A DNA stretch of 46,448 nt from IMG/VR virus record IMGVR_UViG_3300005511_000013, positions 1 to 46,448 of that record. One strand, 5' to 3'. Made by a program: the position numbers and the translations under genes. Every line of letters begins with the position of its first letter. Position 1 is the stretch's first letter. Below, piece after piece: positions 1 to 46,448 of the stretch. Under the pieces are notes generated by a model, which worked only from the letters and a program-made list of their open reading frames with translations, searched no databases and had not been told where the DNA came from. This DNA is from a virus.

Positions 1-6
1 TAGAAT
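1..6 (+). promoter_or_regulatory. Possible -10 box of the tRNA-Lys promoter
   Basis: TAGAAT at the very first bases matches five of six positions of the sigma-70 -10 consensus. It is followed by a GC-rich stretch typical of stable-RNA promoters and lies 33 bases before the mature tRNA. Any -35 box is outside the window, so this is an inference. Confidence 0.4.
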
Positions 7-39
7 GCGCACCCCCGGCGCGAAGTCGGGGCATGCAAT

Positions 40-115
40 GGGCCGTTAGCTCAGTCGGTAGAGCAGAAGACTTTTAATCTTTTGGTCGATGGTTCGAATC
101 CATCACGGCCCACCA
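40..115 (+). tRNA. tRNA-Lys (anticodon UUU), the prophage insertion target
   Basis: A 76-base cloverleaf with encoded CCA. The acceptor stem GGGCCGT pairs with ACGGCCC, the anticodon loop is CTTTTAA with anticodon TTT, and GGTTCGAATCC forms the T arm. The gene is intact: the phage entered between the anticodon arm and the 3' end and regenerated the missing half with its own copy. Its transcript now runs into phage DNA, where a phage-borne terminator follows 8 bases later. Confidence 0.97.
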
Positions 116-120
116 ATTGC
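67..120 (+). repeat. attL core, 54-bp direct repeat
   Basis: The 54 bases from the anticodon stem through five bases past the CCA are identical to 43018..43071. The base before (G against C) and after (G against A) differ, which fixes the limits. Integration by tyrosine recombinases at the 3' part of tRNA genes is well known. Confidence 0.95.
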
Positions 121-123
121 GAC

Positions 124-159
124 AAGGGTTTCGGAGCGATCCGGAACCCTTTTGTTTTT
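124..159 (+). terminator. Phage-borne replacement terminator for tRNA-Lys
   Basis: A 12-bp stem (124..135 with 140..151, one G-U pair) closed by a GCGA tetraloop is followed by a T-rich tract broken by one G (151..159). It starts 4 bases inside phage DNA and reads in the tRNA direction. In the opposite direction there is no T tract, so it does not serve the integrase gene. It substitutes for the native terminator now 43 kb away at 43083. Confidence 0.8.
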
Positions 160-185
160 CCGCAATCGAAGTGCATTTCCGCAAT
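158..185 (+). repeat. Putative integrase arm-type sites (two TTCCGCAAT copies)
   Basis: TTCCGCAAT occurs at 158..166 and 177..185, 19 bases apart, between the att core and the integrase stop codon. A third copy lies at 42907..42915 on the other prophage end. Nonamer repeats flanking the core on both arms are what integrase N-terminal domains bind in lambda-type systems. The role is inferred. Confidence 0.45.
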
Positions 186-1238
186 TCACTTCGTCGGCGA
201 CACCTTTTCGCCCTTCCGCATCCGGGTGTAGCTCTCGGTCTGAACGACCGAAGAGTGGCCCAGCTGCTTCTGCGCCTGGCGGATATCGCCAGCCGAATCG
301 GCCTTGTCGGTGCCTGCTTTCGCGCGCAGATCCCGGAACTGAAACGCCGCCTTGGGCACGCCGGCAGCCGCTCGCGCCGCGTCGAACCTGCTGCGCAGCT
401 GCCCCTTGCTCAACGGCTGGCCATACTCATCCAGCAGCAGCGAGGTGTGCACGATCACCGCGCCTTTGTGGTTGCGCCGCTTCTTGAACGAGCGCTCACC
501 GAACCGCGCCAGCAGCACCGCCAGCTCGCCCTCGATTGCGATGCGCAGCTTCTTCCGGGTCTTGCTCTGGCTGATGTGCAGGAACCCGTCGCGGATGTCC
601 CGCCGGTCAAACGCGAGCGCGTCCGATGGCCGTTGTCCGGTCAGGTAGGCGAGGTCCAGGGCATCCCTCAACGGCTGGTCTGCGGCTTCCCACACCGTGC
701 GGTAGAGGTCGTCCTCCACGTACACGTCCCGCCCAGTCTCGCCATAGCCACGCACTCCCTTGCAGGGATTCTCGGCGTCGGTGAAGCCCCATTCGCGGCA
801 CATGTTCCACAGGTGGCTCAGCAGTGCCTTCTCCCGGTTCGCGCTGACGGTAGCCACCGTCCCGTGCTTCGTTCGCAGGTCCAGGTACTGCCGGACGTGC
901 AGCGGGCGAATTTTGGCCAGGGGCGCGGGCGGGTTACTGAAGAAAGCCTCCAGATTCGCCAGCTCCGTCAGGTTTACCTTCGCCGTCGAGGCGCGCTTTC
1001 GAGGGATCACCAGCTGCTTGTAACGGGTGGCCGCGTCCTTGAACGTGACGATCTCCGGCACTTCCTCCGAGCACGCCTGCAGCTCCGCCCACTTCCGGAT
1101 TGCTACGGGGTAGCTCTTCCCGAGGGCCGTCTCCCGCCGCGGTTTCTCGCCGTGGTCGAAGTAGTAATAGACCGTGCTGCCGCGCTTCCGCTTCCGCAGG
1201 TTCGGTATCGCGCTCGGATCCTTCGACCGCCTTCCCAT
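186..1238 (-). CDS. int: Tyrosine recombinase / phage integrase
   Basis: A 350-residue site-specific recombinase that would integrate and excise the phage at the tRNA-Lys core. Catalytic-domain landmarks are visible: Arg203 in TGQRPSD, Arg305 in FRDLR, His328 in LGHSS and the nucleophile Tyr337 in TESYTR. The usual His of the HxxR motif is replaced by Arg (RDLR). The basic N-terminus (RKRKRG) fits an arm-binding domain. The ATG at 1238 was chosen because it follows AAGGCGG and overlaps the upstream stop as TAATG; the open frame continues further upstream without a better signal. It lies beside attL at the distal end of the leftward early operon, as int does in lambda. Confidence 0.95.
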   Translation of the reverse strand: MGRRSKDPSAIPNLRKRKRGSTVYYYFDHGEKPRRETALGKSYPVAIRKWAELQACSEEVPEIVTFKDAATRYKQLVIPRKRASTAKVNLTELANLEAFFSNPPAPLAKIRPLHVRQYLDLRTKHGTVATVSANREKALLSHLWNMCREWGFTDAENPCKGVRGYGETGRDVYVEDDLYRTVWEAADQPLRDALDLAYLTGQRPSDALAFDRRDIRDGFLHISQSKTRKKLRIAIEGELAVLLARFGERSFKKRRNHKGAVIVHTSLLLDEYGQPLSKGQLRSRFDAARAAAGVPKAAFQFRDLRAKAGTDKADSAGDIRQAQKQLGHSSVVQTESYTRMRKGEKVSPTK

Positions 1239-1471
1239 TACGCCGCCTTCTTCAGTGCGTTGCTGGTCCAACCCTTGGCGGATTCTGGGCTCTCCTTCGC
1301 CGATCCGTCCACCGCCGACCACAGCACCACGGGCCAGCCGGCCGCGTTGATGGTGTGGGCAATGCCGTTCTTCGCCAGGTTCCGCAGCTGGCAGCGCCGC
1401 GTGTGCGCGCCAGTCAGCGCCGCCACGTCACCGTGCGAGCCTGGGGTCATCAGTTTTTCAGCGGCGGACAC
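1238..1471 (-). CDS. DUF4224 family protein, candidate recombination directionality factor
   Basis: A 77-residue protein whose central part has the DUF4224 pattern: LTGA, then a basic Arg-rich turn, QLRNLAKNGI and GWPVV. The family is commonly found next to phage integrases and is small and HTH-like. It starts with GTG five bases after a strong AGGAGG and is coupled to int by a TAATG overlap. Co-expression with integrase and small size suggest an excisionase or directionality factor. That role is inferred from position and is not shown by sequence. A second in-frame ATG at codon 8 is possible. Confidence 0.7.
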   Translation of the reverse strand: MSAAEKLMTPGSHGDVAALTGAHTRRCQLRNLAKNGIAHTINAAGWPVVLWSAVDGSAKESPESAKGWTSNALKKAA

Positions 1472-1495
1472 GGCGGCCTCCTCTGGTTACGGTAA

Positions 1496-2923
1496 TCATG
1501 CTGCCTTCTCCAGAGCGGCCTGGCTTGCCGCTTCGATACGGGTTCCTATCCACCTGATCACAGGGACGGCGAAGCTATTGCCGAGGATCTTGTACCGTGG
1601 GCCATCAGCCATGGGCTTGCCCTTGGCATTCATGACCAAAGTCCAGCCATCCGGTGCGCCTTGCAGACGTTCGCACTCGAGCGGTGTGAGTCGGCGCACC
1701 TGCGTGGGCGTGAGAAGCGCCGGTGCGGGGCTGTTGGCGTCCAGGCAAGTCGTCCGCTCTTCGAACAGCTTCCCTGCGTTGTTGCTTGCCGTGTTGTGAA
1801 GCTTGGTCGTGTAGGCAACCGCGATCTGGCCACCGGCATTAGCATGGCTGCCAAGGTGTCCCATCGCCCGCAGCGTAGGAGATACATCGGAGCTCACGCT
1901 CCGTGAGGGGTCACTGTCCTTGCAGCCGAATGCGAGATACGTGGTCTGTTTCATACCGGGTTGAGCTGCGAGTGCACCGGCAACATCTACCTCGCGCACT
2001 TCATCGCGCTGGTTCTGAGCGAAGGCAACGACAGGGACCAGGGGCGTTCCACGACCGGTGCCGTCCTCGCTGGCGTCGAAGCCGTCGGCACGCAGCGTGT
2101 GAGCGACCGCTGGGATCAGGAGGTCAGCATGAGCGTCCTGCTGTGTGGCGCTGCCAGCCGCTTTATGGTTCGCGGAGAGCGTGCCTGAGACCTGTGGAAT
2201 CAATCCCCCTTGGCACTCGAAGTCGGTGCCGAGTCCACCACCGCCTTGAGCGCGAGCGCTAAGGGTGCCGGTAGCTCCTTCCCCCGTCCCGCGGCGCGGC
2301 GGAGAATTCCCGCGCAGGCGGTCGCACTCAAAAAGTACCGGGGGGCGACCGGCCCAGTCTCCAGTATCGAGGACAGCGAACACGCGGCGGCGCCGCTGCG
2401 CCACTCCGAACCACTGCGCGTCAAGCACGGACCATTCGACGAGACCGTTGTCACCCAACGCAACGCCTTCGGATCCCCAGCCTTCGACGGGGACAGGCAC
2501 GATGGATCCTGCCATTGCGCCAACCACGACAGCAAAGTCTCGGCCCTTGTTGCTGCTGAAGGCGCCTGGGACGTTTTCCCAGACGAGCCAGCGTGCCCCG
2601 CAAAGATGTCGAGCTGCATTGAAAATCCTCAGTTGCTCATGGAAAAGACCGGACCTCTCTCCTTCCAGGCCAGCGCGGCGACCGGCCACAGAGAGGTCCT
2701 GGCACGGGCTACCCCCTATGACGACGTCGATCGCGCCGAGTGCTACGACCTGCTCTTCTGTGATCTCCGTGACCGATCCCAGGTTCGGCACGTCCGGGAG
2801 ACGGCTGCGGAGCAGGTGGCACGCAGCCGGGTCGATCTCGGCGACGCCGACACATTTCCAGCCAAGTGGCGCCCAGGCCAGATGCGCCGCTTCCATTCCA
2901 GAGAAGAGAGACAGGTAGCGCAT
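1496..2923 (-). CDS. DNA (cytosine-5-)-methyltransferase
   Basis: A 475-residue C5-cytosine DNA methyltransferase. Motif I is LFSGMEAAHLAW near residues 6-17, the catalytic motif IV is GGSPCQDLS with Cys74, motif VI is ENV at 116-118, motif VIII is QRRRRVF at 176-182, and the C-terminal motifs IX and X read RRLTPLECERLQG and ILGNSFAVPV. Between VIII and IX the recognition region is long (about 205-405), low in conserved secondary structure cues, and repeats a T-L-S/R-A motif. No partner endonuclease is adjacent, so this is an orphan enzyme, likely protecting phage DNA from host restriction. The ATG overlaps the preceding stop (TGATG). Confidence 0.93.
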   Translation of the reverse strand: MRYLSLFSGMEAAHLAWAPLGWKCVGVAEIDPAACHLLRSRLPDVPNLGSVTEITEEQVVALGAIDVVIGGSPCQDLSVAGRRAGLEGERSGLFHEQLRIFNAARHLCGARWLVWENVPGAFSSNKGRDFAVVVGAMAGSIVPVPVEGWGSEGVALGDNGLVEWSVLDAQWFGVAQRRRRVFAVLDTGDWAGRPPVLFECDRLRGNSPPRRGTGEGATGTLSARAQGGGGLGTDFECQGGLIPQVSGTLSANHKAAGSATQQDAHADLLIPAVAHTLRADGFDASEDGTGRGTPLVPVVAFAQNQRDEVREVDVAGALAAQPGMKQTTYLAFGCKDSDPSRSVSSDVSPTLRAMGHLGSHANAGGQIAVAYTTKLHNTASNNAGKLFEERTTCLDANSPAPALLTPTQVRRLTPLECERLQGAPDGWTLVMNAKGKPMADGPRYKILGNSFAVPVIRWIGTRIEAASQAALEKAA

Positions 2924-3219
2924 CACTCGTCCCCCGAGGGCAGCTTCGTGCGCAGGTCGCGCGGCGGGGTGACGTTGACCAGGGTGGTGGGGGCACGGGC
3001 TGACCCAGCCACGCGCTCCCACCAGATCGCTCCTTGGCGGCACCACGGGCGATATCGCTGCACGGTGCCCGCCTTTTCCATTCGCAGCAGTTCCTTGCGA
3101 ACATCCGGGGTCAACCGTCCAACACCGCGGGCAATGGTTCCGGTGCACTGCACGCGGCGACGGTCCTTCAGCTCGGCCAGACGCAGAAAAAGCTCGATGC
3201 GGTCGCTGAGCTCAGCCAT
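2923..3219 (-). CDS. Small winged-helix-like phage protein
   Basis: 98 residues, not assigned to a named family. The middle reads like a winged helix: a helix pair ending in KELLRMEKAGTV, then a basic aromatic stretch (RYRPW, AIWWERV) that could be the wing. It overlaps the end of the upstream gene by 8 bases and couples to the methyltransferase by TGATG. An upstream in-frame ATG at 3240 also exists; the ATG at 3219 follows a G-rich site. A regulator or accessory factor for the methyltransferase is possible but only inferred. Confidence 0.65.
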   Translation of the reverse strand: MAELSDRIELFLRLAELKDRRRVQCTGTIARGVGRLTPDVRKELLRMEKAGTVQRYRPWCRQGAIWWERVAGSARAPTTLVNVTPPRDLRTKLPSGDE

Positions 3220-4156
3220 GGCCCACCCCCGGCGCTGCATCGCGCTGGTCGATCAGGGCGCGCATCCGCTCGACCATCGTCGGCTCGGCAACCTTCCCCG
3301 ATTCCGCGTAGTCGATAAGGTCGCGCATCAAGTCCAGGTCGATGCCCTGCGCCCCCATCCACCCCACAAACCCCAGGTTGTCCACCAAGCCGCGCTGCCC
3401 GGTGGCCGGATTGAAGATGGCCACCCCGTTGGTGACGTAGCCCTGTGCGGCCAGCTCACCCAGCTTGCGGGTGGCGATGGGGCCCAGGTCGATGCTGTGC
3501 GCGGCCACCGGCTGGCGCGTGCCGAGCGAATCGCGCAGCAGGCGTTCCAGTACCTCTACACCTTTGGACCACGCGTTGAGGCCAACTGTTGGCAGCGCAT
3601 CCTGTATTTGCTGTAGTACCGCGCGCTCGTTGTCGCTGAGGTACAGCCCATCCCCCTGCGCCTCGCCAACCTGTAAAGGTTGCTTACCAGTTGCGGCGAG
3701 GGCGGCGCGTGCACGTTCACCGCCATCACGGTCCAGGGCGTGCCGCCCTGGCTCACCCAAGCTCCCAACCTTCCTGCACAGGCTGACCTGCTCTTCGTAC
3801 CACGATAGGGCGCGGCGCAGGGAGTGATTCTGCTGGTCGAGAAACTCAATCTGGCCGCGCGCCTCATACACATCCACGCTCAACTCTCCGGAATTTCCGG
3901 ATACCTCGTTCGGGGCTGCGGGCTGGGGGTGGGTATAGAGCGGGATCGGACGCTCGTCATCGTCGCAATACGCCACAGCTTCGGAGAAGGTGGGGTGCAG
4001 CGACGGTTCGTCGTGGTGCGTCATCCACGCCACCGGCACCGCATCGGCGGCGAGGTGGTTCAGAACGGCCTGCACGTAATCGCGGAATTCTTCGTCCATC
4101 CCGGAAATGCAGGCGCGCTCCAGGCGCTTGATCGCATCACTGATCTTGGTGTTCAT
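3212..4156 (-). CDS. Hypothetical phage protein, 314 aa
   Basis: No recognised enzyme motif. The N-terminal 40 residues look helical. Residues 41-80 (VAWMTHHDEP, then a Cys-Asp-Asp stretch and PLYTHPQPAA) resemble the modular segment found in many phage early-region hypothetical proteins. A helical middle and a C-terminal part rich in charged helices follow. Acidic overall. Coupled to the upstream gene by an ATGA overlap, so it belongs to the leftward early operon. Function unknown. Confidence 0.7.
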   Translation of the reverse strand: MNTKISDAIKRLERACISGMDEEFRDYVQAVLNHLAADAVPVAWMTHHDEPSLHPTFSEAVAYCDDDERPIPLYTHPQPAAPNEVSGNSGELSVDVYEARGQIEFLDQQNHSLRRALSWYEEQVSLCRKVGSLGEPGRHALDRDGGERARAALAATGKQPLQVGEAQGDGLYLSDNERAVLQQIQDALPTVGLNAWSKGVEVLERLLRDSLGTRQPVAAHSIDLGPIATRKLGELAAQGYVTNGVAIFNPATGQRGLVDNLGFVGWMGAQGIDLDLMRDLIDYAESGKVAEPTMVERMRALIDQRDAAPGVGHG

Positions 4157-4398
4157 GCCTGCTCCGTGGTGGTGCTGAGCCGCGCCTGCTGCAGGCTCGA
4201 CCAGGTGAGGGGATGGGGGCCGCGCTTGGCGCGACCGGCGGCTGCCGCGTGGGAGATGCCGACGCGCTTTGCGATCTGCGCGGTGCTGACCAGCTTCCCT
4301 TCGACGACATGGGCGTAGAGGGCCGCGCGCGCATGACCGGCGCGCATGTTGGATCCCGCCTTGAACACCATGTCACCGACCTTGACGTCCCGGCTCAT
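4153..4398 (-). CDS. Small HTH-like protein, 81 aa
   Basis: Residues about 36-62 (LVSTAQIAKRVGISHAAAAG, then RAKRG) fit a helix-turn-helix: two short helices joined by VGIS and followed by basic residues. This suggests DNA binding. It begins at the stop of rdgC (TGATG) and ends overlapping the next start (ATGA). No family name can be given with confidence. Confidence 0.65.
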   Translation of the reverse strand: MSRDVKVGDMVFKAGSNMRAGHARAALYAHVVEGKLVSTAQIAKRVGISHAAAAGRAKRGPHPLTWSSLQQARLSTTTEQA

Positions 4399-5303
4399 CA
4401 GGCCACCTCGCTGATCCGGAAGGCGGCAGCCAGGGTGTCGAACAGGCGGGTCAGCTCGCCGGCCTGCAGCGCGAACCGCGCGTCCAGCTCGGCGCGGCGG
4501 CCGTCCGTGTCGCTGTCGTCCAGCCGATCCAGTGCGCCGTCCAGGAACTTCAGCTTGCGCACCACCAGGTCGTCGCCCAGAACGAACGAGACGCTGTCCT
4601 CCAGCACCAGCGCCAGCTTCGTGACCTGCTTGCCGGCGTCCAGGTGCTTGGAGATTTCATCGCTGGCCAGCTCCTGGTGCTGCACCTTGGCGACCGCGCC
4701 GCCGTCGACCGGGTCCTTCAGCTCAGCTTCTTCGCCCAGGCTCAGGCCCGGCGGCAGCGCTTCGCCGGCGATCCAGCCAGTGAGCACGCTGCGCGGCGCG
4801 ACTTCGGCGTTCAGCGGCATGGCCGGGAAGCTGCCCAGCAGGCCACGGATGTCGGACATCACGTTCTCGCCAGTCCTGCGGCTGCTGGTGTCCACGAAGG
4901 CGATGCCGCGCTGGGTGTCCAGGAACACGTCGGTCCGCGAGGTCTTCACGAACGCCTTGGGCAGCAGCTCATGCAGCAGGTCGTCCTTCATGCGCTTACG
5001 CTCGCGCCCACCGGGGCGGCGGCCCTCGCGCTCTTCGATTTCGGCGATTTTCTTCGCCAGCTCGTTGTTGACCACGGCGCCGGGCAGGATCTTCTCTTCG
5101 CCGCCGACGGTCAGCCACAGGAAGGCGCCAGTGCTGTGCGACAGCACCTCCTGCTCCTCGATGCCGAAGGGTGAGACGAAGCCGCGAGAGGCAATTTCCA
5201 GCGGGCCAACGGGGCGCTGGCGTACGGCGGGCAGCAGCGTGTCCACGGCCAGGAAATCGACGGTGGTGGGGAAGCGGAACATCGTCAGGTTGCGAGCGAA
5301 CAT
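4398..5303 (-). CDS. rdgC: Recombination-associated protein RdgC
   Basis: 301 residues, essentially the length of chromosomal RdgC (303 in E. coli). The beginning MFARNLTMFRF, the early segment SRGFVSPFG, the block ELLPKAFVKTSRTDVFLD and the late KLKFLDG are hallmarks of the family. RdgC forms a ring around double-stranded DNA and restrains RecA activity. Here it is placed directly downstream of exonuclease and RecT genes, so it probably helps channel recombination to the phage pathway. An 86-base gap with two GC-rich hairpins separates it from the exonuclease gene. A phage-borne rdgC is known but uncommon. Confidence 0.93.
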   Translation of the reverse strand: MFARNLTMFRFPTTVDFLAVDTLLPAVRQRPVGPLEIASRGFVSPFGIEEQEVLSHSTGAFLWLTVGGEEKILPGAVVNNELAKKIAEIEEREGRRPGGRERKRMKDDLLHELLPKAFVKTSRTDVFLDTQRGIAFVDTSSRRTGENVMSDIRGLLGSFPAMPLNAEVAPRSVLTGWIAGEALPPGLSLGEEAELKDPVDGGAVAKVQHQELASDEISKHLDAGKQVTKLALVLEDSVSFVLGDDLVVRKLKFLDGALDRLDDSDTDGRRAELDARFALQAGELTRLFDTLAAAFRISEVA

Positions 5304-5389
5304 GTGGTGTCCTCTGGGGAATGAGTGCCGGCTTGGGGAACCCGGCCGGCGCGGGTGGCGCTGCCCGTGGGGAGCGGGCAGCTGGGGAG

Positions 5390-7078
5390 TCAGGCTGCGA
5401 GGGGAAGGCTGGTGTCGGCAGCGGAGCGCAGGACGCCGATCAGCCGCTCGCAGATCGCGGGCAGTTGGTCACCGGCATAGAGCTTCGCGCCGCGCTCGGT
5501 GCTGACCGGCGCAAAGCCAAGCTGGGCCAAGCCGTCAGCCGAGATCGAAAGCGGCGCGATGCGCGCATTGATGTCACCCAGCTTGAGCTTGGGAACGTCG
5601 CGCTGCGCTGCCGCAGGTGCCGGGCGAGACGTCGCCTCCACCTGCTGCTGGACGGTCTGCGGCACCTCCACCGGCGCGGCAGGCTGCTGGGCCACTGCCT
5701 GTTGGACCTCCGCTGCCTTGCGCGCCTTCTCGGCCTCTTCGGCGCGGATCTTTTCGCGCTCGTCGTCCAGGCGCTTCTGCTCGGCCTGCTGGTGCGCGGA
5801 GACGCGCGCCGCGGCCAGGTTCCGCAGATCATCCGGCGCCTTCTCGGCGCACAGCTGCACGCGGTCAGCGAAAAGGGTGGCGTGCTCCGCGTGCTCGGCC
5901 AGGATCGCCATGTTTGCCCGGACTCGCTCGGCGGTCTGGCTGGCGCTGATCTTGGCGTTCGTGGTCACCGTGTCAACCGCGTCCTGCATGCTGGTGAGGG
6001 AGCGCTTCCCCTTCATGGCCGCCTGCAGGTCGGGGATCAGCGTTGCCGGCATCTGCAGCGCGTGCTCGCCGAGCGTCTCGTTGATGGCCCGGACGTGGTC
6101 CTGCACTGCGCGGCGTGCAGCATTGCCAATCTCGGTGCGGCGCTCTTCCTTCCGCTTCGTGACCAGCTTGTCCAGCGCCAGGCGGGTGGCCCGGGCTTGC
6201 TCGCTGATGTCGTCGATAGTGCGGAACAGCAGGTCGATGCTCTCGGTCTGGCTCAGGGCATGCTGCTTGGCGCCGGCCAGTTGGCTTTCGATATCGCTGC
6301 ACCACTTCACGGTCTTCTCGGCGTCGGCGAAGTCCTGGTCGGTGACCAGATCCTGGCTGATGCCCTGGAACACCGCAATCGCGCGCTCCTTCCACTCGGC
6401 GAGGTTCGAGGCCGTGACCATGCCGGTCACCTCGATGCGGAGCGCCGGCAACTGGTCCGGGGCGCGGCCGGCGGCGGCCGGCGCTGCGGCTGCCTCCGGT
6501 TCGTACGCAGCTACGTCCGCCTCCAGCTGGGCCCAGCCTGCGACGATCTTGGCGCGCAGGTCCGGATTCGGCACGTACCAGCAATGGCGCTCCTCGACCA
6601 GCTCCTCGCCCGACCACTTGGACGCCATGAACAGAACGCGTTCGGCGCCGCTCACCATGGCTTGATGTTCCATCTGCACCTGATAGTGCAACGGCAGGGC
6701 GTCATTCCCGTCATGCATGGCAGCGCGCAGGTCCTCGTTGAGCGACTTGTGCTCGAAAGCCACGTCCTCAAGCAGCGTCAGGCCGTCGAAGCTTGCGGAG
6801 AACTTCCCGTCGACGCCGACGCAGGGATACAGCTCCTCGCCGATGATGCCCTCAGCCAGCGGCCGGGCCAGATCCTCGAAGCGGTGCCCGTCGGCAAAGC
6901 GCTGCAGCGTCGCCGCGTCGTGCTCCTCGGAGACGCCAGCGGCAAGCTCGCGCACCAGCTGGCTGCGGGTCTTGTACGGGCTGCAGCCCATCATTGCCGG
7001 CGCATCGCTGGCGTTGAAGTGGTTGGCGCGGTGGGCATGCCATTCCGGCGTCCCCTGAATCAGGCTCACGGTCTTCAT
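5390..7078 (-). CDS. YqaJ-type viral exonuclease with long helical C-terminus
   Basis: 562 residues. The first about 220 form a YqaJ/lambda-exonuclease PD-(D/E)XK domain: GTPEWHAHR at 9-17, NASDAPAMMG at 22-31, GHRFED with Glu68, Asp98 in ASFDGL and Glu109-x-Lys111 in EHKSLN. The remaining 340 residues are largely helical with a predicted coiled coil (Arg/Glu/Ala-rich around 425-465), a Pro/Gln linker and a compact C-terminal segment, so the protein is much longer than lambda exo (226 aa). It would resect double-stranded ends for the RecT protein encoded two bases upstream. The C-terminal function is unknown; it could carry a partner-binding role. Confidence 0.85.
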   Translation of the reverse strand: MKTVSLIQGTPEWHAHRANHFNASDAPAMMGCSPYKTRSQLVRELAAGVSEEHDAATLQRFADGHRFEDLARPLAEGIIGEELYPCVGVDGKFSASFDGLTLLEDVAFEHKSLNEDLRAAMHDGNDALPLHYQVQMEHQAMVSGAERVLFMASKWSGEELVEERHCWYVPNPDLRAKIVAGWAQLEADVAAYEPEAAAAPAAAGRAPDQLPALRIEVTGMVTASNLAEWKERAIAVFQGISQDLVTDQDFADAEKTVKWCSDIESQLAGAKQHALSQTESIDLLFRTIDDISEQARATRLALDKLVTKRKEERRTEIGNAARRAVQDHVRAINETLGEHALQMPATLIPDLQAAMKGKRSLTSMQDAVDTVTTNAKISASQTAERVRANMAILAEHAEHATLFADRVQLCAEKAPDDLRNLAAARVSAHQQAEQKRLDDEREKIRAEEAEKARKAAEVQQAVAQQPAAPVEVPQTVQQQVEATSRPAPAAAQRDVPKLKLGDINARIAPLSISADGLAQLGFAPVSTERGAKLYAGDQLPAICERLIGVLRSAADTSLPLAA

Positions 7079-7080
7079 GC

Positions 7081-7893
7081 TCAGTTCTCCACGCTGTTCT
7101 GGGTGTTTTCGCCGTTGTCCGCATTGCCCTCGTTAACGGCGGTCGGCGGGTTGCGGATCTGCTTCAGCTGTTCGGCCGTGAACTGGGCCTTGGTCTGCAG
7201 GGTTGCGATCAGGTCCTCGGCGGACTTCTTGCCGCTGGCGATGATGTCCCGCCACTTCGGCAGGTTCGCTGCGAAGTCCGATTCCGAGTAGAGCGGCAGC
7301 GCCTTCTCGGCGGTGACAGCAGTCATCGTGCGCGGCTGGTCCGACCCTGCCGGGATGTCCATCACCTCCTCAGCGATCGGCATGCCGCGCAGCACGTCCG
7401 GGAACACGTCGCGCAGGGCAAAGGCCCGGGCGCGCATCTGGCGCATGCGCTTCGGGTACTGGGTCCACGGGCCGGCCTTGCCGGCGAGTCCGGCGGCCGT
7501 GGCGTCCTCCATGCTGAAGGTGCGGACCTCTTCGGATTCGTTGCGGCGCTTCACCCGGCACACGGCCGTGCCGCCATCATCCGACTCGGTGATGTACTCG
7601 CACAGCGGCGAGCTGCGCACCAGGGCTATCACCGCGTCACCCCACAGCGCGGGGCGCCCGTTGATGATGGCGAGGTTCTGCAGCGCCTGGAGCGGCTTCA
7701 GGCCTAGCTCGGCGCCCCATTGGATGGCGATCAGGCAGTTGGCCGGCTTGCCCTTAAAATCCTTGGGCACCAGGTCGCTGTCGGCAAGGTAGTCGCAGAA
7801 GGTCAGGGCCTGCTCGAACGTCTGCGGGCTGAGGTCGAACTGCTGGCGCGGCTGCGCCACCAGCGTGGTTTGCGGTTGGGTCAGGGCGTTCAA
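7081..7893 (-). CDS. recT: RecT-family single-strand annealing protein
   Basis: 270 residues. The segment SDLVPKDFKGKPANCL followed by IQWGAELGLKPLQALQN and INGRPALWGD is characteristic of RecT-type annealases. The later RMRQMRARAFALRDVFPDVL block also fits. RecT coats single-stranded DNA and anneals it, working with the adjacent exonuclease. The start is TTG at 7893, which overlaps the previous stop as TTGA and is preceded by AAGGACGACC; no ATG occurs before the conserved domain. The C-terminal tail is Asn/Glu-rich and probably disordered. Confidence 0.88.
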   Translation of the reverse strand: MNALTQPQTTLVAQPRQQFDLSPQTFEQALTFCDYLADSDLVPKDFKGKPANCLIAIQWGAELGLKPLQALQNLAIINGRPALWGDAVIALVRSSPLCEYITESDDGGTAVCRVKRRNESEEVRTFSMEDATAAGLAGKAGPWTQYPKRMRQMRARAFALRDVFPDVLRGMPIAEEVMDIPAGSDQPRTMTAVTAEKALPLYSESDFAANLPKWRDIIASGKKSAEDLIATLQTKAQFTAEQLKQIRNPPTAVNEGNADNGENTQNSVEN

Positions 7894-8147
7894 TGCAGGT
7901 CGTCCTTATGCGGGTTGATTCGGATCACCGGCGGCGACAGGCGCATCTCGCGGCGTCGGGCCAGGTGGCGGGTGAAGGTCGGCCACGCGCGGCGGGTTTC
8001 GACCCAGCAGCGGCGGATGAAGAAGGCGGCGCCGGCCAGCCCGATCAACACGAAGCTGGCGGCGTCGGTTTCGACGGCGCGCACGGTGAGCGCCAGGAAC
8101 AGGCCGACGGCCAACATGCAGAAGAAGGGGGCGATCAGGTGGCGCAT
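7890..8147 (-). CDS. Small membrane protein, 85 aa
   Basis: Two hydrophobic segments are visible, about residues 4-22 (IAPFFCMLAVGLFLALTV) and 31-44 (ASFVLIGLAGAAFFI). A strongly basic tail follows, so the protein is expected in the inner membrane with a cytoplasmic C-terminus. No family recognised. It overlaps the recT start and the end of the upstream gene, so it is translated with the recombination genes. Superinfection exclusion is a possibility but unsupported. Confidence 0.65.
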   Translation of the reverse strand: MRHLIAPFFCMLAVGLFLALTVRAVETDAASFVLIGLAGAAFFIRRCWVETRRAWPTFTRHLARRREMRLSPPVIRINPHKDDLH

Positions 8148-8476
8148 GAATCACCTCCGGTTGCCTTGACGATCAGGCGGCGAGCCTCACCCGCCAAGCG
8201 GTCCGCTTCGTGATCCCACTCACTTGCAGGCTGCGGGGATTCTTCCGGGCTAGCGGGATACTCCAGTCGGATACCGCCCTCCATGTGGTAGGCGACCCGT
8301 TCAAGGAGTTCCAGAAGCTCCGGGGCGGCGGCGCGCAAACGCTCATGCATTGCCACCGCGTCGTTGGCGAACGCGCGGCTCACGTCACTCTGCGCGTCTC
8401 CATGCTTGAACCATCCATGGCGCTCGTTGAGCGTCAGCACCTGCTCGTTGGTGAGCCACACCTGCTTACTGCTCAT
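8135..8476 (-). CDS. Hypothetical phage protein, 113 aa
   Basis: Mostly helical and acidic, no recognised motif. The ATG at 8476 lies five bases after AGGAG, better spaced than the GTG one codon earlier. Residues 30-60 (SRAFANDAVAMHERL and ELLELLERVAYHM) look like a helical hairpin. Member of the leftward early operon; function unknown. Confidence 0.65.
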   Translation of the reverse strand: MSSKQVWLTNEQVLTLNERHGWFKHGDAQSDVSRAFANDAVAMHERLRAAAPELLELLERVAYHMEGGIRLEYPASPEESPQPASEWDHEADRLAGEARRLIVKATGGDSCAT

Positions 8477-8612
8477 CACTCTCTCCTTGTGCGCAGACGC
8501 CGTAGTTCGTCTCGTCGGCGTCGATGGGGTCGATGGGTGCCAGCGGCGCCGGCTTCGGGATGCTCTGCAGTGCCTGGCCGAAGAGCCGGTCGAGTTCGGT
8601 GGCCGGGGTCAT
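8466..8612 (-). CDS. Hypothetical peptide, 48 aa
   Basis: The frame begins MTPATELDRLFGQALQ, with a Pro-rich middle and an acidic C-terminus. The ATG overlaps the stop of the 42-aa gene upstream (ATGA), and the end overlaps the next gene's start by a few bases. Coupling on both sides is the main support for it being real. No family recognised. Confidence 0.55.
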   Translation of the reverse strand: MTPATELDRLFGQALQSIPKPAPLAPIDPIDADETNYGVCAQGESDEQ

Positions 8613-8737
8613 GCGACGAAGTCCTGCAGCAGCAGCGAGGCAAATACGCCGCACACAAAGCCCACTGCTCCGCCGAAGGCCAGGCCGAGGCGCGATGCGT
8701 CGCGGCCCACGTTCTTGACCAGCTCCTCGGCGCTCAC
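8609..8737 (-). CDS. Small hydrophobic peptide, 42 aa, GTG start
   Basis: Starts at GTG overlapping the upstream stop as GTGA and ends overlapping the next start as ATGA. The peptide begins MSAEELVKNVGRDASRLG, then has one hydrophobic helix of about 20 residues (AFGGAVGFVCGVFASLLL), so a single-pass membrane peptide is likely. No frame on either strand here offers a better coding explanation for these 125 bases. Function unknown. Confidence 0.6.
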   Translation of the reverse strand: MSAEELVKNVGRDASRLGLAFGGAVGFVCGVFASLLLQDFVA

Positions 8738-8934
8738 GCCGCACCCTTCGGGTCGAGCTCGTCGCGGAACATGCGGCGCAGGCGCTGGGCCTCGGCCACC
8801 ACGGACATGCCGCGATCACCGGAGTGCTGGGCGGTGCGCAGCTTGGCGAACAGCGTCGACGGGTTCAGCCCGGCCTTCTGCACGTTGTCGCGCACGGTCT
8901 GGAACTGGCGGAAGTCGTATACCTGGGCGCTCAT
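8734..8934 (-). CDS. Hypothetical phage protein, 66 aa
   Basis: Begins MSAQVYDFRQFQ and contains two basic helices (NVQKAGLNPSTLFAKL and AEAQRLRRMFRDEL). Linked by ATGA to the upstream gene and GTGA to the downstream one. It may be a small helical DNA- or protein-binding factor, but no family is recognised. Confidence 0.65.
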   Translation of the reverse strand: MSAQVYDFRQFQTVRDNVQKAGLNPSTLFAKLRTAQHSGDRGMSVVAEAQRLRRMFRDELDPKGAA

Positions 8935-9128
8935 GCGGCTTTCTCCTGGTGGTCTGCGGCTTTCGCGGCGGCGCGCTGGGCGTCCGCTGCCTGCCGGGCG
9001 TTGGTGGCGGCGAGGTGGCGCTGGATGTCGCGCTTAGCGGCCGAAACCTGCTCGCGGTTGACCGGTTCGAACTCCACGAATTCGACGGTCAGGCCGTTGT
9101 GGTCGAAGGTCTTCTCGACGATCTTCAT
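8931..9128 (-). CDS. Hypothetical phage protein, 65 aa
   Basis: A short beta-rich start (MKIVEKTFDHNGLTVEFVEF) is followed by an Ala/Gln/Arg-rich helix. ATGA overlaps on both sides tie it to the early operon. Function unknown. Confidence 0.65.
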   Translation of the reverse strand: MKIVEKTFDHNGLTVEFVEFEPVNREQVSAAKRDIQRHLAATNARQAADAQRAAAKAADHQEKAA

Positions 9129-9418
9129 GCGGCCTCCCGCACGTCGTCGTAGGCGACGACCTTCATCTGCTCCTCCACGCGGCCCGAGACGTTCCGGACC
9201 AAGTCGGCCAGATCACGGGCGTAGGGGATCAGGTGCGCCGGCATCGCGGCCGACATGAGGTGCGACATCACCAGCTCGGCGTTGCTCAGCGTCGCAACCA
9301 GCTGTGCGGTTTCGGACTCGGCCTCCAGCTCTGCCGCGACCTGGTCGCAGGCGAACTCGTAGGCAACCCCGTCAACTTCCGGCTCGGCGTCGTTGCGGGC
9401 GATGTGCTGGTCTGCCAT
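9125..9418 (-). CDS. Hypothetical phage protein, 97 aa, first gene of the leftward operon
   Basis: The ATG at 9418 follows GGAGACCGAG and lies about 45 bases downstream of the predicted start of the leftward promoter, making this the promoter-proximal early gene. The protein is acidic and helical (DQVAAELEAESETAQ, then a Met/Ala-rich helix). No family recognised. First genes of such operons often act against host functions, but nothing in the sequence shows this. Confidence 0.7.
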   Translation of the reverse strand: MADQHIARNDAEPEVDGVAYEFACDQVAAELEAESETAQLVATLSNAELVMSHLMSAAMPAHLIPYARDLADLVRNVSGRVEEQMKVVAYDDVREAA

Positions 9419-9470
9419 CTCGGTCTCCAGCCCCGGGCCTCGGTTGAGGGTGTCGTGGGGCGATGGAGTG

Positions 9471-9498
9471 ATTATGCATCGATGCATTTTGATGTCAA
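9471..9498 (-). promoter_or_regulatory. Leftward early promoter (pL-like)
   Basis: On the minus strand TTGACA (9498..9493) and CATAAT (9476..9471) are 16 bases apart, a near-consensus sigma-70 promoter. The inner operator overlaps the -10 box and the outer operator touches the first base of the -35 box, so repressor binding would occlude polymerase. Confidence 0.85.
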
Positions 9499-9511
9499 TG
9501 CATCAATGCAT
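9474..9511. promoter_or_regulatory. Operator pair oL
   Basis: ATGCATCGATGCAT at 9474..9487 (perfect palindrome) and ATGCATCAATGCAT at 9498..9511. Both fit ATGCA-N4-TGCAT, with centres 24 bases apart, the same spacing as the pair at 10355..10392. The likely ligand is the XRE repressor encoded at 9890..10336. Confidence 0.8.
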
Positions 9512-9570
9512 TTTTCTTCAACGGGCCGACGAACGGTAGGTCGCCGGTTCAGATATTGAGGGTGACCCGC

Positions 9571-9885
9571 CTAGTGAGCGGGCAAGCAGTCGGCCAGGCT
9601 GCAGCCCATTTCCGCTGCGTCGATGTAGCCGTGCATGCGCTGGTGGAGGTCATCCAGCTGCGGATCGGTGAGATCGGACAGGTAACACGCGCACTTCAAA
9701 TCCAGGAAGTGGGTGATCGCTGAGTGCCAACCATAGGTATCGGCGATGCGCTGGATTGCCCGGATCCTGCGGGCTCGCGGGGAAGTATCGAGGGGTGCGC
9801 CCATATGGGCGTCGGGCGGTACGGGCGGCAGTGCCGCGGCCAACTCGATGGCCAGTGTCTTCAACGAAATCGGGTCCAGCGCCAC
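9571..9885 (-). CDS. Hypothetical protein encoded after the repressor, 104 aa
   Basis: Starts with GTG seven bases after GAGGAG, with the repressor stop codon in between, so it is co-transcribed with the repressor and expressed in the lysogen. No recognised domain; residues 35-50 (PRARRIRAIQRIADTYG) form a basic helix, and Cys residues appear in a CAC pair and near the C-terminus. A role in lysogen maintenance or superinfection defence is plausible from position only. Confidence 0.7.
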   Translation of the reverse strand: MALDPISLKTLAIELAAALPPVPPDAHMGAPLDTSPRARRIRAIQRIADTYGWHSAITHFLDLKCACYLSDLTDPQLDDLHQRMHGYIDAAEMGCSLADCLPAH

Positions 9886-9889
9886 TCCA

Positions 9890-10336
9890 TCACTCCTCTG
9901 TCAGTTCCTCCAAAATCATGCGCACCGCTTCCTTCTGGGACCCCTCGGCCTTGGAAATGGCCTTGGCCGTCACCTGGATTGCGCGCCATGACACCCGACG
10001 GAAGCGCCGATCATCCGGCCGAAGCTCGGCCAGCATGTGCAGCAGCTCTACCGCTTGGGCCATGGTGGCATCGCTCATTCCCACGGATTGAGACGCTGAC
10101 GGGCCAAGGGCTTCCATATCTCTGTGGACCAGGTCGTCGAGGCTGCAGTTGAAGTAGCTGGTGATCGCCAGAAGGCTGTCCAGCCTCGGGTACTCCGTGG
10201 CGCCGGACATGATCCGTTGGACGGTCGACTGCTGGACCCCCAAGCGCTCGCCGAGCGCCGCCTGCTTGATATCGGCATTGCGCGCGAGGTAACGGAGATT
10301 TTTGGCGAGGAAATTCATCCCGGGATGGTCGGTCAT
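9890..10336 (-). CDS. XRE-family phage repressor (CI-like) without protease domain
   Basis: 148 residues. An HTH_3 domain spans about 7-70: FLAKNLRYLARNADI, then KQAALGERLGVQQSTVQRIM as the HTH core, then a helix ending FNCSLDDLV. The C-terminal about 75 residues are helical, without the Ser-Lys dyad of the S24/LexA peptidases, so classical RecA-stimulated self-cleavage is not expected. Divergent from the Cro-like gene and flanked by four matching operators. The ATG at 10336 lies within one inverted-repeat copy; a later ATG (codon 7) is also possible. Confidence 0.88.
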   Translation of the reverse strand: MTDHPGMNFLAKNLRYLARNADIKQAALGERLGVQQSTVQRIMSGATEYPRLDSLLAITSYFNCSLDDLVHRDMEALGPSASQSVGMSDATMAQAVELLHMLAELRPDDRRFRRVSWRAIQVTAKAISKAEGSQKEAVRMILEELTEE

Positions 10337-10354
10337 GACCGTTCGTCGGGTCGA

Positions 10355-10392
10355 ATGCAATGATGCATTGACTGAGGAATGCAACAATGCAT
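10355..10392. promoter_or_regulatory. Operator pair oR
   Basis: ATGCAATGATGCAT at 10355..10368 and ATGCAACAATGCAT at 10379..10392, centres 24 bases apart. The first touches the -35 box of the rightward promoter and the second overlaps its -10 box, mirroring the left pair. The N4 spacers differ from the left sites, which could tune affinity. Confidence 0.8.
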
Positions 10393-10395
10393 AAT
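10368..10395 (+). promoter_or_regulatory. Rightward early promoter (pR-like)
   Basis: TTGACT (10368..10373), a 16-base spacer and CATAAT (10390..10395), the same architecture as the leftward promoter. Transcription would be expected to start about 10402..10404, at the Cro start codon itself. Confidence 0.82.
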
Positions 10396-10402
10396 CGTGC
10401 GC

Positions 10403-10606
10403 ATGAACCCCTCCGACGCCATCGCGATCCTCGTAGCAGGCGGCATGACCGAACAGGCCATCGCTGCTGAGCTCAACGTCAACCAGGCCACGATCAACCG
10501 GATCCGTCGGGAGGCAGTCACGCCCTCCTACAAGACCGGTAAAGCGCTCGTCGATCTGGCCCAGGCCGCAAAGCTCAAGGCCGCTCGCCGCAGTAAGGCC
10601 GCCTGA
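10403..10606 (+). CDS. Cro-like HTH regulator, probably leaderless
   Basis: 67 residues. The HTH is clear: GMTEQAIAAELNVNQATINRIRR at about 15-37, followed by a helix and a basic tail (KAARRSKAA). As first gene of the rightward operon it is the Cro equivalent. The ATG at 10403 has no ribosome-binding site and coincides with the predicted transcription start, so translation from a leaderless mRNA is likely. An earlier in-frame ATG at 10379 lies inside the promoter and can be dismissed. Confidence 0.82.
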   Translation: MNPSDAIAILVAGGMTEQAIAAELNVNQATINRIRREAVTPSYKTGKALVDLAQAAKLKAARRSKAA

Positions 10607-10641
10607 CATGGCCTCGTCTTCCCTGACCTGAATTTCCAACT

Positions 10642-10673
10642 GGCTGCTCTCCGTCTCGGTGAGCGGCCATTTT
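10642..10673 (+). terminator. Possible tR1-like terminator after the Cro-like gene
   Basis: GGCTGCTC (10642..10649) pairs with GAGCGGCC (10661..10668) with one G-U pair and an 11-base loop, followed by ATTTTC. The T tract is weak, so it would be a partial terminator between cro and the CII-like gene, as expected of an antitermination-controlled phage. Confidence 0.45.
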
Positions 10674-10686
10674 CGTGACCGACCAG

Positions 10687-10722
10687 GGGAATGCAGGGGA
10701 ATACGAATACCCCTGCATTCCC
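10687..10722. promoter_or_regulatory. Perfect 13-bp inverted repeat before the CII-like gene
   Basis: GGGAATGCAGGGG and CCCCTGCATTCCC are separated by 10 bases (10700..10709) and lie 17 bases before the CII-like start codon. The arms contain ATGCA and TGCAT, the operator half-sites, but spaced 18 instead of 4. It could bind a regulator or form an mRNA hairpin near the ribosome-binding site. No T tract follows. Confidence 0.6.
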
Positions 10723-10739
10723 ACCGAAGAGATAAGTGC

Positions 10740-11105
10740 ATGAAAAGCCTGACGATTACTTACGAAGACGGCCTGACCCGCAACCGGACGCTCCGCGAGC
10801 ACATCGCAAGCAAGGTCTACAGCGGTGCAGGCGTGACTGCGGTGGCCGGCCGCCTGGACATGGCGCCGTCGAAGCTGAGCGAGAAGCTGGCCGGTGCCGA
10901 CAGCGGGGGCAAGCCGCGCGGCCTGTCGATCGACGACCTCGAAAAGTACATCGCCGAGACGCGCGACGTGTCGCCAATTCACTACCTGATGGAACGCTAC
11001 CTCATCACCCCGGAGGCAGCGACGGCCGAGGCAATGGCCGAGCTGCAGAAGCACCTCGAAGCCCTGAGCGGGACGCTCAACAAGCTGGGGATCCGGTGGC
11101 CGTGA
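10740..11105 (+). CDS. CII-like phage regulatory protein
   Basis: 121 residues starting at the ATG after the inverted repeat, with GAAGAGATAA upstream. The block GVTAVAGRLDMAPSKLSEKL is a helix-turn-helix and, with the following DDLEKYIAETRD and the PIHYLMERYL helix, resembles the CII/CP76 family of phage regulators. Position after cro matches cII of lambdoid phages, where the protein decides lysogeny by activating repressor synthesis. Family assignment is by pattern and gene order. Confidence 0.72.
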   Translation: MKSLTITYEDGLTRNRTLREHIASKVYSGAGVTAVAGRLDMAPSKLSEKLAGADSGGKPRGLSIDDLEKYIAETRDVSPIHYLMERYLITPEAATAEAMAELQKHLEALSGTLNKLGIRWP

Positions 11106-11198
11106 GCGTCAATCCACAAGTTATCCACTGCGGGGCGCATGGCAGCTGTGGTTGCCCTCTGTTTATCGTCCGCTCCTCAAGCATCCGAGGCCACCAGC
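11106..11198. other. Gap between CII-like and replication genes with a DnaA-box-like site
   Basis: No gene seen. TTATCCACT at 11121..11129 differs by one base from the strong DnaA box TTATCCACA. Could contribute to replication initiation; weak on its own. Confidence 0.35.
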
Positions 11199-11375
11199 AT
11201 GAATCGCACCGAGACCATCCAGCGGCTGCAGCACTGCGTGCAGGTGGCCGAGCAGTCCCCGCCGCTCAGCGAGTCGGAGCGGGCCGAGCATCTCTCCCGA
11301 TGCGCGCGCGAGCAGGCCAGGGCGGAAGCCCGGCGCCATACCTCGCCGCAGCTTGATCTGAGAGAGGTTGCCTGA
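11199..11375 (+). CDS. Hypothetical small helical protein, 58 aa
   Basis: Begins MNRTETIQRLQHCVQV and is almost wholly helical and highly charged (REQARAEARR). It ends one base before the next start codon, in the replication operon directly ahead of the O-like gene. No family recognised. Confidence 0.6.
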   Translation: MNRTETIQRLQHCVQVAEQSPPLSESERAEHLSRCAREQARAEARRHTSPQLDLREVA

Positions 11376-11376
11376 C

Positions 11377-12099
11377 ATGGCCAATCAATGGTTCCGCATG
11401 TACGCCGAGTTCGCATCGGACCCCAAGGTCCAGATGCTGAGCGAGGCCATGCAGCGCCGTCTGGTGATGCTGTTCTGCATGCGTTGCAGTGACGTCACAG
11501 TGACGTTGAGTGACGATGAGATCGCGTTTCAGATGCGCATCAGCGGTGAGGAATTGGCCGAGACGAAGGCGCTCTTCATCCGCAAAGGTTTCATCGATTC
11601 GGCCTGGCAGATCATCAACTGGGAGAAGCGCCAGTTCGCCTCGGACACTAGTGCCGCAAGGACTCGCGCCTACCGTGACAGGAAGCGCGACAAGGGTGTG
11701 ACGTCACAACCGTCACAGGGTGACGCCCTAGAACAGAACAGAACAGATACAGAACAGAAGAGAGAAGAGCAGGGCGCTGCGGCTTCGGAGCCGGAAACGG
11801 GGAATCCCGCTTCGAGTGCTTCGACGGGTTCGCGGTCGCCGACTGGCTCCCGCCTCGCCGCTGACTGGCAGCTCGACGACGTGCAGCGCGCCTGGACGGC
11901 TCAGAACTGCCCGGGTCTGAACATCGCTGTCGAGGTCGAGAAGTTCCGCGACTACTGGCTGGCCAAGCCCGGCAAGGACGGGCGCAAGACGGATTGGCCG
12001 GCCACGTGGCGCAACTGGGCCCGGCGTGGTGCTGAGCGGTTCCAGCCGGCTGGCCCGCATCTGCCCCAGGCCGCTGGCGGCGGGAGGAAGGCCCTGTGA
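11377..12099 (+). CDS. O-like / DnaT-like phage replication initiation protein
   Basis: 240 residues. The N-terminal winged-helix part (WFRMYAEFASDPKVQMLSE, then a MRC helix and KGFIDS with FIRKGF) is typical of phage replisome organisers. A Gln/Glu/Ser-rich linker follows. The C-terminal block QRAWTAQNCPGLNIAVEVEK, then a Trp-rich DWPATWRNWARR, matches DnaT-like domains that load helicase. It precedes a dnaB gene, like lambda O-P. Its own coding sequence holds the candidate origin repeats. Reads through to a GTGA overlap with the helicase gene. Confidence 0.8.
   Translation: MANQWFRMYAEFASDPKVQMLSEAMQRRLVMLFCMRCSDVTVTLSDDEIAFQMRISGEELAETKALFIRKGFIDSAWQIINWEKRQFASDTSAARTRAYRDRKRDKGVTSQPSQGDALEQNRTDTEQKREEQGAAASEPETGNPASSASTGSRSPTGSRLAADWQLDDVQRAWTAQNCPGLNIAVEVEKFRDYWLAKPGKDGRKTDWPATWRNWARRGAERFQPAGPHLPQAAGGGRKAL
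11489..11515. repeat. Candidate origin iterons, first cluster
   Basis: The palindrome GTGACGTCAC (11489..11498) is followed by GTGACG at 11500 and 11510, so three same-direction copies begin 11 and 10 bases apart, about one helical turn each. Inside the O-like gene. Confidence 0.5.
11698..11763. repeat. Candidate origin, second cluster with purine-rich repeats
   Basis: GTGACGTCAC (11698..11707), CGTCAC (11711..11716) and GTGACG (11720..11725) are followed from 11731 by tandem GAACA-type pentamers and a purine-rich run. Iterons next to a lower-GC region inside the linker of gene O is the layout of the lambda origin. Confidence 0.5.
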
Positions 12100-13370
12100 G
12101 CAACGTGACCCCTGCCTTCGCCGAAGAGGCCGTGATCGGCGGCCTGCTGCTGGACAACATGCGCTTCCACGACGTCGCGCCGCTGATCAGCGTCGACCAC
12201 TTCACCACCCCGCAGCGGTCCCGGGTGTTCGGCCTGATCCGCGACCGGGTGCTGGCCGGTGAGCCCGCCGACGCTGTGACGGTGGGTGAGGCATCCCCCG
12301 ATGACTTCGACTTCGCCGTGCACCTGGCGAGCAACGTTCCCGGCTCCTCGGCTGTGGTCAGCTACGCCGAGATCGTCCGCGAGAACTGGCGCCGTCGCGA
12401 GGCGGTGCAGGTCGGCCTGGAGCTGGTCTCCGCCGCCCGCGCCGGTGAGGCCGACGCCGTGGACGTCGCGGCTGGCCGGCTGCTGGCGCTCAATGCCACC
12501 GTCAGCGCCTGCGAGTACACCGGCAAGCAGGCCATGCAGCAGGCCTGGCGCGAAGTCGACCGCAACTACGCCAACGGCGGCAAGCTGCCGGGCATCCCGA
12601 CCGGCCTCACCGCGCTGGACGAGATTCTGGGCGGGTGGCACGACAGCGACCTGACCATCATCGGCGGCCGCCCGGCCATGGGCAAAACCGCGTTCCTCGG
12701 CGGCCTGATCGAGGCGGCGGCGGATGCCGGCAAGCGGCCGGGCGTGATCAGCGCCGAACAGCCCGCCGTGCAGTTGGCCCTGCGCCGCCTGTCCCTGGTG
12801 TCGTCGGTCGCCGCCACCCGGCTGCGCAACGGGCAGCTGGAGGACGAGGACTGGACCCGCCTGCAGGCCGGCATGGCCGACGCCATCGCCCGCGACATGT
12901 GGATCTACGACCGTTCGGCGGTGACGCTGGATGAGCTGGTGGGCATCGCCCGGAAGTGGAAGCACACCCACGGGATCGGGTGCCTCTTCATCGACTACGC
13001 CCAGCGCATCAGCGTGCCGCGTGCCGACCGCATCACCGAAGTCTCGCAGGTGGCGCGCGGGATGAAGAACCTGGCTCGCGACCTGCAGATACCGGTTATC
13101 GCCCTGGCCCAGGTGGTGAAGACCGTCGACCAGCGCGTGGGTGACAAGCGTCCCAACGCCGGCGACCTTGCCAACAGCGACGAGCTGACCCGCGAGGCCG
13201 ACCAGATCCTGATGCTCTACCGCGACGAGGTCTACAACCGCGACTCGCCGGACAAGGGGATGGCCGAGGTGCTGGTCGAGAAGAATCGCCACGGCCCGAC
13301 CGGGTTCAAGAAGGTGCGCTTCATCGACGAAACGATGCGCTTCTGTGACATCGGAGGTGACAAGTGGTGA
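12096..13370 (+). CDS. dnaB: DnaB-type replicative helicase
   Basis: 424 residues. The N-terminal DnaB domain starts EEAVIGGLLLD. The RecA-like domain shows Walker A GGRPAMGKT at 190-198, Walker B CLFIDYAQ near 296-303 and the PVIALAQ sensor segment. It unwinds the phage fork and interacts with host primase. The start is GTG, overlapping the upstream stop (GTGA) after GGGAGGAAG. Slightly shorter than chromosomal DnaB (about 470), mainly in the N-terminal domain. Confidence 0.93.
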   Translation: MSNVTPAFAEEAVIGGLLLDNMRFHDVAPLISVDHFTTPQRSRVFGLIRDRVLAGEPADAVTVGEASPDDFDFAVHLASNVPGSSAVVSYAEIVRENWRRREAVQVGLELVSAARAGEADAVDVAAGRLLALNATVSACEYTGKQAMQQAWREVDRNYANGGKLPGIPTGLTALDEILGGWHDSDLTIIGGRPAMGKTAFLGGLIEAAADAGKRPGVISAEQPAVQLALRRLSLVSSVAATRLRNGQLEDEDWTRLQAGMADAIARDMWIYDRSAVTLDELVGIARKWKHTHGIGCLFIDYAQRISVPRADRITEVSQVARGMKNLARDLQIPVIALAQVVKTVDQRVGDKRPNAGDLANSDELTREADQILMLYRDEVYNRDSPDKGMAEVLVEKNRHGPTGFKKVRFIDETMRFCDIGGDKW

Positions 13371-13543
13371 CGTCACAAGAACTGCAGGGCGCCTTCGAAG
13401 CCGGCTACCACATGCGCGACATGCACAAGTCGCGCGAGAAACCCCCGCTCTTCGAGATGGGGCAGGACGGTCGGGCGCTCCAGAAGCAGTGGCAGGCCGG
13501 CTGGGACGAACGAGACAGCGAGATCAAGAGGAGGGCGGCGTGA
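13367..13543 (+). CDS. RMF/CrpP-like small protein, 58 aa
   Basis: GTG start overlapping the helicase stop (GTGA) and ending in a GTGA overlap with the next gene. The pattern AFEAGYHMRD, a spacer with Pro-Pro, then KQWQAGWDERDSE matches the GY...W..GW signature of ribosome modulation factor and CrpP-like proteins. RMF dimerises and inactivates ribosomes. In a phage this could modulate translation, but binding is not shown. The start codon lies within the palindrome GTGACGTCAC. Confidence 0.6.
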   Translation: MTSQELQGAFEAGYHMRDMHKSREKPPLFEMGQDGRALQKQWQAGWDERDSEIKRRAA

Positions 13544-13800
13544 GCGAGAGCGGCTGGAAGAGCTGGATTCCGACCCCGTCTGAAGGGCGCGACGTTGGCG
13601 TGCGGAAGCCTCACATCAGCTTCGCCCGGTTCCACGATGGTTCGTTAATGGTGGAAGTTCGGCACTGGCCGAATTGGCCGCATGACTCCGACGGATATTC
13701 CGAGTCTGCAGGCTATGACTTGGCTGATGCGTGGGATAGCTACCTGCTGCAGTTCGAAGAGTTCGAAGACGACGAAGACGACGGGGAGGTTGCGGCATGA
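13540..13800 (+). CDS. Hypothetical acidic protein, 86 aa
   Basis: GTG start after AGGAGG, coupled on both sides (GTGA and ATGA). Contains a Trp-rich beta segment (MVEVRHWPNWPHDSDGY) and ends with an Asp/Glu run (FEEFEDDEDDGE). The acidic tail suggests DNA mimicry or binding to basic proteins, but nothing more can be said. Confidence 0.6.
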   Translation: MSESGWKSWIPTPSEGRDVGVRKPHISFARFHDGSLMVEVRHWPNWPHDSDGYSESAGYDLADAWDSYLLQFEEFEDDEDDGEVAA

Positions 13801-14153
13801 ACGACATCGAGAAGAGGGCACGGGAGCTGCTGGCCGAAGCGTCAGGTTGGAACGTCGATGACATGGTCGAACACCTCGGCTCCGATGTCTGCCTGTTCAC
13901 GGCAGAAGAAGCTCTGGAAGCCGTGCGTGCCGCCCTGAAGCCGCAGTGGCAGCCCATCGCGACGGCACCGAAGGATGGAAGCACGATCCTAATCTTCGGT
14001 GCTTACGTGACCGGAGAGCGCGACGAGCCGGTTACGTGGTCGGGTCGGTATCACCCTGAAATGGAGTGCTTCATCGCCGTGTGGGATGGCGAGCATTTGA
14101 ACGACGCGACCCACTGGATGCCAATGCCCGCTGGTCCAGAGGTGTCGCCGTGA
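13797..14153 (+). CDS. DUF551 domain protein
   Basis: 118 residues. The C-terminal half has the DUF551 pattern: WQPIATAPKDGSTILIFG, an aromatic strand WSGRYH, and THWMPMPAGP at the end. The N-terminal 50 residues are a helical extension. DUF551 proteins are common in phage early regions and have no known activity. ATGA and GTGA overlaps on both sides. Confidence 0.82.
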   Translation: MNDIEKRARELLAEASGWNVDDMVEHLGSDVCLFTAEEALEAVRAALKPQWQPIATAPKDGSTILIFGAYVTGERDEPVTWSGRYHPEMECFIAVWDGEHLNDATHWMPMPAGPEVSP

Positions 14154-14638
14154 GCGCGCTCCGCAAGTCCCCGGCGCCCGAGCGCTTCGCCCTGCGCGTC
14201 GACAAGGGCTGCTTCCGGGTGGCCGACACCACCACCGCCGCCCGGCTGCGCCAGCGCTCCTACAGCGTGGGCGACCTGGTCTTCGCCGAGTTCAAGAAAC
14301 CGCGGAACCCGAAGTTCCACCGGCTGGCGCACCAGCTCGGCACCCTGTGCGCTGAGAACCTGGACGCCTTCACCGGCATGGACCCGCACAAGGTGCTGAA
14401 GCGCCTGCAGGTCGAGTCGGGCGTCGGCTGCGAGGAGATCGCCTGTCTGCTGCCCAGCGGCGGCGGATCCTACGTGGCGCGCATCCCGCAGTCCCTGTCG
14501 TTTGAGTCCATGGACGAGGGTCAGTTCCGCGAGGTCATGCGCGGGCTGTGCCGTCACATAGCCGCGACCTACTGGCCGAAGTGCACCGCCGAGCAGATCG
14601 AGGCGATGGCCGGCTGCATGGTTCAGGAGGCAGCCTGA
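14150..14638 (+). CDS. DUF1367-like phage protein
   Basis: 162 residues from a GTG overlapping the DUF551 stop. The block VGDLVFAEFKKPRNPKFHRL is the DUF1367 signature, followed by a helix with LKRLQVESG, IPQSLSFESMDE and a final YWPKCTAEQIEAM. Members occur in nin-like regions next to nuclease genes; activity unknown. Confidence 0.72.
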   Translation: MSALRKSPAPERFALRVDKGCFRVADTTTAARLRQRSYSVGDLVFAEFKKPRNPKFHRLAHQLGTLCAENLDAFTGMDPHKVLKRLQVESGVGCEEIACLLPSGGGSYVARIPQSLSFESMDEGQFREVMRGLCRHIAATYWPKCTAEQIEAMAGCMVQEAA

Positions 14639-14958
14639 TGGGTATCTCCATGGATCCGCAGGCCAAGCAGAGGCGCGCTCTCCGCCGGAAGTGGCTCCGT
14701 GCCGGCGGCTACTGGGCAGACCTGTGCCGGACGAAGAACGGGAAGCCGGTGTACCGGTGGGTGTATGTGCGGAAGCGGCCGACCAAGGTGCTTCGTTGCG
14801 ATTGCCACTCCTGCCGTAGTCAGCGCCCGCTGACGCTGGCCGATATCCGCATGGTCGTATGCCCGAACTGCGGCAACAAGCGCTGCCCGAAGGCGACGGA
14901 CCACCGGAACGCCTGCACCCGGAGCAACGAGCCGGGTCAGCTGGGGAGCTCGTACTGA
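14638..14958 (+). CDS. Zinc-ribbon phage protein, 106 aa
   Basis: Basic N-terminus, then a ribbon with CDCHSC (about 65-70) and CPNCGNKRCP (about 85-94), followed by ACTRSNEPGQLGS. The Cys pairs should bind one zinc ion. Proteins with this CPNCGNKRCP...SNEPGQ ending recur in phage nin regions, between DUF1367-like and DUF1364 genes as here. Nucleic-acid binding is likely, function unknown. Coupled by TGATG on both sides. Confidence 0.75.
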   Translation: MGISMDPQAKQRRALRRKWLRAGGYWADLCRTKNGKPVYRWVYVRKRPTKVLRCDCHSCRSQRPLTLADIRMVVCPNCGNKRCPKATDHRNACTRSNEPGQLGSSY

Positions 14959-15263
14959 TGCACAGCAACTACCGAAACCGCGATCTGCTCGATATGGCCT
15001 ACGAGCTTGACTGCACCCTCCAGATTGAGGGCACCTGCCAGGGTGGACCGGGCGAGCCGTGCCACAGCAACCAGAGCCGGCATGGGAAGGGCGGGGCGCT
15101 CAAGGCGCACGACTGCTTCTTCGCCAGCGGCTGCCGGGCGTGCCACCGCGAACTCGACCAAGGCCGGCGCTTCACCCGCGAGGAGAAGGCGGAGATCTGG
15201 CAGCGCGCCCACGAAAGCACTCTGCTGCAGCTGTTCCAGCAGGGCCTGATCAGGGTCCCATGA
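14958..15263 (+). CDS. DUF1364 (YbcO-like) nuclease-fold protein
   Basis: 101 residues. CTLQIEGTCQG, a His/Ser stretch (CHSNQSRHGKG), KAHDCFFASGCRACHRELDQ with the final CxxCHxExD are the landmarks of the DUF1364 family, whose structural relative YbcO has an HNH-type, metal-binding fold. It probably cuts or processes recombination intermediates. TGATG and ATGA overlaps with neighbours. Confidence 0.82.
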   Translation: MHSNYRNRDLLDMAYELDCTLQIEGTCQGGPGEPCHSNQSRHGKGGALKAHDCFFASGCRACHRELDQGRRFTREEKAEIWQRAHESTLLQLFQQGLIRVP

Positions 15264-15604
15264 TGAAGAGCTACTACGCGCTCGGCCGGCTCAAGCTCGG
15301 CCAGATGAACAAGACCGAGGCAGCCTACGACGCGCACCTGGCGCTGCTGCAGGCCGCCGGCGAGATCCAGTGGCGCCGGTTCGAGGGTGTGAAGCTGCGC
15401 CTGGCCGACAAGACCTTCTACACCCCGGACTTCGCCGTGATGTCCGCCGACGGTGTGATCGAGATGCACGAAGTGAAGGGGTTCTGGGAGGACGACGCCC
15501 GGGCCAAGATCAAGATCGCCGCCGACCAGTATCCGTTCCGGTTCCGCGCCGTGATGGCGCGCGCCAAGAAGGACGGCGGCGGCTGGGTGGAGGAGCTGTT
15601 TTGA
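15260..15604 (+). CDS. DUF1064 endonuclease-like protein (PD-(D/E)XK)
   Basis: 114 residues. YTPDFAVMSADGVIEMHEVKG gives the nuclease signature: Asp of TPDF and Glu-x-Lys of HEVKG, followed by the family's typical FWEDDARAKIKIAADQYP. Such genes replace rusA-type resolvases in some phages. It is coupled to the DUF1364 gene by ATGA; two adjacent ATG codons (15260 and 15263) are both possible starts. Confidence 0.82.
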   Translation: MMKSYYALGRLKLGQMNKTEAAYDAHLALLQAAGEIQWRRFEGVKLRLADKTFYTPDFAVMSADGVIEMHEVKGFWEDDARAKIKIAADQYPFRFRAVMARAKKDGGGWVEELF

Positions 15605-15825
15605 CCAGGGCAGCCCAAATCCGCAAATGGCTCACCGATAACCCAGGCTGGCACTTCGCTGCGGACGTAGCAGCAGCGCTGCCAGACGAGGATCGATTCT
15701 CCGTCACGCAGTCCCTTTGGATCATGTCCTGCCACGGGCACGTGATTACCCAGGGCAAGCGCGGGTCGATGCGGTACTCGCTGGGCCGGCCCGCCCGTAA
15801 GTACGAGCGCAAGGCGGCTGCATGA
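15601..15825 (+). CDS. Winged-helix-like protein, TTG start, 74 aa
   Basis: TTG overlaps the preceding stop (TTGA) and follows GGAGGAG. The sequence pattern IRKWLTDNPGWHFAADVAAAL, then a second helix with VTQSLWIMSCHGHVI and a wing GKRGSMRYSLG, is that of a winged helix. The tail is basic. Possibly a late regulator, because it precedes the packaging genes, but this is inference. Confidence 0.65.
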   Translation: MTRAAQIRKWLTDNPGWHFAADVAAALPDEDRFSVTQSLWIMSCHGHVITQGKRGSMRYSLGRPARKYERKAAA

Positions 15826-16301
15826 ACACCGTGATCCCACTCAGCAGGGGAGCTCGAACCATGAGCAAGTCCGTTGAAGCCAAAGCCCGAGCCGGTAGAA
15901 CTACCAGTGTCGCTTTCCGGCAGGTGTGGAAGCCGCGCGCACTGTGCGTCGTGGACCCGGCCTGCCCGATTGAGGCGGTATCCCGAATCGTTCCCCGGAT
16001 CACAGAGAACCAGCGCGCATGCACCTCGGCCAGCTACCTGCTCATCGACCCGACCACCTCCCAGGCGTTCGTCCTGGCCGAGGACAAGCCGGTCGCGGTG
16101 GAGATGGCGCGGCTGGGCACGCGCTCGCCGTACTGGCCCTGGCTGGTGGGGCTGTACCGCTTCACCAAGGCCGACGAGCTGGCCGCGGTGCTGGTGCTGG
16201 ACGACATCCGGGAGCACCTGGGCATCGCCACGCCGGCGCCGCCAGCCGTGGAGCGCTTCGAGCAGCTGAGCCTGTTCCCGCCGCTGGCCACCGCCGCATG
16301 A
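15822..16301 (+). CDS. Hypothetical phage protein, 159 aa
   Basis: No recognised family. A basic N-terminus is followed by alternating strands and helices (KPRALCVVDPACPIEAV, SYLLIDPTTSQAFVLAEDKP) and a Trp-rich segment (YWPWLVGLY). The ATG at 15822 is coupled to the upstream stop; the ATG at 15861 after AGGGGAG is an alternative. Position in the nin-like region only. Confidence 0.65.
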   Translation: MNTVIPLSRGARTMSKSVEAKARAGRTTSVAFRQVWKPRALCVVDPACPIEAVSRIVPRITENQRACTSASYLLIDPTTSQAFVLAEDKPVAVEMARLGTRSPYWPWLVGLYRFTKADELAAVLVLDDIREHLGIATPAPPAVERFEQLSLFPPLATAA

Positions 16302-16468
16302 CCGTACTCAAGCGCCCGTCTACCGAGGGTTGTATCGGTAGCCCCAGCTGGCAGGTGGGCAACAGCCAGCACCGAGGGAACGGGTTGCCGCGTTGCGGCG
16401 GCGGGGAAGGGTTAAAGCCCGGAACCGTGACCATCTCCGCCCGTGCGACCGAGGAGGCCCTGCGGTGA
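16298..16468 (+). CDS. Hypothetical 56-aa protein in a structured GC-rich segment
   Basis: ATGA coupling to the upstream stop and GTGA coupling to the next start support translation. The protein is Gly-rich with Cys residues in STEGCIGSPSW and LPRCGGGEG, not typical of a folded domain. The DNA contains perfect or near-perfect hairpins (CTACCGA with TCGGTAG at about 16320..16341; GCCGC with GCGGC nearby), so a structured RNA role is an alternative. Confidence 0.5.
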   Translation: MTVLKRPSTEGCIGSPSWQVGNSQHRGNGLPRCGGGEGLKPGTVTISARATEEALR

Positions 16469-16671
16469 CGAACGATCCCATCGCCCAGGGCCTGCAATAC
16501 CTCGCCTCGGAGTTCAGCCTGACCCGGCAGGAGTGGCGCGATCACAACGGGGGGGGCGACGACCTGCTCGACGCGCTGGTGACCCACCGGTACGCCCAGG
16601 AGCAGAACGGCCGCTTCGGCATCACCCGTGAGGGGCGGGCGCGGCTGGACGATGTGGTGGTGTGCCATTGA
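16465..16671 (+). CDS. Winged-helix-like protein, 68 aa
   Basis: GTG start overlapping the upstream stop after GAGGAGG. LTRQEWRDHN, the helix DDLLDALVTHRYAQ and the terminal FGITREGRARLDD resemble a small winged helix of the kind found in phage regulators. Family not named; DNA binding inferred. Confidence 0.62.
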   Translation: MTNDPIAQGLQYLASEFSLTRQEWRDHNGGGDDLLDALVTHRYAQEQNGRFGITREGRARLDDVVVCH

Positions 16672-16676
16672 GGCCT

Positions 16677-17294
16677 ATGCCGCCACAGTCGTTGTTCGAC
16701 CTCGAGCAGGTGCTGGAAGAGGGTGGGTATCAGCGCTTCGTCCCAGCGCCTGAGGTCTGGGACTGGATCAACGAGCACATCCTCGATGGTGAAGGCGGCC
16801 TGGCCAACCCGGACCATGCCCACCTACAGGAGGCTGATGTCGCCGTGCTGTGGGCATCAGGCAGCTTCGCCAAGCAGGGCCGGGTAGTCATCGGCCAAGC
16901 CGAGCAGGTGATGTTCCGTGCTGGTGGGTGGCAGAAAGGCCGGATGGAGCGGCAGATGGTGGACTGGTTCGGCACGGTGCCGAGCTTCGTCATCACGCTG
17001 GCTGCCGACTACTGCGCCCAGTGCACCGATGCCGAGTTCTGCGCCCTGGTCGAGCATGAGCTGTACCACATCGCCCAGGCGAAGGATCAGTACGGGGCGC
17101 CGAAGTTCCGCAAGGACACTGGGCTGCCAACGCTGGAGCTGCGCGGCCATGACGTTGAAGAGTTCGTGGGTGTCGTCCGCCGGTATGGCGCCAGTGGGTC
17201 AGTGCAGCAACTGGTGAACGCCGCCAACAGCCCGCCAGAGGTCGCAACAGCGAGCGTGGCTCAGGCGTGCGGCACCTGTCTCCATACGGTTTGA
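16677..17294 (+). CDS. Phage putative metallopeptidase
   Basis: 205 residues with the zinc-peptidase motif HELYH at 127-131 in CALVEHELYHIAQAKD, followed by GHDVEEFVGVVRRYG, a pattern of the phage metallopeptidase family (SprT-like relatives). The ATG at 16677 follows TTGAGG; a GTG at 16662 would extend it by five residues. Such genes usually sit just before the terminase genes, as here. Substrate unknown. The end carries a Cys pair (ACGTCLH). Confidence 0.83.
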   Translation: MPPQSLFDLEQVLEEGGYQRFVPAPEVWDWINEHILDGEGGLANPDHAHLQEADVAVLWASGSFAKQGRVVIGQAEQVMFRAGGWQKGRMERQMVDWFGTVPSFVITLAADYCAQCTDAEFCALVEHELYHIAQAKDQYGAPKFRKDTGLPTLELRGHDVEEFVGVVRRYGASGSVQQLVNAANSPPEVATASVAQACGTCLHTV

Positions 17295-17315
17295 CCTGCG
17301 ACCCACTATGACGAG

Positions 17316-17324
17316 TTATCCACA
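17316..17324 (+). promoter_or_regulatory. Perfect DnaA box directly before terS
   Basis: TTATCCACA matches the strong DnaA box and abuts the terS start codon at 17325. It sits in the only clear gap (31 bases) between the nin-like region and the packaging genes. Could be chance, or host DnaA might regulate late genes. Confidence 0.4.
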
Positions 17325-17798
17325 ATGGCAGCCCTGACACCGGACATGAAGGCCTTCATCGTGCAGCAGCTGGCCTGCTTCGACACGCCTTCACAGGTGG
17401 TTGAGGCGGTCAAGGCGCAGTACGGGGTCGAGATCAAACGGCAGCAGGCCGAAACACACGACCCCACGAAGTTCGCCGGCCGGGACTTGGCTGCCCGCTG
17501 GGTGACCCTGTTCCACGAAACCAGGGCGCGATTCAAGGAGGAGACGATGAGCATTCCCATCGCCAACCGTGCCTACCGGCTGCGCGCCCTGGACCGCATG
17601 GCCGCTCGGGCCGAGGGCATGAAGAACATGGCCTTGGCGGCGCAGCTGCTGGAGCAGGCGGCCAAGGAGACTGGCGGCGCGTACACGAATCGGCGCGAAA
17701 TCGAGCATTCCGGTGGCCTGGACGTGCGCAAGGCAGTGGAGATGAGCGAGGCGGAGCTGCTGGCAATCGCCGCCGGCAAGGCTGGCGGTGGTGGCTGA
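17325..17798 (+). CDS. terS: Terminase small subunit (DUF2280 family)
   Basis: 157 residues. The opening (AALTPDMKAFIVQQLACFDT, then PSQVVEAV and RQQAETHDPTKFAG) is the DUF2280 signature, a family of small terminase subunits that recognise phage DNA and stimulate the large subunit. A helical C-terminal part ends in a Gly run. The gene overlaps the start of terL. No ribosome-binding site is visible because the DnaA box abuts the ATG. Confidence 0.88.
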   Translation: MAALTPDMKAFIVQQLACFDTPSQVVEAVKAQYGVEIKRQQAETHDPTKFAGRDLAARWVTLFHETRARFKEETMSIPIANRAYRLRALDRMAARAEGMKNMALAAQLLEQAAKETGGAYTNRREIEHSGGLDVRKAVEMSEAELLAIAAGKAGGGG

Positions 17799-19413
17799 TG
17801 GCCGTCCGCGACTGACCCCGGCAGCGGCAGCGGCAGAGCTCATCCGCCGTCGCCGTTCGCGCGAGTCGCTCAAGGCGTTCGCCCTGTCCATCGCCATTCC
17901 AGGTGCGCCGGTCGATGACGACGACTTCAGCAACTGGGTCTGCGCCCCTGCCGAGAAGGTGCAGTTGGCCGCGCATCACGAGCTGCTGCTGGACAAGGTG
18001 GAGGAGTGCCTGCGCAAGTACATGGGCAGGCTCATGGTCTTCATGCCACCCGGCTCGGCCAAGTCCACCTATGCAGGCGTCGTTGCCCCGCCGTGGGCGA
18101 TGGGCATGTGGCCGGGCTGCAAGGTCATCTCGACCAGCTACGCGGCCAAGCCGGCATACCGCTCGTCGAAGCGATGCCGGGCCATCTGCAGCAGCCAGGA
18201 ATACGCATCGATCTGGGAGAAGCCCACGACCATTCGCGACGGCAGCGGCGCGGTGGACGAGTGGGAGCTGACAAACGACTCGGGCATGCTGGCCGCCGGC
18301 ATCCTGGGCGGCGTGACGTCTGCCCGTGCCGACGTGCTGATCATCGATGACCCGGTGGCCGGCCGCCAGGAAGCGGACAGCCCGACTGTGCGGCAAAGCA
18401 CGCGCGCAGCCTACGACGACGACCTGCTCACCCGCCTGAAGCCCGGGGCCTCGATCATCCTGATTCAGACCCGCTGGCACCCGGAGGACCTGGCCGGGTC
18501 CATCTTGCCGACAGAGTGGGACGGCGAGTCCGGCCCGATCCAGTGTCGCGACGGGCAGGTATGGGAGGTGCTGTGCATCCCCGCGCAGGCTGATCGCAAG
18601 GACGACCCGCTGGGCCGCGCCGTGGGCGAGTATCTGTGGCCAGAGTGGTTCTCGCCCCAGCACTGGGCGCAGTACAAGGCGATCGCCCGCACCTGGGCCA
18701 GCCTGTATCAGGGGCGGCCTAAGGCAGACACCGGCAATCAGTTCGACCTCGCCGACTTCGACGACCTCTGGTACGACCCAGACGAGCTGCCTGCGCGCCT
18801 GAAGACCTACGGTGCCAGCGACTTCGCGGTCACTGAGCGCGACTTGGAAAAGCAGACCGAGCCTGACTACACCGAGCACGGGGTGGCCGGCATGGACGAC
18901 GACAGCGTGCTGTGGATCATCGACTGGTGGGCGCAGCAGGTGGAGCTGGACAAGAGCGTCGGGGCGCAGCTGTCGTTGATCAAGCAGCACAAGCCGCTCT
19001 GGTGGTTCGGCGAGGTGGGCGGCCAAGAGAATTCCGTGAAGCCCGTCCGTCGCCTCCTGCAGAAGGAGGGGGACATGTTCGCCAACTATGTGTACCTGCC
19101 CCACATCGGGGACAAGGTGGCGAAAGCTCAGGCCTTCCGGGCGCTGGTAAAGGAGGGTCGAGTTCGCTTCCCGCGCGGCAATCCGCTCGTGAAGCGCCTC
19201 GTGGACATGCTCATCAGCTTCCCGCGCGGTCGGTTCGATGACGGCGTGGACGTGTGTGGCCTGCTCGGACGCGGCATCGCCGACATGGTGCCTGCCGAGA
19301 AGCCGGCCGTGGCCAAGCGCCCGCCGCCAAAGGTATTCACCGAGCCGTGGTATGCGGCAAGGGAGCGGCAAGACCGCGCCGAAGACGAGAAGAAGTCGCG
19401 CTACTACGACTGA
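17788..19413 (+). CDS. terL: Terminase large subunit
   Basis: 541 residues. ATPase motifs: Walker A FMPPGSAKST (85-94) and Walker B VLIIDDP (183-189). The nuclease half contains GASDFAVTE and further Asp residues typical of the RNase H-like domain. It translocates DNA into the prohead and cuts the concatemer. It begins at a GTG (17788, or 17791) upstream of the terS stop; the ATG formed at TGATG (17798) leads to a stop after five codons and can be excluded. Confidence 0.95.
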   Translation: MVADGRPRLTPAAAAAELIRRRRSRESLKAFALSIAIPGAPVDDDDFSNWVCAPAEKVQLAAHHELLLDKVEECLRKYMGRLMVFMPPGSAKSTYAGVVAPPWAMGMWPGCKVISTSYAAKPAYRSSKRCRAICSSQEYASIWEKPTTIRDGSGAVDEWELTNDSGMLAAGILGGVTSARADVLIIDDPVAGRQEADSPTVRQSTRAAYDDDLLTRLKPGASIILIQTRWHPEDLAGSILPTEWDGESGPIQCRDGQVWEVLCIPAQADRKDDPLGRAVGEYLWPEWFSPQHWAQYKAIARTWASLYQGRPKADTGNQFDLADFDDLWYDPDELPARLKTYGASDFAVTERDLEKQTEPDYTEHGVAGMDDDSVLWIIDWWAQQVELDKSVGAQLSLIKQHKPLWWFGEVGGQENSVKPVRRLLQKEGDMFANYVYLPHIGDKVAKAQAFRALVKEGRVRFPRGNPLVKRLVDMLISFPRGRFDDGVDVCGLLGRGIADMVPAEKPAVAKRPPPKVFTEPWYAARERQDRAEDEKKSRYYD

Positions 19414-19475
19414 TCGTCCGTTGATGCCACGGGCAGAACCGGCAACGTGACGGCAAATGACCTCGCGAATCCGCC

Positions 19476-21788
19476 ATGACTGACCAGCCGATTGCCGCCC
19501 TCGAAACCGGCATTGCGATGGCCGCCGACCCCGATCCCGATCGCGCCAGGAAGCTGAGCCGCGAGCAGGCCGACGTGAAGCGTTGGACGCAGCGGTTCGA
19601 AGAGGCCCGGGAATACGACAAGGACGCCCGCCGGCAGTACGTCAAGAACCGGCGCCAGGCGCGCGGCGACTCGGGCTTCATGGTCGACGCCAACCTGATC
19701 GGCACGTACATCGACATCCTGGAGTCGTTCCTCTACGCCCGGAACCCGGACTTCGACGTGTCGCCCGGCCCGGCGCACCGCATGCCCAGCCCTGAGCAGC
19801 TGCGGGACGTGATCGAGTCGAACGAAGAGCTGATGGCCCAGCTGCAGCAGCAGGCCGAGGCCGACGCCATGGAGGTTGGCCGGCAGGTGGCCACCGACTT
19901 GGTTGGCATGGGCGTGGACCAGCAGCAGGCCATCGCCCAGAGCATGCAGGCGCAGGAGTCCTTCCTCGCCCAAGGCGGCGTCGAGAAGCTGGTGAACGAC
20001 GAGGTGGTGAAGCTGCGCAAGCAGTACGCCCGCCGCTCGCGCGAAATGAAGCAGTTCGCCGAGACGCTGGAGGCCGTCGGCACCCAGATGTGGAAGGACG
20101 CCAACCTCAAGCGCCGCGGCCGGCCGTGGGTGCGTTCGTCGCTGACCATCGGCGTGGGCGTGCTGAAAGCCTCGTGGCAGGAGCGCACGGAGATCTCGCC
20201 GGAGACGCAGACGGCCATCAACGACCTGCAGCAGAACATTGCCCGGGCGCGCGCGCTCAAGACCGAGATCGAGGACGGCTCTGCCGGCGTGATCGCTGGG
20301 GCATGGGACACGGTGAAGGGAGTCTTCGGGCAGGACCAGGAGGCCAAGCTGGCAGACCTGCAGCGCCAGCTCGAAACCATCCAGAAGGGTGCGGAGCGGG
20401 TGGTTGCGCGCGGCTTTGTGGTCGACGTGGTGGACGGTGAGAACTTCCAGACCGCGCCGGGATTCACCATCGCCAATCACCTGGATGCGCCGTGGAACGC
20501 GGACATCTCCTTCCTGTCCTACGAGGACGCGCTGGCTCAGTTCGGTCCGTACCTGGCCACCTTCGACCCGAAGGGCAGGGCGGAGGAGATCCTGGGCAAG
20601 GCGACCCGTTACTCGCCGCGCAAGCCCTGCATGGGTAAGGACGAGAGCATTGCCGCCGGCGGCGACGTGGACGCCAGCGAGGCCGACGCCTACACCACCA
20701 GCCCGGACACCGGCTTGGCCAGCTTCGTGCGCGTCGTCGAAATCTGGGACGCGGTGAGCAACTCGGTCCTGACCACGATCACCGGCGTGCCGTTCTGGGT
20801 AAAGCCGAGCTTCAACCCGCCGGCCACAACCCGGTTCTACCCGTACTTCCTGAACTGCACGTCCGAGGTGGATGGACAGCGCCACCCGCAGAGCCTGGTC
20901 ACCCGCTCGACCAAGCTCATGGACGAGTACAACCGCATCGGCTCGGCCGAGGCCAAGCACCGCCAGCGCATCATCCCTAAGACCGGCTTCAACGCAGGGG
21001 CGATGACCGACGAGGAGGCCAAGAAGCTGGAGAAGGCTGTCGTCGGCGAGATGGTGCCGGTGAAGACCACGCGGCCTGATCTGGACCTGCGCACGATCCT
21101 TGTGCCGATCGCATACCCGCCGATGGACCCGCAGGTCTACAACCGCGCCGGCATCGTGGCTGAGCTGGAGCGCATCTGGGGCATCCAGGAGGCGCTGTCC
21201 GGCTCGGTCAACACGGCCAAGACCGCCACCGAGGCCGACATCCAGCAGCAGGGCTTTCAGGCGCGCAGCAGCAGCCGGCGCGACAGCCTCGAATCCAGCC
21301 TGAGCGACCTGGCGCAGTACACCTGCGAGATATCCCGCGTGTACCTGACCGACGAGGACGTGCGCTTCATCGCCGGCCCGGCCGCGTTCTGGCCACCGTA
21401 CATGGGGCCGGATGACCTGACCGAGTTCGTGCGCATCGAGATCCGCGCCGGCTCGTCGGGCAAGCCGAACACTGCGCTGGAGCGCCAGTCGTGGGCCAAC
21501 CTCCTGCCGCTGCTGCAGCAGGGCATCGGCCAGATCGGCCAGCTGCGCGGCGCTTCGCCCGAATCGATCGCCGACGCCATGGAGCAGCTGATGCGCCTGA
21601 CGGCCGAGCGCAGCGGCGAGCGCTTCGACATCGACCAGTTGATCCCGCAGAACGACGGCACGCAGCCGGCCATGCCCGTGCAGGGCAGCGCACCGCCTCC
21701 GCAGGGCGGCAATGCAGGCCAGCAGCCGCCCGTCGAAGCAGCACCTCCCGGCGGTGCACCGTCCGCCGATCCCCTCGCAGCAGCCTGA
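19476..21788 (+). CDS. Portal protein, 770 aa
   Basis: Size, position directly after terL and the helical Gln/Glu-rich architecture fit the large portal proteins of short-tailed phages (P22 portal is 725 aa). Long helices occur around 105-210 and 260-300, and a C-terminal Pro/Gln/Ala-rich tail probably projects into the capsid. Twelve copies would form the DNA gate. No peptidase fusion is seen. The 62 bases before it hold no gene. Confidence 0.88.
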   Translation: MTDQPIAALETGIAMAADPDPDRARKLSREQADVKRWTQRFEEAREYDKDARRQYVKNRRQARGDSGFMVDANLIGTYIDILESFLYARNPDFDVSPGPAHRMPSPEQLRDVIESNEELMAQLQQQAEADAMEVGRQVATDLVGMGVDQQQAIAQSMQAQESFLAQGGVEKLVNDEVVKLRKQYARRSREMKQFAETLEAVGTQMWKDANLKRRGRPWVRSSLTIGVGVLKASWQERTEISPETQTAINDLQQNIARARALKTEIEDGSAGVIAGAWDTVKGVFGQDQEAKLADLQRQLETIQKGAERVVARGFVVDVVDGENFQTAPGFTIANHLDAPWNADISFLSYEDALAQFGPYLATFDPKGRAEEILGKATRYSPRKPCMGKDESIAAGGDVDASEADAYTTSPDTGLASFVRVVEIWDAVSNSVLTTITGVPFWVKPSFNPPATTRFYPYFLNCTSEVDGQRHPQSLVTRSTKLMDEYNRIGSAEAKHRQRIIPKTGFNAGAMTDEEAKKLEKAVVGEMVPVKTTRPDLDLRTILVPIAYPPMDPQVYNRAGIVAELERIWGIQEALSGSVNTAKTATEADIQQQGFQARSSSRRDSLESSLSDLAQYTCEISRVYLTDEDVRFIAGPAAFWPPYMGPDDLTEFVRIEIRAGSSGKPNTALERQSWANLLPLLQQGIGQIGQLRGASPESIADAMEQLMRLTAERSGERFDIDQLIPQNDGTQPAMPVQGSAPPPQGGNAGQQPPVEAAPPGGAPSADPLAAA

Positions 21789-21800
21789 TAGGAGCACCAC

Positions 21801-22058
21801 GTGGACAATCAGCACCGCCAGATCAAGGGTTATCGCGAACTCTCGCAGACCGAAATCGACCTGATGAACGAGATCAAGACCAGGGGCGCTGAACTGGGCG
21901 AGCTCGTCCAGAAGCTAGAAAAGAACCAGACTCAGATCACCGCCGAACACGGCACCGGTGATGCCGAGCCGTTCCGCTGGATTGCCATCGGAAAGACGCA
22001 CCTGCAGCAGGGTCTGATGTGCCTGACCCGGGCTGTGGCCAAGCCCGAATTTTTCTGA
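21801..22058 (+). CDS. acb2: Acb2/Tad1-type anti-CBASS cyclic-nucleotide sponge
   Basis: 85 residues, the length of the family. The N-terminal helix KGYRELSQTEIDLMNEIK and the C-terminal helix with RWIAIGKTHLQQGLMCLTRA followed by a final Phe-Phe are the family pattern (Acb2/Tad1 hairpin domain). Tyr11 and Lys26, the positions reported to contact cyclic dinucleotides in the Pseudomonas phage protein, are both present. Acb2 binds CBASS and Thoeris signal molecules in the cytoplasm and so blocks abortive immunity. GTG start six bases after AGGAG. Its place between portal and scaffold implies late-class transcription. Confidence 0.85.
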   Translation: MDNQHRQIKGYRELSQTEIDLMNEIKTRGAELGELVQKLEKNQTQITAEHGTGDAEPFRWIAIGKTHLQQGLMCLTRAVAKPEFF

Positions 22059-22144
22059 TGAGCGCCCCGTACCTCTCCTGGATGGCCCAGCGCCACCGCC
22101 TCACGCTCGCCATCTGGCGGGTCTTCGACAGCTGGAGCAAGTGA
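22058..22144 (+). CDS. Very small ORF after acb2, 28 aa
   Basis: ATG overlaps the acb2 stop (TGATG) and the frame ends one base before the scaffold start codon. The peptide begins MSAPYLSWMAQRHRL and is basic and amphipathic, ending FDSWSK. It may be a coding peptide or simply a ribosome bridge that couples acb2 and scaffold translation. Confidence 0.5.
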   Translation: MSAPYLSWMAQRHRLTLAIWRVFDSWSK

Positions 22145-22145
22145 C

Positions 22146-23300
22146 ATGCCCGACCCGACCGAAACCCCGGCCACCGCGCCGGACACCACCCCGACCGACA
22201 CCACCGCTGACGCCCTGGCCGCGCTGGACGCTGGCATTGCTGCTGCTGATGGTGGCGAACCCACCCCGGAAGCTGTGCCTGCCGCACCGGTGGAACCCGC
22301 AGCACCGGCAGACCCTGCGCCGGCCGATCCCGCTCCGCAGGACCCGCCGGCCGGTGATACGCCGCCCGCTGATCCGGCCGCCGATCCCAACGCTCCGCCG
22401 GCAGACCCGACAGCTCCGCCTGCTGCCGAGCCGGACGCCGACACCGAGGCTGAAATCGCCTCGATGGGCCTCAAGGACAAGACCGCCGAGCGGTTCCGCA
22501 CCCTGGCTGGACAGGTCAAAGAGCTGGCTCCCATCCGCGACGCGCTGAAGGCGGCCGGCATCGAAGACGTCGCGAGCCTGCCGCAGCTGGTCGAGCGCTC
22601 GAAGGTGGGTGAGGACATGGTGCAGATGGTCGTCGCCACTGGCGCCAATCCGGAGCAGTACGGCGCAGCGCTGGACTACCTCGGCCTGATCGGCAAGGCC
22701 CAGCGCGGCGACATGGCTGCCGCTGGCCAAGCCTACGATGTGATGGCCAAGGAGTTGTCGGTCCTGGCCCAGATGCTCGGCAAGGAAGTGCCGGGCGTGC
22801 ACGACCCGCTTGCCGCCCATGCCGACCTGCTGGCCGAAGTGCAGGCCGGTGACTTGACGCGCGCCCGTGCCCTGGAAATCGCATCGACCCGTGCGCAGGG
22901 GCAGTTCAGCACCGCCGCGCAGCGGCAGCAGGATGAGCAGCAGCAGGCTGCCCAGCAGGCGGAGGAGGCCGGCATCAACTGGCTCAAGCAGTTCGACGCC
23001 GATGCCCGGGCGCAGGACCCCAGCTACCTGGCCAAGCGCCCGGCGCTGGATGAGGCGGTCGCCAACATCCGCCGCACCCTGCACCCGAGCAAGTGGCCGG
23101 AAGCGACCGCCCTGGCCTACGCCCGCATCCAGGCGCCTGCACCGGTGGCAGCCGCACCGGCAGCGCCCGCTGCTCCGGCCCAGCCGCGCCCCGGCCCGAT
23201 GCGCGCGGGTGGCCCGCGCCCGGTGATGGTTCCGGCCTTCGACGACCCGATGAAGGCGTTGGAGTTCGGCATCGACCAGGCCAACGACGCCGCAGCCTGA
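22146..23300 (+). CDS. Scaffolding protein
   Basis: 384 residues between portal and capsid genes. The first about 100 are a Pro/Ala/Asp-rich disordered arm, the middle is helical (coiled coil with a Gln run around 260-275), and a Pro/Ala linker precedes a short C-terminal helix (DDPMKALEFGIDQAND), which in scaffolds often contacts the coat. It would guide prohead assembly and then leave. The assignment rests on position and composition. Confidence 0.75.
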   Translation: MPDPTETPATAPDTTPTDTTADALAALDAGIAAADGGEPTPEAVPAAPVEPAAPADPAPADPAPQDPPAGDTPPADPAADPNAPPADPTAPPAAEPDADTEAEIASMGLKDKTAERFRTLAGQVKELAPIRDALKAAGIEDVASLPQLVERSKVGEDMVQMVVATGANPEQYGAALDYLGLIGKAQRGDMAAAGQAYDVMAKELSVLAQMLGKEVPGVHDPLAAHADLLAEVQAGDLTRARALEIASTRAQGQFSTAAQRQQDEQQQAAQQAEEAGINWLKQFDADARAQDPSYLAKRPALDEAVANIRRTLHPSKWPEATALAYARIQAPAPVAAAPAAPAAPAQPRPGPMRAGGPRPVMVPAFDDPMKALEFGIDQANDAAA

Positions 23301-23309
23301 CCGCACAGG

Positions 23310-23332
23310 AACCCCGCTTCGGCGGGGTTTCT
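23310..23332 (+). terminator. UUCG-tetraloop hairpin after the scaffold gene
   Basis: AACCCCGC and GCGGGGTT pair around TTCG, followed by a short TTCTC. A compact, stable hairpin with a weak T tract: a partial terminator or a 3'-end-stabilising element. Confidence 0.6.
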
Positions 23333-23495
23333 CGTCTCCGTTGACGCGTTGCACGGGCCGGGCAATCTGGCCCTGCGGCTGACAACCGCGCCACGCATGC
23401 AGAAAGCCGGGGTCGCGCCCGGTAGGGCAGATAGAGGCTTCGCCCCCCTCGAACGTGGATGGAAGCACAACCCCATTCCCTTCGAGGACACCCTC
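23333..23495 (+). other. 163-base leader before the capsid gene
   Basis: No gene is seen. TTGACG at the start could be a -35 box but no good -10 box follows at proper spacing. Several GC-rich inverted segments suggest a structured leader. A site with GAGGA lies 8 to 12 bases before the capsid ATG. Confidence 0.4.
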
Positions 23496-24542
23496 ATGCC
23501 GTTTTCTACCGCGCAGCTCGCGCAGGGCGCCAATTACACCCTCGAGAGCTACTCCACCACCGACCCGGTGGACCAGATCTCTGTCGCACACCGCACCTTG
23601 GACCTGTTCATCAGCTCCAAGGAAGTCTCGTTCTTCGGCAACGGCATCTTCAACGAGAAGATCTTCGTGTCGAACGACAGCAACTACCAGAACTACAGCG
23701 GCGCCGACCAGGTCACGTACAACGAGCGTGACCCGAACCGCCTGGCCAAGTTCCAGTACTACAGCAACCACGAGGGCTTCTGGTTCGATGAAGACCGCCT
23801 GATCGCCAACGGCATCAACATCGACGATGCCGGCGTCGCGGTGGCCAGCTCGGGCGAGAAGGAGCAGCTGGTGAACCTGCTGCAGTCCAGCTGGCGCGCC
23901 ATGAAGAACGGCATCCAGGAAGGCCTTGCCCTCGAGCTGCTGCAGAACGGCTCGCAGAGCGCCAAGGCCGTCCCGGGCCTGGACCACATCGTGTCGACCA
24001 CCCCCGGCACCGGCGACATCGTCGGCGGCATCAACGCTGGCACCAGCACCTACTGGCGCAACAACGCCAGCATGGCCATCGCCTCGGGCGGTGTGGTCGC
24101 GGCGCTGGATGCGATGTACGACGCGTGCGTGCGCTACGGCGGCGCGATCCCGACCGACATCCGTTGCGGCCAGGCCTTCCTCAACGCCTACAAGGCCGAG
24201 GCGAAGACCGAGGTCAACCGCCAGATCATCATCGGCGCCAACGGCGGCACCGGTCTGGACGCTTCGGTCACTGCGGTGTTCTACCGCGGCATCGAGCTGG
24301 TGTGGGACCCGACCTTCGAAATGCTGGACGCGAAGCTGGGTGCGATCACCTACCCGTGGACCAAGCGCTGCTACCTGCTCAACCGCAACTTCATCAAGTT
24401 CCGCCCGGTGAAGGGCCACTGGATGAAGAAGCGCAAGCCGGAAAAGCTGCCGGACCGCTACGTCACCTACTACGCGCAGACCAACAAGTACGGCCTGACC
24501 GCGTCGAAGCGCAACGTCCACGCCGTCCTGTCCATCGCCTGA
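23496..24542 (+). CDS. Major capsid protein
   Basis: 348 residues after scaffold. Long beta and helix alternation, an N-terminal arm (PFSTAQLAQGANYTLESYS) and segments such as IDLFISS-like DLFISSKEVSF and GANGGTGLDASVTAVFYRG fit an HK97-fold coat protein of podoviruses. The in-frame sequence upstream of 23496 lacks coding character. No maturation protease is encoded nearby. Hairpins flank the gene on both sides, which would allow its mRNA to accumulate separately. Confidence 0.87.
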   Translation: MPFSTAQLAQGANYTLESYSTTDPVDQISVAHRTLDLFISSKEVSFFGNGIFNEKIFVSNDSNYQNYSGADQVTYNERDPNRLAKFQYYSNHEGFWFDEDRLIANGINIDDAGVAVASSGEKEQLVNLLQSSWRAMKNGIQEGLALELLQNGSQSAKAVPGLDHIVSTTPGTGDIVGGINAGTSTYWRNNASMAIASGGVVAALDAMYDACVRYGGAIPTDIRCGQAFLNAYKAEAKTEVNRQIIIGANGGTGLDASVTAVFYRGIELVWDPTFEMLDAKLGAITYPWTKRCYLLNRNFIKFRPVKGHWMKKRKPEKLPDRYVTYYAQTNKYGLTASKRNVHAVLSIA

Positions 24543-24549
24543 TCCGGGC

Positions 24550-24569
24550 GCCCCGGCTTCGGCCGGGGC
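24550..24569 (+). terminator. UUCG-tetraloop hairpin after the capsid gene
   Basis: GCCCCGGC and GCCGGGGC (8 bp) around TTCG, followed by CTTCCCCC. No proper T tract, so more likely an mRNA-protecting or attenuating hairpin than a full terminator. Confidence 0.55.
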
Positions 24570-24597
24570 CTTCCCCCAGCTACAGAGGAACCGCCCC

Positions 24598-24840
24598 ATG
24601 AAGTCCACCCCGATCACTGATACCGCGTTCAAGACCGGCAACAGCCCGTTCCTGCGCGGCGGCAGCGCCACCTTCTCCAACCTGTCGGGCACCGCAGCAA
24701 CGCTGCAGGGCGCCGACACGCAGGCCGGCACCTACACCACGATCGCCACCCTGGCTGCCAACAGCCAGACGGAGGTCCAGAACCTGCCGCAGTGGATCAA
24801 GTTGTCCGCCGCCGGCACCGTCTACGCCACGGCTGGCTGA
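24598..24840 (+). CDS. Small virion protein, candidate capsid decoration, 80 aa
   Basis: Thr/Ala/Ser-rich and beta-predicted (SATFSNLSGTAATLQGADTQ, YTTIATLA). No transmembrane or signal segment. Located directly after the capsid gene and flanked by two hairpins, so high, separate expression is expected. A decoration or head-fibre role is inferred from position only. Confidence 0.62.
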   Translation: MKSTPITDTAFKTGNSPFLRGGSATFSNLSGTAATLQGADTQAGTYTTIATLAANSQTEVQNLPQWIKLSAAGTVYATAG

Positions 24841-24850
24841 CAACTCCGGG

Positions 24851-24868
24851 CGGCCCGTTCGCGGGCCG
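24851..24868 (+). terminator. UUCG-tetraloop hairpin after the 80-aa gene
   Basis: CGGCCCG and CGGGCCG around TTCG, followed by TTCCC. Third member of the series of hairpins in the head operon. Confidence 0.5.
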
Positions 24869-24897
24869 TTCCCATCCAGATTCCCGTAGGAGGGAAC

Positions 24898-25551
24898 ATG
24901 AGCAAGCAGACCATCATCGCCACCGTCGTGCTCCTGACCATCGAGCGCAGCCGGGAGGTCACGATCTCCGACACCGTCTTCGAGCACGAGGTTCCGATCC
25001 TGGAGCTGATCCACGGCGCGGAGAACGTCAACGTCACCGACGACGACTACCACGCCATCGAGCTGCCGGACAACGCCACGCAGGAATACCAGCGTCTGCT
25101 GTCGAAGTACGGCGACAAGTACAAGCCGGTGATCGACCAGGTGTTCCCCGGCGGCGCGCGCGACGTGGGCAAGGAGCTGGGCATGTCGCTGGGCCGCGAC
25201 AGCTTCAAGAAGCAGTCCGAAGCGGTCATCCACAGCCGCCTGCCGCCCCGTCCTGGCGAGAAGCAGGAGCAGGACGACGCCAGCAACGACGCGGCAGTGC
25301 AGCGCGCCGCTGCGGCCCTCGTCGAGGCAGCCCGCCCCGCCGCTGAAGCGCCGAGCATCACCGGCCCGGCCAATCCGCCGCCGGCGGCTGAGGTCACCGT
25401 CGACGACGGTAGCGAAGAGCTGACCCATGCCGAGCTGCGCGAAGAGCTGACCCGTCGCGGCATCGAGCACAAGGGCAACGCCTCCAAGGCCGACCTGCAG
25501 CAGCTGCTGGACGACGCCAAGGAAGTCGACGGCAAGACCCTGGGCGGCTGA
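24898..25551 (+). CDS. Head protein with C-terminal SAP/HeH-like motif
   Basis: 217 residues; ATG after GTAGGAGGGAAC. The first 120 residues are mixed. A Pro/Ala linker then leads to ELTHAELREELTRRGIEHKG and SKADLQQLLDDA, the helix-extension-helix pattern of SAP/HeH domains, which bind DNA or RNA. In many phages a gene with this ending sits between capsid and adaptor genes. It may contact packaged DNA at the head interior. Inference from motif and position. Confidence 0.68.
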   Translation: MSKQTIIATVVLLTIERSREVTISDTVFEHEVPILELIHGAENVNVTDDDYHAIELPDNATQEYQRLLSKYGDKYKPVIDQVFPGGARDVGKELGMSLGRDSFKKQSEAVIHSRLPPRPGEKQEQDDASNDAAVQRAAAALVEAARPAAEAPSITGPANPPPAAEVTVDDGSEELTHAELREELTRRGIEHKGNASKADLQQLLDDAKEVDGKTLGG

Positions 25552-25574
25552 TCGGCCGGCAGTAGGAAGCAACC

Positions 25575-25602
25575 AGGCGGGCTGGGGAAACCCGGCCCGC
25601 CT
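25575..25602 (+). terminator. GAAA-tetraloop hairpin before the adaptor gene
   Basis: A 12-bp stem (AGGCGGGCTGGG with CCCGGCCCGCCT, one G-U pair) closed by GAAA, at 25575..25602, followed by TACAAG. Very stable, but no T tract; acts as an mRNA boundary or attenuator. Confidence 0.55.
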
Positions 25603-25617
25603 TACAAGAGGGCTCCG

Positions 25618-26364
25618 ATGAGCATCACCGACCCCATCCAGTGCGCATGCGCCAGTAACGACGGGAACAGCACGCTGGCTCAGCTACGCAAGCGGCTGAT
25701 GGTGCGCCTCGGCTTCGCGGCGCAGGCGAACAACCCGCCGCCGGGCATGAAGGAGCTGCTCAACGATTTCCTGTACGGCGCCCAGGTGGCGCTGTTCCGC
25801 CGTCCGAACGGCGAATTCAAGAACGAGCGCTGGTTCTCGTGGCCGCTGGTGGCCGGCCAGCGCCTGTACGACTACCCCGACAACATCGAGCACGACGCGC
25901 CGCAGAACTGCCCGGCGGTGATCGACCCGCGCCAGGTGACGTGGGTTGGGCGTGAGCGCGACGGTGTGTGGGCCGAGATGGCGCAGGGGATCAACCCGCG
26001 CTCGTACACGACCAGCGAGCTGACCGGCCTGCCGCAGCGCTATGAGTTCCGCAACTGCATCGAGATCTGGCCGGCGCCGGACGAAACGCTCGGCAGCCTC
26101 GTGATCAAGGGCAAGTTTGACCTGAGCCGGTTCACCGAGGACACCGACAAGACCACGATCGACAGCGAGATCGTGTTCCTGCTGGCGCTGGCCAACGCCA
26201 AGCAGCACTACCGGCAGGCCGACGCGCAGACGTACATCCAGCAGCTCGAGGTGATGATCAACAACCTTGTGGCTGGCACACACGGCACGGCGCGGTATAT
26301 GCCGGGTCCGCCGACAGGTGAGGCCGTCTGGGTTCCGCCGCGGCCAGAGGTGCCGTTCCCATGA
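25618..26364 (+). CDS. Head-tail adaptor / tail accessory factor (gp4-like)
   Basis: 248 residues. The N-terminal helices (LAQLRKRLMVRLGF, ELLNDFLYGAQVALF), the WFSWPLVAGQRLYDYP strand set and the C-terminal LALANAKQHYRQAD helix match the P22 gp4/T7 gp11-type adaptor family that binds the portal ring. Four Cys residues occur early or mid-protein (CACA, NC). Ends overlapping the next start (ATGA). Confidence 0.72.
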   Translation: MSITDPIQCACASNDGNSTLAQLRKRLMVRLGFAAQANNPPPGMKELLNDFLYGAQVALFRRPNGEFKNERWFSWPLVAGQRLYDYPDNIEHDAPQNCPAVIDPRQVTWVGRERDGVWAEMAQGINPRSYTTSELTGLPQRYEFRNCIEIWPAPDETLGSLVIKGKFDLSRFTEDTDKTTIDSEIVFLLALANAKQHYRQADAQTYIQQLEVMINNLVAGTHGTARYMPGPPTGEAVWVPPRPEVPFP

Positions 26365-27155
26365 CGGGCCGCATCGTCACGCTTACCGCCATCAAGGGCG
26401 GCATCAATCGGCTGCGCACGAAGGGTGGCGCTGACCCGGCGACCCTGTACGACCTGGTCAACGGCTATGTCGATCAGGCCGGCGTGCCGCGCTCGCGCCC
26501 GGGCTCGAAGACCAAGGTCAACCTGCCGGTCGGCGCCACGAAAGGCATGTGCGCCTACGACGGCAAGCTGATCGTCTTCAGCCACGTGCCGCAGGACATT
26601 CCGGCCAGCACGCCGGTTACCGAGTGCGAGGTGCTCAAGCATCCGACGACCCCGGACCTGCCCCTGAAGGAGATTCACTTCGCGGGACCGTTCCTGGGCT
26701 ACCTGTACGTGGCGGCCGAGTTCATCAACGGCGACGTGTACCACTACTGGCTCCAGCGCGGCACGACCTGGGAACCGGGAAAGGTGTATCTCCCCGGGGC
26801 CTTGGTGGTTCCGACCGATCCGAACGGCATCGCCTACCAGCTCGACAGCGGCATCGAGACGCTGCCGGTCTGGGTCCGCAACGTGGCCCGCACCGTCGGC
26901 GAGGTCGTCGTACCCACGACCGACAACGGCTACAAGTACACGGTGACCGATGCCTTCGGCCCCGCGCCGCGCTCTGGCGCCATTGAGCCGACCTGGCCAA
27001 CGTCCGAAGGCGCCACGGTGTTCGAAGACAGCGACGTGGCCACGCCGACGCCGGTGGTGGGCGAGCAGTCCAACAACAACACGCTGCCGCCGGACGTGGC
27101 GGACCGTTACCAGTTCGCGCGGCCGGCAGGATCGAACGCGCTGGAGGCCAACTGA
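26361..27155 (+). CDS. gp10-like tail hub protein, N-terminal part
   Basis: 264 residues. The opening AIKGGINRLRTKGGADPATL, then LVNGYVDQAG and SRPGSK, resembles the N-terminus of P22 gp10-type packaged-DNA-stabilising hub proteins. It stops at residue 264, and the conserved remainder is encoded by the following gene, joined by TGATG. This looks like a hub gene split in two. Two EPTWP-type motifs bracket the break. Not obviously a frameshift, because the restart has its own ATG. Confidence 0.65.
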   Translation: MTGRIVTLTAIKGGINRLRTKGGADPATLYDLVNGYVDQAGVPRSRPGSKTKVNLPVGATKGMCAYDGKLIVFSHVPQDIPASTPVTECEVLKHPTTPDLPLKEIHFAGPFLGYLYVAAEFINGDVYHYWLQRGTTWEPGKVYLPGALVVPTDPNGIAYQLDSGIETLPVWVRNVARTVGEVVVPTTDNGYKYTVTDAFGPAPRSGAIEPTWPTSEGATVFEDSDVATPTPVVGEQSNNNTLPPDVADRYQFARPAGSNALEAN

Positions 27156-29146
27156 TGGCGGCACCTCTCTGGCAAGCGGGCAACCTCTACCTGCCCGGCG
27201 ATCTGGTACAGCCGATCACCCAGCCTGCGCCGAATAACCCACAGGTCACCAACGGCAACTTCGCCAGCGGCGCGACCGGATGGACCTTCAGCGGCTCAGC
27301 CGGCTATGTGGCCACCGGCGGGTATGGCGGTGGTGGCGCGGCGCGCCTGCCTGGCAATCAGGCCGACGGCGTAGCTCTCAACAACACGCTGCTGGTGGTT
27401 CCCGTTGGCGGCAAGCTGACGGCTACCTCGATGATCGCGCAGGGCGCATCGTCTGCCGGGCGCACGTCGGGTTGGACGGAGATCCAGTGGTTCGACGGGC
27501 TGAACACCTTGCTGCAGACCGACATCGGCAACAAGGTCGACAACGGATCGGGCGGGGCCTGGCACCAGTCGCTGGTCGCCGCCACCGCGCCGGCAACTGC
27601 CGCATACGCGCGCGCGGCCATCCACCTGACCTCCGATGCCGGGCACAACGACCAGATTCTGGGCGATAACCTATCGGTGAGCGGCGCGACCGCTGGGCTG
27701 CCGGAAGGGCTGGTCTACAAGGCGGTGCAGGCCGAATCGGGCACCTCCGGCAGCAGCGAGCCGGCCTGGCCGGGCATCCTGGGCCAGCAGGTCATCGACA
27801 ACGAGGTGATCTGGGAGGCGGTGACCACCAGCCGCATCACCTGGACCGCCGCGCCGCGCTACGTCAGCGGCACCACCGAGCCGGCGTGGCCAACCGATAT
27901 CGGCGCCATGGTGCAGGACGGGACGATCAACTGGCGCGCGGTGTCTCGGCGCGTGGACGATGAGCGCTGCCCGCGCACAAAGGTCGTCGCGATCGTGGCG
28001 AGCAAGGTGTTCGCCGCCGACAAGGACATTGTGAAGTACAGCGCCACGGCCAACCCGCTGGACTGGAGCACTGCGGACGACGCCGGCTACCTGCCGACCG
28101 GGCTGCAGCAGGCGAACTCGAACGACATGGCGGTGCTGGCGCAGTACCGTGCCAACCTGGTCGCGCTCAACGCCAGCAGCTTCCAGAACTGGCAGGTGGA
28201 CCCGGATCCGGCTTCCATGGCGCTGCTGGACCAGATGGATGGCGTGGGCTCGCAGTGGCAGAAGGCCGCGGTGCCCGTGGCTAATGATCTGGTGTACCTG
28301 TCTCAGCTGGGTGTGCGCACGATCGGCATCGCCAATGCGGCGGAGAACCTGTCGGCGGGCGACATCGGCGCGCCGGTGGACGTGCTGATCCAGCAGGCCA
28401 TGCTGTACGCGGACCGCACCGGTCTGCCACCGCTGGCCACCTACTACCCGGGTGCTGGCCAGTACTGGCTGGCGTTCCCGAACTACCCGCCGCCGGCGCT
28501 GGGCATCTTCGGCGCGCTGCCGCCGGGCGGCTGCGGCGATCTGGTGAATTACGCCTACGTGGTGGCCGGTGGCCTGCCGCCGTACAGCGTGGAGGTCGTC
28601 GCCGGCGCGCTGCCTGCTGGGCTGAGCATCGACAGCTCGGGACTGGTGACGGGCGAGATGGCCACTGGCGGCGATGGCATCTGGACACTGCGCGTCACCG
28701 ATGGCCTGGGCGACACCGCCGACCTGGTCGAGAACCGCACGGGCTCCAATGGTTTTTTTAAGTACCTGACCACTCGCCTGTACCCGATGGAGGCACCGGT
28801 CGAGTCTTTCTCGCTGTCGTCGGTGGTGGAGAGCGCGACGTTCCGCAACATCTACCACGCCTACGAGATCCCGACGGAAGCGGTCAGCCTGGCGTCGAGC
28901 GTGGAGGCCGGCACGCTGCGCCCGCTGTTGCAGACCGTCAACGTGACCGACTCGATGTCGCTATCCAGCACGGTTACCGACGGCACGCTGCGCAACATCC
29001 TCAAGGCCTACAGCGTGCCGGCTGAAGCAGTGCAGCTGTCCTCCGCCGTTGAAGCTGGAACGCTGAAGCAGACACTCATCACCACCAACATGGCTCCCGA
29101 GGCTATCGGGCTGTCGTCCAGTGTCGTAGGAGGCACCCTGACATGA
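27155..29146 (+). CDS. gp10-like tail hub protein, C-terminal part with Ig-like and repeat domains
   Basis: 663 residues. The N-terminus looks like a beta-sandwich (carbohydrate-binding-like). Two EPAWP...W.AV repeats follow. The hub core reads KVFAADKDIVKYSATANPLDW, then ANSNDMAVLAQYRANLVALN and LVYLSQLGVRTIG. An Ig-like He_PIG segment (GLPPYSVEVVAGALPAGLSI) comes next. The last about 115 residues hold five degenerate 25-residue repeats around a core SLSS.VE.GTLR. Together these suggest the tail hub with added host-binding modules. Confidence 0.7.
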   Translation: MAAPLWQAGNLYLPGDLVQPITQPAPNNPQVTNGNFASGATGWTFSGSAGYVATGGYGGGGAARLPGNQADGVALNNTLLVVPVGGKLTATSMIAQGASSAGRTSGWTEIQWFDGLNTLLQTDIGNKVDNGSGGAWHQSLVAATAPATAAYARAAIHLTSDAGHNDQILGDNLSVSGATAGLPEGLVYKAVQAESGTSGSSEPAWPGILGQQVIDNEVIWEAVTTSRITWTAAPRYVSGTTEPAWPTDIGAMVQDGTINWRAVSRRVDDERCPRTKVVAIVASKVFAADKDIVKYSATANPLDWSTADDAGYLPTGLQQANSNDMAVLAQYRANLVALNASSFQNWQVDPDPASMALLDQMDGVGSQWQKAAVPVANDLVYLSQLGVRTIGIANAAENLSAGDIGAPVDVLIQQAMLYADRTGLPPLATYYPGAGQYWLAFPNYPPPALGIFGALPPGGCGDLVNYAYVVAGGLPPYSVEVVAGALPAGLSIDSSGLVTGEMATGGDGIWTLRVTDGLGDTADLVENRTGSNGFFKYLTTRLYPMEAPVESFSLSSVVESATFRNIYHAYEIPTEAVSLASSVEAGTLRPLLQTVNVTDSMSLSSTVTDGTLRNILKAYSVPAEAVQLSSAVEAGTLKQTLITTNMAPEAIGLSSSVVGGTLT

Positions 29147-30111
29147 GCAACAACGTCCTCAACGCCCACGAAGGTTACGAAGGCTGGTACAAGATGGAGG
29201 CCTTCCGCGTCGACGCGGAAGGCGTGGAGATCCCGGGCACTCGCCGGATCGCGGCCGATTGGTTCCCGAACCTCATCACGGATGCAGGACTGGACCTGTT
29301 CGGCACGCTGAGCGGCGCAAGCTCGACTGTTTTCGCGTTCTGCAGGGTCGGCTCGGGCAACACGGCCCCGGCGTTTTCAAACACCGCGCTGGTGTCGCAG
29401 GTGGCCTTCAGCTCTACCGAGCAAGCCATCACCAGCGGGGTCAACCGGACTGGCACTTTCTACGGCTGGCGGCGTCGGACGCTGCGTTTTGCGGCAGGCG
29501 TGGCAACCGGGACGCTCGCCGAGGTTGGGGTTTCCGCAACCCAGACTGGATCGCTCTTCAGTCGAGCGCTCATCCTCGACGGAGGCGGTGCGCCGACCAC
29601 GATCACGGTGCTGTCGGACGAAGTGCTCGACGTCACCTATGAGCTGCGGTGCTACCCGACCTTGTCCGATGCCACGGGCACGGTGAACATTTCGGGCACC
29701 AACTACAACTGGATCGCCCGCCCCCTCAACAACGCGACCTATGATTTTGCCTGGTCCGGAACCGTCGGCACCGGAATTGGTCCACGCCTCTCGGCTGGCG
29801 GCCAGAACAGTGCATCAGCCTTGGCTGACCTTCCTGCGCAAAACGCGATCGTCAGCGGGCTGTCCCCCGTGGGCTCGATCACGGCGCTCACCTACACGGC
29901 TGGGCAGTACGCAAGGTCGTTCCGTTTTGATATAGGGCTGAACGACGGAAATATCGCGGGTGGAATCGGCGCGTTCTGGGCTGGCAACGACACCAACGGG
30001 ACCGGTTACTGCGGCCTGTGGGTGTGGGGTCTTACCCCCAAGCTGCCCAAGACGAACCAGACCGTGGCCACCTTCACCATCCGCTTCAGCTGGGGGCGCT
30101 ACACCCCATGA
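29143..30111 (+). CDS. Virion-associated protein, 322 aa
   Basis: Begins with a charged segment and GWYKMEAFRVDAEG, then DWFPNLITDAGLDLFG, followed by beta-rich Ser/Thr/Gly sequence to the end (WGRYTP). The composition suits an extracellular virion protein such as a tail appendage or fibre adaptor. ATGA overlaps on both sides. No specific family named. Confidence 0.62.
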   Translation: MSNNVLNAHEGYEGWYKMEAFRVDAEGVEIPGTRRIAADWFPNLITDAGLDLFGTLSGASSTVFAFCRVGSGNTAPAFSNTALVSQVAFSSTEQAITSGVNRTGTFYGWRRRTLRFAAGVATGTLAEVGVSATQTGSLFSRALILDGGGAPTTITVLSDEVLDVTYELRCYPTLSDATGTVNISGTNYNWIARPLNNATYDFAWSGTVGTGIGPRLSAGGQNSASALADLPAQNAIVSGLSPVGSITALTYTAGQYARSFRFDIGLNDGNIAGGIGAFWAGNDTNGTGYCGLWVWGLTPKLPKTNQTVATFTIRFSWGRYTP

Positions 30112-30683
30112 TCCCGGCGGGCGGCCTCTCCACCATTCCTCAGCCTGCTCAGTTCCTGGAGCAGGTGAACTCGACGCTGCAGCCGCTCATCGACTACGAG
30201 ATGGGCGGCGCAGCGTTGAACGATCCGTCGCAGGGCCTGTGGGTTCAGCTGTGGCGGGTGAGGGTGGATGGCAGCGTGGTGTACCTGGGCCCGGACGGCG
30301 GCACGGAGCAGCCGGCCTTCAGCCGCCCGGGCATCACGGAGGTGGCGCTGGCGTTCGACCAGAACATGCAGCCCGCAATTGCCTTTGTGCAGTCCGGCGT
30401 GGCTTGGCTGTGGTGGTTCGACACTGCGGTGCCGGGCATGGTGTTCACCCAGTTCCCGGGCATCCTCAACCCGCGCCTGACGCTGGACGACAAGCGGCCG
30501 GGGCAGGTGGGCAATTCGGACGTGATCCTGGCCTACCTGCGCGCCGGCTCGCTGTACTACCGCCAGCAGCGCGATCGCTACCAGACCGAGTTCCTGCTGA
30601 GCGCCGACCCGCCCTGCGGCGGCCTGGCCGCGGTGTGCATGTCCACTGGCAACCGCCTGCAGTTCGCCTTCGGGGGTGCCTGA
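30108..30683 (+). CDS. Hypothetical virion-region protein, 191 aa
   Basis: Beta-rich with many aromatic residues (WVQLWRVRVDG, WLWWFDTAVPG), suggesting a propeller- or sandwich-like virion protein. Start ATG coupled to the upstream stop (ATGA) and end coupled to the next (TGATG). No family recognised; the context is tail and ejection genes. Confidence 0.6.
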   Translation: MIPAGGLSTIPQPAQFLEQVNSTLQPLIDYEMGGAALNDPSQGLWVQLWRVRVDGSVVYLGPDGGTEQPAFSRPGITEVALAFDQNMQPAIAFVQSGVAWLWWFDTAVPGMVFTQFPGILNPRLTLDDKRPGQVGNSDVILAYLRAGSLYYRQQRDRYQTEFLLSADPPCGGLAAVCMSTGNRLQFAFGGA

Positions 30684-31171
30684 TGCAGTCCACCGTGTTC
30701 GTCTACACCATGAAGCAGGGCAAGGCCGGTTCCTGGAGCCGCTACCTGTTCCCGTTCTCCGTGGATGCCTTCGCCCAGCTGGGCAACGATCTCTATGTGC
30801 GGCATGGGGATGAAATCAGCGCTGTGACTGACTTTGCGCTCGGCGACGATGTGGGTGGCGAGACGATTCCGTTCGGCGGGACCGTCTGGTGGCCGTACCT
30901 CGATTTTGGCACCCCCAGCGTCACGAAGATGATGGAGGGGTTCGACATCGTGAGCTCCGGCATCCCCAGCGTCAGCATTGGCTACGACCAGCGCAACCTG
31001 GCCGCGTTCACCGATCCGTACACCGTGGATCCGGACACGCTGCCCGGTGGCGTCATCCCGTTCCCGATGGCCGCGCCGACCTTCAGCCTGCGGGTGGATT
31101 TTGCCCCGGGCCAGAAATGGAGCCTGCAGCAGGTGTCGCTCAGCTTCTTCGACATGGGCAACGGGCCATGA
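30683..31171 (+). CDS. Hypothetical virion-region protein, 162 aa
   Basis: Beta-rich: SWSRYLFPFSVDAFAQLG, GTVWWPYLDFG, then FSLRVDFAPGQKWSLQQVSL at the end. The pattern resembles other short-tailed phage structural proteins of unknown role. Coupled to both neighbours by stop-start overlaps. Confidence 0.6.
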   Translation: MQSTVFVYTMKQGKAGSWSRYLFPFSVDAFAQLGNDLYVRHGDEISAVTDFALGDDVGGETIPFGGTVWWPYLDFGTPSVTKMMEGFDIVSSGIPSVSIGYDQRNLAAFTDPYTVDPDTLPGGVIPFPMAAPTFSLRVDFAPGQKWSLQQVSLSFFDMGNGP

Positions 31172-31656
31172 GCGTGGTCACCTCCGAACAGGTCCTGATC
31201 GAGGACATCGCGTACCTGGCGCGGAGGATGCGGCCGGACGAGATCGAGCAGGATCTGGCCATGACGGGCCTGTCCGAGTACGACCCGGCCCAGGCCATCC
31301 TAAAGATGGCGACCGTCTATGGCCCGAAGTTCGTCATCCTGGCTGACGACGTGCCAGTGGTTGCCGGCGGCTTTTGGCAGGTCCGCCCAGGCGTGTGGGA
31401 GGGCTGGCAGCTCGGGACGATGGACGGCTGGGAGAAGCACTGGCGCACGATCACCAAGGTGACGCGCAAGCTCAACGACCAGATGCTGGCGCGCCCCGAG
31501 GTGCACCGGCTTCAGCTCTACGGCGTGGCCGGCCGCGACAAGACATTCGAGTGGTACGAGCGCTCGCTCGGCTACCGCCGCGAGGCAACCCTGAGCCGCT
31601 ACTGCGCCAATGGTGCGGACGCGGTGCTTTTCGCACGCACGAAGGAGGCGGCCTGA
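31168..31656 (+). CDS. T7 gp13-like internal virion protein (GNAT fold)
   Basis: 162 residues. The pattern VPVVAGGFWQVRPGVWEGW, then TRKLNDQM and EWYERSLGYRREA followed by ADAVLFART, has the GNAT acetyltransferase shape shared by the T7 gp13/DUF2833 family of internal virion proteins. In T7 gp13 is needed for internal virion proteins to assemble. Whether it acetylates anything is unknown. First gene of the ejection block. Confidence 0.72.
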   Translation: MSVVTSEQVLIEDIAYLARRMRPDEIEQDLAMTGLSEYDPAQAILKMATVYGPKFVILADDVPVVAGGFWQVRPGVWEGWQLGTMDGWEKHWRTITKVTRKLNDQMLARPEVHRLQLYGVAGRDKTFEWYERSLGYRREATLSRYCANGADAVLFARTKEAA

Positions 31657-32366
31657 TGGCTGGCGGCGGCAATATCGGCAAGGGCAACTGGGCCGACCCT
31701 ACGGGCACGATCCAGAAGTCCGGCGCGGGCAAGTGGCTCGACCCCTTGGGCCTGACGAAGACGGCCAAACAGGGCGAGTCGGCTGCGGACGTGGCTGCAC
31801 GCCTGGAGATGGAGCGGCAGGCGGCGATCAAGCAGACGCAGGCCCGCATCAACACGGTCTTCGACAACCCCCGGCGCGCGCGAGACATCTCCGACTTCGT
31901 GTCGGCGGTGCGCACGAAGAGCATGGACGACCTGGCCCGGCAGAACACCGATGCAACCCGGGAGCTGAAGTTCGCCCTGGCGCGCGGTGGCCTGTCCGGC
32001 GGCAGCGTCAACGTGGACCAGAACCGCCGCATGGCAGACGACTACAACCGTGGCCTGCTGAGCGTCGAAAGCCGCGCACAGGGCGCCGGCGCGCAGCTCG
32101 AGGCGGCCGACCAGGAAGCCCGTGCGCGCCTGATCCAGCTGGCCACCTCTGGCCTGGACGCGACCACAGCAGCTTCCCAGGCGGCGGCTGGCCTGCGCTC
32201 GAACTTCGAGAGCGCGCGCTCCCAGGCGTTCGGCGAACAGCTGGGCGACCAGTTCGCCACGGTTGGCGGGTTCGTCAAGCAGCGCCGCGATGAGGCTGCC
32301 CGTCGGCAGGCCAACCGCGATGCCAACTTCAATCTTTATGGCGGCGGTGCCGCCTACGGCGGGTAA
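31656..32366 (+). CDS. Ejection-type internal virion protein, 236 aa
   Basis: Gly-rich start, then long amphipathic helices rich in Ala, Gln and Arg (RLEMERQAAIKQTQARI, LEAADQEARARLIQLA), the composition of podovirus ejection proteins. The C-terminus is Gly/Tyr-rich. Coupled by TGATG to the gp13-like gene. Such proteins leave the capsid and form a channel across the cell envelope. Inferred from composition and position. Confidence 0.65.
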   Translation: MAGGGNIGKGNWADPTGTIQKSGAGKWLDPLGLTKTAKQGESAADVAARLEMERQAAIKQTQARINTVFDNPRRARDISDFVSAVRTKSMDDLARQNTDATRELKFALARGGLSGGSVNVDQNRRMADDYNRGLLSVESRAQGAGAQLEAADQEARARLIQLATSGLDATTAASQAAAGLRSNFESARSQAFGEQLGDQFATVGGFVKQRRDEAARRQANRDANFNLYGGGAAYGG

Positions 32367-32369
32367 CCC

Positions 32370-33020
32370 ATGGGCCAGTTCATTCCCCTCGCAATCATGG
32401 CCGCCGGCACCCTGGCGCAGCAGTCCGAAACCGAGCGCGTCACGCGCAAGCAGGACGAGGCGACCGCGCAGGGCCTGCTCAGCCAGTCCCGCCGGCAGCA
32501 GGACGCCGATCGTCGCGTGAGCGATGAGGTCAACAACGTGGCTGCCAGCACGTCTTCTGACGAGCGCGCCCAGCGCCTGGGCGAATACGTGACCCAGCTG
32601 CAGCGCGGGCGCAAGCAGGCCGTGGCCGGGCTCGAAGCGCCGTTCGGCGGCACCACCTTCCAGGCCGACACCGGCGCGGCGCGTGCCGGTGCAGACGCTG
32701 CCGCACAGACCACCGCCGGGCTGATGTCGCGCATCGACGCGCCCCAGCTGCAGCGGCAAGGTGAGGCATTCGGCTATGGCCGGCTGGCCACCGACATCGA
32801 CATGGCCGCACGCGATAGCCGCGGTCAGCAGTTCATCGACCAGATGCGCCTGCGCGCGATCCGGCGCCGCCCGGAAGTGGACCTGGTTGCCGGCCTAGCT
32901 ACTGCCGCCGGTGGTGCCATGGCCGGTGGCGGCGGCGGGATGATGGGCGCCGCCTCTGCGCCGCAGTACGGCGCGAACTACTACGGGGTCTGGAACCCCA
33001 ACACCATGGGGGTGGCGTGA
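32370..33020 (+). CDS. Ejection-type internal virion protein, 216 aa
   Basis: N-terminal hydrophobic stretch (FIPLAIMAAGTLA), helical Gln/Ala-rich middle (SRRQQDADRRVSDEVNN) and a Gly-rich, hydrophobic tail. Together with its neighbours it resembles P22 gp7/gp20/gp16-type ejection proteins, which act after release into the envelope. The stop couples to the next start (TGATG). Confidence 0.65.
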   Translation: MGQFIPLAIMAAGTLAQQSETERVTRKQDEATAQGLLSQSRRQQDADRRVSDEVNNVAASTSSDERAQRLGEYVTQLQRGRKQAVAGLEAPFGGTTFQADTGAARAGADAAAQTTAGLMSRIDAPQLQRQGEAFGYGRLATDIDMAARDSRGQQFIDQMRLRAIRRRPEVDLVAGLATAAGGAMAGGGGGMMGAASAPQYGANYYGVWNPNTMGVA

Positions 33021-34219
33021 TGGCTGATCCATACAACGCCGGACAGGCGCTGGGCTCCGCGCTCTTCGGCAGCACCCAGGACACCTACACCAACCAGCTT
33101 GGCCGGCAGTACCAGGTCGAGCAGGCGCTGCAGCAGGCGCGGCAGGCGCGGTCGAAGGCGATCCTCGCGCAGCAGGTCAATGACCAGCGGGCGCTGGTCA
33201 ATCCGGAACTGGTGAGCGGGGTTCTGGGCGGTGATCAAGACGCGCTTGGCACTCTGGGCAGTATCGCGCTGCTGGCCAACGACAACTTCGACGCCAGTCA
33301 GCTCAGCGACGTACTCGGCGCAGCCGCGAGTAGCGGCGCGCGCAATGCTGCGTTGGCGGGCGACTACAACGGGGCGAATGCTCAGCTGTTCGCACTAGCC
33401 AAGGGGCCGCAGCAGCTCGCCACTGTTGAAGGTCAGAACCTGCTCGGCAACCGATTCCTGGTCGGCGGCGGCGACGTGAGCACGACCGAACAGGGCCGCG
33501 CAGGCATGGCCGCCGATGCCGCCCGCGCGCGTGCGTCCGACGCCAGCGCCGCCAGCTCCTACGCGTCTGCGGCGCGCACCCGGCAGGGCATGGCGCTGGA
33601 TCGCGCCGATGTGCTGGGAGGTGGTGGCCGTCCGTCCAGCAAAGCGCCGAGCGGCTACCGCTGGAAGGCGGACGGCAGCCTGGAAGCGATCCCCGGCGGC
33701 CCAGCCGATATCACCGGAACGCTGGGCGACCCGACCGCGAAGGCAACCGAGGGCGAGCGCAGCGCAGCCGGGTTCCTGCAGCGCATGGTGCAGTCCGAGG
33801 CAGAGCTGGAAGGGCTGCGCGCCGGCGGCTACAACGCGGCCAACCTGCGCGACTTCTATACGGCAGGTGAGGGCACGTTCCTCAACCAGTTCGCGTCCGA
33901 CAAGGGCCAGGTCAACCGGCAGCAGCAGGAAGACTGGGTGCGCGCGAAGCTGCGTAAGGAATCCGGCGCGGTCATCGGCGATGAGGAGATGGACCGCGAG
34001 ATCAAGACCTATTTCCCCCAGCCGGGAGATAGCCAGGCCGTGCTGCAGTCGAAGGGGCGAAGCCGTGAGCGTGCTATCACCCAGATGCGCATCACGGCAG
34101 GCCGGGCAGCGTCCCTTGGCGACCGTCCGCCGGCGACGGCTGCACCGGCCGCACGTCCAGGGCTGCCGGCGCCAGCTGGTGGCGTCGATGACCTCCTCGG
34201 TAAGTACGGGATCCGCTGA
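33020..34219 (+). CDS. Ejection-type internal virion protein, 399 aa
   Basis: Helical N-terminus with a Gln/Arg/Ala run (YQVEQALQQARQARSKA), followed by Ala/Ser-rich helices and a Pro/Ala linker before a conserved-looking end (DDLLGKYGIR). Low in Cys and Trp, as in other ejection proteins. Couples to the following large gene by TGATG. No enzymatic motif recognised. Confidence 0.65.
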   Translation: MADPYNAGQALGSALFGSTQDTYTNQLGRQYQVEQALQQARQARSKAILAQQVNDQRALVNPELVSGVLGGDQDALGTLGSIALLANDNFDASQLSDVLGAAASSGARNAALAGDYNGANAQLFALAKGPQQLATVEGQNLLGNRFLVGGGDVSTTEQGRAGMAADAARARASDASAASSYASAARTRQGMALDRADVLGGGGRPSSKAPSGYRWKADGSLEAIPGGPADITGTLGDPTAKATEGERSAAGFLQRMVQSEAELEGLRAGGYNAANLRDFYTAGEGTFLNQFASDKGQVNRQQQEDWVRAKLRKESGAVIGDEEMDREIKTYFPQPGDSQAVLQSKGRSRERAITQMRITAGRAASLGDRPPATAAPAARPGLPAPAGGVDDLLGKYGIR

Positions 34220-36369
34220 TGGCAACCCTTGAGCAGCTCGAACAGGCCCTGCGAGCAGCAGATGCTGCCGGCAACACTGAAGACGCGCGCCGGTTGGCGC
34301 AAGCGTACAAGACGCAGCGCGATGCCATGCCGATCACCGACCTGCCCGCTGTCCAGGCAGAGCGCCCTGACTTCAGCGGCGTGACGGCGACCGTCGACAG
34401 CACCGCTGACGGCCGGCAGGCCGACGGCTGGAAGGCGGGCATCCCCCGCGACTTGGCCTTCGGCGCGCGGTCGGTGCTGCAGAGCGTGGGAAGCCTGCTC
34501 GGCGCTGTGGGTGGTGACGCCCTGGGCGCCCTGGAAACGAAGATCACTGGTCGCCCCGTGGCCAGCTTCCGCGACAACGCCGCGGCGCTGGGCGACAGCC
34601 TCGGGCTTCCGAAAGCCCAGACCTCAGGCGACAGGGTGCTAGGCGACATCGGCGAGGCATTGGCAGGCACCGGGCTGACCCTCGGTGCCGGCGGCTTGGC
34701 AAACGCTGGGCGCACGGTGCTGCCAACTGTTGCGCGTGCGGCGCCTGCGCCCCAGGTCATCCCGACCTTGGGGCAGCGCGGTGCGGAACTACTCACCGCC
34801 CAGCCTACGCTCCAGGCCGTCAGCGCCGCGACCGGCGCAGCGGCCGGCTCTGGTGCACGCGAAAGTGGTGTTGGCCCGCTTGGGCAGGCAGCAGCCGGCT
34901 TGCTCGGCGGCTTCACCCCGACAATCGCCACCAGCGGCGTGCAGTCCGTCCTGCGCGGGGGGCTGCGCGGCGGCGAGTCTGGGCGCAAAGCGCTGGAGCA
35001 GACCATCGACGATTTCGCCACCCTGGGTGCGACGCCGTCGGTAGGGCAGGGGACTGGCGGCTGGACGGCTCAAGGTGCTGAAAGCCTGCTGGCCGGCGGC
35101 CCGACGAGCGGCGGCGTGATGCGCCGGTATGCGGAGAAGCAGAACGAGCAGATCGGGGAAGGCCTGGGAGATCTGAGCAACCAGCTTGCGCGGAACATCA
35201 GCGGCGAGCGCGCCGGCCGCGCGATCGAGAAGGGCGTCGACACGTTCGCGAAGAACACCGGGGCGATGCGCAAGGCGCTGTACTGGCAGGCGGATCAGCA
35301 CATCCCGAGTGACACGCGGATCGGCGTCACCAACACGGAGCGTGCCCTGGCCGAACTGACCACGCCCATCGCCGGTGCAGAGGCAACGACGGGCGCTCAG
35401 ATCAGCCCGAAGATTCAGCGCATGGCCGACACGCTGGCCGAGGACGTGGCCGCCGCGCAGCAGGCTGGTCAGGCCGGCATCCCCTACGAGGCGGTGAAGC
35501 GGATCCGTAGCCAGATCGGCGAGGAACTGTCCGACTTCTCCCTCTCCACCGACCGGCCCACCGCCCAGCTGAAGCAGCTCTACGCGTCACTGTCGCAGGA
35601 CCTTGAGGCTGCTGCCCAGGCTCAGGGCCCGAGCGCCGTTGCCGCTGTGAAGCGTGCCAGCAACTACTTCAAGGCGTCCGCCGATCGGCTGGAAACCCTG
35701 GAGCGGATCGTGGACAAGAACGGCGGTCCGGAGAAGGTATTTCAGGCGGCGATGGCCGGCACGAAGGATGGCGCGACCACGCTCCGCGCCGTCATGCGCT
35801 CCCTGCCGGAGGACGGCCAGAAGGCGGTCAGCGCCGCGGTGATCAAGCGCATGGGCTTGGCGAATCCAGGCGCCCAGAACGCTGCTGGCGACGCCTTCAG
35901 CCCGAACACGTTCCTGACCAACTGGGGGAACATCAGCCCGGAGGCGCGGCGCACGCTGTTTGGCCGATATGGCAAGGAATTCAGCGACAACATGGACAAG
36001 GTGGCCAGGGTTGCCGAGCGGATCAAGGAAGGGTCAGAAGTATTCCGGAACCCCAGCGGCACCGCGAACCGCGGCGCGGCCATCGCGTACCCGGCCACCA
36101 TCGGCGGTCTGGTGATCACTGGGCAGCTTGGCCCGGCTGCCGTAACCGTGGGCGGCGGTGTGCTGGCCAATGGGCTGGCGCGCGCCATGACGAACCCGAA
36201 GTTCGTGAAGTGGCTGGCGCGTTCTACGGAAATGCCCATCGGGGCGTTGCCTGCTCAGCTCAACGTGTTGAAGCGGATGAGCGCCGAGAACGATGACGAG
36301 TCGATCTCTGAGGTAGCAGATGCCTTGGCCGCGTCAGGCGAAGGGGCCGCTGAGACCCCAGATCAGTAG
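34219..36369 (+). CDS. Large ejection protein, 716 aa
   Basis: The largest protein of the ejection block. N-terminal charged helix (LEQALRAADAAGNTEDARRL), then extended Gly/Ala-rich helices with possible membrane-inserting segments (LGAVGGDALGAL, GLVITGQLGPAAVTVGGGVL), and a helical C-terminus. It would cross the envelope to guide DNA entry. No lytic transglycosylase motif was found, in contrast to T7 gp16. The last 36 bases overlap the oppositely oriented moron cassette. Confidence 0.67.
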   Translation: MATLEQLEQALRAADAAGNTEDARRLAQAYKTQRDAMPITDLPAVQAERPDFSGVTATVDSTADGRQADGWKAGIPRDLAFGARSVLQSVGSLLGAVGGDALGALETKITGRPVASFRDNAAALGDSLGLPKAQTSGDRVLGDIGEALAGTGLTLGAGGLANAGRTVLPTVARAAPAPQVIPTLGQRGAELLTAQPTLQAVSAATGAAAGSGARESGVGPLGQAAAGLLGGFTPTIATSGVQSVLRGGLRGGESGRKALEQTIDDFATLGATPSVGQGTGGWTAQGAESLLAGGPTSGGVMRRYAEKQNEQIGEGLGDLSNQLARNISGERAGRAIEKGVDTFAKNTGAMRKALYWQADQHIPSDTRIGVTNTERALAELTTPIAGAEATTGAQISPKIQRMADTLAEDVAAAQQAGQAGIPYEAVKRIRSQIGEELSDFSLSTDRPTAQLKQLYASLSQDLEAAAQAQGPSAVAAVKRASNYFKASADRLETLERIVDKNGGPEKVFQAAMAGTKDGATTLRAVMRSLPEDGQKAVSAAVIKRMGLANPGAQNAAGDAFSPNTFLTNWGNISPEARRTLFGRYGKEFSDNMDKVARVAERIKEGSEVFRNPSGTANRGAAIAYPATIGGLVITGQLGPAAVTVGGGVLANGLARAMTNPKFVKWLARSTEMPIGALPAQLNVLKRMSAENDDESISEVADALAASGEGAAETPDQ

Positions 36370-36567
36370 ATAAAGGGCGCAGCCAAGCAGGCCGGTTACC
36401 AGCAGTACGATCGACGCAGGGATCCAGAAGCGGTCCCACCAGGTGAGGGGATGCTTGGCGTCGAAGGCGCGCGCCTTGTTGGCTCGCGTGATCTTCTGCC
36501 AAGCGCTCGCCGGGTGAAAGTGGCCAGTCCCTGCCCAACGGTCTTCGGATTTCGGTGGCTGCGTCAT
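36334..36567 (-). CDS. Moron: small membrane protein, 77 aa
   Basis: A hydrophilic N-terminal part with Trp (PPKSEDRWAGTGHFHPASAW) precedes one transmembrane helix (WIPASIVLLVTGLLGCALYL) near the C-terminus. It faces against the late operon, converges with the 716-aa gene by 36 bases and overlaps the lipoprotein stop region (ATGA). Likely expressed in the lysogen and located in the inner membrane. Function unknown. Confidence 0.7.
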   Translation of the reverse strand: MTQPPKSEDRWAGTGHFHPASAWQKITRANKARAFDAKHPLTWWDRFWIPASIVLLVTGLLGCALYLLIWGLSGPFA

Positions 36568-36890
36568 TTCCTGGTTTCCTTGCACATGTAGAGGTCGTGC
36601 TCTTTTTCGAACCTGCATCCGACGCCGCACTCGTAATCACCCCAGCCCTTCTCCTCCGCTGCTTCCTGCTCACTGTCCTCCAGATTCTGTCGATGCTCGC
36701 GCAACGCCCAGATCGCGGAGGACTGACACTCCTCAAAGGTCGGGTAGGTCCCATAGATGGCGCGCTGAGCATCCGCGGCGTCCAAGGACCTGCCTGGAGG
36801 GTAGACGAAGGCGGTCCAGACCTCGGGCTCGCGACCGCAGCTGGAGAGCAGCGGAGAAGCGAGTAAGACAAGGGCGAGGAGGCGGTTCAT
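36564..36890 (-). CDS. Moron: lipoprotein, 108 aa
   Basis: Signal peptide MNRLLALVLLASPLLSS with lipobox LLSSC (Cys18). The mature part reads VWTAFVYPPGRSLDAADAQR and has six further Cys-containing positions (ECQSS, ECGVGC, MCKE), suggesting disulfides. It would be an outer-membrane or periplasmic-facing lipoprotein, as in many prophage conversion or superinfection-exclusion genes. Reads in the opposite direction to late genes. Confidence 0.78.
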   Translation of the reverse strand: MNRLLALVLLASPLLSSCGREPEVWTAFVYPPGRSLDAADAQRAIYGTYPTFEECQSSAIWALREHRQNLEDSEQEAAEEKGWGDYECGVGCRFEKEHDLYMCKETRK

Positions 36891-36899
36891 GGCCGGATG

Positions 36900-36926
36900 G
36901 TAGCACCGGCCGCGTGGGGCGGCCGG
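36900..36926. repeat. SMAG-like GTAG palindrome inside the moron cassette
   Basis: GTAG at 36900..36903, two spacer bases, then CCGGCCGC and GCGGCCGG around GTGGG. This resembles the GTAG-tailed SMAG elements of Stenotrophomonas, but the stem is offset by two bases from the GTAG. It falls between the lipoprotein and the 160-aa gene. Confidence 0.45.
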
Positions 36927-36935
36927 CCTGTGGCG

Positions 36936-37418
36936 TCAGCCCACTGTGAGCAGAGGTTTATCGCTGAGCGGCTTTCCATCGCGGGTCAGCCAGACTTCGA
37001 AGGTCTGGAACTGGAAGATGGGCAGCGCTTCGTGCTCCTCAGTCGAGGTGGGCTCTCCGGTCAGCCTGAACCCGTACCGGTGGACCACCGACCCAGCGAT
37101 GTGTCCCCAGAATTCTGGGATCCCACCTTCAGGGATAACCAGCGACATGGGCGCTGGATAACTGCCGTCGGCCACCAGCTTCGCTGGATCCACGCGGACC
37201 TCAACCTGAACGTCCTCCGCAGTGCACAGCCCGTAGTCCGAGAAGCGCCCATGGATTGCACCGGCGGCACTTCCCGTGAGGACAAGCGCCTTCGGGCGCA
37301 TTCCGTCTGGGGCTTCAAGACCGGTTGAAAACGTCCAGAAACCTCGGACGTATACCAGCGCACCTTCGTGGGATTTCTCCGAAGTGCACCGGACAAACGC
37401 GTCTGCTGGGTAGCTCAT
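36936..37418 (-). CDS. Moron: hypothetical protein, 160 aa
   Basis: No signal peptide or transmembrane segment. Contains beta-like strands (GALVYVRGFWTFSTG, RPKALVLTGSAAG) and a C-terminal FEVWLTRDGKPLSDKP. The ATG follows GGAGAAGGTGA, a good ribosome-binding site. An extended -10-like TGCTACGAT precedes it on the minus strand near 37464..37472, so it may have its own promoter. Function unknown; probably expressed in the lysogen. Confidence 0.7.
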   Translation of the reverse strand: MSYPADAFVRCTSEKSHEGALVYVRGFWTFSTGLEAPDGMRPKALVLTGSAAGAIHGRFSDYGLCTAEDVQVEVRVDPAKLVADGSYPAPMSLVIPEGGIPEFWGHIAGSVVHRYGFRLTGEPTSTEEHEALPIFQFQTFEVWLTRDGKPLSDKPLLTVG

Positions 37419-37533
37419 TCACCTTCTCCATGGCTGGCCCCGGCCAATCCAGGGCCTCGCCGCATCGTAGCACCGTCCGTTGAAGCCCCGTCCCGCCCCG
37501 GCAGCATGGCCCCAACGACAACAGGGGCAAGCG

Positions 37534-37986
37534 ATGAGCGCTCTCGCACATGCGGTACAGCTGGTGAAGAAGTGGGAGGGGTGCCGTCTGACGGCGTACC
37601 CGGACCCTGCCACCGGTGGTGCGCCGTGGACCATCGGTTACGGCGCAACCGGCCCGGGCATTGTCCAGGGGGTGAAGTGGAGCCAGAAGCAGGCCGATGA
37701 CCGGCTGGCGCTCGATCTGGACCGGTTCACCAAGGGCGTCCAGTCCGCGCTCCGGCGCCCGGCTACGGATGCGCAGCTCGGGGCCATGGTGAGCCTGGCC
37801 TACAACATTGGCGTCAGTGCCTTCCGCAGCTCCACGCTGCTGAAGCTGTTCAACACAGGAGACATCGGCGGCGCCAGCAAGCAGTTCCCGCGCTGGAACA
37901 AGGCCAACGGAAAGGTGATGCAGGGCCTGGTCAACCGCCGCGCCGATGAACAGAAGGTATTCGAAGGCCGGGGCGGGGTCGCATGA
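37534..37986 (+). CDS. Endolysin, GH24 lysozyme
   Basis: 150 residues. The T4-lysozyme type catalytic triad is visible: Glu14 in KKWEG, Asp24 in AYPDP and Thr33 in PWTIGYG, then GATGPG. There is no signal peptide or N-terminal membrane anchor, so it depends on the holin for release. It hydrolyses peptidoglycan. The ATG at 37534 after AGGGGCAAGCG is the first of the lysis cassette, divergent from the moron genes. Ends in an ATGA overlap. Confidence 0.92.
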   Translation: MSALAHAVQLVKKWEGCRLTAYPDPATGGAPWTIGYGATGPGIVQGVKWSQKQADDRLALDLDRFTKGVQSALRRPATDAQLGAMVSLAYNIGVSAFRSSTLLKLFNTGDIGGASKQFPRWNKANGKVMQGLVNRRADEQKVFEGRGGVA

Positions 37987-38300
37987 CCATGGAAGCCCAG
38001 CCGAACCAGGACGGTCGAACCCGCCTATCGCTCGGCCCGGTAGAGAAATGGATCGTGAGTGCCTTTGCCGGCTTCATGGTCGCCGGCGGCTACTGGCTCA
38101 TCAGCTCGATGCAGCTGGTGCTGACCCAGCAGCAGGTCACGAACCAACAGGTGATGACGGTGCAGCAGCAGCTGCAGACCATCAACACCCAGCTGGCGGA
38201 CGTGCCGGCCCTGAAAATCGAACTGGCCAAGGTCGCCCTCCAGACCGAACAGAACAAGCAGGACATCCGCGAGCTGAAGCAGCTCAGGGGGATCAAATGA
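37983..38300 (+). CDS. Lysis-cassette membrane protein, 105 aa
   Basis: One transmembrane helix near 22-42 (WIVSAFAGFMVAGGYWLI), followed by a long Gln-rich coiled coil. Possibly an antiholin or holin partner. It sits between endolysin and the holin-like gene, with stop-start overlaps. Family not recognised, role inferred. Confidence 0.65.
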   Translation: MTMEAQPNQDGRTRLSLGPVEKWIVSAFAGFMVAGGYWLISSMQLVLTQQQVTNQQVMTVQQQLQTINTQLADVPALKIELAKVALQTEQNKQDIRELKQLRGIK

Positions 38301-38515
38301 AGTTGCAGCTGATCGAGGGGTGGCACCGCGCCTGGAAGCTGGCATCGGTCTGGGTGTTCGGCCTGGTGGCGGCGTTCCCCGACATCTACGACGCGATCGC
38401 GGCCATGGGCTGGATGGATGAGCTGCCGGAGCCGGCGAAGTGGTCGATTCGTGCACTCGGCGCCCTGGGCGTGATCGCGCGCGTGCTGAAGTCCCGGAAG
38501 AAGCCGCCATGCTGA
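38297..38515 (+). CDS. Holin-like protein, 72 aa
   Basis: Short protein with WKLASVWVFGLVAAFPDIYDA and ALGALGVIARVLK as the two hydrophobic segments and a basic end. This matches the small phage holin family seen next to Rz genes (DUF7940-type). Forms pores that release the endolysin. Overlaps its neighbours on both sides. Confidence 0.75.
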   Translation: MKLQLIEGWHRAWKLASVWVFGLVAAFPDIYDAIAAMGWMDELPEPAKWSIRALGALGVIARVLKSRKKPPC

Positions 38516-38952
38516 GCTTCAACCCACTGGACGCAATCCGCCCCTACCTCTGGGCCGTAAAGGCAGGCGCCATCATGATCGCGCTCACTGCTGTGTTCGT
38601 CAGCGGCTACGGCCATGGCAAGGACCGGCAGGCGGCCAAGGACCAGGAGCGCATCGACAACTTGGCCACGGCGCGCGATGCCGCCCAGGCTGAAGCTGCC
38701 GAGAACCTGCGCGCGGCCAATGCCTGTGGCCAGCTTCTGAGCGACGTGAACGACCAGTCGCAGCGCCAGATCGATGAAGCCGCCCGGGCCAAGGCGGCGG
38801 CGCAACAGGCTGCGGCTCGCGCTGAAGCGGCGGCCGCTGCCGGCCAGCGCCGCGCCGTAGCTGCCGAGAAGGCGCTGCAGGACGCTAAATCCACACCGGC
38901 GTGCCGGTCCCAACTGGAGATGCCGCTGTGCGACGCCATTCCCTTGCTCTGA
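38509..38952 (+). CDS. i-spanin (Rz-like)
   Basis: 147 residues with one N-terminal transmembrane helix (AVKAGAIMIALTAVFVSGY) and a periplasmic coiled coil rich in Ala/Gln/Glu. It anchors in the inner membrane and pairs with the lipoprotein encoded in the overlapping frame at its 3' end, so together they fuse inner and outer membranes at lysis. Confidence 0.78.
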   Translation: MLSFNPLDAIRPYLWAVKAGAIMIALTAVFVSGYGHGKDRQAAKDQERIDNLATARDAAQAEAAENLRAANACGQLLSDVNDQSQRQIDEAARAKAAAQQAAARAEAAAAAGQRRAVAAEKALQDAKSTPACRSQLEMPLCDAIPLL

Positions 38953-39200
38953 TCTTGGCGCTGCCGCTGTGCGGCTTCGGGAGCTGCTCGAAGAAGCCCG
39001 AGTCTCCAGTCATGCCGAAGGTCGTTACCGTTACCGTCGAAAAGCAGGTGCCCGTAGACGATCGGCTGACCAAGCCGTGCCCGGCCACGCGCGCCGCCAG
39101 CCGCACCGTGGAGGCCGTGGTGGCCGCCTACAACGCCAACATCACCACCCTTGAGGACTGCGACGGCCGCATGTCCGAGATCCGCGCCCTGGGGCGGTAA
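38928..39200 (+). CDS. o-spanin (Rz1-like lipoprotein)
   Basis: GTG start inside the 3' end of the Rz-like gene (+1 frame relation, 25-base overlap), then signal-like HSLALILALPLCGFGSC with Cys as lipidation site, followed by a Pro/Val-rich mature chain. It partners with the i-spanin. Ends TAATG at the first fibre gene. A GTG at 38901 would add nine residues. Confidence 0.78.
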   Translation: MRRHSLALILALPLCGFGSCSKKPESPVMPKVVTVTVEKQVPVDDRLTKPCPATRAASRTVEAVVAAYNANITTLEDCDGRMSEIRALGR

Positions 39201-40279
39201 TGGGCGCCAAGAAGCGAGTTCCGCTGCACCAGAACCCGCGCGGCTTCGTCGAAGTCGATCCGACTGCGACCGAAGGCGCCATCCTGGGTGTGAACCTACG
39301 GGACTCGGCCGGCCGGGTGATTCGCCCGGAAGACGTGATCAACCAGCCCACCAGCGGTGGCGGCGGCACGAGCAGCATCGCCTCGACCATCTGGAAGCTG
39401 ATCCGCGAGATCCCGGCCAACATCCAGAAGCTGGCCGCGCTGATCGGCAGGGGCTTTGCCATCCGCCGCGACGACGGCGAGTGGGCGCTGCGCACGCTGC
39501 AGCCCGGGGACGGCATCGATATCGCCAACGGTGACGGCGAGGACGGTGACCCGACGATCAGCCTCGAGGACCTACCCAATTCGGGTGTGGGCGCGGCGCT
39601 GGTCAAGATCACTCGGGACGGGAAGGGAAGGGTAGAGGGCACGCAGCCCGCCAGCACCACGGACCTAGCCGAGGGGTCGAACCTCTACTTCACCGACGCG
39701 CGCGCCGACGCGCGGATCACGGCGCAGAAGGGGCAGCCGAACGGGTTGGCAACGCTGGGCGCTGATTCAAAGATACCCAGCGCCCAGCTACCCGCGATCG
39801 CGATCACAGAGACATTCGTCGTCGGCAGCCAGGCCGCGCAGCTGGCGCTGACCGCCCAGGAGGGCGATGTCGCCGTCCGCACGGATCTGTCGAAGTCCTA
39901 CATCAAGAACAGCGGCACCAGCGGCACGATGAGCGACTGGACCGAGCTGTTGGCGCCCAGCGGCGGTTCGGTGCTGAGCGTCAACGCCCGTACCGGCGCC
40001 GTCGTGGTCCCGGACTTCGTCATCAAGGCGACCGCACCAGTGGCGGGCGACTTTGGCCGAGCCATCATCGACGGCGACCGCTGGTTCAACAGCACGAACG
40101 GGGTGGACTACATCCGGGTCGCAGGCGCCTGGGTGCACGACAACGCGGCCGCGCTGAGCCGGTACATGCCGGCCTACCTCGCCAACGGCTCGCCCTCGCC
40201 GGTTCCGCTCAACGCTGACGGCACTGTGCCGGCGTACCTGGCAAACGGCGCCTCATCCCCATTCGCGACGCAGGCCTGA
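39200..40279 (+). CDS. Tail fibre, proximal part
   Basis: 359 residues; a basic N-terminus followed by a domain ending in RRDDGEWALRTLQPGDGIDI. The segment TDLAEGSNLYFTDARADARI is a common tail-fibre pattern. A Gly/Ser beta-rich shaft follows. The C-terminus repeats PAYLANG twice (about 328-334 and 345-351). It lies directly before the distal fibre gene, with one spacer base between stop and start. Likely attached to the tail hub. Confidence 0.75.
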   Translation: MGAKKRVPLHQNPRGFVEVDPTATEGAILGVNLRDSAGRVIRPEDVINQPTSGGGGTSSIASTIWKLIREIPANIQKLAALIGRGFAIRRDDGEWALRTLQPGDGIDIANGDGEDGDPTISLEDLPNSGVGAALVKITRDGKGRVEGTQPASTTDLAEGSNLYFTDARADARITAQKGQPNGLATLGADSKIPSAQLPAIAITETFVVGSQAAQLALTAQEGDVAVRTDLSKSYIKNSGTSGTMSDWTELLAPSGGSVLSVNARTGAVVVPDFVIKATAPVAGDFGRAIIDGDRWFNSTNGVDYIRVAGAWVHDNAAALSRYMPAYLANGSPSPVPLNADGTVPAYLANGASSPFATQA

Positions 40280-40280
40280 C

Positions 40281-41177
40281 ATGGCAGACATCATCCCCCT
40301 CAAGTTCCTGAAGACCACCGGCGGCGCGGTGGTAGCGCCGTCCGAATTGAACCCGGGCGACACCATTCCAAGCGCATACATCGGCGGGCTGATCGGCAGC
40401 AACATGCTCATCAACTGCGGCGTGCCGGTGATCAACCAGCGCGGGTTCGCTGGCGGCGCGCTTGCCGCGGGCGTGTATGGCTACGATCGCTGGAAGGCCG
40501 GCACAGGCGGCTGCAATGTAACCATCAACACCACGACAGGGGTGTTCACGCACACCAGCGGCCCGCTGGTCCAGGTCGTGGAATCCCCTGAGGCGGCGTG
40601 GGGAGTTCCGGTCACCCTGAGCGTTGAAAGCCCATCCGGCGCCATTTCGGTAAACATCGGCGGAACCACAGGCTCCATCACCGCCGGGACGGGCCGTCGC
40701 AGCGTCACGCTGACCCCCACCGGAAGCGGCCACATGACCGTGCAGCTGACCGCGGCAGGCGTCACCTACAGCGCCCCACGGCTTGAACGCGGCAGCGTGG
40801 CCACGGCCCCGGAGTACCGGCCGGCCGGCGTGGAACTGATGCTCTGCCAGCGCTACTACGAGAAGAGCTACGACCTCGCGGTCTTCCCAGGCACTGCCTC
40901 GGCGTTTGGCCGATGCGGCGAGTTCCTTGGCATCACGCCGCGCAACACCGCTAACTCGTTGCTGCAGCGGTTCATGGTTCAGAAGCGAGTCACACCCGCA
41001 GTAACTGTGTACGCCTCCGAGACTGGCGCGGTTGGAAATATCTCCCAGGAAAACGGGAGCAACGCCGCAATCAATTCAATCTCGGCGTCCGGGCACACAG
41101 GTTTTCAGGTCACCTATACCAACGGTTCGGGGCGTTACGGCGCATCGTTCCACTACGTCGCGGATGCGGAGCTCTGA
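40281..41177 (+). CDS. Tail fibre, distal receptor-binding part
   Basis: 298 residues. An N-terminal segment, beta-rich middle (SVESPSGAISVNIGG, TLTPTGSGHMTVQL), then CQRYYEKSYDLAVFPGTAS, the signature of many fibre tips, and a C-terminal sandwich (HTGFQVTYTNGSGRYGASF). Likely the host-recognition tip. Host range is probably set here. Confidence 0.72.
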   Translation: MADIIPLKFLKTTGGAVVAPSELNPGDTIPSAYIGGLIGSNMLINCGVPVINQRGFAGGALAAGVYGYDRWKAGTGGCNVTINTTTGVFTHTSGPLVQVVESPEAAWGVPVTLSVESPSGAISVNIGGTTGSITAGTGRRSVTLTPTGSGHMTVQLTAAGVTYSAPRLERGSVATAPEYRPAGVELMLCQRYYEKSYDLAVFPGTASAFGRCGEFLGITPRNTANSLLQRFMVQKRVTPAVTVYASETGAVGNISQENGSNAAINSISASGHTGFQVTYTNGSGRYGASFHYVADAEL

Positions 41178-41179
41178 CC

Positions 41180-41647
41180 ATGTATCAACTCACCCCCGAC
41201 CCGGACACCTTGCTCTGCCTCGAAACAGGCGCATGGATTCCGCGCGGCCATCCCTTGTGGCCGACCGAATGGCTGCTCACCCACATACCGGAGCCGGTGC
41301 CACCGCCGTACCTGCCGAACACCCCGGCGCATCATCGCGCCATCCGGGACGCGGCCTGGGCGTGGATGGCAGCGGTGGTGCAGGAGCGTGGTTACGACAG
41401 CATCGAGAGCTGCTGCAGCTACGTGACCAGCACGGTGCCGCGCTACAAGGCCGAAGCGCTGGCCATGGTGGCGTGGCGCGACGCGGTGAACCAGACGCTG
41501 GAGCAGCTCGTCCTGAATCCGCCGGCCGGCGTCGATACCTGGGAAGAGGTCCGGGCCCTGCTGCCGCAGCCAGAGACGTTCCCGTGGCCGGCAAAGGTCG
41601 ACCTGCCGCTCGATGGCGCTGAGCCGCCGATCCAGATAGGAGGCTGA
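41180..41647 (+). CDS. Tail-fibre assembly-like protein, 155 aa
   Basis: Pro/Trp-rich N-terminal part, then helices (AHHRAIRDAAWAWMAAVVQE) and AWRDAVNQTLEQLVLNPP, followed by LLPQPETFPWPAKV. The final Trp/Pro pattern is shared with tail-fibre assembly chaperones. Located two bases after the fibre gene. Confidence 0.65.
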   Translation: MYQLTPDPDTLLCLETGAWIPRGHPLWPTEWLLTHIPEPVPPPYLPNTPAHHRAIRDAAWAWMAAVVQERGYDSIESCCSYVTSTVPRYKAEALAMVAWRDAVNQTLEQLVLNPPAGVDTWEEVRALLPQPETFPWPAKVDLPLDGAEPPIQIGG

Positions 41648-41649
41648 GC

Positions 41650-41916
41650 ATGGCCTGGCCAGCATCTCCTGCAGTAGGTGACCGGTGGACCGAGTACGGC
41701 CGCACGTGGGTCTTCGACGGCAGCGGCTGGGGCCAGGTGATCGCGCCCATTGCTGGCGTGTCGGCGCTGCCGGTGCGCCTGCTGGCCGAGCTGGTCAGCC
41801 CGGCGGGCGACATCAACCGCCAGTTCCGGGTGACCGACGCCCCGGGCGGTGAGGCGATCGTCTACAGCGACGGGACCGACTACCGCCGCGTCTCCGACCA
41901 GAGCCCGGTGAAATAG
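41650..41916 (+). CDS. Small tail-region protein, 88 aa
   Basis: Begins MAWPASPAVGDRWTEYGRTW, with a beta pattern typical of short phage proteins carrying one Trp-rich repeat (WVFDGSGWGQV). Three bases after the previous stop. Possibly a fibre cap or small appendage; unassigned. Confidence 0.6.
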   Translation: MAWPASPAVGDRWTEYGRTWVFDGSGWGQVIAPIAGVSALPVRLLAELVSPAGDINRQFRVTDAPGGEAIVYSDGTDYRRVSDQSPVK

Positions 41917-41917
41917 C

Positions 41918-42667
41918 ATGGCCGATCTCAACCGCATCGCAGAAATTCGCGGCATGGCCCTGAGCATTGCCGATGACGGGGCGTCGGTCGCGCTCGGCGA
42001 GGGGTCATGCTTCCTTCCCAGCGGCCGGCGAATTATGACCGCGGGTGCCACCGCTGCCGTGCCTGCCGGCCAGGCCGTCGGCCTGCTCCACGCCTACGCC
42101 TACGAGGCCAGCAACAACGTGGCCGGCCTGGAGCTGTCCACCGTCGCGCCCTCGGCCGTCTACCGCGGCACCGCGCGCACCAAGGACGGCGATCCGACCA
42201 GGCGCTACCTCGCCACTGGCCGGGTCGAGACGGTCGGCAAGTTGCGCTCTGGCCGGCACATGACGGTCGGCGGGCGCGGCAACCAGGTGACGCTCTGGCG
42301 CGCAGCCTCCGCCGCCACCGTCCCGGTGCAGCTGCTGAATCTCAACATCCTGGCGCTGACCCCACCCGCGCAGCAGGTGCTGGACCTGTCCGGCCTGATC
42401 TCGCCGGCGGCCACCGCCGTGGATCTCAAGATCGCCAACCTGTCGAGCCTGACCGTGTACCTCGGGGTGCCTGCCATGGGCGCGCTCAGCCGGCTCAACC
42501 GCACCATGGACATTGGCCCGAACTCCACGATCACCGTGAGCTGCCTGCTCGATTCCGACCTGAAGGTGACCATGCTGCCGTCGGCAACGGGGCTGCTGGG
42601 CGCGGTGGTGGCCATCGGGATCGGCAACGTGCAGGTCGAAGTCCTGGGCTACGTGTTCGACCGGTAA
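41918..42667 (+). CDS. Virion or fibre-associated protein, 249 aa
   Basis: Beta-rich throughout, with Ala/Val/Thr repeats (AGATAAVPAGQAVGLLHAYA) and hydrophobic strands (VPVQLLNLNILALT, LKIANLSSLTVYLG). The absence of Cys clusters and the late position suggest an appendage protein. Unassigned. Confidence 0.6.
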   Translation: MADLNRIAEIRGMALSIADDGASVALGEGSCFLPSGRRIMTAGATAAVPAGQAVGLLHAYAYEASNNVAGLELSTVAPSAVYRGTARTKDGDPTRRYLATGRVETVGKLRSGRHMTVGGRGNQVTLWRAASAATVPVQLLNLNILALTPPAQQVLDLSGLISPAATAVDLKIANLSSLTVYLGVPAMGALSRLNRTMDIGPNSTITVSCLLDSDLKVTMLPSATGLLGAVVAIGIGNVQVEVLGYVFDR

Positions 42668-42708
42668 CCGTCGCAGCGTGTGAGCCCGGGCAGGGGTAGA
42701 GTGCCGGC

Positions 42709-42894
42709 ATGGACACCCCAGACAAGCCCGCGCCGGCCGACCGCCCGGACCCGACCAAGCTCCAGCCGACGCTGGGGCACCTGCTGCTGCCCGACAGCCG
42801 CACCCCTGAAGAGCAGCGCGCCGCGTCGCTCAAAGAGTCCGCTCGGCGCAAGGGCAGGGGGCGTGGGAAGTGGTGGGAGAGGGGCGGTTCGTGA
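42709..42894 (+). CDS. Possible small basic protein, 61 aa, last phage gene
   Basis: Pro-rich first half (PDKPAPADRPDP) and a basic C-terminus (SARRKGRGRGKWWERGG). Start ATG at 42709; the upstream AGGGGTAGAG is rather distant. Could bind nucleic acid, or be spurious. Confidence 0.45.
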   Translation: MDTPDKPAPADRPDPTKLQPTLGHLLLPDSRTPEEQRAASLKESARRKGRGRGKWWERGGS

Positions 42895-42906
42895 CGCCGA
42901 GATCCG

Positions 42907-42915
42907 TTCCGCAAT
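42907..42915 (+). repeat. Third TTCCGCAAT copy, right attachment arm
   Basis: Matches 158..166 and 177..185 exactly. Lies in the 123-base AT-richer stretch between the last gene and the attR core, where integrase and possibly IHF would bind. GATATATAA at about 42997..43005 is the most AT-rich part. Confidence 0.4.
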
Positions 42916-43017
42916 TTTATCGAAGCCCTTGTGCGCCAAGGGGTTTGACGTGTCGTTTGGACCAACACTGCGGAAGGGATATTTGCGTAAGCTGTTGATA
43001 TATAAGACTAGTCGCTC

Positions 43018-43071
43018 AAGACTTTTAATCTTTTGGTCGATGGTTCGAATCCATCACGGCCCACCAATTGC
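43018..43071 (+). repeat. attR core, 54-bp repeat with 3' tRNA-Lys remnant
   Basis: Identical to 67..120. It contains only the 3' part of the tRNA (anticodon arm to CCA) and no acceptor 5' strand, so no functional tRNA is made. The bases after 43071 are host DNA. Confidence 0.95.
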
Positions 43072-43082
43072 ATCAACGACTT

Positions 43083-43107
43083 AGGCGCCCGAGGGGCGCC
43101 TTTTTTT
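43083..43107 (+). terminator. Native tRNA-Lys terminator, displaced by the prophage
   Basis: AGGCGCCC and GGGCGCCT (8 bp) around GAG, followed by seven T residues. Before integration it lay 16 bases after the tRNA. It now also faces the convergent oxygenase gene. Confidence 0.85.
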
Positions 43108-43169
43108 GTGGTCGTGGAAAAATTGGCGGAAATATTGGGGTGTTTCACGCCTTCAACCTGCCGTCTGGC

Positions 43170-44096
43170 TCAGCGCCTGAAGCGCACGAAAGCGCGCTTG
43201 GCCAGGTACAGCAGGTTGCCCCCCAAACCGGCGTCCTGGGCCTTCCGCAGCGATGTGTTCTCGGCGTAGAGCGACATGATGTGCGCATCTCGTTGCCAGA
43301 TCAGATCGCGAATCTCGGCCACGTCCGCGCCGGCAAGCGTGTGCCCTTCGACGATCCGTTCGGGCAGCTGGCGCTTCACGTACAGGGTCGTGTGGCGGTC
43401 GACGATCTCGGCCTGCGGCCTCTCCTTGGTGTAGAAGTAGAGCGCAATGGAGCGGCGCGTCTTGCCTACATGTTCAGTGGGCAGCTGGATGGCGTTGAAG
43501 CCATGCCAGGAGCGCTCGGAGGTCTCAAAGAGGACGCCACGATTGAACGTGGGCGCGATGGACAGGTCCGGGCGTGCGGAGGCATGGGGATCCCGGAACA
43601 GTTCAAAGCACCCGCCCCAGTGCGGTTCCCATGTGGGATTGAGGTAGATGAGCAGGTTAAGACGCCGATGCCAGCGCTCGCTGGGGTGGTAGTTGAAATC
43701 CACATGCGGGTCCAGGCTCATCCCGCCGTGGTTCTCGTGGGTGCCGCCGCCCAGATACCACGGGTCGTACAGAAGGCCTTCGATGCCGGTGATGCGCGAT
43801 AGCAGCTTGAGGAACTGCGGGGTCTGGATCGCCGCATCCAGTGCGCGGAACGCCGGGCCCAAGCCGCGGATCTTTTCCATGGTGGATTTGCCACCAAGCT
43901 GGCCGTTGTCGCCCATCCGGTTCCCTTGTTCGAAGGAGGGGAACTCGACGTACAACCGATTCACGAAGTCGCGTTGAAAGAAGTCGTCGATCACCAGGTT
44001 TGGAAACGGCGGCGCGGATCTGAAGCGCGCGGCGATGCGACTTGCATCGGCAAGGATCTTTGGATTCAGGATGGAACCAAGGTCATGACTATCCAT
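43170..44096 (-). CDS. 2OG-Fe(II) oxygenase
   Basis: 308 residues. Iron ligands are visible: His131 and Asp133 in DPHVDFNYH and His198 in SERSWHGF, with Arg214/215 in TRRSIALYFY for 2-oxoglutarate. This is a prolyl-4-hydroxylase-type jelly-roll (about 30-225) with a C-terminal helical extension. Such enzymes occur in surface-glycan clusters, where they may hydroxylate a lipid or sugar; substrate unknown. Host gene, convergent with the displaced terminator. Confidence 0.85.
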   Translation of the reverse strand: MDSHDLGSILNPKILADASRIAARFRSAPPFPNLVIDDFFQRDFVNRLYVEFPSFEQGNRMGDNGQLGGKSTMEKIRGLGPAFRALDAAIQTPQFLKLLSRITGIEGLLYDPWYLGGGTHENHGGMSLDPHVDFNYHPSERWHRRLNLLIYLNPTWEPHWGGCFELFRDPHASARPDLSIAPTFNRGVLFETSERSWHGFNAIQLPTEHVGKTRRSIALYFYTKERPQAEIVDRHTTLYVKRQLPERIVEGHTLAGADVAEIRDLIWQRDAHIMSLYAENTSLRKAQDAGLGGNLLYLAKRAFVRFRR

Positions 44097-44314
44097 ACTT
44101 CACGGGTGCGGTGTTGCGCACCAGCCTCCACGAGTTGCGTTGGCCGTAATGGTACGGAGCGTTACTGTGTTGGTCCCCCGAAGGGATTTTATCGCGCCCA
44201 ACTTTCATCAACAGGCAGCGAAAAGAATGGCAGCGGCATGCTTCATGTTCCTATGTGCTAACTGCGCGGACCGGATTAGTGTGTCGTGCCTGGCCGCCCA
44301 TGCATCGAGACCAG
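44097..44314. other. Gap between oxygenase and small membrane gene
   Basis: No gene seen in 218 bases. It would hold the oxygenase promoter on the minus strand. Lower GC than the prophage. Confidence 0.4.
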
Positions 44315-44452
44315 CTACGGGCCAGACTTTGAAAAGATTCTGCTGAGAACGTCAGCTACCAGCTGACACAGGATGCACAGTGCCCATACGATCCCTAAGA
44401 AGATCGGGGTGAGCACCAGCAGTGACACAAAGATGAGGACAAGAATGCCCAT
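44315..44452 (-). CDS. Small membrane protein, 45 aa
   Basis: ATG at 44452, stop at 44315. One long hydrophobic span (residues 3-33, starting MGILVLIFVSLLVLTPIFLG) is followed by a charged end containing LVADVLSRIFSKSG. An AGAGGT site lies upstream. The C-terminal L-V/L-A-D motif is shared with the 51-aa gene nearby, suggesting paralogues. Not explained by any larger gene on either strand. Confidence 0.62.
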   Translation of the reverse strand: MGILVLIFVSLLVLTPIFLGIVWALCILCQLVADVLSRIFSKSGP

Positions 44453-44614
44453 CAGGTGGCTACCTCTACTGTTCTAAGGATCTAGATCTGCACCGGACGG
44501 TGGGTACGCCATGATTCTGATGGCGAGTTGCCAGGCCCACGTTCCCGGCGGGGTGATGTCGGCGACGACCACGTGCGCGGACTTGCTGATGCTCCTGCGG
44601 GTCTAGTGCCCGCG

Positions 44615-44770
44615 CTAGCGAGAGAATCGGCGGCGCATTCTGACCACCTCATCCGCAAGGATGTTCAGCACCATGAAGAGAAAGCCGGTGCGCCACATCA
44701 CCACGAGCAGGAAAGCAAGGACGACATACAGAGCCAGCATGCCAAGCAGTAGGGCGGAAAAGTTGTTCAT
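44615..44770 (-). CDS. Small membrane protein, 51 aa
   Basis: ATG at 44770, stop at 44615. Hydrophobic residues 4-25 (FSALLLGMLALYVVLAFLLV), then WRTGFLFMVLNILADEV and a basic tail RMRRRFSR. Same layout and orientation as the 45-aa gene and a similar C-terminal motif. Coding potential is supported by the hydrophobic pattern and positively charged end, but the ribosome-binding site is weak. Confidence 0.6.
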   Translation of the reverse strand: MNNFSALLLGMLALYVVLAFLLVVMWRTGFLFMVLNILADEVVRMRRRFSR

Positions 44771-45066
44771 GCGAAGAACTTACCACCGCTATGCGATGCA
44801 ACATTTTGCACGTGCACGATCGCGCCACTTACTCGGTTCAACAAGGGACACTTGCGACAGTTAGATATGAGCGAGTAGGTGGGCCGACGTACCTTCGCTC
44901 GTGATTGGTCAGTGCGGATGGCGGCGTAAGTCCGCCAATTTGGCGTCGCCGCTTCCGAATGCATCGCTGTGCGCCGTGAAGAATCGAACTTCCCAATCCG
45001 ATTTTTAAAAATGAGGTGTCGATCACTTCGAGGATTGTCGTGACCGGCTGGTCTGATGCGCTGATC
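44771..45066. other. Gap upstream of the small genes, after the acyltransferase
   Basis: 296 bases with no convincing gene. Contains a hairpin (GGCGG with CCGCC near 44919..44936) and AT-rich patches (TTTTTAAAAAT near 45000), probably holding the 3' end of the acyltransferase transcript and a promoter for the small membrane genes. Confidence 0.4.
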
Positions 45067-46176
45067 TCAGTGCTTTGCTCTGGCGAGAATCGGTGAACTC
45101 CAGTCCCACACCCGATTGCCAAAGGACGTCATGGGACGCTCCACGTAACGGTGAACTACGAGGGCTGTCACACAGCAGGTTGCCATTGTGCTGAAGACGA
45201 ATGCAGCGTTCGCGAAGCTGGTTCCTGTTGCATCTAGTGATCCCCAGGCGCGGCCTGACAGCGAAAGTACGAACGCGTGGGTCAGATGGAGCGAATAGGA
45301 CGCATCCCCGAGCCGAATCGCAATGCGCGGCGGCTTTATTCGCCCCTCGGCTTCCAGTCGAACAAGGCCAGCGACGACGAGGGCGGAGGGGAGCCCGAAC
45401 GCAACTACGCGAAATCCGTCAGTCTGTCCGTGGAATGGGTGGTCGGCCAGCCACATGCAGGTACCTGCCATCCAGATCAGTCCTGTGGTCAGTGCGCCCC
45501 ATGCATGGCGAGCGGATAGTGCTCTCCAATGGAGACCAGCAACCGCGCCTGCCATGAACTCCAGTGCCGACGGACTGATAAGCAGTTTCGGCCATGGCGT
45601 ATGTGTGGGGAGGAGCTGAAGTATGAGAAGTACGATTGCCCACATGGCGATCAAACGAGAAATTCGCGACCGCGAGCATACGACCATGGTGATCGCTGTC
45701 TTGGTGTAGACGAACAGCTCGTAGGTCAGCGTCTACCCGACGACAAGCATCGGCCCGCCTTCCTGGGGCAAAAGCAGTAGGGAATGAAGGATGCTCTTTT
45801 CGGCGATGCTGGCGTCAAGCGAATCAGGACGCACGATCAGCGCCAGCACGATGGCTGCAGAGCACAGCCAATAGAGCGGGAAGATGCGCAGCGCCCGGCG
45901 TCCAAGAAAGTCCAAAGCACCGGTGGTACTGCCCAATCGCCCGGCGGTGATTGTGGCGATGATGAAGCCGGATATGACGAAGAACACGTCCACCCCAGCG
46001 AACCCAAAGTGGGCGGGACCGCCAAAAAATGTTGCGCCGCCTCCATAGACGCTTTCTGCATGGACCAGGTGGTAGATCACGACCAATGCCGCCGCTATCG
46101 CGCGTAGCGCTTGAATCGATTGAAGGTGGCCCCCGCCCAATGGCGGACCGTGGGGCTTCGTCGCTGGGTGAGACAT
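45067..46176 (-). pseudogene. Acyltransferase-3 family gene interrupted by an in-frame amber codon
   Basis: One reading frame of 369 codons plus stop, broken at codon 148 by TAG (45733..45735). The family shows LQSIQALRAIAAALVVIYH with catalytic His36, FFVISGFI and, right after the stop, TLTYELFVY. In relatives the residue at the stop is Trp, so a TGG to TAG change explains it. The intact enzyme would be a multi-pass inner-membrane O-acyltransferase (OafA-type) acting on surface polysaccharide. ATG at 46176 chosen; a TTG at 46233 is the only longer start. Confidence 0.85.
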
Positions 46177-46390
46177 GTTTCGGGATGCTATGCGTACTGC
46201 GAGGGCGGCATCCTCTGGGGTCGGGGAGGGCAATGAAAGGCGAGATGCGACAGGGCGCGTTCTCGTTCCTGGGGTGCCTGGGTCGGTTGACCGGTGTCAT
46301 CAGGTGTGGGGCTGGTTGCGGCACGAAGCCAGCCACGCAGGGCGTGGCTCTACTACACTTGTTGCATCCCGGTAGCTCCCGGGCGCTGAC
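46177..46390. other. Divergent intergenic region between acyltransferase and epimerase genes
   Basis: 214 bases containing the SMAG repeat and, presumably, promoters for both genes. TTGCGG and TACACT-like segments are present near 46316 and 46354, too loosely spaced to call. Confidence 0.35.
46331..46353 (-). repeat. SMAG repeat (GTAG palindrome)
   Basis: On the minus strand GTAG is followed by one base and an 8-bp perfect stem (AGCCACGC with GCGTGGCT, loop AGG). This is the standard form of the abundant SMAG palindromes of Stenotrophomonas maltophilia, likely mobilised by REP-associated tyrosine transposases, and supports the host assignment. Confidence 0.75.
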
Positions 46391-46448
46391 ATGTGCTCTC
46401 CAGTGAAGATTCTCCTGACAGGAAGTTCAGGCCGGGTAGGTCGCGCCA
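46391..46448 (+). CDS. NAD-dependent epimerase/dehydratase-type protein, 5' end only
   Basis: Partial gene cut by the window edge. After an ATG (46391) or, more likely, GTG (46403), the frame reads VKILLTGSSGRVGRA, the TGxxGxxG Rossmann motif of extended short-chain dehydrogenases that modify nucleotide sugars. Divergent from the broken acyltransferase, in a polysaccharide context. Confidence 0.65.
   Translation, partial: MCSPVKILLTGSSGRVGRA

Follow-up and report, generated by a model that had tools for sequence, protein, structure and literature searches.

A probable Acb2-type anti-CBASS sponge encoded in the head operon of a temperate phage of a Stenotrophomonas-like host

The DNA analysed here (the window, 46,448 nucleotides, virus record IMGVR_UViG_3300005511_000013) is an integrated prophage together with host DNA. 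The small gene at 21801..22058 (+ strand), designated acb2, very probably (a probability of roughly 0.93) encodes an Acb2-type anti-CBASS sponge of a temperate phage that has inserted at tRNA-Lys in a Stenotrophomonas-like host. By sequence and structural model, the product is a confirmed Acb2 homologue and an ordinary member of a large, known family. The open reading frame (ORF) is present at exactly the coordinates given in the first-pass annotation. It has 85 codons, a GTG start and a TGA stop, its codon usage scores as coding, and its ribosome-binding site, AGGAG, lies at 21790..21794 (+). The start is backed by homologues from many phages that begin at the same first residue, M[DE]NQH.

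Membership of the Acb2/Tad1 hairpin family, as proposed initially, was confirmed by a match to the whole of the Pfam profile PF24729 (Acb2_Tad1_hairpin; positions 1-58 of 58, E 6e-18) at 65.2 bits, far above the cut-off of 27 bits. A phmmer search of the PDB returned a full-length match to PaP2 p26/Acb2 (8h2j, 8ixz; E 1e-20), and a profile constructed from 53 homologues matched Acb2 (E 1e-33) and T4 Vs.4 (E 4e-5) but no other convincing chain; these two are the only solved relatives of the acb2 product. PADLOC and NCBIfam contain no model that matches it. Relatives were detected by tblastn in at least 233 phage records, 19 bacterial contigs and 153 viral stretches, with 80 of the latter kept for analysis. 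An AlphaFold2 model of the monomer, based on a 53-row alignment, has the anticipated helical hairpin, with helices at residues 16-50 and 55-80 (mean pLDDT 87.5) and an N-terminal region of 10 residues predicted with low confidence (mean pLDDT 55). When this model was submitted to Foldseek, six Acb2 chains ranked first (E 8e-6 to 2e-5, with 8h2j at 8e-6; TM 0.73-0.79), followed by T4 Vs.4 and then nothing significant.

Eight positions, M1, Y11, L14, K26, Q69, G71, M73 and P82, are invariant in an alignment of 58 diverse homologues. They include the two residues whose retention had been pointed out from the sequence, Tyr11 (codon 21831..21833, +) and Lys26 (codon 21876..21878, +), the latter a residue that we take to contact the ligand in Acb2. 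Tyr11 is the equivalent of Tyr8 in T4 Acb2, a residue that, when changed to alanine, results in a binding-deficient protein (PMC12657230). The T68M substitution in T4 Acb2 also lowers binding (PMC12657230); in the alignment, T4 Y8 and T68 correspond to Y11 and T66 of the acb2 product, and both are kept.

The Acb2 proteins of the Pseudomonas phages PaP2 and PaMx33 (p26; PDB 8h2j, 8h2x, 8ixz) match the acb2 product over its full length with ~45% identity, and share the hairpin, Tyr11 and Lys26. They are, however, 93-94 residues long, and the product here, with 85, has a shorter loop between the helices; because PaP2 Acb2 (93 residues) has the longer central loop, the range of ligands could differ. 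T4 Vs.4 (T4 Acb2, PDB 7uq2) has the same fold (TM 0.70-0.75), with Tyr8, Lys23 and Thr68 in the positions of Tyr11, Lys26 and Thr66, but is only 28% identical and comes from a virulent, T4-type phage. Tad1 (Thoeris anti-defence 1) has the Pfam helical hairpin in common with Acb2 and, according to the literature, also a hexamer with a trinucleotide site. Tad1 differs in having its own N-terminal beta-sheet domain and in binding gcADPR.

The first-pass annotation named the protein Acb2/Tad1-type and had it sequester Thoeris as well as CBASS signals. Family and fold uphold the Acb2 half of that name. The Tad1 half, namely a Tad1-like sponge that also binds gcADPR, could be argued from the span of PF24729, which covers both Acb2 and Tad1, and from the reported presence of Thoeris in S. 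maltophilia (PMC11680222). We consider it very improbable. The model contains no strands and only 15 residues precede helix 1, leaving no N-terminal beta domain, and neither sequence, profile nor fold comparison with the PDB returned a Tad1 chain. The binders of gcADPR are Tad1 and Tad2, whereas Acb2 binds cyclic di- and trinucleotides (review PMC12043709). With a hairpin only, and with Acb2 and T4 Vs.4 as its solved relatives, the acb2 product lacks the domain and the structural match that would support sequestration of the Thoeris signal, and that claim is therefore unsupported.

Acb2 proteins bind cyclic di- and trinucleotides in separate pockets (review PMC12043709). By homology, the acb2 product would assemble as a small hexamer, with cyclic dinucleotides held in pockets between protomers, on the side of Tyr11 and Lys26, and cyclic trinucleotides probably bound at the trimer ends. 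It would thus be a trap for these molecules and not an enzyme. During the lytic phase, removal of the CBASS signal by the sponge would leave the effector (a nuclease, phospholipase or similar) not switched on, and the phage would so be protected. Acb2 acts at lysogenic induction and not in the quiet lysogen (review PMC12043709), which fits the location of the gene in a lytic head operon.

In that operon, all on the + strand, the genes are ordered terminase large subunit (17788..19413; phrog_38, E 4e-78), portal (19476..21788; 28.5% to the annotated portal of Microcystis phage Mae-Yong1326-1), acb2, a 28-codon ORF, putative scaffold (22146..23300) and major capsid protein (23496..24542; phrog_9953, E 8e-26; 23496 is the likelier start by codon score). 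The scaffold assignment is putative because it follows from position only, as a conserved neighbour in relatives; family profile searches with the 22146-23300 product gave no family match. We infer that acb2 is expressed late, with the head genes. The suggestion that sponge levels would rise just as capsid sensing begins is speculation.

The position of acb2 between the portal and scaffold genes, as first described, is correct, but the special meaning attached to it is not sustained by comparison with relatives and other phages. Gene order is the same in the nearest relatives, L021 (identical) and the prophage of S. maltophilia D5.1 (L002). In L022, L030 and L044, whose head module is the same, acb2 is instead flanked by scaffold and capsid; in L023 it again follows the scaffold gene, and there the contig ends. 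The related head module of Mae-Yong1326-1 has no acb2. Elsewhere, acb2 lies shortly 3′ of the capsid gene in Beetrevirus, between terminase and portal in Marinobacter phage PS6 and, in PaP2, next to replication genes, with the capsid genes on the other strand; in other phages it adjoins replication, lysis or packaging genes. Tallies of neighbouring gene families at ~65 loci, which replaced a crude ORF-based count over 100 loci that was too noisy in GC-rich DNA, did not show any one partner to predominate; ParB-like, endolysin, spanin, terminase, portal and capsid families all occur. On the strength of this synteny comparison we rejected the idea that the portal-scaffold interval is a fixed and meaningful location for acb2.

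The same comparison bears on whether a protein with the Acb2 fold might serve in head structure or assembly rather than as a sponge. In its own phage group and in several others acb2 does lie among head genes, but its place shifts among close relatives, it is missing from the Mae-Yong1326-1 head module, many homologues are encoded far from head genes and the ligand residues are invariant, all of which make a role in the head highly unlikely. That its position shifts within one head operon shows acb2 to be an accessory of the operon and not part of the virion.

The acb2 stop codon overlaps (ATGA) the start of a micro-ORF of 28 codons (22058..22144, +) that was missing from the first-pass picture. 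Its predicted product, MSAPYLSWMAQRHRLTLAIWRVFDSWSK, has no significant match among phages; at the same overlap with acb2, the S. maltophilia D5.1 prophage has a shorter, 19-codon counterpart, MRRHPLTLAIWRAIASMPR. It is conceivable, if quite unlikely, that acb2 and an overlapping micro-ORF of 19-28 codons constitute a small movable counter-defence cassette within the head operon that ties sponge dose to capsid production, with the micro-protein modulating the sponge or the defence. Within its 3′-end (22029-22047), acb2 contains a terminator-like hairpin. We rejected it as an expression signal, as 5 such sites were found where 4.8 would be expected by chance, and L002, L022 and L023 have not retained this one. 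A promoter scan, which covers one promoter type only, found none near acb2.

The Acb2 protein is more conserved than its surroundings. It is 88% identical to that of L022 and 81% to that of the S. maltophilia D5.1 prophage, whereas the neighbouring proteins compared are 37-57% identical; in the D5.1 prophage, where the order portal, acb2, micro-ORF, scaffold is shared, the adjoining head proteins are only 43-46% identical. High protein identity hinted at a recent transfer of acb2 between phages, but this was rejected as divergence at its fourfold-degenerate sites (~56-58% agreement with L022 and L002) is on a par with that in the neighbouring genes. With the protein more conserved and these sites equally diverged, strong purifying selection, rather than a recent swap, is the simplest reading of the sequences. 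A decayed or non-functional acb2, for which the GTG start and nothing beyond could be cited, has a next to negligible probability given this selection, the intact frame, the ribosome-binding site and the coding codon usage.

The limits of the prophage are marked by a 54-bp direct repeat that covers the 3′-part of tRNA-Lys(ttt) (40-115) plus a few bases beyond. The left copy is at 67..120 (+) and the right copy at 43018..43071 (+), after which ~3.4 kb of host DNA follows. A tyrosine integrase is encoded beside the repeat, at 186..1238 (- strand; PF00589, E 1e-18). In the Stenotrophomonas genome G033 the site is empty, and the right-hand host flank comes immediately after tRNA-Lys. A Stenotrophomonas-type host, as originally proposed, is therefore supported to the genus or near it (the genus here being that of G001, which includes S. 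maltophilia D5.1). The prophage also has a full-length RdgC-like gene (4398-5303, -; PF04381, E 5e-91) that adjoins genes for a YqaJ-type exonuclease and RecT. In the host flank, a 2OG-Fe(II) oxygenase gene (43170-43994, -) lies just outside the attachment site. The last 143 bases (46306-46448) have a 98% match to one Stenotrophomonas genome and in part match many others, and are far more conserved than the remainder of the flank.

The inference drawn earlier of CBASS or Thoeris pressure in this genus agrees, as regards the presence of CBASS, with the genomes surveyed, as 10 of 91 contain a CD-NTase domain (SMODS). Among these Stenotrophomonas loci, L121 has a CD-NTase with TRIP13, a type III-like CBASS locus; L122 has E1-E2 and a SAVED nuclease beside the CD-NTase hit, a type II-like locus; and in L120 the CD-NTase stands alone among the proteins scanned. 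Both CBASS and Thoeris are also recorded for S. maltophilia in a published survey (PMC11680222). No SMODS-type CD-NTase was found in G033, the genome with the closest flank, and the 3 genomes of the 91 that carry PF24729 are likewise without a SMODS hit. As CBASS loci exist in the host genus, a CBASS target is plausible, as is CBASS pressure in Stenotrophomonas at the genus level.

In the literature searched, we found no report of anti-CBASS activity for this group of Stenotrophomonas temperate phages. The acb2 gene adds a well-supported Acb2 to these phages; CBASS loci are known in the genus Stenotrophomonas, which includes multidrug-resistant members. Otherwise the gene confirms a known point, that Acb2 is widespread.
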